DNA from: Prochlorococcus sp. AG-363-C02
Lineage (GTDB): Bacteria; Cyanobacteriota; Cyanobacteriia; PCC-6307; Cyanobiaceae
Direction: 5' to 3'
DNA: 64,000 nucleotides
Assembly (NCBI GenBank): GCA_003278345.1
Contig: QCFH01000001.1
Span: 78,836-142,835 of the forward strand
Below the pieces are notes generated by a model that was not told the DNA's origin, made no database searches, and was given only the letters and a program-made list of their open reading frames with translations. Shown here piece after piece: positions 1-64,000 of this stretch; the stretch's first letter is position 1, and each line of letters starts with the position of its first letter. A program made the position numbers and the translations under genes.

Positions 1-713
1 TTAATTTAATAAAAGAAAGGGCTGATAAAATATTATCGGTAAATAAACCCAGCAAAGAGAAGATAAAAGAAGCACAAGATATGTATTCGAAAGTAAAAAA
101 ACTAAAGAGATCAAAAGAAATTATACAAAAAAGAATTAATTACCACATAGATAAAATTAATTTTATAAATGAAACAGATTTATTCCTTGATTATATAATT
201 ACCAATAATAAAACAAGCAAATCAGAAAAGTTAACTGAAATCATGCAACTTAAAGATGATCTAGAAAGTTTTCTACTAACTAAAACACAGAAAGTTAAAA
301 CAACCTCTAATAAAGAAGTTGATGTTAGTAATATTCTTAGGATAAAAAGCCCTAACGGATTAATAATTTATATAGGAAGAAATCACCTTCAGAACGAATT
401 TATTAGCCTCAAAAAAGCCCGCAAAGGAGATATATGGTTTCATGTTCAAGAATGTCCTGGCAGTCATATAGTTGTAAAAGCTTCAAATGGAACAGCAGAA
501 GAATCAGATATTCAGGTTTGTGCTGATTTGGCGGCATTCTTTAGCAAAGCAAAACTAAACAAAAAAGTTTCAATTCTAATGGTCCCTACACATAAGCTTA
601 AAAAGCTAAAAGGTACAGCTCCTGGGGTAGTGAGCCCACGAGAAATTAAAATCTTGTGGGGAGACCCTGCAAAGGGGGAAAAGTATATGGATCAATCCAC
701 TAAAAATGCATGA
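1..713 (+). CDS. NFACT/RqcH-family protein, C-terminal part (partial, gene starts before window)
   Basis: Frame open from base 3 through the ORF at 81..713; coiled coil then NFACT-R-like 'GLIIYIGRNHLQNEFIS..ARKGDIWFHVQECPGSHIVVK'. Confidence 0.85.
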   Translation, partial: NLIKERADKILSVNKPSKEKIKEAQDMYSKVKKLKRSKEIIQKRINYHIDKINFINETDLFLDYIITNNKTSKSEKLTEIMQLKDDLESFLLTKTQKVKTTSNKEVDVSNILRIKSPNGLIIYIGRNHLQNEFISLKKARKGDIWFHVQECPGSHIVVKASNGTAEESDIQVCADLAAFFSKAKLNKKVSILMVPTHKLKKLKGTAPGVVSPREIKILWGDPAKGEKYMDQSTKNA

Positions 714-752
714 AATGACTTATCATCTGGAATTAAGTGAAAAGTTTTTGGA

Positions 753-1007
753 ATGTTTGAATTTATTGTTGGCTCTCATGAGTTTTTAGGAAACCATAGT
801 TTTGCTGAATTTTTAGTAGGTTACATTTTTGGAGCTGCTTTAATAATTGGTGCTCCAACAGTGTTTCTTCTGTTGTGCTTCATAGCGCCTCTTATGAAAA
901 CAAATGGAAAAATGGGTGGATATAAGGAATTTGAAGCCTATGGCAAATCATCTTTGAACAATTGTCCTCCATTTATACTCCCTGACCCAACAAACCCTCA
1001 GTCTTAA
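753..1007 (+). CDS. Small hypothetical membrane protein
   Basis: 84 aa ORF with one hydrophobic segment; fills a gap between conserved genes. Confidence 0.6.
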   Translation: MFEFIVGSHEFLGNHSFAEFLVGYIFGAALIIGAPTVFLLLCFIAPLMKTNGKMGGYKEFEAYGKSSLNNCPPFILPDPTNPQS

Positions 1008-1212
1008 ATTAATAGTAATTTTTAGAACAGCAACAGGCTTTAGATTTTCAAAAAATCTATCTAGGCAGGTAAATACATACATTCAGAACTACTTTTACTC
1101 CTTCTGAAAAATGTTCTTAGATATTTATGATTATAAAAAAGGAAGCTTGCCTATCAGACTTATTATTATTACGAAGCAAAAAGCCTTCCTCTTAAATTGA
1201 AGAGCTCCAAAG

Positions 1213-1977
1213 ATGTCGATAGAGCCTTATAACGAAAAGCAAATGCCTTTGCTAGATCACCTTGAAGAGCTACGTCAAAGAGTTATAAAAAGTTTACTGG
1301 CGATAGTATTGGGAGCCCTAGTAAGTCTTGTTTTAGTAAAGCCTTTGGTAAAAATACTAGAGGCTCCTGCAAGCTCTATACATTTTCTACAACTTGCCCC
1401 AGGTGAATTCCTCTTTGTTTCAATAAAAGTTGCAGGGTATTCTGGGCTAATAATTTCTATACCTTATATAGTTTTTCAAATTCTTTCTTTTGTTTTACCT
1501 GGTTTAACAAAAAAAGAAAAAAAATTAATAGCTCCAGCTGTCGCAGGTTCTGCAATTTTATTCCTAGGTGGACTATTCTTTGCTTGGAAAATTCTTTTAC
1601 CTGCCGCATTAAATTTCCTTATAGGATATGGCGCTGAAGTTGTTGAACCTATTTGGTCTATTGAAAAGTATTTGGATTTTGTTTTACTCCTAATGGTAGG
1701 GACTGGCTTATCTTTTCAAATTCCTATTCTTCAACTTCTTCTAGGTTTTTTAGGTCTTATTAGATGGCAAGAAATGCTTTCTGCATGGAGATGGGTCATA
1801 ATCGCATCTGCTATAGCCGGAGCAGTAATAACCCCCTCTACTGACCCTGTAACAATGATTCTCCTAGCAAGTTCAATATCTGTTCTATTTTTACTCGGTG
1901 TTCTATTAGTTGCAATTACAGATCAATTCAAAGAACAAATTCCTCCAGCCTCGAATCGGCCTCCAAATTTAAGCTAA
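1213..1977 (+). CDS. tatC: Sec-independent protein translocase TatC
   Basis: 'MPLLDHLEELRQRVIKSLLAI' N-terminus and multiple TM segments typical of TatC. Confidence 0.95.
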   Translation: MSIEPYNEKQMPLLDHLEELRQRVIKSLLAIVLGALVSLVLVKPLVKILEAPASSIHFLQLAPGEFLFVSIKVAGYSGLIISIPYIVFQILSFVLPGLTKKEKKLIAPAVAGSAILFLGGLFFAWKILLPAALNFLIGYGAEVVEPIWSIEKYLDFVLLLMVGTGLSFQIPILQLLLGFLGLIRWQEMLSAWRWVIIASAIAGAVITPSTDPVTMILLASSISVLFLLGVLLVAITDQFKEQIPPASNRPPNLS

Positions 1978-2254
1978 GCGCCCTCCCAAGACTTGGTCTT
2001 CCATCAATATTCAGTAACCAATTTCTTACTTTCGAGGAGAGCCCCAACCTATTAACAACTTCAAGAACTTTTGCAAGCTTAATTCGATATTCTTGATCAG
2101 TTAAGTGCAAAGATTGCTTTTCAAGGAAACCCCACATCATTTGAATATAAAGGCTTTTACCTTTGACAATTATTTTCAATTCATACGTTACACCCCATCG
2201 ATTTTTGATCAATCTCATTATTTCACTAACTTCTAATGGTTTAACAGAGGTCAT
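1928..2254 (-). CDS. DUF3067-like conserved cyanobacterial protein
   Basis: 108 aa, 'IMRLIKNRWGVTYELKIIVKGKSLYIQMMWGFLEQ'-like; convergent overlap with tatC. Confidence 0.75.
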   Translation of the reverse strand: MTSVKPLEVSEIMRLIKNRWGVTYELKIIVKGKSLYIQMMWGFLEKQSLHLTDQEYRIKLAKVLEVVNRLGLSSKVRNWLLNIDGRPSLGRALSLNLEADSRLEEFVL

Positions 2255-2374
2255 TTAAAGATTGAATTAACCACAAAATCAAACAAATCTTATTTAGAAA
2301 CCTACTATTTTCAAACAGTAGCGACACTCTTCAGGTCATAATGGAGATTATTATGAGCTGTTTGAACATCTGGC

Positions 2375-2911
2375 ATGACACAAATGAGTCCTAGCGATGT
2401 GCCTTCAATGGGCAGACGTCAGTTCATGAACCTTCTTACATTTGGTACTGCAACAGGAGTTGCTCTAGGAGCTTTATACCCTGTAGCAAATTTCTTTATG
2501 CCATTAAGAGCAGGTGGGGGTACTGGTGGAACAACTGCCAAAGATGAATTAGGCAATGCAGTTACAGCTACGGGTTGGCTTTCTAGCCACCCTTCTGGTG
2601 ATAGAAGTCTTGTACAAGGATTGAAAGGAGATCCTACATATTTAATTGTTGATGGGGATGAAGCGATAGGAAATTTCGGAATAAATGCTATCTGTACACA
2701 CCTTGGATGTGTAGTCCCATGGAACAGTGGAGCAAATAAGTATATTTGTCCTTGCCATGGCAGCCAATATGATGCGAACGGTAAAGTAGTAAGAGGACCC
2801 GCTCCTCTTTCCTTAGCTTTAACTCATATAGATATAAAAGACGATAATGTTTTTGTAAGCCAATGGACTGAAACAGATTTCAGGACTGGAGACAAGCCCT
2901 GGTGGTTATAA
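2375..2911 (+). CDS. petC: Cytochrome b6f Rieske iron-sulfur subunit
   Basis: [10 protein letters not shown] and CPCHGSQYD Rieske motifs; followed by petA. Confidence 0.98.
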
Positions 2912-2963
2912 AATAAATTCCCATATTTCTTATTTCAATCCTAATCATCATTTACAACTAATC

Positions 2964-3896
2964 ATGCGCCGCATACTTTCTATTTTTCTAGGTTCCTTAC
3001 TAATAGGACTTGCTTTAATACTTTCTCCCTCTTCAACATGGGCATATCCATTTTGGGCGCAGCAGAATTATGAAAATCCAAGAGAAGCTACTGGCAAATT
3101 AGTATGTGCAAATTGTCATTTAGCCAAGATGACTACTCAAGTTGAGGTTCCTCAATCAGTAGGAGCTGACAGCGTATTCAAAGCTGCTGTAAAAATACCT
3201 TATAAATCCGGTACTGAAGAAATAGGCGCAGACGGAAGCAAAGTCCCTCTTCAAGTAGGTGCAATCGTTATGCTTCCTGATGGCTTTAAACTTGCTCCTC
3301 AAGATCGTTGGAATGAAAATATAAAAGAAGAAACTCAAGGGGTTTATTTCACTCAATATAGTGAAGACAAAGAGAATATTATCCTTGTAGGACCATTACC
3401 AGGAGACCAAAATAAGGAAATTGTTTTTCCCATACTTTCCCCAGATCCATCAACTAACAAAAATATTCATTTTGGAAAGTACTCTATTAACGTTGGAGGA
3501 AATAGAGGAAGAGGCCAAGTATATCCAACTGGCGAGAAAAGCAACAATTCTATTTTTACCGCAACCAAATCAGGAAATGTTATTTCTATAGAAGATAATG
3601 AAGATAGTGGCAAGAATATTACTATTCAAACTGAAGATGGAGAATCATTTATTGAGACTATTCCAGTAGGGCCAGAGATATTGGTTCAAGAAGGTGACAA
3701 AATCGATGCTGGGGCTCTTTTAACTACTGACCCTAATGTCGGAGGATTTGGCCAATTAGATACCGAAATAGTCCTACAAAGTCCGGCAAGAGTTATTGGA
3801 TTGATTGTATTTTTTGCTGGTGTTGCGTTAACCCAAATACTTTTGGTTTTGAAGAAAAAGCAAGTAGAAAAAGTTCAGGCTGCAAAAGGAATATAA
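2964..3896 (+). CDS. petA: Apocytochrome f
   Basis: Signal peptide, '[27 protein letters not shown]' heme site, C-terminal TM. Confidence 0.98.
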
Positions 3897-3933
3897 ATAA
3901 AATCAAAACTTTAATGAAACTAATTTAGGAAGG

Positions 3934-4842
3934 ATGGAAGCCTTATTGGCATTTCTAAGCTCTCCAGGGGCAGGGATAAACTTGGGAATGATATCAGTTA
4001 GATGGTATGGAATACTAATTTCCCTTTCAGTATTCATTGGGCTAATAATCTCTTCACATCTTGCTAGTTATCGGAATATAAATAATGTAATAATAACAGA
4101 TTTAATGCCTATATTGGTACTAAGTTCCATTGCAGGAGCAAGGTTTTATTATGTTATCTTTCAATGGAGAAATTATAGTGGTGAAAATTTTTGGAGCAAG
4201 ATAAATATATACAATTTATATATTCCAATTCCAAGAGCTTTAGAGATTTGGAATGGAGGTATTGCTATTCATGGTGCATTAATATTTGGAACAATCTCAG
4301 TTATTATTTTTTGTAAAATTAAAAAAGAAAGTTTTTGGGATATTTTAGACATTCTAATGCCTTCCTTAGCTCTAGGTCAGGCAATAGGACGCTGGGGAAA
4401 TTTTTTTAATAATGAAGCTTTTGGACTACCCACCAATTACCCTTGGAAACTATTTATTCCTATTGAATATAGACCAGATTTTTTTATAAATGAAAGTTAT
4501 TTCCACCCTACATTCTTATACGAGTCTATTTGGAATATTTGCGTTTTCTCTCTGCTAATTACCTTATTTAGGTTTAATATTCGTGGTTTAATTAAACTTC
4601 CCAGTGGGGCATTAAGCTGCCTATATTTGGTTGGCTACAGTATTGGCAGAATTTGGATTGAAAATTTAAGAATAGATCCTCTTTGCCTAGGATCAATAGC
4701 ACCATTATGTGAAGGTGGAATTAAGATAGCTCAATTAACAAGTTTTATTCTTATTAGTCTTAGCATGTTTGGACTTTTTTGGATTTATCAAATGAAAAGA
4801 AAAATGCCAACACTTGGAATAAGCGAAAAGAAAAAGCTATGA
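3934..4842 (+). CDS. lgt: Prolipoprotein diacylglyceryl transferase
   Basis: '[13 protein letters not shown]' Lgt signature and multiple TMs. Confidence 0.93.
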
Positions 4843-5591
4843 CCCCAATATCAATTGTCGGAGCAGGTCCTGGCGCTCCTGATTTATTAACTGTAAGAGC
4901 ATTAAATAGACTAAAGGAAGCAGAAGTTTTGGTCTGGACTGATTCACTAATATCCCCAGAAATAACAAAGCTTGTTTCCAAGAATTGTAAAAAATTCAAA
5001 ACAAGTTCTTTAACTCTTGAGGAGATCCTTGAACTACTTATAAGCCACTCAAGAAAAGGGAAAAAAGTCGTTAGGTTGCATGATGGTGATCCTTGTCTTT
5101 ATGGGGCAATAGCTGAACAAATTTGTGGATTAGCTGAACAAGATATAGAAGTAGAAGTCATTCCAGGAATAAGTGCCTACCAAGCAACTGCATCTGAATT
5201 GAAAAAAGAATTGACTATTCCTGGAATAGTGCAAACAATTGTTTTAAGTAGAACAAGTGGCAGAACTGGCATTCCTGAAAACGAAAGCCTTGAAAATATT
5301 TCAAAAATAGGAGGGTCTTTATGTTTATATCTAAGCGCAAGGCATGTAGATGATGTGCAAAAAAAACTATTACTACACTACCCAAAAGATACACCTGTAG
5401 CGATTGGATACAGGGTCACGTGGGAAGATCAATGGCTCCAAATAGTTCCATTAAACGAAATGGCTTCTACAACAAAACAGAAAGGATTCATACGAACCAC
5501 TCTTTATATAATCAGCCCAGCATTGAAATCATATAGCAAACGATCAAAACTCTATTATGATGAACATAAACATTTGTTTAGACCAAAATAA
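4839..5591 (+). CDS. cobM: Precorrin-4 C11-methyltransferase
   Basis: '[33 protein letters not shown]' SAM-dependent tetrapyrrole methylase; ATGA overlap with lgt. Confidence 0.92.
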
Positions 5592-6074
5592 GTGGAAATA
5601 ACACATTCAGAAAAAAGCAGCAATGAAGATTACTCTGATTTTCAAAAAAGCTTAAATAATATTGGCACGCTAATAAAGAATGCAAGAGAACAGAAAAATC
5701 TCACAATAGATTCATTAGCTGAGAATCTAAAAATCAACAAATCATATCTATTAGCCATTGAGAATGGTGATAGCAAGTCACTTCCAGAAATCATCTATGT
5801 AAAAGCGATGATGAGAAGGATTTCTGAAAAACTTCAAATAGATTTAGATATACAAAATGTTTTTAATAAAAACTTAAGACTAAAAAAAGATAATCTAAGC
5901 AGGAAAGAAGAAATCAAAACTTTAACTATAAAAAAAGCATTCATTATTATTCCTTTATTAGCATTTACTGCTGTATTCTTAGGTGCAATAACAGTAAAAG
6001 TTGGAGTGCAATGGTTATTAATTAAAAGCGAGCCAACTGAAAATATAATTAAAACTCAGAAAAATAATAAGTAA
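5592..6074 (+). CDS. RodZ-like protein: HTH domain plus one TM helix
   Basis: GTG start; 'IGTLIKNAREQKNLTIDSLAENLKINKSYLLAIENGD' HTH, then TM; very short C-terminus. Confidence 0.7.
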   Translation: MEITHSEKSSNEDYSDFQKSLNNIGTLIKNAREQKNLTIDSLAENLKINKSYLLAIENGDSKSLPEIIYVKAMMRRISEKLQIDLDIQNVFNKNLRLKKDNLSRKEEIKTLTIKKAFIIIPLLAFTAVFLGAITVKVGVQWLLIKSEPTENIIKTQKNNK

Positions 6075-6088
6075 ATATTTAAATTATT

Positions 6089-7765
6089 TTAAAAAGAGGA
6101 ATTATTTATTGATACTTTTAAATTAGCTCCCGTTAAATCTTTAACAATAGAGAAACAATTGCTCAAGCTCCATTTTTCAAGGTCCAGGTTTGGGACATTT
6201 GATGCTGGAATAAGATTAATATTGATTTCCGAATCTCTAACAATAAACCTCAAACAAGATATTACTGGGTCAGGACGACAATTTAAAGCAACTGACATTC
6301 TCAAAATTAAAGCCATTTCTGAAACTATTTTTCTATGTTCTTTATCTTCCAAAGCCTGCCAAGCCTCATGTCTTTTTTTTGGCAAGCTTTTTCTGTGATA
6401 TCTAGCAATTGCAGCAACCATTAGATGTTCTGAATGTGAATAACCTAGTAATTCGCCATGTCTAATTAAATACCAAGAATGTTTATGATATGCAGCTAAA
6501 TTTATATGTTGACCACATGAATACAACATCGCAGCAGCCCATAGAAGACTTCTTCCTATACCTTTATCGTTGTGCAAAATTCCTTTAGTGTTGTCATAAA
6601 TATCAAGTGCAAAACGTGCCACTCTTTCAGAACGTTGCCTATTAACAGAAAACCTTTCTGCCTGATGAGTAACAGTCCTTTCACGAATACTTCCCTGCAA
6701 ACTATATCTGTCTTTCAACAACCCTTTGCGAAACATCCAATCAACCACTAATCCTTCTCTTAAAGCCCTTTCACTAAGGACAACTTCCTCTACTTGCAAC
6801 ATATTCATTGCAACTTGCAAAATAAGTGCTCCTGGGACAATTATTTCTGCACGACGATCACTTAAAGAAGAAAGCTTTCTTCTTTGTTCTGGTGACATTT
6901 TCAACAATTTCTCAACCAATTTATCCAATTTTTCTTTCGAGAATTTATAACCATGCATTCCTAACAACAAATTATCTTCTTCAGAAGATGCAAGTGCCCC
7001 AAGAGCAAGTGCTGTTCCACTAGTTGAAACAAGCACTGTTCTTTCTCCCTTTTTTATTCTCGACAAAATCTTATTAACAGCTGGTTCCAAAGATCCCTGA
7101 ATGAAAGTCCTCAAAAAATCTAATCTTTCCTGTGATATAGGTTCCTTCTTTATAAAATCTCTTTGAATACTTACAGCCCCCAATCTCGAACTAGTTAAAG
7201 CTCTTGCATCACTTTCATCAGCAAGGATTAACTCTGTAGAACCACCTCCAATATCCAGAACAAAGTGAGGAAGATTGCCAAAAGTCATTCCAGAAAGAAC
7301 GCCTAGGTAAATCAACCTTGCCTCCTCTGAGCCACTTACCAACTCCACTTCAAGATCCAAATCATTCTTGATTTGATTCAAGAATTCTTGACCATTGGGG
7401 GATTCTCTTACTGCACTCGTAGCGGCTAAAACTATCTCATTAACTTTTTGACTAATAGCTATATCTTTAAATCTTTTTAATGTCTCAATTACTCTATTTT
7501 TTGCAGAATCTGTTAAACATCCTGTTTCTATATCTCTATTACCAAGTCTTGTCGAAGATTTCTCAGAAAATTCAATGCTAAATGTATTTAAAGAAGGATC
7601 TACAGAGGCGATAACTAAATGTGTCGAATTAGTTCCAATGTCAACAGCTGCTACTCTTCTAATTTTTTCATTATTTCTAAACCTAGAATCCTTACTTTTA
7701 AAAGTTCCTTTTGAATTAGTAACAAATGATTGATTATCTGAAATTCCAGCAAGGTTCTCTGGCAA
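6089..7765 (-). CDS. ppx: Exopolyphosphatase / Ppx-GppA family
   Basis: 'AAVDIGTNSTHLVIA', 'VLDIGGGSTELI'. Confidence 0.9.
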   Translation of the reverse strand: MPENLAGISDNQSFVTNSKGTFKSKDSRFRNNEKIRRVAAVDIGTNSTHLVIASVDPSLNTFSIEFSEKSSTRLGNRDIETGCLTDSAKNRVIETLKRFKDIAISQKVNEIVLAATSAVRESPNGQEFLNQIKNDLDLEVELVSGSEEARLIYLGVLSGMTFGNLPHFVLDIGGGSTELILADESDARALTSSRLGAVSIQRDFIKKEPISQERLDFLRTFIQGSLEPAVNKILSRIKKGERTVLVSTSGTALALGALASSEEDNLLLGMHGYKFSKEKLDKLVEKLLKMSPEQRRKLSSLSDRRAEIIVPGALILQVAMNMLQVEEVVLSERALREGLVVDWMFRKGLLKDRYSLQGSIRERTVTHQAERFSVNRQRSERVARFALDIYDNTKGILHNDKGIGRSLLWAAAMLYSCGQHINLAAYHKHSWYLIRHGELLGYSHSEHLMVAAIARYHRKSLPKKRHEAWQALEDKEHRKIVSEMALILRMSVALNCRPDPVISCLRFIVRDSEININLIPASNVPNLDLEKWSLSNCFSIVKDLTGANLKVSINNSSF

Positions 7766-7802
7766 AGCTAACCTCAGAATAACAAATAAAATCTAGCAGC
7801 AA

Positions 7803-8708
7803 TTGATTAATCTTTCTAAAAGCAATTTAAAAGTGAAAACCTTACTTTTTAATTTATTCACGCTGCTTCGCTGGAACAAGCCCAGCGGCAGAATGATCTT
7901 GTTAATTCCAGCTGGATGGTCACTCTGGCTTGCCCCCTCAGGGGCACCAAGCTTGAACTTATTTGCATTAATAATGATTGGAGGCATTCTTGTAAGTGGT
8001 GCAGGATGTATCGCAAATGATCTTTGGGACAAAGAGATAGATTTAAAAGTTAAAAGAACTCAAGGCAGACCTCTTGCGAATAAGAAAATAAAAATATCAA
8101 CGGCTTTCATATTGTTTTTCTTCTTACTTCTAATAAGTCTACAAGTTGTATTCTTTCTTCCATTGAACAGTAGAAGTATTTGTCTAAGTCTTGCCGGAAT
8201 ATCTCTGATTCCTATAGTTACATATCCATCGTCGAAACGATGGTTTAAATATCCTCAATTACTTCTTGCTATCTGCTGGGGATTTGCAGTGCTAATTCCT
8301 TGGGCGGCAAGCGAATCAAATTTGAATGGAGGTTTTTCACTACTAACTTGTTGGCTATCAGTAATGATATGGACTTTTGGTTTTGACACCATCTACGCAA
8401 TGGCAGATAAAGAAGATGACAAAAAATTAGGTCTTCATAGCAGCGCTTTATCACTTGGAGACAACGCTTATAAAGTAGTCTCTATTTGCTATGGTTTATC
8501 AACACTACTTATTGCCTCTAGTGCATTTATTAAAGGTATAAGTCTTATATTTTGGCCCATCTGGCTAATTGCATTTTTTGGAATGCAGAGAGAAATTTTT
8601 TTATTAAAAAGGCTAAATGATGAAAAAACAAAATTTAGCCGACATTTTGTGAATCAAGTTCTTTTAGGAAGTCTTATTTGGTTGGGGTTAATACTCGGGA
8701 ACACTTAA
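7803..8708 (+). CDS. ubiA: UbiA-family 4-hydroxybenzoate polyprenyltransferase
   Basis: 'AGCIANDLWDKEIDLKVKRTQGRPL' prenyltransferase motif; start may be TTG 7803 or downstream GTG. Confidence 0.88.
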   Translation: MINLSKSNLKVKTLLFNLFTLLRWNKPSGRMILLIPAGWSLWLAPSGAPSLNLFALIMIGGILVSGAGCIANDLWDKEIDLKVKRTQGRPLANKKIKISTAFILFFFLLLISLQVVFFLPLNSRSICLSLAGISLIPIVTYPSSKRWFKYPQLLLAICWGFAVLIPWAASESNLNGGFSLLTCWLSVMIWTFGFDTIYAMADKEDDKKLGLHSSALSLGDNAYKVVSICYGLSTLLIASSAFIKGISLIFWPIWLIAFFGMQREIFLLKRLNDEKTKFSRHFVNQVLLGSLIWLGLILGNT

Positions 8709-8718
8709 ATAAATCCAA

Positions 8719-9621
8719 ATGATTAATTATAAGACTTCTACAAAGCCACTAAAACAAGGCGATAAGGTAATAACAATTGCCGTTAGCTCTCCTGTAAATG
8801 ACCAAACTAATATTGTTGAAGGATTAAAAATTTTCCAAAGCTGGGGCCTAACTTGTAAAAACAAAGTAATAACAGGAAGACATTGGGGCTATTTTTCAGG
8901 CACCGATGCTGTTAGACATAGCGAATTACATCTGGAAGAATCCTATTCTTTACTTGCTTTTGCAAGAGGTGGTTGGGGAGGAGCTCGATTACTAGAGCGT
9001 AATCAACCATGGAAAGAAGGTTGGCTTCTTGGTTACTCAGACATCTCTTCGATACTTCTCTCAAGACTTGCTGCCGGATTTGATGGTGGGATTCATGGAC
9101 CATTAGCAAGCTCTTTATCTCAAGAGCCAAATTGGAGCAAGGAGCGACTAAAGTCTATTTTATTTGAGAAGTCAGCGCCTGATCTTTCTGGAGAGCCTTG
9201 GGTTGACGGGATAGCAACAGGACCTCTAATCGCATCAAACCTTACTGTCGCGACACATCTACTCGGGAGTAGACATATGCCAAATTTAAAGGGTGCGATT
9301 TTAATACTCGAAGACATTGGCGAGCCTCCTTATCGAATCGATCGGATGCTGACTCAATGGCGATTAAATGGACTTCTTCAGAATCTTGCTGGAATAGGTT
9401 TGGGAGAATTTTCTACTCCCGAAGAAGAAGAAGAAGAAGACAAGCAACATGGGCAAATATTTACCATTAAAGAAATTCTTCAAGATAGATGTATGGACCT
9501 AAACATTCCTGTAATTGCAAACCTGCCAATTGGTCATTCTTCTGGCAACGCAGCACTCCCTCTAGGTTGGCAAGCCACTATAGATAGCAACAGAGGAACC
9601 CTTAGCATGCATCCCGCTTAG
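8719..9621 (+). CDS. LD-carboxypeptidase (peptidase S66)
   Basis: '[12 protein letters not shown]', '[10 protein letters not shown]', '[17 protein letters not shown]'. Confidence 0.85.
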
Positions 9622-10282
9622 AAAGCAAAGCCTCGGCAACAATCAAATCAAATGGAGTTGTAACCTTAATGTTTGAAGGAGGGGACTCAACAACCCTGAC
9701 CGGCCATCCAAGCTTTTCAAAAAGTGAAGCGTCATCTGTAACATTCCAATTATTTAAAAGAGCTTGCTCATGTCCTTTCTTGAGTTCAGAGACAGAAAAA
9801 GCCTGAGGTGTTTGCGCAGCCCATAATTCAGAACGCTCTGGGGTATGAAGAATCTGCCCATCATTAGAGACTTTCTTTATTGTGTCAGTAACTGGTGTTG
9901 CAGAAATAACAGCCATCCCTTCCCTAACTAATTTAGAGCAGCTATTGATCAAGTTCGGTTCCACCAAACATCTTGCACCATCATGAATAAGAACGAATTC
10001 AGCATCATTAGGCAAGCCGGCTAAACCCAATTGAACAGATTTTTGTCGAGTATTACCACCATTAATCCAATGGATCTTCATAGAACATTTCTCAGCAATA
10101 GGCTTTATCAGTTCCTTGTCACAAGGTTGTCCTATAATCCCAATCCATTCAATGGATTTTGCTAACTTTATTGCTTCCAAAGTCCATTCTAAAACTGGAC
10201 GTCCAGCAACTTCAAGGAGCAATTTATTGCGATCAGCCCCCATGCGCTTTCCGCTACCAGCAGCAGCAATTAATAAATGCAA
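9602..10282 (-). CDS. ispD: 2-C-methyl-D-erythritol 4-phosphate cytidylyltransferase
   Basis: '[31 protein letters not shown]', 'IHDGARCLV'. Confidence 0.95.
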
Positions 10283-10356
10283 AACTTACTCCTTTTAAGA
10301 AAGTCACTAAAAGCTTTCAACTTAAACAATACTGCTTTAATTTGTAAGGCTAAGTA

Positions 10357-10385
10357 CAAAGTACTTTGATCAAAGTTAATCAAAG
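10357..10385. repeat. Overlapping perfect palindromes CAAAGTACTTTG / CTTTGATCAAAG plus a further CAAAG unit
   Basis: Read directly; ends 17 nt before the fabG ATG. Confidence 0.8.
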
Positions 10386-10402
10386 CAACAAATTATCGTC
10401 GC

Positions 10403-11158
10403 ATGACTTCAGAATCTTTTCTTCTCAAAGGGCAAACAGCCATTATCACAGGTGCTAGCAGAGGTATCGGCAAGGCAATTGCTTTGAACCTTGCAGAAGC
10501 TGGAGCAGAGGTGGTTGTGAACTATTCAAGTTCCCCCGAAAAGGCAACCGAAGTAGTTGCATTAATAGAAAAATTGGGAGGTAAAGCCTATTCAGTTCAA
10601 GCAAATGTTTCAGACGAATCCTCTGTGAATAAATTAATAAATACAGTTTTAGAAAAAAGTGGTCAAATTGATATCTTGGTAAACAATGCTGGTATAACAA
10701 AGGATGGTCTATTAATGAGGATGAAAACAGAAGATTGGCACTCAGTTATAAATCTCAATTTATCAGGTGTTTTCCTATGTACCAAAGCAGTATCACGAGC
10801 AATGCTAAAGAGAAAACAAGGAAGAATAATTAACATTACTTCTGTTGTGGGTCTTATGGGCAATGCAGGACAAGCCAATTACGCTGCAGCCAAAGCAGGC
10901 GTTATTGGTCTAACAAAAAGCGCTGCAAAAGAATTTGCTAGCAGAGGTATTACTGTCAATGCTGTTGCTCCAGGATTTATTAAAACAGACATGACAAAAG
11001 ATTTAGATGCAGATCCAATTCTTTCAGCAATTCCATTAGGCTACTTTGGCGAAGCAGAGCATATTGCGGGCACAGTAAGATTTCTAGCTTCTGAATTTGC
11101 CGCGTCATATATCACAGGGCAAGTGTTACAAGTTGATGGTGGAATGGTTATGAGTTAA
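10403..11158 (+). CDS. fabG: 3-oxoacyl-[ACP] reductase
   Basis: 'TGASRGIGKAIALNLAEAGAEV', 'YAAAKAGVIGLTKSAAKEFASRGITVNAVAPGFI'. Confidence 0.97.
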   Translation: MTSESFLLKGQTAIITGASRGIGKAIALNLAEAGAEVVVNYSSSPEKATEVVALIEKLGGKAYSVQANVSDESSVNKLINTVLEKSGQIDILVNNAGITKDGLLMRMKTEDWHSVINLNLSGVFLCTKAVSRAMLKRKQGRIINITSVVGLMGNAGQANYAAAKAGVIGLTKSAAKEFASRGITVNAVAPGFIKTDMTKDLDADPILSAIPLGYFGEAEHIAGTVRFLASEFAASYITGQVLQVDGGMVMS

Positions 11159-11165
11159 TTGAGGC

Positions 11166-11339
11166 TTATTCAATTGGTTGACCAAGTTCATCACGCAACC
11201 TGCGAATTCGTTGTAGTAGTTTCAATCTTCTACTTCTAGCGGTAGCAGTTAAGAAAAGTCTTAACGGAAAATAAATTAAAGTCATTGTTCCGGCAAGTCC
11301 GGCCATTAATATGAAAAACAGTGATCCAGAATCATTCAT
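11166..11339 (-). CDS. 57 aa hypothetical protein (one TM plus basic tail), not in the ORF track
   Basis: MNDSGSLFFILMAGLAGTMTLIYFPLRLFLTATARSRRLKLLQRIRRLRDELGQPIE*; fills the gap between fabG and groEL. Confidence 0.6.
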   Translation of the reverse strand: MNDSGSLFFILMAGLAGTMTLIYFPLRLFLTATARSRRLKLLQRIRRLRDELGQPIE

Positions 11340-11418
11340 ATATGAAACCTTAAACGCCTAAGTGAAATTAAGCATTATTTGAATCTAAAAATTAAAAGGA
11401 TTCGGCTTTCCCCACTTA

Positions 11419-11448
11419 TTAACATCCCACTTTTCGTAAGAGTGTTAA
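11419..11448 (+). promoter_or_regulatory. Dyad TTAACA-N18-TGTTAA with core TTTTCGTAAGAG upstream of groEL
   Basis: Near-identical element at 50356-50386; same spacing to the start codon. Confidence 0.5.
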
Positions 11449-13158
<1,710 letters not shown>

Positions 13159-13213
13159 GAAAAACAAACAAATCAATACAAGATTAGTTTTTATTCATAT
13201 ACCTAAAGTCTAC

Positions 13214-13714
13214 TTATGAAGCTTTAGGTAATTCCTTATCTAATGAAGGCAACCATCTTCGAAAATGATTTATAGAAGGTCTTGGAGGCAATCCCAGAAC
13301 AATACACTTCTTATCTGTAGATGATTTTTTTGTTTCTTCATCCAAAAGAACTTTTGTTTCCTCCTCTGAAAACTGATTAGGTTGATTATCGTTCAAGGGA
13401 ATCAAATCCCATGATGTAAAAGGTTGCTCCTCTATTTCATCAGGTTCTTCTTGATTTTTATTTATAAAATCATCCAAAATAATAGGTTCAACTTTTTCAA
13501 TACTGATCTCAGAAGATTCCACCACCTGAGGCAAATCTTGAACGACTTTAATTACTTCCTCTTGTTTTTCTGCTTCCTGGAGCGTATCAATACCATACCT
13601 ATGAACCCATTGAGATCTCAACCAAGATAGTTGGTCTTTTTCTCCAACTTCTATTGCCTGAGAAATCTGATAACGGAGTTGATCTTTACGCAAAGAAATT
13701 AAATTTGATGGCAT
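13214..13714 (-). CDS. Hypothetical protein, acidic middle region
   Basis: 166 aa ORF, 'MPSNLISLRKDQLRYQISQAIEVGEKDQLSWLRSQWVHRYGI'. Confidence 0.65.
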   Translation of the reverse strand: MPSNLISLRKDQLRYQISQAIEVGEKDQLSWLRSQWVHRYGIDTLQEAEKQEEVIKVVQDLPQVVESSEISIEKVEPIILDDFINKNQEEPDEIEEQPFTSWDLIPLNDNQPNQFSEEETKVLLDEETKKSSTDKKCIVLGLPPRPSINHFRRWLPSLDKELPKAS

Positions 13715-13728
13715 TGTTTAATCAATAG

Positions 13729-14592
13729 CTAAATGAGTTTGCGATTTAAGAGAGGGCGAATACCTATAAACAAACCTGTAGTTAGGATCGTTAAAAGAAG
13801 TAAACATCCATATCCATTCACTTCTCCATAAGGAGCGTGAACAAGAACACTTCCTAAGTTTAGGGAGCCACTATAAGCAGCCCGAATAGGTTCTATAGCA
13901 AAGGTAAGCGGATTTAAAGCAGCTAGCCAGCCCAACCATGTCGGCATGAAAGAAATTGGAACTAAAGCAGTACTTGCGAACAACAAAGGAAGATTGGCAA
14001 CAAAAATTACAGCTATCAGTTCAATATGTCCTGGCAAGATAAAAGCCAATCCAAGGCTTAAGGCTGTAACACCAAAAACCAATATTAAAAGCGTTATAAG
14101 TACTAATAAAATTCCAAAGAAGCTAGGTAACCCATAGCCAAGCAAAAATGCTGCTCCCATGATGACAACACTTTGTAAAATACTAATAGTTGCTATATAA
14201 ATTACAGAGGAAATCACAATAGAACTTCTACTCCTCAATGGAGCGACCAACAAACGGTTTAGAAAGCCAAACTCGCGATCAAACATGACAGGGAGTCCTG
14301 CGTTAAGAGCACCACTAAAAGCTGTAAATACAATTATTCCAGCACCTAGAAATTTCCCATAAGCTATCCCTCCAGGGAGAAGATTTATAGGTGCATTTTC
14401 AAAAAGAGCTCCAAACAAAACAAGCCATATCATTGGCTGAATTATTCCTGCAACCAAAGTAGAAGGTCTCCGAAACAACTGTAAAAAAAGTCTTTTAGTT
14501 AAGGCAAAAACCTCTTGATAAATTTGAGAAAAAGTTTCTTCTTTATTTGTCAAAGAAGAGCTTGATGATGGAGAGGGAAAAGATTTACTCAT
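13729..14592 (-). CDS. ABC-2 type transporter permease (DrrB-like)
   Basis: Multi-TM ABC-2 permease, 'PMIWLVLFGALFENAP'; paired with ATPase gene. Confidence 0.88.
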   Translation of the reverse strand: MSKSFPSPSSSSSLTNKEETFSQIYQEVFALTKRLFLQLFRRPSTLVAGIIQPMIWLVLFGALFENAPINLLPGGIAYGKFLGAGIIVFTAFSGALNAGLPVMFDREFGFLNRLLVAPLRSRSSIVISSVIYIATISILQSVVIMGAAFLLGYGLPSFFGILLVLITLLILVFGVTALSLGLAFILPGHIELIAVIFVANLPLLFASTALVPISFMPTWLGWLAALNPLTFAIEPIRAAYSGSLNLGSVLVHAPYGEVNGYGCLLLLTILTTGLFIGIRPLLNRKLI

Positions 14593-14626
14593 AAATTTGA
14601 AGTTACAGAAAATTTTTTCATAATAT

Positions 14627-15643
14627 TTATCTCATAGCCTGTTTTGCCTCTTTTTTAAGATCTCTCTTGTTAGCAACTTCAAGTTCAGCATCCAAGAGAG
14701 TTTTCCCTGTTGACTTTAAGTAAACATCATCAAGGCTTGGACGACTTTCTGAAATTGCAAATATGTCATAACCCTTTTCCTTTAACTGAGTGCGCAATAT
14801 TGGCAAGGCATCTTTTTTATCAACAAAAAAATTCAAAGAAAATCCCTGAGCTCTATTTACAACAACATCATGAAACCCATCCAAATCTTTTATTAGCTCC
14901 TTGATTTTTTCTCCCTCAATTTCATTACTAAATTCTCTTACTTTAAGAGTAACCCTATTTAAACCCAGTTCTTTTTTTAATTCATCTGGGGTTCCATGTG
15001 CAATAACTCTACCTGCATCAATAATTGCCATATTATCTGCAAGCTCATCAACCTCCTCTAGATAATGACTACTTAGAAGAATTGTTTTACCAGCTTTATG
15101 CAAATCTTTTAATAATGACCAAATAGTTGAGCGACTTTCAATATCCAATCCAACAGTAGGTTCATCCAAGACCAATAAATCGGGTTCATGCATTAACCCG
15201 CTAGCAAGATCAATGCGTCTTCTCATACCTCCGGAATAAGAACCAGAGCGTCTATCAATCCACTGGTGCATATCAAGCTGTTCAATTAGAGTTTTAATTC
15301 TTTCTTCTCTATGTACTCTCCTCAAATGATAAAGATCTCCATGAAGTTGCAACAATTCTCTTCCGGTTAGAATCTTATCTATTGCAACTTCTTGGGCAAC
15401 GTAACCAATTTTTCTTCTTACATTTCTAGGATTTTTTAAAGCATTTTCTCCTGCAACTATCACCTCACCAGAATCAGGTTCTAACAAAGTGCAAAGGATT
15501 CTAAGTGTAGTGCTTTTACCAGAACCATTAGGACCAAGGAGACCAAAAAAAGAACCTTGTTGTATTTCCAAACTAAGCTTTCTAAGAGCCATTACAGGCC
15601 CATAAGATTTAACTAATTCATGAAGTTCCACCACAGGCATCAA
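14627..15643 (-). CDS. ABC transporter ATP-binding protein (DrrA-like)
   Basis: Walker A GPNGSGKST, signature YSGGMRRR, Walker B LLVLDEPTVGLD; start probably the second Met. Confidence 0.92.
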   Translation of the reverse strand: MMPVVELHELVKSYGPVMALRKLSLEIQQGSFFGLLGPNGSGKSTTLRILCTLLEPDSGEVIVAGENALKNPRNVRRKIGYVAQEVAIDKILTGRELLQLHGDLYHLRRVHREERIKTLIEQLDMHQWIDRRSGSYSGGMRRRIDLASGLMHEPDLLVLDEPTVGLDIESRSTIWSLLKDLHKAGKTILLSSHYLEEVDELADNMAIIDAGRVIAHGTPDELKKELGLNRVTLKVREFSNEIEGEKIKELIKDLDGFHDVVVNRAQGFSLNFFVDKKDALPILRTQLKEKGYDIFAISESRPSLDDVYLKSTGKTLLDAELEVANKRDLKKEAKQAMR

Positions 15644-15733
15644 AAAGATCTCAGTGAGTAACTTTTAAGAATCTAGAGAGTAAATTCAAATAAAGGGTGT
15701 TTTTTTCTCATATGAAAAAAGTTTTTAAACAAG

Positions 15734-16726
15734 CTACAAAATACTGCTCATATTAGATAAAAGATGAATGGCTTGATGATGAAATTGATTAGCCAACTCC
15801 AAACGACTAATTACAAGTAAAAGACAAATGCCAAACATATAAAGAATAGACCACCTAAATAATCCCTTTGCTCGTTTTAGATCTTCAGGATCATCTGCCA
15901 GGCGATTGAACATTTGAATTAATCGAAAATTAAAAGGTATCAATAAAAGCCCATATAAAAGGCCACCTTCTGGAAGAGCAAATACACCTAAAACACTCAA
16001 TAAAGCCGTTGCCCATCCATATTGTGAAATAGCCTTAGCAGTAAATATAGGTCCTTTAACTACTGGAAGCATTGGTATTCCTACAGATTCATAGTCTTCT
16101 TTAAGAAGTATTGCCAAAGCCCAAAAATGAGCAGGAGTCCATACCATTACAAGAGCAAAAAGCCACCAACCACTAAGTCCAATATGCCCTGTCGCAGCAG
16201 AGGCTCCAACCAATGGAGGTATAGCACCAGCAACTCCACCAAAAACAATATTATTAGATGTTCTAGGCTTCAAAAAGGCCGTATAAAGCAATACATAACT
16301 GCATAAACCAAGCAATGAAAGCCCAGCAGCTAAGCAATTAACTCCGCTAACAAGCAAAGCAGAGGCAGCCAAAGTGCAAGAGATTGCTCCTGCAAAAACA
16401 GCTGATGGAGAAAGTCTTCCTGAAGGCAATGCCCTAGAACTTGTCCTTTTCATTCGGCTATCTAAGTCTTGCTCCCAAAGACAGTTAAGAGCTCCAGCCG
16501 CAGCCGCTGCAAGGGCTCCACCACCTAAAGTACAAGCAAGTGTTGGAGAAGGGACTGGCCATCCTTCACTTAATGCCATCCCTCCAAGTGTTGTTGCCAA
16601 TAGCAAAGGAATTAGACGAGGCTTTGCAACCTCTAACCAAGGAGGAAGTTTTATTTTTTTCCTAGAAGGCACAACTTCATCTCTCCTAAGAGATCCTTGA
16701 AGGACTTCAGAAGTAGAACTAACCAT
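15734..16726 (-). CDS. ctaB: Protoheme IX farnesyltransferase
   Basis: UbiA superfamily '[23 protein letters not shown]'; next to ctaA. Confidence 0.95.
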
Positions 16727-17645
16727 GGCAAACCTCCAAAGAATTATCTTGAAGCTTTTGAGAACTCATAAAAGATGCTTTATTGGGACTGCGACAACTA
16801 AGTGCTGACAAAAATGCCACCAATAAACATGCAATTAATTGATGAGCTACTCTTACTAAAGGTTCATTTAAACCTATGTTCACTGAAAAAACACCAAGAA
16901 AAATTTGAACGGTCAATAAAGAAAAGACAATTGTTAGAAATGGCCATTGATCTCGAAACCAACCGCCAGAAAGAATAGAAGTAAAAACAAAGGAGAGAAC
17001 GACTAACAAAATAGGAAACGCAGAAATCCTATGAATATCAAGCCATTTGCAATTAATACTAGTAGCCAAACAAGCTTGGGCTCCCCAGGTAGTTGCCATT
17101 CTGCTTCCAATCAAACTCTGAATAATTACAACTAAAAGAGAAGTTCTACTTAGTAACTTCCACCAAAGGGGTAAGTCTGTTCCTTCAGGCGCAAAAAGTT
17201 TCTGAGTTAATCCACTCATCAATGCAACAAGAGTTAGGGCCAAAAGCAAATGACTCATAACTATTGTTGAAGGTAAAAGGTCTATAACAGTTAAAGCACC
17301 CAGGGCACCTTGTAAAGAAATTAATATCAATATAATTCCATTAATCAAGGGTAACCATCTAGGTAAAAATGATTTATAGATCAGGGAAAGAATAAATTGC
17401 AGAGATATCGCTATACCAACAAAAAATGCGTCTAGTCTGTGAAACCATTCAAGAAAAACCTGAAGGTTCATTTGTCCCCTAGGGAATAATGATCCATAGC
17501 AAAGAGGCCAATCTGGACAAGCAAGTCCTGCTTCCATAACCCTAGTTGCTCCACCAATTGCAACTAATGCAACTAGAGCTACAACAATATGAGCTGACAG
17601 CTTCCCGAGAAAATTTCTTATTAATTGTGGATTTAATCTAAGCAA
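16719..17645 (-). CDS. ctaA: Heme A synthase, CtaA/COX15 family
   Basis: '[21 protein letters not shown]'; overlaps ctaB by 8 nt. Confidence 0.94.
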
Positions 17646-17667
17646 CCTAAAATCAGATTTTAAATGA

Positions 17668-17693
17668 ACGGCTTAATACCTAAAGTTAGCCGT
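17668..17693. repeat. Inverted repeat ACGGCT-N14-AGCCGT in the ctaA/ctaC divergent intergenic region
   Basis: Perfect 6-bp arms read directly. Confidence 0.6.
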
Positions 17694-17865
17694 ATAAAAA
17701 ATAAAGGCATGATATTTATTATTAGTTCAACTAAATAAGTTCTAAAGTCTCCCATTCCTGACATAACAACTTTAATAAGCACTCATGCAATGCAAATCTC
17801 TAGAAAAAGAAAGAAAATATTGAATTGAGTCTGGAGAAGTAAGTACTTGATGCGCAACGAAGGAA

Positions 17866-17884
17866 TTCTCTATAAGTTAGAGAA
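17866..17884 (+). repeat. Hairpin TTCTCTA-TAAGT-TAGAGAA in the ctaC leader
   Basis: Perfect 7-bp arms, 5-nt loop, 8 nt upstream of AAGGAG. Confidence 0.65.
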
Positions 17885-17905
17885 AGATATACAAGGAGTC
17901 TAATA

Positions 17906-18727
17906 TTGCCGCCAAAAACTGGTGTATATGCGATTTTAATTAGCCTTGCTCTAATTATTGCTTGCATATGGGCAAGCAATAACCTCAGCCTATTACCAGC
18001 TGATGCTAGTTCAAATGCCCCTATATACGATGAGTTGTTTAACGTACTTTTTGTTATTGGGACAATATTGTTCGTTGGGATGACAGGACTAGTCATCTAT
18101 AGCCTGATTCAATTCAGAAGAAAGCCCGGAGAAGAGGGCGATGGATTAGCAATTAAAGATAATTTACCTTTAGAGATTTTATGGACAGCTGTGCCGGCAG
18201 TAGTGATTTTATTTGTTGGTCTTTATAGCTATGACATATATGAACGCATGGGAGGTATGCAAACACTAAATCATGATGTACACAATCAACACTCAATGTC
18301 TTCGGAAGAAAGGTTGTGGGGTGGTATTGGAACATTAAAAGAAGACAATGCCGAAATAAAAGAATTTCCCATCAATGTTGAATTAACAGCAATGCAATTT
18401 GCTTTTCTTTTTAATTATCCAAAAGGAGAAATTATTTCAGGGGAGCTACATGTTCCAGTAGGTCAACCAGTAAGCATGAAAATGGAATCCAAGGATGTAA
18501 TACATGCTTTTTGGGTTCCAGAGTTTCGTCTTAAACAAGATGTCATACCAGGTCAACCGACAATATTAAATTTCACACCTACTAAGACTGGAAGATACCC
18601 AATAATTTGCGCTGAATTATGTGGTCCTTATCATGGAGGAATGCGCTCCACTGTTGTAGTCGAAGAGCCTGAAGAATATGATGCTTGGTTTCAAAAAAAT
18701 TCAAAATCAACCGAGGTAGAGCTATGA
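17906..18727 (+). CDS. ctaC: Cytochrome c oxidase subunit II
   Basis: TTG start with AAGGAG 7 nt upstream; CuA motif 'CAELCGPYHGGM'. Confidence 0.96.
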   Translation: MPPKTGVYAILISLALIIACIWASNNLSLLPADASSNAPIYDELFNVLFVIGTILFVGMTGLVIYSLIQFRRKPGEEGDGLAIKDNLPLEILWTAVPAVVILFVGLYSYDIYERMGGMQTLNHDVHNQHSMSSEERLWGGIGTLKEDNAEIKEFPINVELTAMQFAFLFNYPKGEIISGELHVPVGQPVSMKMESKDVIHAFWVPEFRLKQDVIPGQPTILNFTPTKTGRYPIICAELCGPYHGGMRSTVVVEEPEEYDAWFQKNSKSTEVEL

Positions 18728-20376
18728 GCATCTCCCTACCTCCATCCACTAAAAACAATATTGAGAAACTGCAACCAACAGGATGGCTTCGTTACTTTAG
18801 TTTTAGTCTCGATCATAAAGTTATAGGCATTCAATATTTAGTTTGTGGTTTTATTTTTTACTTAATTGGTGGTTTACTTGCTGGCGCTATTCGTATAGAA
18901 CTAACAAGTCCAATTTCCGACTTTATGCCGAGAGAAGTATATAACCAAGTACTAACATTACATGGAACGATAATGATATTTTTATGGATCGTTCCGGTTG
19001 TGAATGGAGCTTTCGGAAATTATTTGATTCCTTTCTATGTAGGTGCTCGTGATATGGCATTCCCACGCCTAAATGCAGTTGCATTTTGGCTAATACCCCC
19101 AGCAGGGTTACTATTAATTTCAAGTTATTTTATAAATGGTGCCGCACAATCAGGCTGGACAGCATACCCTCCTCTAAGCATTACGACTCCAGCAGCGGGT
19201 CAAATTATATGGATAATAAGTGTTCTCCTACTAGGGGGAAGTTCTATCTTTGGTGGAATTAATTTCATAGCAACTATTCTCAAGCTTCGCAGACCAGGAT
19301 TAAAGTTAATGCAATTGCCTATGTACTGCTGGGCAATGCTAGGCACAAGCATATTAGTAGTTCTATCAACTCCTGTATTAGCAGGCACACTCATACTTTT
19401 AAGTTTTGACATTGTTGCTCATACAGGTTTTTTTAATCCTAGCCTTGGCGGAAATGTAATTGTTTATCAGCACCTTTTCTGGTTTTATTCCCATCCCGCT
19501 GTTTACATAATGGTTCTTCCTGCATTTGGATTAGTAAGTGAAATCCTACCTGTACATAGCAGAAAGCCACTATTTGGATACACAACAATGGTCTACTCGA
19601 TAATGGCCATAGTAGCTTTAGGACTTGTTGTATGGGCTCATCACATGTTCACTAGTGGCACACCTCCATGGATGAGATTGTTCTTTACAATTGCTACTGC
19701 ATTCATCGCAGTACCAACAGGAATAAAGTTTTTCAACTGGGTTGCCACTCTTTGGGGAGGGCGTATTTCTCTGAATAGCGCAATTCTCTTTTCATGTGGA
19801 TTTATAGTAAACTTTGTATTAGGTGGAATTACTGGCGTTGCATTGGCTCAAGTCCCATTTGATGTTCATGTTCATGATACCTACTTTGTAGTTGCTCATT
19901 TTCATTACATAGTCTATGGGGGTTCAGTTTTTGTAATCTTTTCTTCTATCTATCACTGGTACCCAAAATTCACAGGCAAAATGCTTAATGAAAAAATTGG
20001 GAAATTGCATTTTGCAATTACCTTCATTGGCTTTAACCTATGTTTTGCACCACAACATTGGTTAGGCTTAAATGGAATGCCAAGGCGAGTAGCAGAATAT
20101 GATCCTCAATTCGCTTTTGTTAATCAATTAAGTAGTATTGGTGCTCTATTGATGGCTCTAAGCACTCTTCCTTTTCTTTGGAATGTTTTATACAGCATAT
20201 TTAAGGGAGAAGAATCTGGAGACAATCCATGGAAAGCCTTAACTCCAGAATGGTTGACAACATCACCACCTCCAGTAGAAAACTGGATTGGAGAAGCTCC
20301 TCTGGTAACTGAACCATATGGTTATGGGGAGAAGCAAGCAAGAAAAGCTTCTTCAAAGCCTAATTCTGATCAGTAA
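18724..20376 (+). CDS. ctaD: Cytochrome c oxidase subunit I
   Basis: 'HQHLFWFYSHPAVYIMVLP'-type heme-copper motif; ATGA overlap with ctaC favours start 18724 over 18685. Confidence 0.97.
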   Translation: MSISLPPSTKNNIEKLQPTGWLRYFSFSLDHKVIGIQYLVCGFIFYLIGGLLAGAIRIELTSPISDFMPREVYNQVLTLHGTIMIFLWIVPVVNGAFGNYLIPFYVGARDMAFPRLNAVAFWLIPPAGLLLISSYFINGAAQSGWTAYPPLSITTPAAGQIIWIISVLLLGGSSIFGGINFIATILKLRRPGLKLMQLPMYCWAMLGTSILVVLSTPVLAGTLILLSFDIVAHTGFFNPSLGGNVIVYQHLFWFYSHPAVYIMVLPAFGLVSEILPVHSRKPLFGYTTMVYSIMAIVALGLVVWAHHMFTSGTPPWMRLFFTIATAFIAVPTGIKFFNWVATLWGGRISLNSAILFSCGFIVNFVLGGITGVALAQVPFDVHVHDTYFVVAHFHYIVYGGSVFVIFSSIYHWYPKFTGKMLNEKIGKLHFAITFIGFNLCFAPQHWLGLNGMPRRVAEYDPQFAFVNQLSSIGALLMALSTLPFLWNVLYSIFKGEESGDNPWKALTPEWLTTSPPPVENWIGEAPLVTEPYGYGEKQARKASSKPNSDQ

Positions 20377-20381
20377 TTGGA

Positions 20382-20984
20382 ATGACAACAGTCTCACCTA
20401 TAAATAAGCAGTCGAATGAGCTTACTGCCCATAAGGAGGAACATGCCGATCATAGATTATTTGGCCTTATAACTTTTCTTATTGCGGATGGAATGACTTT
20501 CGCTGGTTTTTTTGCAGCATATCTAACCTTTAAAGCCGTTAACCCTTTACTACCAGACGCTGTTTATGAACTAGAACTTCCTCTTCCTACTTTAAATACG
20601 ATTTTATTGTTAGTAAGCAGTGCAACCTTTCACAAAGCAGGGAAAGCATTAGAAAAAAGCAATTCAAAAAAATGTCAATACTGGTTACTCATTACAGCAA
20701 GTCTTGGGATTGCATTCTTGATCAGTCAAATGTTCGAATACTTTACCCTTCCATTCGGACTCACGGACAATCTTTATGCAAGCACTTTTTATGCATTAAC
20801 AGGATTCCATGGTCTTCATGTGACTCTAGGGGCAATAATGATTTGTATTGTTTGGTGGCAATCAAGATCTCCAGGTGGCAGAGTTACAGCCTCTAATAGG
20901 TTTCCTTTAGAGGCAGCAGAGCTCTATTGGCATTTTGTTGATGGGATTTGGGTGGTTTTATTCATCATTCTCTATCTTCTTTAA
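20382..20984 (+). CDS. ctaE: Cytochrome c oxidase subunit III
   Basis: 'GFHGLHVTLGAIM', 'ELYWHFVDGIWVVLFIILYL'. Confidence 0.96.
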   Translation: MTTVSPINKQSNELTAHKEEHADHRLFGLITFLIADGMTFAGFFAAYLTFKAVNPLLPDAVYELELPLPTLNTILLLVSSATFHKAGKALEKSNSKKCQYWLLITASLGIAFLISQMFEYFTLPFGLTDNLYASTFYALTGFHGLHVTLGAIMICIVWWQSRSPGGRVTASNRFPLEAAELYWHFVDGIWVVLFIILYLL

Positions 20985-21081
20985 TCTTTAATTCTTGATA
21001 ATAAACAAATTAATTTGAAGAGTTTTATTGCCACAATTGCACTTATTCGTCAGAATTAATAGAAACTAATAGAACTCTTAC

Positions 21082-21456
21082 ATGCTGGTAGGCCAAGAAT
21101 TACTCGACAAAGCCAGATCATTGAGCAAATGTTCTGAGGATGAAATCGCAAGAGGATGCGGTTATGTAGGTCCAAGTGGCAGGGTTTTACGAAAAAGCTT
21201 TTACCGGGCATTGGTTCAAGCAAAAGGATATAAACTCCGCTCAAATGGGCCGGGGAGACCTGGCAACAGATCTTCTAGAGGTCGACAAGCAGAGTTCAGA
21301 ACAAAAGTACATGGCAATGGGAATCTTCTTATTGGTCATGCCTATACAAAGAAACTTGGACTAGAACCTGGTCAGGAATTTAGAATTGACGTAAGAAAAG
21401 ATTCTGGGGCAATATGTTTGCTTCCTCTAGGTGGAAAAACTCTTGAAATAAAATAA
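21082..21456 (+). CDS. cyAbrB-type AbrB family transcriptional regulator
   Basis: 'GQELLDKARSLSKCSEDEIARGCGYV...AEFRTKVHGNGNLLIGHAYTKKLGLEPGQEFRI'. Confidence 0.88.
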   Translation: MLVGQELLDKARSLSKCSEDEIARGCGYVGPSGRVLRKSFYRALVQAKGYKLRSNGPGRPGNRSSRGRQAEFRTKVHGNGNLLIGHAYTKKLGLEPGQEFRIDVRKDSGAICLLPLGGKTLEIK

Positions 21457-21508
21457 AAAAGAGATTTGGAATTCTATAAATATATTTGTTTAATACATGA
21501 AAGTTCCA

Positions 21509-22177
21509 TTAATAACCATTTTTTCTAAGCCAATCCTTTGAGACATCAGAATAACCAGTATTAAGACTTCCTTTTGGATTAATTCTGTCAGAATTGTAAT
21601 TTAAAAGATTTTCTGCGTATTTAGCCATTAGATCAACTTCAAGGTTTACTATTTCTCCTTCTTTTAAATAATGCAATGAAGTATTTGACCATGTATGGGG
21701 TATAACTGCCATTGAAAAAGCGTCTCCCCTTTGTTGTTTTTCTGAAACAGTGAGACTTACACCATTGATTGCAATACTTCCTTTATTACATATATATTTT
21801 GAAAACATACTTTCCTCGAAAGCTATTTTTAAATCCCAGGAATTTGATAAAGCTCTTACAGAAACCACCTTCCCTAATCCATCAACATGACCAGTCACCA
21901 AATGGCCTCCCAATCTATCTGAAAGTCTCAGTGCTTTTTCCAAATTTACAACTCCTTGCTGATTAGCCTTTTCTCCAAGTGCAGTTCTTTTTAAAGTTTC
22001 TTCGCTTATATCTGCCAAGAAAGCCTTCTCTCTCATTGAAGAAACAGTTAAACAAACACCATCCACGGAAATACTCTCACCTAGAACCAATGGGAAAAAA
22101 GAATTCGGGGGCTCAACCAAAACCCCATTTCCATGAAGATGAATTGTCCCTAATGCTTGAATTAAACCTGTAAACAT
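21509..22177 (-). CDS. ribE: Riboflavin synthase alpha chain
   Basis: 'MFTGLIQALGTI', 'SISVDGVCLTV', 'GHLVTGHVDG' duplicated lumazine-binding fold. Confidence 0.95.
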   Translation of the reverse strand: MFTGLIQALGTIHLHGNGVLVEPPNSFFPLVLGESISVDGVCLTVSSMREKAFLADISEETLKRTALGEKANQQGVVNLEKALRLSDRLGGHLVTGHVDGLGKVVSVRALSNSWDLKIAFEESMFSKYICNKGSIAINGVSLTVSEKQQRGDAFSMAVIPHTWSNTSLHYLKEGEIVNLEVDLMAKYAENLLNYNSDRINPKGSLNTGYSDVSKDWLRKNGY

Positions 22178-22266
22178 TTTAAAAAGAGCTAAATAAAAAA
22201 TACTTAGTCATAATCAGAGAAAAGTTCTTGCAAGAAATCTCGTCAAATGCACCAAATCCCAGCTGA

Positions 22267-23403
22267 ATGAAAATTAAAAGGAATAGATTTGGTATTGGAC
22301 CTGAGGTTAGCCTCTTTACCTTAGGGACTATGAGGGCAATTGAGTCACTAGAGCAAATGTATTTAGTTCTCAAAGAATCTTGTTTAATTGGAATCAATCA
22401 TATAGAGACAGCTCCTTCCTATGGACCTGCTGAAATTTTTCTAGGCGAATCCTTAAAAAGACTTAATGCAAATGGGATTAAGCCTCAGGGTAACTGGGTA
22501 ATAACAAGTAAGATTTTGCCAGAGATTGAAATTTCTAGTGGCAAAAAACAAATAAAAGGTATTTTAAAAAGACTGGGTATTCCAAAAATCCATAATCTTG
22601 CTATTCATGGACTGAATATTTCTACACACTTAGATTGGGCACTTAAAGGTGATGGGGCTAAATTAGTTAGATGGGCAAGAGATGAGGGACTAGTTGGACA
22701 AGTAGGCTTTACTTCTCATGGTTCTTTCAATTTAATAGAAGAAGCTATTAACAGTCGTCAGTTTCAGTTTTGTAGTCTTCATCTACATTTATTAGATCAA
22801 AAACTAATACCCCTAGCCAAGAAAGCCTTAAAAGAAGGTATGGGAGTGATGGCTATTTCACCTGCAGACAAAGGTGGGCATCTTCATACCCCAAGCAAAA
22901 AACTTATCGAAGACTGTTATCCCATAATGCCACTTGAGCTAGCTTATAGGTTTCTTTTAGGACAAGGTATCAGCACTCTTACACTTGGTGCCATGCAAAC
23001 CGAAGACTTATCTCTTGCAAAACAACTTATTAATTCTAATTACCCACTAAAAGAGACAGAAAAAAGAACGATAGAAGCAATGCTAACCGCAAGCAAGAGT
23101 CGATTAGATAAAACATTTTGTGGGCAATGTAGAAAGTGTTTACCATGCCCTCAAGAAGTACCTATACCTGAGATTTTACGTCTACGAAATCTTGCCATTG
23201 GACTAGATCTACAAACATTTGCTAAAGAAAGATATAATCTTATTGGTCAGGCAGGTCATTGGTGGGAAAAAAACAACGCGAGTGCATGCAATGAATGCGG
23301 CGATTGCTTACCTCGATGTCCTTACAATCTAGATATACCAAAACTTTTAAAATCCACTCATAATGAACTAGCAGGAAATCCCATGAGAAGGTTATGGAGA
23401 TGA
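22267..23403 (+). CDS. Aldo/keto reductase with C-terminal 4Fe-4S-type cysteine motifs
   Basis: AKR-like barrel; 'CGQCRKCLPCP' and 'CNECGDCLPRCPYNLDIP'. Confidence 0.88.
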   Translation: MKIKRNRFGIGPEVSLFTLGTMRAIESLEQMYLVLKESCLIGINHIETAPSYGPAEIFLGESLKRLNANGIKPQGNWVITSKILPEIEISSGKKQIKGILKRLGIPKIHNLAIHGLNISTHLDWALKGDGAKLVRWARDEGLVGQVGFTSHGSFNLIEEAINSRQFQFCSLHLHLLDQKLIPLAKKALKEGMGVMAISPADKGGHLHTPSKKLIEDCYPIMPLELAYRFLLGQGISTLTLGAMQTEDLSLAKQLINSNYPLKETEKRTIEAMLTASKSRLDKTFCGQCRKCLPCPQEVPIPEILRLRNLAIGLDLQTFAKERYNLIGQAGHWWEKNNASACNECGDCLPRCPYNLDIPKLLKSTHNELAGNPMRRLWR

Positions 23404-24399
23404 TTTTCTCCATCTATTCTCTAAGTCCTTTTCTTGTATTGTAGTTAGTGGAGCTAGTGACCATGACCTCTGAAAAGATTCTTTGGAATTGTATATAGCA
23501 TGATATCTCTTTGGAAGATAATCAAAAACTTTTGCAAGTTCAGGATAGTCAATAGGTGGTATAGCACCCTTTCCTAGTAATTTAAGCAATAACGGCAATC
23601 TCCACGTATCTTTAATCCAGGCTAATGGCAACTCCTCTTGAGAGGACTTTGATCTTAATAAAACTGTCCAGTTTAAAGGAGAACCTTGCTTAGGTAAAGC
23701 AATATTTAATCTTGGATCGCTTGCAAGGGTATTTAAGCAAGTTTGTAAAGGTAAAACAGCAACTTTTGCCTTGCCAGATATCAGCCAGTTCAAGCCATTC
23801 TTATCATCAAAGGCTTTTGCCTGTAATCTTAAAAGTCTTAAAGAGTCAGATTTTTTCATTTGATCTGCTAAAGAAATTATAATCCTAGGACTACTTGGAA
23901 GCACTACCTGATCTCTAAGAGCAGGATCTAAAAGGACTTCCCAGGAATCTCTAGCTCTAGCCAAAAACTCTTTTCCTCCTCTAAAAATCAATACCCACGG
24001 ACTAACAGCTACAGGCAATATTTTCGTCGAAATATCAGATTTAAAAGTATTTAAAAAAGCAATGGCTTGGGCACTTAAATAGCTGTAAAGCTCTGGGGCT
24101 TCAATAGGTTGAAACAATTCAAATGGGCAATGTTTTAGCCATCCATCACCTAAAGCTATTAAATCGTCATTTTTATTAAGCGGAAATTCATCTTGAGCAA
24201 GGTCAATATCTGAATGAAAAAAATTATATTGCCATGGTTTATTTTTCTCTAAAGCTTGTAAAAATTCACTAGGCAAAACACCTCTTGGCAGTTTGAGAGT
24301 AGGCCTACTGTCTGAAAAAGAACATCCAGATAAGCCCAATAAAACTGTAGATGCAGTTATACGAATAAATTCTCTTCTCCCTAGAGTTAGATTATTCAT
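23392..24399 (-). CDS. Tat-exported lipoprotein resembling an ABC-type (polyamine/iron-like) substrate-binding protein
   Basis: N-terminal 'GRREFIRITASTVLLGLSGCSF' has a twin-Arg motif and lipobox; binding-protein-like body. Confidence 0.65.
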   Translation of the reverse strand: MNNLTLGRREFIRITASTVLLGLSGCSFSDSRPTLKLPRGVLPSEFLQALEKNKPWQYNFFHSDIDLAQDEFPLNKNDDLIALGDGWLKHCPFELFQPIEAPELYSYLSAQAIAFLNTFKSDISTKILPVAVSPWVLIFRGGKEFLARARDSWEVLLDPALRDQVVLPSSPRIIISLADQMKKSDSLRLLRLQAKAFDDKNGLNWLISGKAKVAVLPLQTCLNTLASDPRLNIALPKQGSPLNWTVLLRSKSSQEELPLAWIKDTWRLPLLLKLLGKGAIPPIDYPELAKVFDYLPKRYHAIYNSKESFQRSWSLAPLTTIQEKDLENRWRKSSP

Positions 24400-24430
24400 G
24401 GGCTAACTCGAATAGCTATAAACAACATCA

Positions 24431-25627
24431 CTATGAATCTACTGGCAATTGATCAACTGCCAGTTCACATTGTTCAACTAATTGCTGACAACTAAATCCA
24501 TTAAGTTGTGCTAACAAAGAAAATGCTCCAGCTCCTACACCTTCTTTTATAAATCCAAGTTCATAATCTCGCAAAACCTTCTTAGAGCTATTTGAAAAAT
24601 GTAAACCAGAAGATAAACATAAAAGAGGAACCTCAAAAAACTTTTCTATTTCCTTTATTAAAAGAGGAAACTCACTCTGACTCTTGGTAGAAGAAATAAT
24701 CTCCTCAACAAGCCAAGCAGTTGTCCCAATTGATATGTCTTGTAAAAAATGGTTTCTTGAAGATGAATCAATAGACGCCAACGCAATTGCTAAAACAGCT
24801 AGCATTTGACTCCCCCCCCCTAATAAAACTGGTTGTTCAGCTTGTCTTGCGCCCAAAAGCAATCCAACTGCAAAGGGTTGAAATGGGTCACCAACTGCAG
24901 CCAATATTTGTTTTGGCATTGGATTTTCACCTAGTTTTGCTTCAAACAAACCTTTTGCTACTAGAGACTTCTTTAAGTTAACGGCTGGCTTCTTATTGCT
25001 TCCACTAATCAATTCTGCTACAGAAAGTCCTATTCCAGTTAACACTGCAAGTGCAGTAGTCGTTCCTCCTGGAACACATTCTGTTAATAGCAATGGCTTA
25101 GTAAAACTCATGCCCATTGCAAAACCTTGGCTCCATAAAAACTCTACACGATTAATATCCATAGCCTTCCCTGTCGTCAAACAATCTGAAGGCCCATAAG
25201 AAGAGGAAATTAACTCACATGGGAAAAGAGGCTTTTGAGTTAAACCAGTACTAATAACACGCGGTTTCACTCCTAGCAATCTAGAGGCTGTATAGCTAAT
25301 GAGCGCAGGGGAGACGCCTGCGGGGAGTGGGGGCAAAGGCCATTCCCTTGTCTTTGAAGGCCCACTTAAAAGAAGTTCTGCATCTGCAACAGCCGTATAA
25401 CGTCGAGACTCTTTTGTAGCTCCAGCCGCAGAGACACCCTCTATCTCAGCAGTCTTGGAGCCTGCTAAAACTAAAAGACAATTGATTTTATTAATAGAGC
25501 TACTCCAAATACTTTTCCATCGATCTAACAATCTCGATGACAAAGCTGCTGTCCCAAACGCTCTACACCCCTCTGGAAGACTTACAGAAGAAGAGCTTAT
25601 CCCTAACTTGTTCAGGTTGGATCCCAC
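24431..25627 (-). CDS. CobT-related nicotinate-nucleotide phosphoribosyltransferase family protein (TIGR00303-like)
   Basis: '[22 protein letters not shown]', '[19 protein letters not shown]'. Confidence 0.8.
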
Positions 25628-26298
25628 AAAATTAAATTATTTAGTAAGGATGGTGGCATTGGGACTCTAGCTTGCAGTTTTGGAAAAATCCAAAATGCCA
25701 CAGCGTGCAAAGTAAGAACAAATATCAACTCCTGAAAAACAACCAATAGCAAAGCAACAATTTGTACAAAAAACAAATTGGGTACAAATGTTAGACCTAA
25801 TAGAGCTATAGCTCTCTCTATTAGAAGTGAACCTGCTCTAAGAACCACTATCCAAAGATTCTCGCCAACAAGAAGTGAAACCAAAAAGACTCTCGCAATA
25901 AAACCTATTGTCCCAATCAAAACGCCTATACCCCAACTCAACCACCAACTTACACCTCTAAACCAGCTCCATCCCAACCAAAGAGAGAGAAGTCCATATG
26001 GGAATAGAACCAAAGGACCTCTGATTGGGCCCATCAGAGCAATCAAAAGAAATACCAAAAGGCAAGTTCCTTCAAGCCCTGAAGAAGGACCTCTCCTTAC
26101 CTGCAAAAGTGCCAAGGGTAAAGGCAATGCAAGTCTAAAAAAAGCCCCCCCAATCGGCAAATAGTAAAGTGCTATCCATATCAAGGCAGAAGCAGCCGCC
26201 AAATAAGAAGTTTCAACTAATCGAATTGCTTGTCTTCTAGAAAGAGGCTTGCGAAAATTTGATTTTTTTGCTGTTATATAACGCCTAAAATTCGTCAA
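25612..26298 (-). CDS. DUF2232-like multi-pass membrane protein
   Basis: Hydrophobic 228 aa ORF overlapping the CobT-like gene by 16 nt. Confidence 0.7.
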
Positions 26299-26303
26299 AA
26301 TAT

Positions 26304-26777
26304 TTACCTCGCAGATGAATGTTTAAACTTTTCATCAATATCAAACTTTTCTATTCTCTCTACTTCAAATTTTAATCCTGCATCTCTTAATGAATTAATA
26401 ACTATCTGAGCTGGTGCTGAAGGATCAACTCCATAAAGTTTAATAATAATTCTATATGGCTTTAACTTCAATGGTTTATTACCTGTCAAATAAGTTTCCA
26501 CTTTGTTTATAGGCGATACAGGTAGAGGTTTATTTAATTCTGAGGTAGGGAAAGACTTATCCAATGATTTATTATTTTTTTTATCTGGGAATATTTTTTT
26601 CACATTTTTATCTTCCAAACTCTTTGAAGTACCAACTTCTTCTAATGGCACATCAAAACTATTAGTTAATCTCTTACCAAACTGTGATCCTGAACATGCT
26701 TGCAAAAGACTCAATAAAATAATCTGAAAGGAAATTAAAACCCAATTATTAATTGAAACCCCCTTAAAGAAATTCAT
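26304..26777 (-). CDS. Hypothetical lipoprotein
   Basis: 'LLSLLQACSGS' lipobox; no confident family. Confidence 0.65.
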   Translation of the reverse strand: MNFFKGVSINNWVLISFQIILLSLLQACSGSQFGKRLTNSFDVPLEEVGTSKSLEDKNVKKIFPDKKNNKSLDKSFPTSELNKPLPVSPINKVETYLTGNKPLKLKPYRIIIKLYGVDPSAPAQIVINSLRDAGLKFEVERIEKFDIDEKFKHSSAR

Positions 26778-26779
26778 TT

Positions 26780-29443
26780 TTACTCTTTAGGCTTTACAAG
26801 CTTTTTAGAACTAGATTTTGAACTAACTGTCTTGGTTTGCCTAGCAGATTTAGACTTGCTAGAACTCTTCTTTTTCGTATTCTTAGACTTTGCTTTTGAC
26901 TTGATGGATTTTTTATCCTTTAACAATTCAATTGCCTCTTCAATTGTTAGATCATCAGCATTTTGTCCCTTTGGTAAAGAAGCATTTATTTTTCCTTGTT
27001 TTACATAAAGTCCATAAGGGCCATTATAAACATGAATATTTTCTTTCTCTCCTTTTGGAATGCCTAGATCACGTAAGGCTAGTCGACCACCTCTACCAAG
27101 CTTCGGTATAGATAACAATTCAAGAGCTCTTTTTAGTTCAATCTGATAAACATCATCTTCTTTTTTCAAAGATCGATTATCTGGTTTTTCACCATTGCCT
27201 TTATCCCAGACTACATAAGGACCGAATTGTCCTGTTCTCGCTTCAATGATCCCTCCATCAGGATGATCTCCTAATTTACGCGGTAGACTTAAAAGCTTTA
27301 CAGCCTGAGCCAAAGTAAGCTCCTGTGTCTTTATATCCTTAGGGAGAGACGAACGCCTAGGTTTTTCTTTTTTATCAATAGCTTCGCCTAATTGAACAAA
27401 AGGTCCCCATGGACCAAAACGCAAATATACCTTTTCTCCTGTTTCTGGATGTGCTCCCAAGTCTGAAGGTCCATCAAGAATTTGCTTTACTTTCTGTTGA
27501 TCAAGATCCCCTGGGGTTATATCCATAGGCAAATTACCTTTTGCATCAACTTCTTCTCCTTTTTCATTAATCCTCTTGCCCTCTAACCAAGGGCCATTGG
27601 AACCAATACGAACTGTACAGGTAATGCCCTCAAGATCTACTTTTCTATATGCTTTTCCATCAATATCACCTTCTCTTTTATCAACTTGTGCAGCCAATCC
27701 CTTACTACCTTTATAAAAAGATTCCAAATATGGAAGCCAATCAATAGAGCCCGCTGATATCTCATCTAGAGAAGATTCCATTCGGGCAGTAAAAGTTGTA
27801 TCTACTAAATCTGGGAAATGTTCTTCTAGTAAGGACGTAACAGCAAATGCTGTGAAAGTTGGAGCAAGCGCATTTGCATTCAATGATGCATAACCCCTAT
27901 CAACAATTGTTCCAATAATGCTTGCATAAGTAGAAGGCCTTCCAATACCTTCCTTTTCTAGGGTTTTAACTAATGATGCTTCACTATATCTTGCTGGTGG
28001 TTTAGTCTCATGTCCAATGGCATCTATTTTTTTTGGAATTAGTTCATCTCCAGAAGAAAGAGAAGGTAAAATAATCTCTTGTCCTTCTAATGCCGCTTCA
28101 GGATCGTCACTGCCTTCTACATAAGCTCTAAAGAAACCAGGGAAATCAATATTTTTCCCACTAGCACGAAAGATTGCATCACAAACACCTATATCTACAG
28201 AAAGCATGGTCAATCTAGCTTCAGCCATTTGACTAGCCACAGTTCGCTTCCAAATAAGCTCATACAAAGACAAATCTCTTCCGCTCAAACCTGATTCATT
28301 AGGAGTTCGGAAACTTTCACCTGCTGGCCTTATAGCTTCATGCGCCTCTTGTGCATTTCTAGTATTAGATTTGAACTGCCTAGGAGATTCACTTAAATAT
28401 TCTTTCCCGTATCTCAATTCAACACATTTGCGAGCTGCTTTTATAGCTTGTTCAGACAAATTCACGGAATCGGTCCTCATATAAGTAATAAACCCTCGCT
28501 CATATAAACCTTGTGCACATCGCATAGTCTCTCTAGCAGAAAGCCTAAGCTTCCTATTTGCTTCCTGTTGAAGAGTGCTAGTTGTAAAGGGAGGTACAGG
28601 CTTCCTAACTGCTGGTTTTTTATCAACAGACTTGATTTTCCACTTATTTTTTGAAAACAACTCAGCAAGTTGTCTGGCTTCGTCTTCCTTTAATAGCTTT
28701 GCCTTACTAGAAGTTTTGATTTTTCCAGTTTTCTCATCAAAGTCACTTCCACTTGCAATTTTCTGACCTGCATAATTAATCAATCTTGCATCAATAGGCG
28801 TATTGTTTTTTTCAAGAATAGTTTTTAAATCCCAATAATTTCCCTTTTGAAAGGCTCGCCTTTCCCTCTCTCTCTTTACCAAAAGTCTCACTGAAACAGA
28901 CTGGACTCGTCCAGCCGAAAGTCCCCAAGCAACTTTCTTCCACAACAACGGTGAAAGGGTATATCCAACTAATCGATCTAAAATTCTTCTGGTTTCCTGA
29001 GCATGAACCAACTCCATATCTAAATCTCTAGGCTTCTGTAGCGCTTTAGTAATAGCTTGCTTAGTAATTTCATGAAAAACCATTCTTTTAGTTGGCACCT
29101 TTGGCTTTAGAAGCTCCAATAAATGCCAGCTAATACTTTCACCTTCTCTGTCTTCATCAGTTGCCAATAAAAGCTCTTTTGCGTCTTTTAAAGCGGATTT
29201 AAGTTCCCTTACAACCTTTTTTTTATCCTTTGGAACTACATAAAGAGGTTCAAAATCTTCGGTCGTATTTACTCCAATTCTTGACCATTTTTCTTTCTTC
29301 ATTGCAGCAGGAATCTCACTAGCCCCTTTCGGGAGATCCCTTACATGCCCCATAGAGGCAATTACTTGAAAGTCTTTGGGCAAAAAGCTTTTTATAGTTC
29401 TTGCCTTAGTTGGACTTTCTACAATGACCAATGTGTGCGCCAT
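26780..29443 (-). CDS. topA: DNA topoisomerase I
   Basis: 'LVIVESPTKARTIKSFL', 'ITYMRTDSVNLS', Lys/Ser-rich C-terminal tail. Confidence 0.98.
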   Translation of the reverse strand: MAHTLVIVESPTKARTIKSFLPKDFQVIASMGHVRDLPKGASEIPAAMKKEKWSRIGVNTTEDFEPLYVVPKDKKKVVRELKSALKDAKELLLATDEDREGESISWHLLELLKPKVPTKRMVFHEITKQAITKALQKPRDLDMELVHAQETRRILDRLVGYTLSPLLWKKVAWGLSAGRVQSVSVRLLVKRERERRAFQKGNYWDLKTILEKNNTPIDARLINYAGQKIASGSDFDEKTGKIKTSSKAKLLKEDEARQLAELFSKNKWKIKSVDKKPAVRKPVPPFTTSTLQQEANRKLRLSARETMRCAQGLYERGFITYMRTDSVNLSEQAIKAARKCVELRYGKEYLSESPRQFKSNTRNAQEAHEAIRPAGESFRTPNESGLSGRDLSLYELIWKRTVASQMAEARLTMLSVDIGVCDAIFRASGKNIDFPGFFRAYVEGSDDPEAALEGQEIILPSLSSGDELIPKKIDAIGHETKPPARYSEASLVKTLEKEGIGRPSTYASIIGTIVDRGYASLNANALAPTFTAFAVTSLLEEHFPDLVDTTFTARMESSLDEISAGSIDWLPYLESFYKGSKGLAAQVDKREGDIDGKAYRKVDLEGITCTVRIGSNGPWLEGKRINEKGEEVDAKGNLPMDITPGDLDQQKVKQILDGPSDLGAHPETGEKVYLRFGPWGPFVQLGEAIDKKEKPRRSSLPKDIKTQELTLAQAVKLLSLPRKLGDHPDGGIIEARTGQFGPYVVWDKGNGEKPDNRSLKKEDDVYQIELKRALELLSIPKLGRGGRLALRDLGIPKGEKENIHVYNGPYGLYVKQGKINASLPKGQNADDLTIEEAIELLKDKKSIKSKAKSKNTKKKSSSKSKSARQTKTVSSKSSSKKLVKPKE

Positions 29444-29609
29444 AGGCGAACAAAATACTTCTATTTATCTTTATCGCATCAACGGCCAAAATGCATAGAC
29501 CATTTTAATAACTAAGGCAAAATTTATAACATGGCTAGAGTTTAAACAATGGTTTTTTCTGGCAAAAGCATCTATTAAGATGGGTCTATTTTTTTTAACC
29601 AACCAAGCA

Positions 29610-31145
29610 ATGTCGGCTCCTGAAGACTTGTTAAATCTTTCGCTGAACGCAAAGGCAATAATCCCAGAGGGGTTTGTACTTTTGGCTTTAATTGGCACGC
29701 TTTTGGTTGATCTTGCAGGAGAAGAAACCGCAAAGAGATGGTCTCCTCCTATCTGTTATGCAGGTTTAGGAGCATCTCTTATCTTCCTATACTTTCAATG
29801 GGACTCAACTGCTGAAGCCTCATTCCTTGGTGCTTTTATTGCAGATAATTTCTCAATTGCCTTTAGAGCAGTAGTTTCGCTTTCAACACTTTTCTCACTA
29901 CTAATAAGCTGGGAATATGCAGAAAAAAATAAAAGTCCTATAGGTGAATATGCGGCAATTCTTTTAGCAGCAACATTAGGAGCGATGCTTTTATGTGGAT
30001 CTACAGATTTAATTAGTATTTTTATTTCTTTAGAAACACTATCAGTAGCAAGTTACCTCCTCTCCGGTTATCTAAAACGGGATGCAAGAAGCTCAGAAGC
30101 AGCTTTAAAATATCTCCTGGTTGGATCAGCTGCTGCTGCTGTTTTTCTGTATGGAGCGTCTTTGCTCTATGGCCTGAGTGGCTCAACAAATCTCAAAAGT
30201 ATTGGACTAGCACTACAAAACAGTCCAACCCCATTAGCAGCTTTGGCACTTGTATTTATTCTTGCCACTGTTGCATTTAAAATAGCTGCAGTTCCATTTC
30301 ATCAATGGACTCCTGATGTATATGAAGGTTCTCCTACTCCAGTAGTCGCATTTCTTTCTGTTGGTTCAAAAGCTGCTGGTTTTGCTTTAGCAGTAAGACT
30401 TCTTGTTGGCTGTTTTAGTGCTTTTGATATTCAATGGAAGCTGCTTTTCACTGTGCTGGCAGTACTAAGTATGGCACTTGGAAATGTTGTTGCTCTTGCG
30501 CAAACATCAATGAAGAGAATGCTTGCTTATAGCTCTATAGGACAAGCTGGTTTTGTAATGATAGGACTTGTTTGCGGAACTGAGGCGGGATATGCGGCAA
30601 TGATTCTTTATATGGCTTCTTACTTATTTATGAATCTAGGAGCTTTTGCTTGCGTAATTCTTTTTTCTCTTAGAACTGGTAGTGACAGAATTGCAGATTA
30701 CGCTGGCCTTTACCAAAAAGATCCATTAATCACTTTAGGCTTGAGTTTATGCCTGCTTTCTTTAGGTGGTATACCCCCAATGCTTGGTTTCTTTGGGAAG
30801 ATATATCTCTTCTTTGCAGGTTGGGCTGATGGACAATACCTCTTAGTAATAGTGGGCCTTGTAACTTCAGTGGTATCAATTTATTACTACATTTCTGTAA
30901 TAAAAATGATGGTAGTTAAGGAACCTCAAGAAGCATCTGAATTAGTAAAAACTTATCCAATAATTAAAGTCAATTCACTTAGTGTGCCTACATTAAAATT
31001 TGCTTTACTGAGCTGCGTACTGGTTACAGCAATTGGAGGTATTCTCTCAAATCCTTTATTTCAATGGGCTAACAGTGCGGTAGCAGGCACGCCTATTCTT
31101 CAAGAAGCATTAACCCTTGCAACTAAAAATGGGGCACTTGGTTAA
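29610..31145 (+). CDS. ndhB: NAD(P)H-quinone oxidoreductase subunit 2
   Basis: NuoN/NdhB family; start 29610 preferred over 29580 ('[39 protein letters not shown]'). Confidence 0.96.
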
Positions 31146-31150
31146 ATGAT

Positions 31151-31831
31151 ATGAATAAACTTATTGCAAAGCTTTCAGAGGTAAGCAAGCATTATGGACA
31201 TGGGGATTTAATCGTAAAAGCTCTTGATGGTTTGAACCTCGAAGTTCATCAGGGAGATTATTTAGCGGTAATGGGTGCAAGCGGTTCTGGAAAAAGTACC
31301 GCAATGAACATTTTGGGTTGTCTTGATAGACCAAGTAAAGGGTCCTATCAATTAAATGGAAATGCTGTTCAAAAATTAAACGATGACGAACTAGCTGATT
31401 TAAGAAATCAAGAGCTTGGCTTTGTTTTTCAACAATTTCATCTTCTGCATGATGCAACAGCATTAGAGAATGTAATGCTTCCTATGCTTTATGCATGTAT
31501 TCCTCACTCAGAAAGAAAGGAATTAGCTGAAGAAGCTCTTAGCAAAGTAGGTCTTAAGGACAGAATGCACAACAGGCCAAATCAACTGTCTGGTGGCCAG
31601 CAGCAAAGAGTTGCAATAGCAAGAGCAATAATAAACAAACCATCTTTACTACTTGCTGACGAACCAACAGGTGCTTTAGATTCTCAAACTACTGAAGAGG
31701 TATTAAATTTATTTGATGAACTTCATAGTCAAGGAATAACGCTAGTTTTAGTTACTCATGAAGACGAAGTAGCTTTGAGAGCAAAGAAAAAAGCTTTATT
31801 CAAAGACGGTAAAATCGTCCAAATCTGCTAA
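31151..31831 (+). CDS. ABC transporter ATP-binding protein (LolD/MacB/DevA-like)
   Basis: Walker A GASGSGKST, LSGGQQQRVAIARA, LLADEPTGALD. Confidence 0.92.
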   Translation: MNKLIAKLSEVSKHYGHGDLIVKALDGLNLEVHQGDYLAVMGASGSGKSTAMNILGCLDRPSKGSYQLNGNAVQKLNDDELADLRNQELGFVFQQFHLLHDATALENVMLPMLYACIPHSERKELAEEALSKVGLKDRMHNRPNQLSGGQQQRVAIARAIINKPSLLLADEPTGALDSQTTEEVLNLFDELHSQGITLVLVTHEDEVALRAKKKALFKDGKIVQIC

Positions 31832-31844
31832 AAAGTAAAAATAT

Positions 31845-32618
31845 TTATTCCCAACGATTCCAAGTCTCTTTAATTAGACCTTTACTAACTATTAGCCGCC
31901 CATCAAAATCCAAACCTTCAATATCCCAAATTTGATTTGAGTTGTATTTATTTACTGTTTTCGCCCACAAAAGCCTTTCAGCTTCTTTACAAATAGAAAT
32001 TGGACTACCTAAAAGACATATTGCCTTCTCAATAGCAATCAAAACCTCATGCGTCCAATAAGAGGTTGAAATATTAGTTTGGCCAGTAATTCCATATAAA
32101 GAGATTCCTTGTTTAGGAACTCTATTAGAAACATTTAAACCAACTCCCAAACAAATAAGTTTGGGCTTATTACCCCTATATATAATCCTGGGTAAAAATC
32201 CTACTAGTTTTCTTCCTTCTACCAATAAATCGTTAGGCCACTTTATTTTAACTGGAATAGAGTCTTTTTCGAATCTATTAGCCAAGGCAACTGCAACAGC
32301 AAGTCCAAATAATCCAACAGAAAAATTTGCTTTATCAAAATTCATCGCCACACTCATCCAAACTCCACCATTTGGCGACTCCCAAACACGTCCCCTTTGC
32401 CCTTTCCCAAAAGATTGCTTCGCAGAGATTAATGCTCTTGAATTATGACTGAACAAAGGGTTCCTCTTTAGCCATCGAGAAAGTTCAATTTCAGTACTTC
32501 CACAAACAGGCTTCCATCGCAATTCCCAAGTATGTTTTGCAATACCTCTTTTCTTTAAGCAACAATTAATTGGAGCAGCACCAGTCCAGGGCAAATAAGC
32601 TCCCATAAAATTAATCAA
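31845..32618 (-). CDS. birA: Biotin-[acetyl-CoA-carboxylase] ligase
   Basis: 'FGKGQRGRVWESPNGGVWMSV', 'KIKWPNDLLVEGRKLVGFL'. Confidence 0.92.
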   Translation of the reverse strand: MINFMGAYLPWTGAAPINCCLKKRGIAKHTWELRWKPVCGSTEIELSRWLKRNPLFSHNSRALISAKQSFGKGQRGRVWESPNGGVWMSVAMNFDKANFSVGLFGLAVAVALANRFEKDSIPVKIKWPNDLLVEGRKLVGFLPRIIYRGNKPKLICLGVGLNVSNRVPKQGISLYGITGQTNISTSYWTHEVLIAIEKAICLLGSPISICKEAERLLWAKTVNKYNSNQIWDIEGLDFDGRLIVSKGLIKETWNRWE

Positions 32619-32673
32619 AAAGATAATAAAAAGGTTAGCTGACCAGCTTATAAACTCTAACTAAAATAAATTT

Positions 32674-33192
32674 ATGAATTACACAAATGATAAAAATGCA
32701 GAAGGAAGGATGAGCGATAAATACTTATTAAAGAAAAAAGAGCAAAAGCTTTCATCTCTTTCTAACTGTATTGATAAATTAAAGGTTGAATGGCTAAAAA
32801 ATAAAAGTATTGCCGCTTTGTGGAATGACTGGCCAAGGATTGCAGGCAACAAACTTGCATCTAACTGTATTCCTTTAAATTTTCAAGGCGGTATATTAAC
32901 TATTGGTTCAAATCATCCTCAATGGATACAAGCACTTATTTTCAATAGAAATCAACTATTAGCAGCCTTAAGAGCTGAAGGACATGAAATTAAAGACTTG
33001 AGAATTCAACAATATTATCCTCAAAAAATTGAACCAAAAGATAATGAAACTTTTATATGGGAAAAACATCCAAGCAGGGTTGATATTTATGGCAAGAAAA
33101 AATGTCCTATTTGTAACGCTCCTTCACCAATAGGTGAAATATCGCTTTGGGGTAAATGTGGTCTATGCAGACGAAATGACTTAACTCAATAA
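32674..33192 (+). CDS. DUF721/DciA-like protein with C-terminal zinc ribbon
   Basis: 'LWNDWPRIAGNKLASNCIPLNFQGGILTIGSNHPQWIQAL' then CPIC-x15-CGLC. Confidence 0.75.
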   Translation: MNYTNDKNAEGRMSDKYLLKKKEQKLSSLSNCIDKLKVEWLKNKSIAALWNDWPRIAGNKLASNCIPLNFQGGILTIGSNHPQWIQALIFNRNQLLAALRAEGHEIKDLRIQQYYPQKIEPKDNETFIWEKHPSRVDIYGKKKCPICNAPSPIGEISLWGKCGLCRRNDLTQ

Positions 33193-33227
33193 AGAAAAAT
33201 ACAAGAACACCTAAACAATTAACTTAT

Positions 33228-33929
33228 CTACCTTTTTAATAAAAGTACACCCATTTGGCCTCCTGCAAGTAGTTTATAATCAGCGTATTTAAAACCTAAT
33301 TTTATAGCAATTGATTTTTGCATTATTCCATCTGGGAAACAGTCTATACTTTCCTCTATATATTTATATTCATCTTCAAGTCCCATAATTGATGCAATAG
33401 GAACAACAATATTTCGCAAATAGAACTTTTGAAAAGAATAAGTTTTAGATCCTTTTTTTGAATGATTAAAATCCAATATTCCAGCTTTAGCTCCTGATTT
33501 CAAAAGGCGATAAATCTCCCTTAATCCATCTTCTGGATTAGAAAGGTTTCTTAAACCATAAGCCATAACAACTCCATCAAAATATTCCGAAGGTAAAGAA
33601 GTATTTAATGCATCTCTGACAAGCCAAGAAATTGGTAAAGAAGGATCTCCACTTAAACGTTTTCGTGCAAGAAATATTTGAGCACTAGAAAAATCGACCC
33701 CTATTATGCTTCCACCAGGAGACACTAAACGTGCTAAATACAAACTTAAATCACCAGTACCGCAACAAAGATCTATCCATTTTTCTCCTTGCGTAGGTTG
33801 AAGCAATTTCAACAATTTTTTCTTCCAAAGCCTATGCAAGCCAAAACTAAGAAGATCATTTAGGAAGTCATACCTACTAGAAACAGAATCAAATAAGTTT
33901 TTAACTAATACTGGGTCTCTTGGTTTCAC
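33228..33929 (-). CDS. ubiE: UbiE/MenG-family methyltransferase
   Basis: 'FDSVSSRYDFLNDLLSFGLHRLWKK', 'DLCCGTGDLSL', 'MAYGLRNL'. Confidence 0.93.
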   Translation of the reverse strand: MKPRDPVLVKNLFDSVSSRYDFLNDLLSFGLHRLWKKKLLKLLQPTQGEKWIDLCCGTGDLSLYLARLVSPGGSIIGVDFSSAQIFLARKRLSGDPSLPISWLVRDALNTSLPSEYFDGVVMAYGLRNLSNPEDGLREIYRLLKSGAKAGILDFNHSKKGSKTYSFQKFYLRNIVVPIASIMGLEDEYKYIEESIDCFPDGIMQKSIAIKLGFKYADYKLLAGGQMGVLLLKR

Positions 33930-33967
33930 GTATAATTATTTCTATAATCTCAAGATTATATAAAAAA

Positions 33968-34741
33968 TCAATATTTTGTTGGCCTTATACAGAGATTTCT
34001 TTCTATTAAGTAGTTTTTTATTTCTTCAATAGTTAAATCTTTATCATGTAAAAGAGAAGCTAAAAGAGCAGCAGAAGCCTTACCATTCTGAAAAGCTTGA
34101 AAAATATGATCAAGGCAACCTGCTCCGCCAGAAGCAATTACAGGGATAGAAACTTGTTCAGCAATTGATCTAGTTAATTCCAAATCATAACCATTCTGAG
34201 TGCCATCTCCATCCATTGAAGTTAATAGGATCTCTCCCGCTCCCAATTCAGCAACTTTTTTAGCCCAAGACAAAGCGTCCAAGTCAGTATTAACTCTTCC
34301 ACCATTAATAAAAACATCCCAGGCAAAATGTGCCTCGGATCTTCGCTTAGCATCAATTGCTACAACAATACACTGAGACCCAAATTGCCTAGAACCATTT
34401 AGGATCAATTCTGGGTCTCTAACTGCAGAAGAATTTAAACTGATTTTATCTGCTCCTGCTCTTAAAAGGTCATTAATCCCCTCAATTGAACTAATGCCAC
34501 CTCCTACTGTAAAAGGTATAGTTACAGATTCTGCTGTCCGCCGAACAATATCTATCATTGTTGCCCTCGCTTCATGACTTGCAGCTATATCAAGGAAAAC
34601 CAATTCATCAGCACCCTCTTGGCTATATCTAAAAGCTAGTTCTACTGGGTCACCTGCGTCTCTAAGACCAACAAAATTAACACCTTTTACAACCCTGCCA
34701 TTTGCTACATCAAGACAAGGAATTAATCGAAGAGCAACCAT
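33968..34741 (-). CDS. hisF: Imidazole glycerol phosphate synthase subunit HisF
   Basis: '[32 protein letters not shown]'; start 34741 rather than 34816. Confidence 0.97.
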
Positions 34742-34807
34742 AAATTTAATTTTGAGTACGGCGACTGTTAAGGTTGCCCAACAACTAAGTAAAGGAGTTT
34801 GCAGCTC

Positions 34808-35032
34808 ATGCCACAAACAGTAAACCTTACAAAAATAGGCTCAAGAGTCAAGATTGATCTTGAAAAAGTTAAGGATCGTATATCAGCCAATTTAATTGAT
34901 AAACTTTCTACTGACCCTAGAGCCACTGTAACGGACTACAAAATGACTGATGGAGGAGGAGTCGGACTTGTCGTTAAGCTTGCCGATGGAACAAAAAATT
35001 GGTTCTTTGAAAATGAAGTTGGACGCGCCTGA
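34808..35032 (+). CDS. DUF2862 / PetP-like small protein
   Basis: '[61 protein letters not shown]'. Confidence 0.8.
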
Positions 35033-35043
35033 GGCAAAAAACA

Positions 35044-35994
35044 GTGAGTGATACACGTCAACTCCTTGGAATCAAAGGAGGATCAGAAACCAAAAACATT
35101 TGGAAGCTGCGTTTGCAGCTTATGAAGCCAATTACATGGATCCCTTTACTATGGGGAGTGGTCTGTGGTGCCGCTGCCAGTGGTAATTTCCACTGGAGTG
35201 TTAGCAATGTAATAGCATCATTCGCATGCATGATAATGAGTGGGCCTCTTCTTGCTGGATATACTCAAACTATTAATGACTATTATGACAAGGACATAGA
35301 TGCTATAAACGAACCCAACAGGCCAATACCATCTGGTGCAATATCTCTTACTCAGGTAAAACTACAGATATGGATACTACTTTTAGGAGGTTTAGCAGTT
35401 GCCTATGGTCTTGATTTTTGGGCTGGCCACTCAACACCTTCAGTACTTTTATTAGCTCTTGGAGGTTCATTCGTTAGCTATATATATTCTGCACCACCAT
35501 TAAAACTCAAACAAAATGGATGGCTTGGAAATTATGCTCTTGGAGCAAGTTATATAGCTTTACCATGGTGGGCCGGACAAGCTTTATTCGGACAACTTAC
35601 TTGGGCAACCGCATTTTTAACTCTCTCTTATAGCTTGGCAGGGTTAGGAATAGCTGTTATAAACGATTTTAAAAGTGTTGAGGGAGACAAAGCTCTTGGC
35701 CTTCAATCTTTACCAGTTGTATTTGGAATTAAAAATGCAAGTTTTATTAGTGCAGGCATGATAGATATTTTTCAGCTTGCAATGGTAATCGTCTTAATTT
35801 CTATTGGGCAACATCTAGCCTCAGTAATTCTTGTTTTATTAATAATTCCACAAATCACATTTCAAGATATTTGGTTGCTTAGAGATCCCTTAAAGTTTGA
35901 CGTTAAATACCAAGCCAGTGCACAGCCTTTTTTAATTCTAGGCATGTTAGTCACTGCACTTGCTATAGGCCATAGTTCACTTGTAATTATTTAG
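35044..35994 (+). CDS. chlG: Chlorophyll synthase
   Basis: UbiA family 'NDYYDKDIDAINEPNRPIPSGAIS', GTG start. Confidence 0.96.
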   Translation: MSDTRQLLGIKGGSETKNIWKLRLQLMKPITWIPLLWGVVCGAAASGNFHWSVSNVIASFACMIMSGPLLAGYTQTINDYYDKDIDAINEPNRPIPSGAISLTQVKLQIWILLLGGLAVAYGLDFWAGHSTPSVLLLALGGSFVSYIYSAPPLKLKQNGWLGNYALGASYIALPWWAGQALFGQLTWATAFLTLSYSLAGLGIAVINDFKSVEGDKALGLQSLPVVFGIKNASFISAGMIDIFQLAMVIVLISIGQHLASVILVLLIIPQITFQDIWLLRDPLKFDVKYQASAQPFLILGMLVTALAIGHSSLVII

Positions 35995-37808
35995 TGCATC
36001 GTAGATTTTTAAAATTCTACATATTATTAGCAACTAGTTCACTAGCCATAGGTTCACTCACGGCTTTTACAGAGAGATTTATAATTAAGTCAATCGATTC
36101 TCAATTACCATCTACAAGCAGAGTCAATATATTTAGTCGTCCCGGAACTATTGAATTACTTTCCTCGCAAGGCAAAATCATTCAAAAGCTAGGGCCTTTG
36201 ACACGTGAGAAAATTAAACCGAATAAGATGCCTGAGGTCATAAAGAAAGCATTTATAGCTGCTGAAGATAGACGTTTTTATAAGCATAATGGGGTCGATT
36301 TCTGGAGCATAGGCCGAGCAACACTTACTAATTTAAAAGAAAGATCTATTGTCGAAGGTGGCAGCACTATCACACAACAGTTGGCAAGGATAATTTTCCT
36401 AAGCCAAGATAGAACCCTAAAGCGAAAGCTCAATGAAATTGCACTTGCTTTTAAACTTGAAAGAAACTTATCAAAAGAAGAGATTATTGGACAATATTTA
36501 AATAATGTATATTTAGGTTCAAATGCATACGGCATTGCAGATGCAGCATGGATATATTTCAATAAAACACCTGATCAACTCAACCTTGAAGAAGCTGCTC
36601 TAATAGCAGGGTTGGCACCTGCTCCATCACTATATTCTCCACTTGTCAATTCAGATTTAGCACTTAAGCGCAGAGCAATAGTTCTTCAGAAAATGCGGCT
36701 CGAGAATTTCATCTCTGATTCGGAGCTGTCCACTGCTCTTAAACAACCTTTAAATCTTAAGCCTGCTACTCCAAAATATTTGTTAAGTGAAGCTCCTTTT
36801 TTTACAACTTTTATTGAACAAGAACTACCTAATTTACTCTCAAAAGAACAACTAGAGATAGGTGGTTTAAAAGTTTACACAAGTCTAAATCTTGAGTGGC
36901 AATTAAAAGCGAGAGAGGTAATTGAAAGTAAAATCCCTCTAGATGTAGAGGCAGCCATAGTATCAATTGAACCTAGTAGCGGACTCATTAGAGTACTTGT
37001 AGGAGGAAAAGATTTTAATAAAAATCAATTCAATAGAGCAACACAAGCACTACGTTCTCCAGGGTCTACTTTTAAAATATTTACTTATATTGCAGCAATT
37101 GAGAATGGTTATAAGCCGGACGACATTCTTTTTGATACCCCAAGGTGCTGGTATGGATATTGTCCTAAAAACTTTGGTGACAGGTACTATGGGGAAGTTT
37201 CAATTGCAAATGCATTTACAGATTCCTTAAATACAGTTGCAGTTGATTTATTAGCTAAAGTAGGTTTTGAGAAAGTAATCTCTACTGCGAATAGACTTGG
37301 AATAGGAGAAGCTAAACAGCTGGGTTATTTTTTCCCATTAGCACTTGGAGCCTATGAAGAAACTGTTCTGAACATGACCGCAGCCTATGCAGGCATTGCT
37401 AATCGAGGAGTATATATTAGGCCATCTGCTATTGAAAAAATAGAAGGACCGGATGAAGAGATTATATGGAGTCATACAAGAGGTGATAAAGATCAACTTA
37501 GAGCCGTATCAATTGAAGCTGCCGATACTATTAACTGGATGCTTAGGAAAGTAGTAACTGAAGGGTCAGGAAGAGCTGCTTTACTTAACAACCGACAAGT
37601 CGCAGGTAAGACAGGAACTTCAGAAGGTAATAGAGATCTTTGGTTTATTGGTTCCATACCGCAACTAACTACAAGTGTTTGGATTGGTAAGGATGACAAC
37701 TCCAAGGTCAAAGGAAGCAGTGGTGATGCTGCATTTGCATGGAAGCAATTTATTTTAAAAATAAATAACGATTTAGAAGTAATAAATTTCCCAAAGAGAG
37801 ACTCATAA
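35994..37808 (+). CDS. Class A penicillin-binding protein (GT51 + transpeptidase)
   Basis: 'AAEDRRFYKHNGVD', 'GGSTITQQLA', 'RSPGSTFKIFTY', 'AGKTGTSEG'; GTG start overlaps chlG stop. Confidence 0.95.
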   Translation: MHRRFLKFYILLATSSLAIGSLTAFTERFIIKSIDSQLPSTSRVNIFSRPGTIELLSSQGKIIQKLGPLTREKIKPNKMPEVIKKAFIAAEDRRFYKHNGVDFWSIGRATLTNLKERSIVEGGSTITQQLARIIFLSQDRTLKRKLNEIALAFKLERNLSKEEIIGQYLNNVYLGSNAYGIADAAWIYFNKTPDQLNLEEAALIAGLAPAPSLYSPLVNSDLALKRRAIVLQKMRLENFISDSELSTALKQPLNLKPATPKYLLSEAPFFTTFIEQELPNLLSKEQLEIGGLKVYTSLNLEWQLKAREVIESKIPLDVEAAIVSIEPSSGLIRVLVGGKDFNKNQFNRATQALRSPGSTFKIFTYIAAIENGYKPDDILFDTPRCWYGYCPKNFGDRYYGEVSIANAFTDSLNTVAVDLLAKVGFEKVISTANRLGIGEAKQLGYFFPLALGAYEETVLNMTAAYAGIANRGVYIRPSAIEKIEGPDEEIIWSHTRGDKDQLRAVSIEAADTINWMLRKVVTEGSGRAALLNNRQVAGKTGTSEGNRDLWFIGSIPQLTTSVWIGKDDNSKVKGSSGDAAFAWKQFILKINNDLEVINFPKRDS

Positions 37809-37830
37809 CAAATATTGCTTAAAAAAATCT

Positions 37831-39135
37831 CTACCCAACAAGTTCCATGATGGCAGCATAAAAACCATCTCCTCCTTTCTCTATACTGGGCCATATCTGT
37901 GTTTGATCTTTGAGTCTAAACTCATCATGACAAGAAATGAACCTTTTAATTTGTCTACAATTTTCCTCAGGATTAATCGTACAAGTTGAATAAACAATCC
38001 TTCCTCCTGTCTTTAATGCTGGAAGAATACCTTCCAATAATTGCACTTGAAGTTTCACTAATTCATTGATTTTTGTAGGTGAGACCCTCCATCTTAAATC
38101 GGGGTTTCTAGCTAAAGTACCTAATCCCGAGCAAGGAGCGTCTAATAAAATCCGATCAAAATAGCCTTTCCAATGAGGCATTTTTTTGAGAAGAGCTGTA
38201 GAGTCAGCATGTAAAAACTTAATAGACTCTAATCCAAGACGAGAAGCATTTTTCTTAGTTCTTTGTAGCCGTTTAGATGAATAGTCTACAGCCCATATCT
38301 CACCCCGATCAGACATTATCTCAGCTAAATGAGTTGTTTTACCTCCTGGAGCCGCACAAGCGTCAAGGATTAATTCCCCAGGGTTTGCTTTCATTAAAGG
38401 TGCAACCCATTGCGCCGAACGGTCTTGTACAGACCAATCTCCTTCTTTATATCCAGGCCATTGTCGTAAATCTCCTGATCCAGAGACAATATTCAAACCA
38501 AAAGGACAGCTATCGATAACACTGCTCTCTATCCCAAACTGCAAAAGTCTTTCTTGAACATTAATGACATTTGTACGTTTACGGTTTACCCTCAAATCTA
38601 TTGAAGGCACACAATTAAAAGCTTTTGCTAATTGTTCAACCTTTTCCTCTCCTCTCCATAAGATCAACTCTTTTGCCAGCCAATTAGGAAGAGAGTAATG
38701 ACAAGCTAAAGAATCAGCATTATTTTTTGGATAGAAAAACTTTTCTTCAGCATTATGAGCTCTAATTGCTTTTCTTAAAACAGCATTAATTACAGGGGCG
38801 AGACGTTCTAACTTTTTTTTCTTTGCCAATTCTACACTTGTATTGACTGCTGCTGAAACAGGAATCCTGTCCATAAAGAATATTTGATATAAACCTATGT
38901 GAAACAACCAGCGCAGTAAAGGTGGTTGCTTTAACGCAGATATTTTTGCCAAGTAATCAATCCAGCAATCTAAAAACTTTCGTTGCCGTATTGCACCATA
39001 TGCTAATTCCGTAGCAAGTGCTTTATCGATAGCACTCAAATTATATTTTTGAAAAACACGTTCAATTGCAACTTCACAATATGCACCACTTCCCACAGCA
39101 AGGAGAATATCCCATGCTGCAAATCGCGATTGCAA
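37831..39135 (-). CDS. rsmB: 16S rRNA (cytosine-C5) methyltransferase RsmB/Sun
   Basis: 'DACAAPGGKTTHLAE', 'LDAPCSGLGTLARNPDLRW', 'YSTCTINPEENC'. Confidence 0.95.
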   Translation of the reverse strand: MQSRFAAWDILLAVGSGAYCEVAIERVFQKYNLSAIDKALATELAYGAIRQRKFLDCWIDYLAKISALKQPPLLRWLFHIGLYQIFFMDRIPVSAAVNTSVELAKKKKLERLAPVINAVLRKAIRAHNAEEKFFYPKNNADSLACHYSLPNWLAKELILWRGEEKVEQLAKAFNCVPSIDLRVNRKRTNVINVQERLLQFGIESSVIDSCPFGLNIVSGSGDLRQWPGYKEGDWSVQDRSAQWVAPLMKANPGELILDACAAPGGKTTHLAEIMSDRGEIWAVDYSSKRLQRTKKNASRLGLESIKFLHADSTALLKKMPHWKGYFDRILLDAPCSGLGTLARNPDLRWRVSPTKINELVKLQVQLLEGILPALKTGGRIVYSTCTINPEENCRQIKRFISCHDEFRLKDQTQIWPSIEKGGDGFYAAIMELVG

Positions 39136-39497
39136 TCCTTCTTTATAGTTTTTTTCAGAAACGATTATTTTACTCCTTCCATTTTAATAATTTATAAAAT
39201 TCATATTAAAGCAACTATTCTTCAAAAATTAATTAAAGATAATTTTTAACAAGTTATTTCTTTATCAAACTATAAAATTCAAAAATATCCTAACTTGTAG
39301 TTAATACTTTGAAAATTCTAATTAGAGCAATTTCCCTATCCTTCATTACATATGAAACCCAATAATGAAACTCTTTAAAAGATATTCATTTTAGCCCAAG
39401 CCTTTTAGATAAATGCATTCATAAGTCAATTAAGACAAGCAAATATCTATAAATTTACAAGGTTAAGGTACAAGTCAACCATTCTTATTTTAATCTA

Positions 39498-40187
39498 ATG
39501 CCTCTTTTATCACGTAGGTTTGAACGGATAAAGTCTGTGCTCAATCGTCGAATGTCTAATCTGACAATTCTCATAGAAGAAGTCGAAAAACCTCATAACC
39601 TATCAGCAATTCTGAGAACTTGTGATGCTGTCGGCGTATTGGAAGCACATGCGATTTTTAAGCAAGGTACAATACCTACATTTAATAGTACAGCTCAAGG
39701 AAGTCAAAAGTGGGTCAATCTTAGAAAGCATGAAAATATTGAGATGGCAATAAAATTTTTAAAGAAGAAAGGGTTCAAGTTATATGGTACCAGTTTAAAT
39801 ACAAATGCAAAAGACTATCGTCTACTTGATTATAGCCAGTCTACAGCATTTTTAATGGGAGCAGAAAAATGGGGTTTAAGTGACTCCGCACTAAAATTAG
39901 TAGATGAATCTATCTTTATACCTATGAGAGGGATGGTTCAGTCTCTAAATGTATCAGTTGCATCAGCAACACTTCTATTCGAAGCGTTAAGACAAAGGGA
40001 ATCCCATGGTATGGTTCCCAATTCAGGAGAAGGTGTAAATGAAACACTTTATGATCAAACCTTATTCGAATGGTCATACCCTGAAGTAGCAAAATGGTGC
40101 AGATCGCAAGGGCGTCACTATCCTAAACTGGGATCAAACGGAGTTATTCTAGAGAGCCTTCCAAGAACAGAAAAGTTTAGATGCTAA
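39498..40187 (+). CDS. trmH: tRNA (guanosine-2'-O-) methyltransferase, SpoU/TrmH family
   Basis: 'NLSAILRTCDAVGV', 'GAEKWGLSDSALKL', 'IPMRGMVQSLNVSVASATLLFEALRQR'. Confidence 0.93.
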   Translation: MPLLSRRFERIKSVLNRRMSNLTILIEEVEKPHNLSAILRTCDAVGVLEAHAIFKQGTIPTFNSTAQGSQKWVNLRKHENIEMAIKFLKKKGFKLYGTSLNTNAKDYRLLDYSQSTAFLMGAEKWGLSDSALKLVDESIFIPMRGMVQSLNVSVASATLLFEALRQRESHGMVPNSGEGVNETLYDQTLFEWSYPEVAKWCRSQGRHYPKLGSNGVILESLPRTEKFRC

Positions 40188-40223
40188 ATAATATATTCAA
40201 ATCGTACTTACTTTAAATGGCTG

Positions 40224-41093
40224 TTAATTGTCAATAACTTCATTCCCATTCAGCAAGTCCTCAAGAGCCTCTCCTATTAGAGAAAGGGAAAGAACTAAGC
40301 CAAACATTGCAATTCCTGGGTATAAAGCTGTCCACCAAATACCTATCGGCACTGCATCTAATGCCATATTTAAATCGCTACCCCATTCTGGAATAGTTTC
40401 TGGCAAGCCAAGGCCGAGGAAGCCAAGCCCTCCTAATACCAAAACAGCATCAGCAGCATTTAAAGTTAAAAGAACTGGTATAGATGTGATTACATTTTTC
40501 AACAGATATCTTCTCATTATCCATAAAGGACCTGCCCCTATAGCCCTTGCTGCTTCTATATAGAGCTCTGTTTTTACCTGAGCAGTCTGATTGCGAACAA
40601 CCCTAAAATATTGAGGAATATATACCACGCACAAAGCAATAGATGCATTGACAACTCCTCGGCCAAGAAGAAAAGCTATTACTACTGACAAAAGCAAAAC
40701 AGGAACTGTATACAAAGTATCCATTAGTAACACCATCAGCCTGTCAATTGCTCCACCTAAATAGCCGCTAATAATCCCCAAAGGAATACCAACAATCACA
40801 GCAAATCCAACCGCCAAGAATACTACTTGCAAGGCTACACTTGTTCCTTGCAAAGTCCTGACACATACGTCTCTTCCGAGTCGATCAGTCCCACACCAGT
40901 GATCAAAAGATGGTGAAGAGTACATAGGACTATCAAGCCCCAACTTTCCATCAGGCACAATATCCAAACCAATTAACATTGGTGTTAATAACGCAGCAAT
41001 TAAGTAAATCCCTAATAAAAGAATTCCCCATACTGCCATTTTGTTCGAAAGTTTTTTTGTACTTTGATGCTTCCAAAAAGAAAGATACTTCAA
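40224..41093 (-). CDS. Dipeptide/oligopeptide-type ABC transporter permease (DppC-like)
   Basis: 'HWCGTDRLGRDVCVRTLQGT', 'EAARAIGAGPLWIMRRYLLKN'. Confidence 0.92.
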   Translation of the reverse strand: MKYLSFWKHQSTKKLSNKMAVWGILLLGIYLIAALLTPMLIGLDIVPDGKLGLDSPMYSSPSFDHWCGTDRLGRDVCVRTLQGTSVALQVVFLAVGFAVIVGIPLGIISGYLGGAIDRLMVLLMDTLYTVPVLLLSVVIAFLLGRGVVNASIALCVVYIPQYFRVVRNQTAQVKTELYIEAARAIGAGPLWIMRRYLLKNVITSIPVLLTLNAADAVLVLGGLGFLGLGLPETIPEWGSDLNMALDAVPIGIWWTALYPGIAMFGLVLSLSLIGEALEDLLNGNEVIDN

Positions 41094-41159
41094 GTAACCA
41101 AATCATCTATGAGAATCATAATAAAGGGTGGATTTATTATGTAACTAGCGCTTATATAT

Positions 41160-41360
41160 ATGAAATCAAGAAAAATCATGCCTTCCAAAGATCAAGGTCT
41201 AACTGTTGGAGAACTAACTATAGCTATAGGGATCTTAATAATAGCTGGGCTTATATTGTCAAATATAAATAAGGATGAAAGGTATGATCAAAGCTTAAGC
41301 ATACAAAACAACGAAATTTATTTAAATCAGACCCCCAGTGAATCTTTTTTGAATTTGTAA
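41160..41360 (+). CDS. 66 aa prepilin-like small protein
   Basis: 'KDQG|LTVGELTIAIGILIIAGLILS': Gly(-1), Glu(+5) and hydrophobic stretch of type IV prepilin type. Confidence 0.55.
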   Translation: MKSRKIMPSKDQGLTVGELTIAIGILIIAGLILSNINKDERYDQSLSIQNNEIYLNQTPSESFLNL

Positions 41361-41402
41361 AAAATCAACCCCTTTGAAAAAAAATTAACCTTAGTTAAAA
41401 TA

Positions 41403-43211
41403 CTAATTATTTAATTTTAGGACTGCCATAAATGCCTCCTGAGGCACATCTACTTTGCCCATTGATTTCATTCTTTTCTTACCTTTTGCTTGCTTTTTAA
41501 GTAATTTTTTCTTGCGCGAAATATCGCCACCATAACATTTTGCAAGAACATCTTTTCTTAAGGCGCTTATGCTTTCACTGGCGATAACTCTGCTTCCAAT
41601 TGAAGCCTGTAATGGTATCTTAAATTGTTGTTTAGGAATAAGTTCTTTTAATTTTTCAACCAAACCTCTACCCACTCCATACGCTTTTTCCCTATGAACA
41701 ATAGTAGTTAGAGGATCTGCTCTTTCAGAATTGATTAAAACGTCTAAACGAACTAAATCGTTTTTCCTATATCCAATCAAATGATATTCCATTGATGCAT
41801 ATCCCTTTGTTCTACTTTTCATCTGGTCAAAGAAATCGGTAACAACCTCTGCCAATGGAATTTCATAGACTAAAGTTACACGGTCAGTAGTAATAAATTT
41901 CATATCTACAAAATCTCCTCGTCGATCCTGACATAAGCCCATTAATGTTCCGTTGTAATCATTAGGCGCATAAATCTCAATTCGAACATATGGCTCTTCT
42001 ATAGATTCACGCTTCTGTGGGTCAGGTAAAGTCGCTGGGTTATCAACCAAAACAACTTCTCCGTCAAGCATATTTACTTGATAAATTACCGATGGAGCTG
42101 TAACTATTAAATCCAGATCATATTCTCGTTCTAATCTTTCTTGAACTATCTCCATATGAAGCAAGCCTAAAAAGCCACAACGAAAGCCAAATCCCATTGC
42201 ACTGCTAGTTTCTGGTTCATATTTCAATGCAGCATCTGAGAGCTGAAGCTTATCCAAAGCTTCCCTTAAATCTGGATACTGATCTGCGTCTGTAGGGAAA
42301 AGTCCACAAAATACCATTGGTTTTGCTTCTGTATATCCTGGCAAAGGCTCGTTAGCAGGATCATTCAAAAGTGTAATTGTGTCCCCTACTCGCGCATCTG
42401 CAACTGCTTTAATTGATGCTGCCAAGTAACCAACTTCACCAGCATGCAACTCTTGTACTTTAGTTTGATCTGGTGCCATAACACCAATCTCGTCAAGTTC
42501 ATAGCTCTGTTTACTAGCCATTAAGAGAACTTTGTCTCTTGATGAAATACTTCCTGCCATAACACGGAAATAAACTATTACGCCTCTGTAAGAATCGTAA
42601 TAAGAATCAAAAATAAGTGCCCTAGTAGGTTCTTTTAACAAATCAATTGGAGGAGGTATGCGTTCAACTACAGACTGAAGAATTGCTGAAACACCGATTC
42701 CTGTTTTTGCAGAACATGCAATTGCATTAGATGTATCTAGTCCAATAATTGCTTCAATTTCCTGTTTTATTCTTTCTGGGTCAGATCCAGGTAAATCTAC
42801 TTTGTTCAATACTGGAATAATTTCAAGATCATTCTCAAGCGCCAAATAAACGTTTGCTAAAGTTTGAGCCTCAACACCCTGACTTGCATCTACTACTAAC
42901 AAAGCCCCTTCACATGCTTGCAAAGAGCGGCTAACTTCGTAAGAAAAGTCTACATGCCCAGGAGTATCTATTAAATTAAGCACATATTTCTGACCATCAT
43001 TAGCTACATAGTTCATTCTTGCTGCTTGCAACTTTATTGTTATGCCTCTTTCTCGTTCTAGATCCATATTGTCTAAAAACTGCTCCTGCATATCCCTAGA
43101 AGAGACTGTTCCTGTTTCCTGCAAAAGCCTATCTGCCAATGTTGACTTTCCATGATCTATATGAGCAATAATGCAGAAATTGCGTAATCTTGAAATGGGT
43201 ACATTAGTCAT
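41403..43211 (-). CDS. lepA: Elongation factor 4
   Basis: '[21 protein letters not shown]', full-length LepA. Confidence 0.98.
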
Positions 43212-43295
43212 GTGTAATTAGAAAAGTAAATTTGTTTCGCCAATAATCTGAAAGGAAAGAATTAACACCATATCTAGTAAAAAAAACTGCATAAA

Positions 43296-44789
43296 TCAAC
43301 TACTCAATCTAAGTACAGAATTAGTACGCTGATGTATCTTTTCCAGTAACGCTTTATCAGAATTAATATCAAGTCGGAAGCTAGGTATTAATTGTCTTAA
43401 TCTATTTTGCCAACCATCTGTAGACATTTTTTCACTCCAACACCTCTGAAGAACTTCCAACATAATTGACACCGCAGTACTTGCACCAGGAGATGCCCCC
43501 AACAAAGCTGCCAAAGATCCATCCGAAGATGTCACTACTTCTGTTCCCATCTTAAGTACACCCCCTTGGGATGTCTTTTTAACAATCTGCACTCTTTGAC
43601 CTGCTACTGCCAAAGTCCAATCCTTTGATTTAACGTCGGGGAAAAAGGTTTTCAACGAATGTATTTTGGCATCATGATCTAGTCGAACTTGACCTAAAAG
43701 ATACATAATCAAATCAAAGTTTTTAATACCAGCTTGCAACATAGGTGAAAAATTTAGAGGATTTATAGATCGAAAGAAATCCATGCTAGAGCCATTCTTT
43801 AAAAACTTAGTATTAGCCCCTGCAAACGGTCCAAACAATAAAGATTTTTCACCATCGACCCATCTCGTGTCTAAATGTGGAACTGACATAGGGGGCGCTC
43901 CCAATGCACTTTTCCCATACACCTTTGCATTATGTTGCTGTGTAATACCTGAGTCATTACAAACCAACCATTGACCACTAACTGGGAAGCCTCCATAACT
44001 ATTACCCTCTGGTATCCCTGATTTCTGCAACAAGTTCAATGCTCCTCCACCTGCTCCCAAAAAAAGGAAAGGAGCTTGTACACAATAAGTTTCTTTTTCA
44101 TTAACTAAAGAAAGTCGCCATGAATCTTTATTAGTCTTCTTAATGTCAATAACTTCAGTAGATAATCTCAATTCCACAGCTCCATTATTCATTAATGTAT
44201 TTAAATAAGAAGAAGTTAAGGCACCAAAATCGATATCCGTCCCACGCTTCATACGTGTTGCAGCAACTTTTTCATTAGGGTTTCTCCCATTTATGATTAA
44301 CGGAATCCATTCTTGAAGCTCATCTTTATCTTCACTCCATTCCATACTTTTAAAAGGTCTTGTTGCACGTAAGCGGGTATAACGCTCTCTTAAAAATCCA
44401 ATATCTTCTTCAGAGTAGACAAAACTAATATGAGGCAAAGTATGTAAAAAACTTGAGGGCGATAATCTATCCAATTCTGTTAAAGAAGCCCAAAACTCTA
44501 AGCTAATTTCAAAAGAATGGTTTATATCAAGTGCTTTTTGAATATTAATGTTTCCATCACAGCTAATAGGTGTGTAGTTAAATTCACAATTAGCCGCATG
44601 ACCAGTTCCCGAGTTATTAATTGCGGCACTACTTTCTAAGGCTGGAGCCTCTAACCTTTCAATAATCAAAATTCTTATTTCAGGCTCCAATTCATATAAT
44701 AATGCAGCCAATGTGGAACTCATTATTCCAGCACCAATAAAAACTGCATCAAATTGAGATTCTGAACCTAGAGAATGGGAGAATACCAA
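43296..44789 (-). CDS. mqo: Malate:quinone oxidoreductase
   Basis: '[23 protein letters not shown]', '[14 protein letters not shown]'. Confidence 0.95.
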
Positions 44790-44868
44790 AACAAAACCAA
44801 ACCTTCCTAATAGAACAGCTAAGCTAAGTGTAATTCAAAATATATCTATCTATATGGAAAACGAATCA

Positions 44869-45099
44869 ATGGCACTAACTCACGAAAACGTAGAAAAGGT
44901 TTTAGATGAATTAAGACCATTTCTTATGGCAGATGGAGGAAATGTAGAGGTTGTAGAAATTGATGGCCCAACAGTCAAAGTACGCTTACAGGGTGCCTGT
45001 GGAAGCTGCCCAAGTAGCACTATGACTCTAAAAATGGGTATAGAAAGAAAACTTTGTGAAATGATTCCAGAAGTAAGTGAAGTCATTCAAGTACTCTAA
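44869..45099 (+). CDS. NifU-like Fe-S scaffold protein
   Basis: '[49 protein letters not shown]'; start 44854 or 44869. Confidence 0.92.
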
Positions 45100-45107
45100 A
45101 AGCAAAC

Positions 45108-45395
45108 CTAAGCATTCGGAAATTCTTTTTTTATTGCCGCCTCAAAATTCAAACAATCTAAAGGGAGGCCTCTATTAATAGAAATGAAAACAGGAGCTAT
45201 TATTCCAACGGTAAATATCAAGCGATAAAGATCTGATGATCCGGATTTTGCAAAATAGGTAAGCAAATAAACGCACACTAAATACAAATGAAAATATAAA
45301 AACCTACTAGGATCATTACCCATCCATCTAATTGCTGATCCTAGAAAAAATAAAAAGGATTTCATCATCCAAAAGTTTCCGTAGATAAAAATCAA
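45108..45395 (-). CDS. Small hypothetical membrane protein
   Basis: 95 aa ORF with hydrophobic segments; true start may be one of the internal Met codons (45365/45368). Confidence 0.5.
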   Translation of the reverse strand: MIFIYGNFWMMKSFLFFLGSAIRWMGNDPSRFLYFHLYLVCVYLLTYFAKSGSSDLYRLIFTVGIIAPVFISINRGLPLDCLNFEAAIKKEFPNA

Positions 45396-45548
45396 ACACT
45401 AACCTAGATAAATGATCAATGGCCCAGTGTTTACTTTATAAGAATACTTAACCGATGAAGCCTATAGCTTGAAATATTAACTAAATCTAAAAAAATACCT
45501 TTTTGTATCAAAGTGAACTCCCTTCGGATGAGCTTCGCATAAGAATGA

Positions 45549-45650
45549 TTTTGTAGCAACCGCTACAAAACGTTCACCCTGATACCTTCAGGGCGCAGTT
45601 CCAACCAGGGCATGGAACGGGGACCTGGGGAAAACCATAGGACTCTGCAA
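45549..45650 (+). ncRNA. Structured 5' leader, candidate downstream-peptide / glutamine-II type riboswitch
   Basis: Hairpin 45549-45570; CGTTCA 45571-45576; hairpin CCCTGA/TCAGGG 45577-45593; stem GTTCC/GGAAC 45598-45618 whose loop CCAGG 45605-45609 pairs with CCTGG 45624-45628. Confidence 0.75.
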
Positions 45651-45818
45651 ATGGCAACTCTCACTTATCGAGGTAAATCTTACGTTCAGCATAAAGAACC
45701 TGTTGAGAAGCAGTTTGTTGAACTTACATACAGAAGGAATGTCTATTCAAACAGGCAAAAAGATGCGTCAAGCGACCATCCCCTTCTGACTTATCGTGGA
45801 ATAAATTATCAAAATTGA
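45651..45818 (+). CDS. DUF4278-like mini-protein
   Basis: 'TLTYRGKSY', 'ELTYRRNVY', 'LLTYRGINY' repeats; AGGA 8 nt before ATG 45651. Confidence 0.8.
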   Translation: MATLTYRGKSYVQHKEPVEKQFVELTYRRNVYSNRQKDASSDHPLLTYRGINYQN

Positions 45819-45834
45819 TTTAGCATCAATTTTT

Positions 45835-45887
45835 AAAAAGAGCTACTTCAAAATTTTCTTTTAATTTTTCTTCAAGCAGCTCTTTTT
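45835..45887 (+). terminator. Rho-independent terminator after DUF4278 gene
   Basis: AAAAAGAGCT ... AGCTCTTTTT perfect 10-bp arms ending in a T-run. Confidence 0.7.
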
Positions 45888-46016
45888 AAGTAAATATCAT
45901 GTAATCTTAGGGATATATAGTAAAAATAGGATCAGATAGTCTCTTGTATTATTTTCTTTGATTAATACTTTTAATCAAAAAGACTATGCTATTTTCAATA
46001 ACAATAATTTAATTCT

Positions 46017-46241
46017 ATGGTTGAATTAACTTTAATGGTGCTACTAAATTCTGTGGCAGACAAGTTCTGTGAATATCGTTCAGATGGAAGTGATACTTAC
46101 CGATCTCTCTTGCTAGCCTACAGTGATGCAAGCGAAAAGTATGGGGTGCAAGAAGTAAGAGAGGTTATAAAAAATTCTCAAGGTTTAAATTTTAGCGCTG
46201 TTGCCATCGGCCTTTTAAAATGCCCACAACATCTAAAATAA
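46017..46241 (+). CDS. Hypothetical protein (74 aa)
   Basis: Stand-alone ORF between clear features; no family recognised. Confidence 0.55.
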   Translation: MVELTLMVLLNSVADKFCEYRSDGSDTYRSLLLAYSDASEKYGVQEVREVIKNSQGLNFSAVAIGLLKCPQHLK

Positions 46242-46290
46242 ATATTTTTATTAGTTTAGATTAACTAGCTTATATACATCAATAAATAAA

Positions 46291-47484
46291 ATGAGTTTTT
46301 TAAGATCAGATTTACCAGCACTATCAAATAAATACTATTTTAACTATGGTGGGCAAGGTCCTTTGCCCAAGTCATCATTAGATGCAATTACAAATAGCTG
46401 GATAAAGATACAATCTTTGGGTCCATTTACTAACAATGTATGGCCTTATATCTCGGCAGAAGTTACACAGACTAAAGGCATAATTGCAAAATTTTGTGGT
46501 GTAAGTATTAAAAGAGTTTGTTTAACCGAAAATGTCACGAGTGGTTGTGTCTTGCCTCTTTGGGGCCTACCATTTTCTAATGGAGATAGAATTTTAATAA
46601 GCGACTGTGAGCATCCTGGTATAGTATCTGCATGTCAAGAACTTGCTCGTAGATTTAATCTTGAAATAGATATCTTAAAAGTTCAACTTATTAGAGAAGG
46701 AGGGGTTGATGAACAAAATAAGATTAACAGTTTAGTTATCAAGAATTTAGAAAAAGAGTTGAAAAGTAGAACAAAGCTTGTTGTAATATCTCATCTTTTA
46801 TGGAACACAGGAGCAATAATGCCAATAGGATTGATTTCAGAAATTCTTTCAAATCACAATAACCAGCCTTTCTTATTAGTTGATGCAGCACAAAGTTTTG
46901 GACAAATCCCAATAAAAGAAGCTGCTACAAAAGCAGATATCTATGCTTTTACAGGTCACAAATGGGCATTTGGTCCTGAAGGTCTTGGTGGAGTAATTCT
47001 TTCAGAGAGAGTCTTGGAAGAAGCAACACCTACAATCATAGGCTGGAAAAGCCTTGTCCATGAGGGAAGTATTAATAAAGAAAATACAAATCCCTTTCAC
47101 TCTGATGCCAGACGATTTGAAGTGGCGACTTCCTGTACTCCACTCCTGGCCGGTCTTCGTTGTTCAATGGAACTTCTTATAAATGAAGGGAATGAAATAG
47201 AAAGGATTCAAAAGATTAAATTTCTCAGTTATAAATTGTGGGAAGAACTTAGCAAAATTAAAACGTTAAATCTTATTCTTAAAGGACCACCATCATCAGG
47301 AATAATAAGTTTCACTTTTAATTCCAAAATCAGACCCGCGGAAGTTGTTAATTTACTAGGCAAAGAATCAGTCTGGATAAGAGCACTCGAAGACCCTGTT
47401 TGGCTTCGTGCATGTGTTCACATAACTACCACTGAGGACGAAATACAAACGCTTGTATCAACTCTTAGAGCGATAACAACTTAA
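46291..47484 (+). CDS. Class V aminotransferase, NifS-like / cysteine C-S lyase-like
   Basis: 'LLVDAAQSFGQIPIKE', PLP Lys in 'FTGHKWAFGPEGLGGV'. Confidence 0.88.
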   Translation: MSFLRSDLPALSNKYYFNYGGQGPLPKSSLDAITNSWIKIQSLGPFTNNVWPYISAEVTQTKGIIAKFCGVSIKRVCLTENVTSGCVLPLWGLPFSNGDRILISDCEHPGIVSACQELARRFNLEIDILKVQLIREGGVDEQNKINSLVIKNLEKELKSRTKLVVISHLLWNTGAIMPIGLISEILSNHNNQPFLLVDAAQSFGQIPIKEAATKADIYAFTGHKWAFGPEGLGGVILSERVLEEATPTIIGWKSLVHEGSINKENTNPFHSDARRFEVATSCTPLLAGLRCSMELLINEGNEIERIQKIKFLSYKLWEELSKIKTLNLILKGPPSSGIISFTFNSKIRPAEVVNLLGKESVWIRALEDPVWLRACVHITTTEDEIQTLVSTLRAITT

Positions 47485-48992
47485 CGTCCTCTAAATATTT
47501 TCAAGGCTTGTCTTGCAACATCTCTATCATCAAATTTAATTGTTTTATCTTTAAGGATTTGATAGTTTTCATGCCCCTTACCAGCAATCAACACCATATC
47601 ATCAGGCAAAGCTTTAAGAATAGTCTCTTTAATTGCAGCCTCTCTATCTTCATTGATAATCACATCAGCTTTTTTAGGTATTCCTTTCATTATATCTAAT
47701 AAAATTTGTTTTGGTTCTTCACTTCGCGGATTATCAGAGGTGAGAACGGTAGAATCAGCTAGTTTAGCGGCAATATATCCCATCTGTGCTCTCTTCCCTC
47801 TATCTCTATCGCCACCGCACCCAAATACGCAATAAAGCTTTCCTGAAACAAAAGAGCGTAGGGTCATCAAAGCATTTTCCAAGCCATCCGGTGTATGAGC
47901 GTAATCAACAACAACCCCAGGGAACTCTCCTTCTATAGAAATTGCTTCCATTCTGCCTGGTACACCAGGAAAACTTTTTGTTGAATATAAAAGATCTTCC
48001 AATAAAATACCCTGTTGTAGCAATACACCTATAGCCTCGAGCAAATTCATAAGGTTAAATCTACCAACTAAAGGTGAAGTGAATATACCTTTCCCACAAG
48101 GAGTATGCAGCAAGCCTTCAGAACCTTTAGAATTTATATTTAAATCAGTAACAAATAGTTCTGGACTCATCGATTTAATCACACTATTATCTATAGAAGC
48201 CCTCCAACACTTTTTTTGCAAGCGTTCAGCTAGTCGACGCCCCCAATAATCGTCAATATTTACAACAGCCCTTGATTCTCCTTCTTGCAAATAAGGTGAT
48301 TGAAATAATAGCGCTTTTGCTTCAAAGTATTCCTCCATTGACTCATGGTAATCAAGATGATCTTGCGTTAAATTTGTAAATATAGCTCCTGAAAATCGAC
48401 AACCTGCAACCCGTCTTTGAGAAAGTGCATGCGAGCTCACTTCCATTGCAGCCATACCAGCACCTGATAAGACTGCTTTTGCAAGTTGAGACTGCAAGGT
48501 ATGAGCAAAAGAGGTTGTATGCGTTGCGATTTCACTATATTTAGGCCATCTGTTAACTAAAGTGCCGAATAAAGCAGATGAAACACCGGATTTATTAGCT
48601 AAATGCTCTATTAAATGAGATGTTGTTGTTTTGCCATTAGTTCCTGTAACTCCTATTAATGACAAATTTAATGATGGTTGCCCCCAAAAAGCAGAGGATA
48701 ATTCTCCCATCCAATAACTAACTGGCTCAGGTAAAACAATTACCATATCTGTTTTAAAGGGAGGATATAAACCTGCCGCATTAGTTCCAATTACTGCAGC
48801 GGCCGCACCTGCATCTAAAGCCTTCCTCCAAAACTTACCTCCATCAACATTCTCACCTGGCAACCCAAAAAATAGTTCGCCCTTTTTTATGGAACGTGAG
48901 TCACATCCAATGCTGTCAATTATCACGTCTTTGAAAGCTAAGGGAGGCTTAAGTCCTACTTTTTGCAATAGTGAATGGAGCTTATGTGACAT
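47481..48992 (-). CDS. murE: UDP-N-acetylmuramyl-tripeptide synthetase
   Basis: 'IGVTGTNGKTTTSHLIEHL', 'VVDYAHTPDGLENAL', 'DNPRSEEP'. Confidence 0.97.
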   Translation of the reverse strand: MSHKLHSLLQKVGLKPPLAFKDVIIDSIGCDSRSIKKGELFFGLPGENVDGGKFWRKALDAGAAAAVIGTNAAGLYPPFKTDMVIVLPEPVSYWMGELSSAFWGQPSLNLSLIGVTGTNGKTTTSHLIEHLANKSGVSSALFGTLVNRWPKYSEIATHTTSFAHTLQSQLAKAVLSGAGMAAMEVSSHALSQRRVAGCRFSGAIFTNLTQDHLDYHESMEEYFEAKALLFQSPYLQEGESRAVVNIDDYWGRRLAERLQKKCWRASIDNSVIKSMSPELFVTDLNINSKGSEGLLHTPCGKGIFTSPLVGRFNLMNLLEAIGVLLQQGILLEDLLYSTKSFPGVPGRMEAISIEGEFPGVVVDYAHTPDGLENALMTLRSFVSGKLYCVFGCGGDRDRGKRAQMGYIAAKLADSTVLTSDNPRSEEPKQILLDIMKGIPKKADVIINEDREAAIKETILKALPDDMVLIAGKGHENYQILKDKTIKFDDRDVARQALKIFRGR

Positions 48993-49007
48993 TCAAAAAA
49001 CATCCTT

Positions 49008-49319
49008 TTACTTAGTTTGTAATTTTTTACATATATTTTTTTTTAACCAAATAGCTAGATCTTCTTGGGAAATTCGTGGTGAAACTCTAGGTAATTCAAA
49101 CCTTCTCAATGGATTGTCTAATTCGAGTATTAAAACAGGTACCTCCAATGAATAACGAGCTTTTATAGACTTTGGAATATCTGGTTCATCAATATTGACA
49201 ACACAAAGAACTAAAGGAGGATCAAAAAGGTCCAAAGATATTTGACTTATTCGCTCTTCAAGTCCTTTGCAAATGCAACAACCCAATCTACTGAAAAGAA
49301 TTAATTTGTTTTTACTCAT
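49008..49319 (-). CDS. Glutaredoxin-like protein (DUF836)
   Basis: 'LILFSRLGCCICKGLEERI' thioredoxin-fold start. Confidence 0.8.
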   Translation of the reverse strand: MSKNKLILFSRLGCCICKGLEERISQISLDLFDPPLVLCVVNIDEPDIPKSIKARYSLEVPVLILELDNPLRRFELPRVSPRISQEDLAIWLKKNICKKLQTK

Positions 49320-49555
49320 TAATCAGGCACTGGATCACAACAACAAGGGGTAAAAGGATGACAGCGTGAAAGCCGTTTTAGAGTCAGCCAGCTCCCTTTC
49401 CATGGACCATGCTTAGAAATTGCTTCTAGTCCATATTCACTGCAAGTAGGAATAAAACGACATCTTGGGCCGAAAACAGGAGATATCCATTGTCTATAGA
49501 AGCTTATTAAACCCAAAAATAATTTACCAAGAAAATTATTAAACTTTTTCATCAT
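49319..49555 (-). CDS. yidD: Membrane protein insertion efficiency factor
   Basis: '[49 protein letters not shown]'. Confidence 0.95.
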
Positions 49556-49660
49556 GCTTCAATATAGAATATTTTACATTAGATCGTACATCTAGGAATG
49601 CATAGCTGCATAAACCTTGGTGGCTGATTTAATCACAATTATCCCTTACTTATTTTATCT

Positions 49661-50269
49661 ATGTCTAGATACCGTGGGCCTCGATTGAGGATCACGCGTC
49701 GCTTGGGAGATCTTCCAGGTCTCACCCGGAAAGCCGCGAAGCGGTCAAATCCACCAGGTCAGCACGGCAGTGCCCGTCGCAAGCGCTCAGAATACGCGAT
49801 CCGTTTAGAAGAAAAGCAAAAACTTCGATTCAATTATGGAATTTCTGAACGACAGCTTGTTCGCTACGTAAAAAAAGCAAGATCGATGGAGGGTTCTACA
49901 GGAACAAACCTTCTCAAACTATTAGAAAGCAGACTAGATAATATTTGCTTTCGGCTTGGATTTGGCCCGACTATTCCAGGGGCGAGACAGCTTGTTAACC
50001 ATGGGCATGTGATTGTAAATGGCAAGCCTTTAAACATCGCAAGCTATCAATGCAAGGCGGGAGATCTTATTTCTATTCGTGAAAACAAGGCGAGCAAAAA
50101 GCTAGTGGAAGGGAATCTAGAATTCCCTGGCCTGGCAAATGTGCCTCCTCACCTCGAGCTGGAAAAGTCAAAAATGTCTGCCAAAGTCACAGGAAAATGT
50201 GACAGGGAATGGGTGGCCATCGAAATTAATGAACTCCTAGTTGTTGAGTACTACTCACGTAAAGTATAA
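49661..50269 (+). CDS. rpsD: 30S ribosomal protein S4
   Basis: '[22 protein letters not shown]', S4 domain '[29 protein letters not shown]'. Confidence 0.99.
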
Positions 50270-50312
50270 AAAAGCTATTGGCATCAATGGTTTTGATTAT
50301 TATTTGTTAATC

Positions 50313-50344
50313 AAAAGCCCCCTTATAAATCAGGGGGCTTTTTT
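50313..50344 (+). terminator. Rho-independent terminator after rpsD
   Basis: AAAAGCCCCC-N10-GGGGGCTTTTTT. Confidence 0.9.
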
Positions 50345-50355
50345 GTGCTCAGAAC

Positions 50356-50386
50356 TTAACGCACCTTTTTTCGTAAGAGCTGTTAA
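50356..50386 (+). promoter_or_regulatory. Element TTAACGCACCTTTTTTCGTAAGAGCTGTTAA, like the groEL upstream element
   Basis: Shares TTTTCGTAAGAG core and TTAAC/GTTAA ends with 11419-11448. Confidence 0.5.
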
Positions 50387-50412
50387 TTTAAGTAATTATA
50401 TATAAAAACTCT

Positions 50413-50715
50413 GTGGTTACTGACAAGGCGCTACTCAAAGAAGTTACAAAAGAACTTTGGAATTCAGTTAAAAAGCTGCGTCCTGATCTAGGAAAAGATC
50501 CGCGAATGCAACTCGTCTTAAAAGCACTTATTACAATAGGAGACCTTCCTAATCAAGTTGAGGCTGCAATGGTAGTGGCTACTTGCCTAGAAATGGAAGA
50601 GTCTGATTCAGATCCCGTTAAAGTCCAGGATAAAACTCAAGATGATGGCAATTCTGATTCAGATGAATTATCCAAAGGCAGAAGAACAGTGCGCAGAAGG
50701 TCAACAGCCAACTAA
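50413..50715 (+). CDS. Hypothetical protein (100 aa, acidic/basic tail)
   Basis: GTG start; helical N-terminal region 'KALLKEVTKELWNSVKKLRPDLGKDPRMQLVLKALITIGDLP'. Confidence 0.65.
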   Translation: MVTDKALLKEVTKELWNSVKKLRPDLGKDPRMQLVLKALITIGDLPNQVEAAMVVATCLEMEESDSDPVKVQDKTQDDGNSDSDELSKGRRTVRRRSTAN

Positions 50716-50875
50716 AAAATACATATAAATCAATCTAAGGATTTAGTTTCAGTCTCAAAAAATTAAAAATAGAACTAACGCAATCAATCTATCTAATACA
50801 TAAAGTACTTACTAAGTATAAATTACATTGCTGATTATAATAAATAATTAAAGTGCTATAACTAGCTATAGCTTA

Positions 50876-51040
50876 TTAAGTTATATCTGTAGAATTTTCT
50901 AAATCACAAGCAAATTCACACTCAGTCAATTCTTTATTGGTAAGTCTGTCCAAAATTCTAGCTTTATCAATAGGGGATAATTCTCCGTTAGAAGACCATT
51001 TCAACGTAGTTTTACGTTGAATAGGGTTTTTATTGATCAT
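50876..51040 (-). CDS. 54 aa micro-protein with CEFAC (CX3C) motif
   Basis: MINKNPIQRKTTLKWSSNGELSPIDKARILDRLTNKELTECEFACDLENSTDIT*; AAGGAAGATTAAGATG context. Confidence 0.6.
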   Translation of the reverse strand: MINKNPIQRKTTLKWSSNGELSPIDKARILDRLTNKELTECEFACDLENSTDIT

Positions 51041-51041
51041 C

Positions 51042-51191
51042 TTAATCTTCCTTTTTTAAATGAACTTCTATACAGCGGGTTACACACTCACCGCCTTCAC
51101 CACTAATGCTGCAGGCAGTTATACATTCAAAATATGAGTCAATTGAATCTCTCTGATCATTTGTCAGAACATCACTATTCGGAGAAATCAT
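51042..51191 (-). CDS. 49 aa micro-protein with twin CX3C motifs
   Basis: MISPNSDVLTNDQRDSIDSYFECITACSISGEGGECVTRCIEVHLKKED*; stop is 1 nt before the downstream ATG. Confidence 0.6.
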   Translation of the reverse strand: MISPNSDVLTNDQRDSIDSYFECITACSISGEGGECVTRCIEVHLKKED

Positions 51192-51410
51192 TTTTTAACT
51201 TCAAATTAAAACGGAAGCTATATTTAGCACGAATCAACAAGGCCCAGCACCTTTCATTACCAAAGATAAAGTACCTAAGTAATAATTACTAAGGCAATGG
51301 ATTAATGTCTTGTTTTTTATATTTTCTAGAAAGAATTTTTTGCGAAAAATTAAAATAAACTACACTAGTGAAGATAAATTTACCAAAATCAATCTAAAGG
51401 CATAAATGTT

Positions 51411-52316
51411 TTGTCAAACGAACTTATAGAGACTGTAAAGGAGCTCAGGCTCCTTGGTTGGTCTGAAGAAGGGGCAAAAAGCTATACAGAGTTATTGCTT
51501 GCAGATGATGTAGATATCATAACAATAAACAAATTTATTATTTTATTTTTTTTAGCTATTCTATTACTCATAATATATATATCAACAAAGAGATATCTAA
51601 GTAGTGAAATAGGCCGAAAATCTATTAAAAGAAGAAAAGAATCTAATTACAAAGCAATAAAGTCTGCTTCCACAAGGAAAGAAGCAGTGCATGAATTAAA
51701 GGTTTTAGAAAAAAGTGAATCAAATATATTAGAACAAAAAGTTTCCAATGCAAATGATATGAAGATTTCAAGCGGAAATAATGATCAAGCAAAAAAATCA
51801 TTTGATTTTAAAACTGAATCAAATGATTTTCAAAAGCCTAATATTGCTAAGAAGTTTAGGCGACCTTTAAAAGATCACTTCATTGATTTATATAAAGAGA
51901 CCTCAATTGATACAGACAAAAGTATCGAGCCAATAATATTATTATGTATAATAATATATGATCTATCTATAGAGTTACTCAAAATATCCTTAAGCTTTTT
52001 TACAAAAAAACAACAGCGTATATTAACTCCTAGCCCAAATAATTTTCTTCCAAATAGTATCTACAATAAAGATGAAAAGGAGTTGATTAATATTTTAGAT
52101 GGGATAGAGATAGTTTCTAATCTTAGCAAAAATCAATTAATAGATTTAATAGCCTCAAGTCCATTGGCTTTAAAAAAACTCGCATTAGAAGAAAGAAGAA
52201 GCTTCCTAATGAAAAAAACAAATCTAGAGTTAAAGTCACTTTTAAAAGGAGTTAGAAATATATCTAGATTAAAAAAGAAAGAATTGGTTGAAAAGATATT
52301 ATCTTTAGAGAGATAG
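51411..52316 (+). CDS. Hypothetical membrane protein with C-terminal SAP/Rho-N-like repeats
   Basis: TTG start; TM near N-terminus; repeats 'EKELINILDGIEIVSNLSKNQLIDLIAS' and 'NLELKSLLKGVRNISRLKKKELVEKILS'. Confidence 0.7.
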   Translation: MSNELIETVKELRLLGWSEEGAKSYTELLLADDVDIITINKFIILFFLAILLLIIYISTKRYLSSEIGRKSIKRRKESNYKAIKSASTRKEAVHELKVLEKSESNILEQKVSNANDMKISSGNNDQAKKSFDFKTESNDFQKPNIAKKFRRPLKDHFIDLYKETSIDTDKSIEPIILLCIIIYDLSIELLKISLSFFTKKQQRILTPSPNNFLPNSIYNKDEKELINILDGIEIVSNLSKNQLIDLIASSPLALKKLALEERRSFLMKKTNLELKSLLKGVRNISRLKKKELVEKILSLER

Positions 52317-52507
52317 GCAATTTTCATCTCTTAATAGAATCAAGATTTTATAACTTTACAAATCAATTTTTACTCCTAAAACTCCTAAAATAAAGATCAA
52401 AGGTGCGAAGATTAACTAACGTTTTATATGCCTTTGGCTACGAAAATATTTAAAACTACAGCATTAGCCTAATAATATAGTTTTTATATAGAGTCTCTTT
52501 TATACAA

Positions 52508-53710
52508 TTGTCATCTAGAAGAGAACTTCTCTTGAAGCAAGTGGAATCACAACTGCCAGAAGAGCAATCTCATCCAAGAGAAAGCACAAAGGTTATACAC
52601 CATGGTGAAAGTTTTGCTAATAGCACTGGCACAGTAATGCCTCCTATTTACCAAACTGCAACCTTTAGACACGGGAATCCAGAAGGATTTGATTACACTC
52701 GTTCTGGCAACCCAAATTTCCGGATATTAGAAGCTGTTTTATGTTCTTTGGAAAATTGCAACTATTCAACTGTTTTCGGATCTGGTGTTAGTGCTATAAC
52801 CGCAATTGCAAGTTCTCTTAGTTCAGGGGATCTTATTTTATGCGAAGAAAATCTTTATGGTTGTACGGTCAGACTCTTTGAACAAGTTTTCAAGAAATTC
52901 GGACTTAGAACTAAATGGTTAGACTTTTCAACACAATCTTCTATTGATTCAATCAACACACTTGCTCCATCAATGATTTGGTTAGAGAGTCCAACTAATC
53001 CTCTTTTAAAAATTATGGATCTAAAAAAGATTTGTGCAAATGCAAAAAAGAATCAAATCCCTGTAGTGGTTGACAACACTTTTGCAACCGCCCTATTGCA
53101 AAAACCTCTTGAACTTGGTGCAACTATATCTCTTACAAGTACTACAAAATATATTAATGGGCATTCAGATGCCTTAGGAGGAGCTGTATGCACTCAAGAC
53201 AGCTCCTGGAATGAGAAAATGAAATTTGCACAAAAAGCACTTGGTTTGCAACCATCTCCATTTGATTGCTGGCTAATAACAAGAGGGATAAAAACGCTTC
53301 CTCTACGATTACACAGACAAGTAGACAATGCCTTAAAATTAGCGAATGAATTAGCAGAGCATAATTGTGTGCAGTGGGTAAAATATCCTTTTCGATCCGA
53401 TCACCCTCAAAATGAACTTGCTCGAAAACAAATGACTGCAGGAGGAGCAATTATCACCGTAAAGTTAAAAGCCAATCAAAAGGAAGCATATTCTTTTTGT
53501 AAAAATCTCAAATATTTCACCATGGCAGAAAGTCTAGGAGGGATAGAAAGTCTTGTATGCCATCCAGCAACTATGACTCATGCTTCTGTTCCACCGCAAA
53601 TAAAACAAAAGCTAGGAATCGATGAAGGCTTGGTTAGATTGTCAATAGGCTGCGAAGATTTCCTTGATCTAGATCGAGATATCAAACAAAGTTTAGAAAA
53701 ATTGAAGTGA
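52508..53710 (+). CDS. Cys/Met metabolism PLP enzyme (cystathionine gamma-lyase/synthase type)
   Basis: 'YTRSGNPNFRILEAVLCSLE', 'TSTTKYINGHSDALGGAV', 'SLGGIESLVCHPATMTHAS'; TTG start. Confidence 0.9.
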   Translation: MSSRRELLLKQVESQLPEEQSHPRESTKVIHHGESFANSTGTVMPPIYQTATFRHGNPEGFDYTRSGNPNFRILEAVLCSLENCNYSTVFGSGVSAITAIASSLSSGDLILCEENLYGCTVRLFEQVFKKFGLRTKWLDFSTQSSIDSINTLAPSMIWLESPTNPLLKIMDLKKICANAKKNQIPVVVDNTFATALLQKPLELGATISLTSTTKYINGHSDALGGAVCTQDSSWNEKMKFAQKALGLQPSPFDCWLITRGIKTLPLRLHRQVDNALKLANELAEHNCVQWVKYPFRSDHPQNELARKQMTAGGAIITVKLKANQKEAYSFCKNLKYFTMAESLGGIESLVCHPATMTHASVPPQIKQKLGIDEGLVRLSIGCEDFLDLDRDIKQSLEKLK

Positions 53711-55182
53711 TCGAGAATAAATTACTAACCGAACCACTATGGGAACATAAACATCTAGGAGAAGCGCTCCCTCAAAGTCCTCATGCGGTTTCAGTTGCCT
53801 TGCCTCTTTGGGAAGACGTCATTGCTTATGAAGAAAAAATCCCTTCTTGCATAGATTCTTTGAAATCTATTTATCCACGTTTTGGTTTTAACCCTCTTGT
53901 CAAAGCTATTGCAGACAAAGCACTTCATAGTAATGGTAGTGATTTCACAAAAAGCGGATGGCCTTTCCCAAACATACATACAGCAAATAAAGCAAAAGCT
54001 TATTGTGAAAGAATCAATTCAAATGCTCAAACATATATTCTTGAAGTATCTGGACTTCAATGTCTCATAGTTGATGCTAAAACAACTAGCATTGCAAAAG
54101 CATTTTGGCAGCACACAGGTCTAGGGGCATCTTCTCGGCAAGCTGCAATCGCACTTAACAAGGAAAAGGCTCCTTCACAAAATACCGGGGAAGCCGCAAG
54201 AAAGTCTATATGCAATCGACTAGCAAAAATTCATGGATGTGATTCAGGGTTAATTCAACTTCACCCTTCTGGAATGGCTGCTCTAACAACAGCATTAGAA
54301 GCACTTAGGAAATTTCGCCCGCATAACTCCTCTATACAAATAGGCTTCCCTTATGTTGATGTATTAAAACTTCCTCAAGTGATATTTGAGGGCAGTGAGC
54401 TTCTTCTAAATCCAAGCCCTGAAGAACTTGCTAAACAACTCGACAAACAAAAACCTTTGGCATTAATTGTTGAATTACCAAGCAACCCAATGCTCCAATG
54501 TGTCGACTTGCCTCTCGTAGCAAAAATGGCACATGAACGTGGCATACCAGTTATTGCTGATGACACAATTGGAACAGCAGTAAATATTGACCCACTTCCT
54601 TATGTAGATTTAGTTTTTACATCTTTAACAAAAAGCTTCGCAGGTCGTGGAGATATCCTTGCTGGTTCTCTAATAATTAGTCCCACGTCTCAATGGAAGG
54701 GAACTCTTAAAGAGTTATTGCCTCTTGTATCTGTAGCTGAATTATCTGATGCAGATGCAATAGCCCTTGAACAAGCGAGTACAGACGTTATAGAAAGAAT
54801 ACTTAAATCAAATAAAGCTTGTTTAAATCTAAAGTCTCGTTTAGAGGAACACCCCAATATCAAAAGAATTCTTCATCCTGCTCAATGTCCAAATTTTAAG
54901 TTGCTTATGAAAAAGAATGCAGGCTTTGGATGCTTGCTTTCCTTTGAATTAAAAGGAGACACATCAATGGCAAAAAGATTTTATAATTCCTTAAAAGTAT
55001 GTAAAGGGCCTAGCTTAGGGACAATTTTCACCTTGGTCTGTCCATACGTACTATTAGCCCATTATAAAGAACTCGATTGGGCGAAAAAATGCGGAATTCC
55101 TGATTCTTTAATTAGAGTTTCTGTTGGCCTTGAACCAAGTGAAGACTTGTGGGATAGGTTTAATCACGCCTTAAATATTTAG
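53707..55182 (+). CDS. Second Cys/Met metabolism PLP enzyme, long N-terminal extension (cystathionine gamma-synthase-like)
   Basis: GTGA overlap with previous gene; 'VIADDTIGTAVNIDPLPYVDLVFTSLTKSFAGRGDILAGSLI'. Confidence 0.85.
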   Translation: MIENKLLTEPLWEHKHLGEALPQSPHAVSVALPLWEDVIAYEEKIPSCIDSLKSIYPRFGFNPLVKAIADKALHSNGSDFTKSGWPFPNIHTANKAKAYCERINSNAQTYILEVSGLQCLIVDAKTTSIAKAFWQHTGLGASSRQAAIALNKEKAPSQNTGEAARKSICNRLAKIHGCDSGLIQLHPSGMAALTTALEALRKFRPHNSSIQIGFPYVDVLKLPQVIFEGSELLLNPSPEELAKQLDKQKPLALIVELPSNPMLQCVDLPLVAKMAHERGIPVIADDTIGTAVNIDPLPYVDLVFTSLTKSFAGRGDILAGSLIISPTSQWKGTLKELLPLVSVAELSDADAIALEQASTDVIERILKSNKACLNLKSRLEEHPNIKRILHPAQCPNFKLLMKKNAGFGCLLSFELKGDTSMAKRFYNSLKVCKGPSLGTIFTLVCPYVLLAHYKELDWAKKCGIPDSLIRVSVGLEPSEDLWDRFNHALNI

Positions 55183-55270
55183 AACAAAAATTCAATAATT
55201 TTTAGATCAGCAACAGAATTCTGCAAAAGACAATAACATTAGCTAAATATTAATTGATTGAATACTTAAA

Positions 55271-56248
55271 ATGTCTCCAATATATGCTGACAATAGTTTT
55301 GCTATTGGCAACACTCCGCTGGTCAAGCTTCACTCTGTAACAAAGGAGTGTAAAGCAACTGTCTTAGCGAAGATAGAAGGTCGCAATCCTGCTTACAGTG
55401 TTAAATGCAGGATTGGTGCAAATATGATTTGGGATGCCGAAAAAAAAGGCCTACTTAATCAAAATAAAACTATTATTGAGCCAACATCAGGTAATACAGG
55501 CATTGCACTTGCGTTTACTGCCGCAGCAAAAGGCTACAAGCTAATACTGACAATGCCTGAATCAATGTCTTTGGAAAGACGTCGTGTAATGGCCGTGCTT
55601 GGAGCAGAGCTGATTCTTACTGAAGCAGCAAAAGGTATGCCTGGGGCTATTGCGAAAGCAAAGGAAATTGCAGATAGTGATCCAAGTAAATACTTTATGC
55701 CTGGACAATTTGACAATCCTGCAAATCCTGAAATTCACTTCAAAACAACAGGTCCTGAAATATGGAATGATACTGAAGGTAAAATTGATGTTTTTGTTGC
55801 AGGCGTAGGTACAGGAGGGACTATTACAGGAGTATCGAGATTTTTAAAAGAAGAAAAAGGTCACGATATTTTGTCCGTTGCTGTAGAACCTGCACATAGT
55901 CCTGTAATTTCTCAAACCCTCAATGGAGAACAAATCAAACCTGGACCACATAAAATTCAAGGCATCGGAGCAGGCTTTATACCTAAAAATCTTGACCTTT
56001 CCTTAGTTGATCAAGTTGAACAAGTAACAAATGAAGAATCCATAGAAATGGCTCTTCGTCTTGCAAAAGAAGAAGGTTTATTAGTAGGTATATCTTGCGG
56101 TGCTGCAGCCACAGCTGCAATTCGCCTCGCGGAGAAAGATGAGTTTGCTGGTAAAACAATTGTTGTTGTTTTGCCAGATCTTGCTGAACGCTATCTATCT
56201 TCTGTAATGTTCTCGGATGTACCTACAGGTATTATTGAAACTCCATAA
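55271..56248 (+). CDS. cysK: Cysteine synthase A
   Basis: '[12 protein letters not shown]', '[34 protein letters not shown]'. Confidence 0.96.
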
Positions 56249-56259
56249 ATTATGGGAAT

Positions 56260-57375
56260 TTAAATTCGGCAAGCTGGTAAAACAGCCTCTGGAGAAATAA
56301 ACATGGCATCTCCATAAGAAAAAAATCTATATTTGTCTTTTAATGCTTCTTTATAGAAATGAAGTAGTTTATCTCTTCCAATCAAGGCACTTACAAGTAA
56401 AAGTAGGGAGCTTTTAGGCAAATGGAAGTTTGTTAGCAATCCATCTGTAACTCCAAATTTAAACCCTGGTTTTATTACCAGATCAACTTCACCTTTAAAT
56501 GCTTTTAAGCATCCATTGCCCGCGATAAATGAAGCTTCAAGAGATCTTACAGTTGTAGTTCCAACTGCTATAACTCTGCCCCCTCTTGCACGACAAGCAC
56601 CAATTTCAGAAACTACTTCTTGCTTTACCTCAACCCATTCACTATGTAGGCAAAGATCTTCCAGACTCTCCTGTTCTAACGGTCTAAAAGTACCTAAACC
56701 AACATGCAAAGTAACGCATGCTTGATGGATTCCATGCAAAGATAATTCATTTAAAAGCTCATCACTAAGGTGTAACCCAGCGGTTGGAGCCGCTACAGCT
56801 CCAGGGCATTTAGCAAATCTAGTTTGGTAACGATCATCATCCTTTAAACCATGCGAATGAATATAAGGAGGCAATGGCATCTCACCATATTCATAAAGGA
56901 AACTCTCTATTTTTTCTCTGTCACTGAGAAATGGTGGGAACTGAATAATCCTTCCTCCTGTGCGAACATCCCTATCCACAATTTGCAAAGAAATATGCTC
57001 CTTCTTAGAAGACTCAACAGACAACAAATCACCTGGATGCATTCTTTTTGCCGGCTTGCCTAGGCACAACCAATTACCCCCTCCCAGTGGTTCCAATAAA
57101 AAGAGCTCAGCCAAAGAACCACTTCTTAGCCGAACCTTCAACCTTGCTTTTAATACACGGGTATTATTCATTACTAATAAGTCTCCGGCTCTTAGCTCTC
57201 TCAACAAATCCCAAATCCTTAAATTAGACGCATAAATTTGACCGCCTATGCTTCTTTTAGACAGCAACATCATTCGAGCATCATGTCTGGGCTCTATAGG
57301 CTCTTGAGCTATGAGCCGATCATCAAGCTCATATTCATAGGAACTTAATAGTAAATCTTTTGGATCAACAAACAA
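56260..57375 (-). CDS. queA: tRNA preQ1(34) S-adenosylmethionine ribosyltransferase-isomerase
   Basis: '[22 protein letters not shown]', '[12 protein letters not shown]', '[11 protein letters not shown]'. Confidence 0.96.
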
Positions 57376-57433
57376 TTTTAAAAAGTACTAAAAAAACTTC
57401 AGAGAATGAAAAACCTGAAATTCATTCATCGTC

Positions 57434-58825
57434 TCAATTAGCAAGACTTTCAGGATTGTTTTCTATCAGATTGGCAAGATCTTTTAAAAAAGCAGCTCCA
57501 TCAGCACCATATACAACTCTGTGATCAGCTGTAAGATTTACCTGCATTTGGCGCTTTACTGAAATAGATCCATCTTTTCCTGCGATGACTTTTGGGAGTG
57601 ATGCAGCAACTGCCAAAATCGCTCCTGTACCAGGTGGAAGAATTGCATCAAAACGGTCTACACCAAACATGCCCAAATTAGAAAGTGTGAAAGTTCCACT
57701 GTTGTATTCATTAGGCTGCAATTGCTTAGATCTAGAGCGTTTTACTAAATCTGCCCATTGGCGTGACAATTCAAATAAATCTGTAATGTCAGCATTTTGA
57801 AGAACAGGTGTAATCAAACCTCCTTCTTCCATGGCAACAGCAACAGCAACATTCACCTGACTTGGATATGACATACCTTCACTACTAAAAGCGGCATTAA
57901 GCTGAGGATGACGCGCAAGAGTCTTACCAACTGCTTTGGCTAACAAGGCAGTCATGGTAACGCCTTTAGGCTTGACTTGTTTATAAAAATGGTCAAGCTT
58001 ATCAGTCAAAATTGCATACCCTACTCGAAAACATGGTAAAGACAAGCTTTCTTCCATGTTGCGGTTAACTGCCTGCTGGAGTGTATTAAATGAAATCGTT
58101 TGACCGGGCTCTCCAAAACTTTTCCCCTTTGAAATTTCAATAGCTTTTGGTTTTTCCGAAGAAAATCCTGAATCAGAAGGAGAAGTTGATTGGTTTGGAA
58201 TTGATACAGGCGCATCACTTTCAGCTATCCATGGGACTGTAATTGGCTGGCCTTGGGCAACTTGAACATCCTCTGCCTGAATCCTTCCATGTGGCCCACT
58301 ACCAGCCACAGTGGCCAAATCAATGCCTAGTTGAGAGGCAAGTTTTTTAGCTTTAGGTGTAGCAACAATTCGCCCTTGATTAACTTCAGAAGGCAAGGGA
58401 ACTTTTACCTTCTGAGTTTCAGAAAATGATGCTTTAGCGGGCACAGATGCCGTAGTTTCAACTAAAGGCTTAGTTCTTATATCCTCTGGAGAAGGAGATT
58501 GAACTCTGGTTGATTCATCTTCTTTTGAAATAGAAGTATTATTTTTGGTTGGATTATTTGCCTGGACTGAAGCAATCTCATCTTCAGTTTCAACAATTAG
58601 GCCAATGGTTTCGCCCACAGGAACAGTGCTTCCCGATGGCATTAAAACCGCGGCTAGAAAACCTTCTTGAAAAGATTCAACATCCATATCAGCCTTGTCT
58701 GATTCAACGACAAGCACTGATTCCCCTCTTGCAACTTTATCCCCAGGCTTCTTTAACCATTCAACAATCTTTCCCTCAGTCATAGTCGAACTAAGAGCTG
58801 GCATAAAAATGTCGTGACTTGCCAA
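57434..58825 (-). CDS. pdhC: Pyruvate dehydrogenase E2 component (dihydrolipoamide acetyltransferase)
   Basis: Lipoyl domain 'VVESDKADMDVESF', E3-binding domain, 'ADHRVVYGADGAAFL'. Confidence 0.94.
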   Translation of the reverse strand: MASHDIFMPALSSTMTEGKIVEWLKKPGDKVARGESVLVVESDKADMDVESFQEGFLAAVLMPSGSTVPVGETIGLIVETEDEIASVQANNPTKNNTSISKEDESTRVQSPSPEDIRTKPLVETTASVPAKASFSETQKVKVPLPSEVNQGRIVATPKAKKLASQLGIDLATVAGSGPHGRIQAEDVQVAQGQPITVPWIAESDAPVSIPNQSTSPSDSGFSSEKPKAIEISKGKSFGEPGQTISFNTLQQAVNRNMEESLSLPCFRVGYAILTDKLDHFYKQVKPKGVTMTALLAKAVGKTLARHPQLNAAFSSEGMSYPSQVNVAVAVAMEEGGLITPVLQNADITDLFELSRQWADLVKRSRSKQLQPNEYNSGTFTLSNLGMFGVDRFDAILPPGTGAILAVAASLPKVIAGKDGSISVKRQMQVNLTADHRVVYGADGAAFLKDLANLIENNPESLAN

Positions 58826-58895
58826 TACTTTCCCCCTTAAAGTCTTACCCCAATCATTTTAAAGACCAATTGCCAAAAGAAACAAAAAAGAAATT

Positions 58896-59339
58896 TTAGT
58901 CTTGATTAATGGATTCAACCACACCATCTCGTACGAGTATAGAAACCTGCATTTTACTCACTAAATTATCTCCAACTTTAAGTTCACAAAAGCTTTCAAT
59001 CTGTCCCTGCTCAACGATTTGTTCCATTTCTAATTCTCTAACTTGTGATTGTTGTTTCAACAGATTTGTCTTTTGTTCTTCTAATTCAGCTCTTTTGGCA
59101 GCGACTTGTTGTTGAACTTGTGCTACCTGTTCTTGAACTCTTGGATCTAAAGGATTAGCAGTTTGTGTTCTCAAACCATCAACAACCTGCTGACCTTCTT
59201 GCTCCAATTGAGCTAATTGTTGATCACTTGTAGAGATAGCAGCACTAATTTCCTTTTCTGCTTCTTCTTTCCAAGAAGGGGTTACAACAGCGCGAATGGT
59301 AATAGAACGCTTAATTGAAACAGTACTTACTTCAGACAT
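58896..59339 (-). CDS. YlqD-like coiled-coil protein
   Basis: 'KRSITIRAVVTPSWKEEAEKEI', long Gln-rich coiled coil. Confidence 0.75.
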   Translation of the reverse strand: MSEVSTVSIKRSITIRAVVTPSWKEEAEKEISAAISTSDQQLAQLEQEGQQVVDGLRTQTANPLDPRVQEQVAQVQQQVAAKRAELEEQKTNLLKQQSQVRELEMEQIVEQGQIESFCELKVGDNLVSKMQVSILVRDGVVESINQD

Positions 59340-59400
59340 TTAAAACCTGTATCAATGACAAGGTTCTCAGCGAATGTGCAATAGGTCAACCAGATGATAA

Positions 59401-61383
59401 TTATTTTCTTTCAAAAATTTCTTTTATAGCCTTAGAATCTCGTTCGATAATCTTATCTCTTCTTTGCTTAAGAGTCTGCGTTAGCAAACCATTTTCTATA
59501 GTAAATGGCTTAACTAAAACAACTCCTGCAACTCGTTCATCTGGACGAGAGCCCTTACGACTTTCAAGCAATTCATTAACTTTTCCTTTAAGTATTTTTC
59601 TTAAATTTTCATCATCTTCTAAGCAAAGTATTTCTTCTTTAAACGAAAGCCCTTTTTTACTAGACCAAATTAAAATCTCTTCAAAGTTTGGTACTGCCAA
59701 AGCTCCAAGCTGCCTTTGATCTTGACCAACAATCATCAACTGGTCAAAAAGTGGGCTAGCCACCAAAAACTCTTCTAATGGGCCTGGTTCTATATTCTCG
59801 CCATTACTTAAAACAATTGTATCTTTCGCACGGCCTGTAAGAACTAAAGACCCATCTTTCAGCAGCATGCCAAGATCACCAGTATCGAACCAACGATTTT
59901 CATCAATGACTTTTGAGGTCTCAATCGGTTTACCTAAATAACCATTCATTACCTGAGGCCCACGTACTAAAACTCTTCCCTTTTCATAAAAATTCTTGGG
60001 CAAGCCATTTTCAGGATCAACAATTTTAAACTCAGTTTGAGGTAGAGGTAACCCCGCGCTGCCACGAATATTTCTCCAAGTTCTTCTGCAACTAACAACA
60101 GGACTGGTCTCTGTAAGACCATAACCAACCAACAATTCAATCCCTAGGGATTCAAAAAATTCATCTACATGAGGAGCTATAGCACCTCCTCCATTTATAG
60201 GAAAACGCAACCTGCCACCAGAAAGCTTTTGCAAAATTTTTGGCCATAAGATCAAAGATGCACAACAATGAATTGGCCAGCGAATAATCACCTCAATAGA
60301 AGCAATTATTCTTGTTGAAATATTAACCTTAATCAACAAAATATCTCTAGTTGTCCTCAATGCTAATTTAAATCTACGGCTATTTGAAAGAGCACTTTTT
60401 ATAATAATTTGACGCGATTTAGGCATATTTTTCAAGGCATCATCAAACCCTGTTTTAATTGCTTCCCAAAGGCGTGGAACTGTTGCCATAACAACAGGCC
60501 TAACTATCTGAATGTCATTTTTAAGATTTTTTATATTTGTATAGGTCTGAGAGCAAGCGCAAGAGAAAAAATAATATTCCGCGCTTCTTTCATATGAATG
60601 CCAAATAGGTAAGACGCTAAGCAAAGGCGTACCCGGTGATGGGCTTGCGACGCATGCCAATGACCTTACTTGATGCAGAAGGTTCTCATGTGTAAGTGGT
60701 ACACCTTTTGGCCTTCCAGTAGTTCCAGAGGTGTAAAGGATAGTTGCAATCGAAGAATTCTTTACATCAGATCCAAGGCCTCCAACAGAAACCATAGAAG
60801 ATCCTGTCCCTTTTTCTAGAAATTCGTCCCAGCCGAGTAAATTATCTTCAGGATCACCCTCAAGTTGTAAAACAAACTTAAATCTCTTTTTTTTAGTCTC
60901 TCCCAAATTAATTTCTTTCCATAACTTAGCTGTTTGAACAATTAAACCAACTGAATCAGAATCATCCAGAATGTATCTAAGTTCTTCTACTGGAGCTGAT
61001 GCACCCCTAACTGCATTAGCGGCTCCTAATCTCATCAAACCTTGATCAGCAATAAGCCATCTTGGGTTGTTTTCTGAAAACAATCCAACCACATCACCAG
61101 GAATAACACCTAAAGAGTGGAAGGCCCTTGCTGCTGTAGAGATTTTATCAGCAAGTTCTTCATAGGTATATTTCTCTGGAGGCAATGAATGTGGAGAATT
61201 AACAGCCAAAATCTGGCCCTGGTTAAGCTTTAACCAGGGCCAGATTTGATCAATCCGACAAATATCTTGAACATAATGATGAGCAGCCAATGAACTTTGT
61301 TCTGTTTTTGTGGGAACCCATGTTGAGTAGGCCAAATCAAACGAATTAATAGCACTTTCTTTTTTTGAGATTTTTTGTTTCAT
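59401..61383 (-). CDS. Long-chain acyl-CoA/ACP synthetase
   Basis: AMP-binding motif 'ATILYTSGTTGRPKGVPLTHENLL', 'WFDTGDLGMLLKDGSLVLTGRAKDTIVLSNGENIEP'. Confidence 0.93.
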   Translation of the reverse strand: MKQKISKKESAINSFDLAYSTWVPTKTEQSSLAAHHYVQDICRIDQIWPWLKLNQGQILAVNSPHSLPPEKYTYEELADKISTAARAFHSLGVIPGDVVGLFSENNPRWLIADQGLMRLGAANAVRGASAPVEELRYILDDSDSVGLIVQTAKLWKEINLGETKKKRFKFVLQLEGDPEDNLLGWDEFLEKGTGSSMVSVGGLGSDVKNSSIATILYTSGTTGRPKGVPLTHENLLHQVRSLACVASPSPGTPLLSVLPIWHSYERSAEYYFFSCACSQTYTNIKNLKNDIQIVRPVVMATVPRLWEAIKTGFDDALKNMPKSRQIIIKSALSNSRRFKLALRTTRDILLIKVNISTRIIASIEVIIRWPIHCCASLILWPKILQKLSGGRLRFPINGGGAIAPHVDEFFESLGIELLVGYGLTETSPVVSCRRTWRNIRGSAGLPLPQTEFKIVDPENGLPKNFYEKGRVLVRGPQVMNGYLGKPIETSKVIDENRWFDTGDLGMLLKDGSLVLTGRAKDTIVLSNGENIEPGPLEEFLVASPLFDQLMIVGQDQRQLGALAVPNFEEILIWSSKKGLSFKEEILCLEDDENLRKILKGKVNELLESRKGSRPDERVAGVVLVKPFTIENGLLTQTLKQRRDKIIERDSKAIKEIFERK

Positions 61384-61461
61384 TGCCTAGGATTTAATCT
61401 TGGTAAAAAATTAAAAAAATATTTTTAGCTAATAATTTTTTATATATGAATAAAGATGTTT

Positions 61462-62139
61462 TCACTTAATCCATAACAATCCGAAATGCTTTTTCAAATT
61501 ATTCTTCATCAAATTGCGTACTTCATTTATCTTCACTTTGGGAAGCCATTTACTAAGTCTTCCAATTTTATGACCATGAAGTCCACAAGGCACTATCTCA
61601 TTAAAGCCTGAAAGATCACAATCCACATTAATAGACATACCATGTTGGGTGATCCATCTTCGACAACCTACACCTATCGAACCAACTTTCTCCCCTTCGC
61701 ACCAAACACCAGTAATACCATCTAGCCTATACCCATGCAGTCCAAGATCATGCAATACATCAATCAAAACATTCTCTAATGTCCTCATGTACCAATTTAA
61801 ATCAGTTTTATATCTATGAAGATCTAAAACCAAATAAATTACTAACTGACCAGGAAGATGATGAGTAACTTCTCCTCCTCGATCAATTCTATACAAATTT
61901 AAAGGGGGTTTTTCTATATTAAAAAGCAAATTTTTTTCACTTGCTCCTCTTCCAAGGGTGTAGCAAGCAAGATGCTCAAGAATCCAAACAGCTTGATTCT
62001 GAGAAGGTTCTAAAAGTAGTTTTTCTTGCCATTTTCTTTGAAGATTCCATGAATCCTGAAAATCTATTAATTCAGATGGTTCAAAAAGAATTGCAGGTGA
62101 ACCATCTTCTGTTAAATAATTTATAGCTAAATTATGCAT
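61462..62139 (-). CDS. lipB: Octanoyltransferase
   Basis: 'IDRGGEVTHHLPGQLVIYLVLDL', 'GVWCEGEKVGSIGVGCRRWITQHG'. Confidence 0.96.
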   Translation of the reverse strand: MHNLAINYLTEDGSPAILFEPSELIDFQDSWNLQRKWQEKLLLEPSQNQAVWILEHLACYTLGRGASEKNLLFNIEKPPLNLYRIDRGGEVTHHLPGQLVIYLVLDLHRYKTDLNWYMRTLENVLIDVLHDLGLHGYRLDGITGVWCEGEKVGSIGVGCRRWITQHGMSINVDCDLSGFNEIVPCGLHGHKIGRLSKWLPKVKINEVRNLMKNNLKKHFGLLWIK

Positions 62140-62167
62140 ATCTTCTAAAAATGAAGGAGCAGAAAAA

Positions 62168-62758
62168 ATGAAATTGTTGATTCATGGGCGGAATCTTGAG
62201 TTAACTCCAGCGTTGCGCGAATACACAAAATCAAAACTAGAAAAGGCTATTCATCATTTTGATGAACTAGTGAAAGAAGCTGATGTACATCTATCAGTAG
62301 CAAAAAACCCAAGGGTTCCTCAGCAAACTGCAGAAGTTACTGTTTTCGCCAATGGAACTGTAATTCGAGCACAAGAACGTAGTCAAAATCTTTATGCAAG
62401 CATTGACCTTGTTGCAAACAAGCTTTGCAGACAATTAAAACGATATAAGGAGCGCCATTCCAATCATCACCACAGCAATGGTCATAGTGCCTCAGTTACA
62501 CCAACAACAGAAGCGATTGTGGAGGACAAGTCTGTCGAAAGTTCTCTTACGGTAGGTAAAGAAGCGCAACTACCAAGTCCTGGAATACGAAGAAAATATT
62601 TTGCAATGTCTCCAATGAATGTTGAAGAAGCCAGACATCAACTTGATCTAATAGACCATGATTTTTATCTCTTTAAAGAAGAAAATAGTGGTCAATTGCA
62701 GGTTATCTATAGAAGAAACCATGGAGGTTATGGTTTGATACAAGCAAAAAACGAATGA
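62168..62758 (+). CDS. hpf: Ribosome hibernation promoting factor, long form (LrtA-like)
   Basis: 'IHGRNLELTPALREYTKSKLEKAIHHFD'; C-terminal 'PMNVEEARHQLDLIDHDFYLFKEENSGQLQVIYRRNHGGYGLI'. Confidence 0.95.
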   Translation: MKLLIHGRNLELTPALREYTKSKLEKAIHHFDELVKEADVHLSVAKNPRVPQQTAEVTVFANGTVIRAQERSQNLYASIDLVANKLCRQLKRYKERHSNHHHSNGHSASVTPTTEAIVEDKSVESSLTVGKEAQLPSPGIRRKYFAMSPMNVEEARHQLDLIDHDFYLFKEENSGQLQVIYRRNHGGYGLIQAKNE

Positions 62759-63444
62759 AGTCCAGGCTAATGAAAAGGGAAACAAATAACATCTCTTCCT
62801 TTATCCATGAATCAGCTCTTGCACCTCATCTCAACTTAAGTTCTCTTAGTCAAATCTGTGATGCATGCAATTATTTTAGTTTTGCAGGTTTGTGCACAAA
62901 CCTTATCAGGATACCCTATGCAAGAAAATTTCTTGGAACAAATAAAACCACTAAACTAATTGCAGTTATAGCTTTTCCATTCGGTGATATACCTTATGAG
63001 CTTAAAAAAGCTCAAGCCGAATGGGCTGCAGAAAATGGGGCCGACGAATTGGATATAGTTCCAAATTTCCTTCAACTACATGAAAAAAAGATTGACAATT
63101 TTGCAGAAGAAATAGCTGGGATAATTTCAACAGGATTGTCTTCAAGGGTAATTCTTGACACAATGAATATCCAAAAAGAAAAGCTTCCTATTGCTATTGA
63201 AGCAGTATTGGAAGCTGGTGCATCAGGCATTCAAACTGGCAATGGCTTTGGCCAAGCAATCAACTCACAGCACATAATAGAATTAAATTCTCTTACCAAA
63301 AATCGCTGCATAATTAAAGCAGCTGGGGGAATAAAGCATTTAGAACAAGCACTAGAATTGATCAACGCAGGAGCGACATATCTTGGTACATCAGTAGGAG
63401 CTGAATTAACAAAGGAATTTAAAATTCATACAAGTAATCTGTGA
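62755..63444 (+). CDS. deoC: Deoxyribose-phosphate aldolase
   Basis: 'GADELDIVPNF', 'IIKAAGGIKHLEQALELINAGATYLGTS'; ATGA overlap with hpf. Confidence 0.9.
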   Translation: MKSRLMKRETNNISSFIHESALAPHLNLSSLSQICDACNYFSFAGLCTNLIRIPYARKFLGTNKTTKLIAVIAFPFGDIPYELKKAQAEWAAENGADELDIVPNFLQLHEKKIDNFAEEIAGIISTGLSSRVILDTMNIQKEKLPIAIEAVLEAGASGIQTGNGFGQAINSQHIIELNSLTKNRCIIKAAGGIKHLEQALELINAGATYLGTSVGAELTKEFKIHTSNL

Positions 63445-64000
63445 GTTTAGACAAAATACTTACAGGTCTAGCTCTAAAGGTAGGTCCTTTAGGTGAAAAC
63501 GATCGTCTTTTAACTTTATTAACCCATCAAGAAGGTATCTTAAGAATAGCTGTGCCAGGGGCAAGACGCCCGAAAAGCAAACTAGCCGCAACCTCACCTT
63601 TAACTTTTCTTGAAATACAAGTTGTAGGGAAAAGGAGTCTTCTCAAGGCTAGACAAATAAAAATCCTCGAAAGCTTTAGTAATTTGGGTGAAAAGATCGA
63701 AACCCTTTCTGCAGCACAATCATTAGCTGAACTATCATTACTTCTAGTAGGGAGTAATGATCCTCAACCACAAATCTTAGAAGCAATTTTAATTCATCTC
63801 AAACGTCTTCAGCAGAAAGATTTGTCTCAATTAGAAGTCTTAGCGAATTGCGTCCAAGCATGTACTCATTTACTCGCACTTGGAGGCTATGGGCTCCCCA
63901 TGCACAGCTGCTGCAAGAGCAACGAGATACTTACACCCCCTATAGGGGATTGGGACTGGAGTTGCAGTTTAATAGCTAATGAAGGCTTTTCTATAGGTTC
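63441..64000 (+). CDS. recO: DNA repair protein RecO (partial, runs off window end)
   Basis: GTGA overlap with deoC; translated 'VSLDKILTGLALKVGPLGENDRLLTLLTHQEGILRIAVPGARRPKSKLAATSPLTFLEIQVVGKRSL'. Confidence 0.9.
   Translation, partial: MSLDKILTGLALKVGPLGENDRLLTLLTHQEGILRIAVPGARRPKSKLAATSPLTFLEIQVVGKRSLLKARQIKILESFSNLGEKIETLSAAQSLAELSLLLVGSNDPQPQILEAILIHLKRLQQKDLSQLEVLANCVQACTHLLALGGYGLPMHSCCKSNEILTPPIGDWDWSCSLIANEGFSIG

Follow-up and report, generated by a model that had tools for sequence, protein, structure and literature searches.

On the forward strand of the 64,000-nucleotide stretch of Prochlorococcus sp. AG-363-C02 DNA analysed here (hereinafter the window), a structured leader precedes a mini-gene whose 55-residue product is established by homology as a DUF4278 protein (gathering cut-off of PF14105, 25.3 bits; Table 1). 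A cmscan of the whole window against Rfam 15 returned a single match above cut-off, the glutamine-II riboswitch aptamer RF01704, for which the cut-off is 33 bits and to which the leader aligns over the full length of the covariance model (positions 1–60 of 60). The protein consists of three YRxxxY units (LTYRGKSY, LTYRRNVY, and LTYRGINY); related genes have two such units and phage ORFs one. A sequence search of the PDB recovered no solved relative of it. Downstream of the gene lies an inverted repeat that is a putative terminator.

Table 1. Features of the leader, the mini-gene, and the flanking DNA (positions in the window).
Feature	Position	Strand	Basis or remark
Conserved upstream element GTATCAAAGTGAAC	45505–45518	+	Consensus GTATC-N4-TGAAC-N2-C; centre −41.5 from predicted start
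−10-like hexamer AAGAAT	45541–45546	+	4/6 to TATAAT; TATAAT at same place relative to box in aligned leaders
Predicted transcription start	45553	+	First G of GTAGC; −10 spacing, yfr6 analogy (PMC1242208)
NtcA-consensus operator GTAGCAACCGCTAC	45553–45566	+	GTA-N8-TAC, +1 to +14; in 182/217 leaders
Glutamine-II riboswitch aptamer (RF01704)	45568–45629	+	62.9 bits, E 7.5e-13 over the window
Pseudoknot helix, 5′ strand CGTTC	45571–45575	+	Pairs with 45615–45619; invariant in 36/36; crystal structure of family (PMC6698751)
P1 hairpin CCCTGA-TACCT-TCAGGG	45577–45593	+	Compensatory changes in 4/5 pairs counted
Joining strand GTTCC	45598–45602	+	No conserved aptamer stem; no covariation with GGAAC
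P2, 5′ strand CCAGG	45605–45609	+	Both-side changes in 5/6 pairs of P2
Pseudoknot helix, 3′ strand GAACG	45615–45619	+	Partner of 45571–45575
P2, 3′ strand CCTGG	45624–45628	+	P2 covariation
Shine-Dalgarno-like AGGA	45639–45642	+	Sequence; 8 nt before ATG at 45651
DUF4278 mini-gene, 55 aa, three YRxxxY repeats	45651–45818	+	PF14105, 45.4 bits, E 1.1e-11
Terminator-like inverted repeat TTAAAAAGAGCT ... AGCTCTTTTTAA	45833–45889	+	12-bp perfect arms, long loop

The initial annotation had read this region as a downstream-peptide (glutamine-II) leader before a DUF4278 gene of a picocyanobacterium. All the strings that it named lie where it had placed them, and its reading is borne out by the comparison with the RF01704 model, the DUF4278 match, and the covariation of both P1 and P2 by compensatory change. 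An RF01704 match is joined here to a DUF4278 mini-gene, an arrangement already described in marine picocyanobacteria, so that the assignment to this family is both correct and already known: the locus is a genuine, ordinary glutamine-II riboswitch, for which glutamine sensing and translational gating would be expected by analogy with the family. Like other members, it has the complete model with pseudoknot, P1, and P2, a picocyanobacterial host, and a short DUF4278 ORF about 20 nt downstream; it departs from them in its joining strand, GTTCC in place of the commoner GTTCG, and in nothing essential. Within the host family, 203 of 300 genomes carry at least one RF01704 copy, and the organism's own genome has three, namely this locus and two more. 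Two genomes each possess several copies of equal score (G193:C1:994009, 1147127, and 1209516; G075:C1:809450, 961360, 2087494, and 2423368), which suggests recent duplication of the riboswitch locus in each of them. For comparative analysis we assembled 217 picocyanobacterial leaders, after removing three non-cyanobacterial regular-expression hits; an ORF with a YR-x3-Y/F motif lies downstream, next to the leader, in 211 of them.

In the crystal structure of a glutamine-II riboswitch the pseudoknot is formed by a 5′ CGUUC with GAACG, together with a long-range C:G pair and the helices P1 and P2 (PMC6698751). When this published fold was compared with shuffles in a set of 36 diverse relatives, 96.7% of the cells were paired as against 84.4% after shuffling, nine pairs displayed compensatory (both-side) changes, and 91 cells were changed on both sides as against 25.4 in shuffles, a score that none of the 500 shuffles reached; sliding the fold by one column led to a clear loss. 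Thus, both homology and covariation establish the aptamer. The CGUUC/GAACG pseudoknot and the long-range C:G pair are present here and invariant in all 36 relatives; hence, they furnish no covariation signal, and their support comes from the family crystal structure (PMC6698751). The initial annotation had instead considered CGTTCA (45571–45576) to be single-stranded and had drawn a stem between GTTCC (45598–45602) and GGAAC (45614–45618), with CCAGG and CCTGG forming a pseudoknot. Since the published fold covaries while GTTCC/GGAAC does not (65.6% of cells paired, equal to shuffles, with zero compensatory changes), CCAGG/CCTGG has to be reassigned to the ordinary P2 helix, and CGTTC supplies the 5′ strand of the actual pseudoknot. 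Compensatory changes are abundant in P1 and P2 and absent from GTTCC/GGAAC, which we eliminate as a part of the aptamer.

Immediately upstream of the aptamer is hairpin 1 (TTTTGTAGC-AACC-GCTACAAAA; 9 bp, 45549–45570), whose central portion, GTAGCAACCGCTAC, conforms to GTA-N8-TAC, the consensus of NtcA sites. This pattern recurs just upstream of the aptamer in 182 of the 217 leaders, beginning 17–23 nt before CGTTC, and an NtcA gene is encoded in the same genome (G000:C8:1891-2463; 355.7 bits, over the cut-off), thereby establishing both the box and the NtcA gene. In the aligned leaders a TATAAT-like −10 element lies 12 to 7 nt upstream of the G that opens GTA; we therefore place the transcription start at this G, in which case the ATG would begin at nt 99. 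A generic promoter scan recovered only chance-level matches. Close parallels are yfr6 and PMM1846 of the MED4 strain, which likewise have the riboswitch before a small YRG-repeat ORF: in yfr6 the first transcribed G was mapped after a TATA element, the ORF starts from nt 97, and expression falls upon nitrogen depletion (PMC1242208), while an NtcA motif was reported in the promoter of PMM1846 (PMC6316151). Unlike yfr6, which codes for 33 residues, the present gene codes for a three-repeat protein of 55 residues and adjoins a NifU-like gene. With a start at 45553, the T-run of hairpin 1 would be promoter spacer rather than RNA, and the T-run and A-run flanks show no covariation. The strings of the proposed 9-bp hairpin are indeed there, with a core of 5 bp, but it is mostly a DNA feature, and the predicted start together with the non-covarying flanks eliminates it as an RNA stem beyond the central 5 bp. 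The reading that best accounts for hairpin 1 is an NtcA operator placed where transcription is predicted to begin, to which NtcA would bind.

Further upstream we recovered a second conserved element, with the consensus GTATC-N4-TGAAC-N2-C (also rendered as TTTGTATCA-N3-TGAAC-N2-C), whose placement attests to a conserved promoter geometry: counted from the predicted start, GTA-N8-AAC begins at −49 or −48 in 121 leaders out of 182 and at −50 or −47 in three further ones, with none at other offsets between −66 and −20. A centre at −41.5 is the position typical of class II activators. The left half of the element resembles a half-site of the glnA NtcA boxes (reverse complement TTTTGTATCA), and we regard it as a probable NtcA-like/CRP-family site. 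Among 14 genomes of the same genus, 10 of the 18 matches to GTATCNNNNTGAACNWC fall in glutamine-II leaders. The element is usually retained in leaders that lack the +1 NtcA box; in four of these (L214, L560, L563, and L565) the aptamer follows it at a distance of approximately 49–50 nt, which would suit a transcription start at the aptamer itself. These four are leaders of a CGTTCAGCT-type aptamer without the NtcA/hairpin segment. We found no prior description of a GTATC-N4-TGAAC element at −41.5 in the literature consulted.

The operator may possibly double as a short RNA hairpin. Transcribed from +1, GTAGCAACCGCTAC would yield a 5-bp 5′-terminal stem-loop, the transcribed portion of hairpin 1, which might protect the short mRNA or insulate the aptamer, with the NtcA match as a second use or incidental; we consider this a serious if somewhat improbable alternative. 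A fold of 45553–45660 predicts this hairpin, and at positions 4/11, where the glnA NtcA boxes are mostly non-palindromic, 112 of 113 leaders pair. Where the NtcA box has been lost, palindromes are kept at the start site, which is what raises the prospect of an RNA hairpin: among the 35 leaders without GTA-N8-TAC, 22 have an inverted repeat with arms of 4 bp or more (6.9 expected), mostly at the same place, and 15 have one with arms of 5 bp or more (2.6 expected). These palindromes vary in both sequence and loop (GTTGA-N5-TCAAC, GCAGC-N4-GCTGC in L074 and L531, GTAG-N5-CTAC, GTAGT-N3-ACTAC, and GCAAG-N10-CTTGC), with loops of 2 to 10 nt, a variation that a dimer site of fixed spacing is not expected to tolerate. 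However, the box-less leaders are few and fall into roughly seven or eight groups, many of them from one Synechococcus-type genus, so the palindrome counts are not independent, and the other palindromes could be explained by other regulators. Within the GTA-N8-TAC leaders the inner pairs carry little signal: 10 of 113 have a C-A mismatch at pair 5-10, pairing does not exceed that of shuffles, and the flanks show no covariation. In a Synechococcus-type paralogue (L021, L027, L135, L246, L438, and L439) the place of the NtcA box is taken by GTTGA-N5-TCAAC, and L021 shows a compensatory change in that palindrome (GTCGA/TCGAC). As with the −41.5 element, the literature consulted yielded no earlier description of start-site palindromes replacing a lost NtcA box. 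An NtcA operator remains our preferred reading of hairpin 1.

The stem that we eliminated from the aptamer could nevertheless belong to an OFF state, in which, without glutamine, GGAAC would pair locally with GTTCC and not with the 5′ CGTTC. In its favor, the unconstrained centroid fold of 45553–45660 contains GTTCC/GGAAC and pairs CCTGG with the Shine-Dalgarno region; at this locus the pairing of the P2 strand with that region amounts to 6.5 expected pairs as against 1.0 in shuffles. Against it, GTTCC/GGAAC lacks compensatory changes across the relatives, in which it is paired only to the 65.6% given above, and the pairing of the P2 3′ strand with the Shine-Dalgarno region equals the shuffle level over 203 leaders (0.72 expected pairs in both), which eliminates that strand as a family-wide anti-Shine-Dalgarno; we therefore judge an OFF-state helix of this form to be unlikely. 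The joining strand GTTCG fared no better in that role (mean z −0.73, not above control segments), and over all leaders neither pairing exceeds its controls. At this locus the joining strand GTTCC shows partial complementarity to GGACT (45640–45644), which lies in the ribosome-binding region. One subgroup of leaders has a 7-bp match between the joining strand and the Shine-Dalgarno region (AGTTCGA/TCGGACT). P2 and the ATG are separated by a nearly constant distance across leaders, and this fits translational control. For type 2 glutamine riboswitches that precede DUF4278 genes, expression is activated by glutamine (PMC6316151); published reporters show an ON switch (PMC6316151, PMC6698751), and a Kd of 190 µM was reported for a relative (PMC6698751). 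That the leader as a whole is a chance structure and no riboswitch can practically be dismissed: we found nothing in favor of it, and it is contradicted by a score of nearly 30 bits over the cut-off, by the spread of the aptamer through the host family, and by its covariation.

The aptamer also extends to viruses. In IMG/VR contigs the aptamer pattern was recovered at 37 viral places, six of them spot-checked by cmscan, and every one is followed by an ORF of 16–58 aa with a YRGxxY motif (e.g., MKVTFVYRGVAYTRVIG); some of the contigs might be host sequence (e.g., L339 and L347, with host-like aptamers). The T7-like cyanophages P-SSP7, P-GSP1, S-RIP1, and 9515-10a have RF01704 matches of 48–52 bits, and their mostly unannotated ORFs lie between psbA and the gene for the major capsid protein (L573, P-SSP7, AY939843.2 20521–20631; further loci L574, L575, and L576; viral loci L315–L432). 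These leaders share with the present one the aptamer family and a small ORF with YRGxxY; unlike it, the phage-type leaders examined have no GTA-N8-TAC, and their ORF is often of only 16–18 aa. Glutamine riboswitches were already mentioned in T4-like cyanophages (PMC9964418, PMC9602691), and ORFs of 17–100 aa have been reported (PMC2864571). The new material is comparative, comprising the promoter geometry and the phage peptides.

Taken together, it is highly probable that this glutamine-II riboswitch controls a DUF4278 mini-protein resembling the glutamine synthetase-inactivating factors and that the promoter receives a nitrogen signal of its own. The activator-type element at −41.5 and the −10 box would drive transcription from 45553. 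Under nitrogen scarcity, with high 2-oxoglutarate, NtcA would occupy GTAGCAACCGCTAC and block initiation; when nitrogen is plentiful, NtcA would leave and the leader would be transcribed. Glutamine would then stabilize the CGTTC/GAACG pseudoknot and P2, freeing the ribosome-binding region 10–20 nt downstream, and the DUF4278 protein thus made would presumably damp glutamine synthetase. A precedent is seen in gifB of Synechocystis (IF17), which is likewise repressed by NtcA, as is gifA, and combines a glutamine riboswitch with a DUF4278 domain; unlike the present locus, with the DUF4278 part alone, it encodes a complete inactivating factor, and its aptamer is of type 1 (glnA-type) (PMC6316151). 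Inhibition of glutamine synthetase by the DUF4278 mini-proteins is unproven (PMC6316151).

By itself the locus is one further example of a riboswitch-gene pair that is already published. Comparison across leaders allows the operator in the DNA to be told apart from the aptamer in the RNA and corrects the pseudoknot assignment, and the −41.5 element along with a start at the NtcA box offers a testable promoter model for genes that presumably hold glutamine synthetase in check in phototrophs abundant in the ocean. A broader, rather doubtful proposition is that picocyanobacteria maintain a fixed cassette of −41.5 activator element, +1 NtcA operator/RNA hairpin, aptamer, and YRG-repeat protein, of which phages carry a stripped version, with YRGxxY perhaps being a glutamine-gated effector acting on nitrogen metabolism. 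Because the cyanophage version is reduced to the aptamer and a tiny YRGxxY peptide, the YRGxxY unit may itself be the active effector, and the phage copies suggest that viruses may use the same glutamine-gated YRG peptides.
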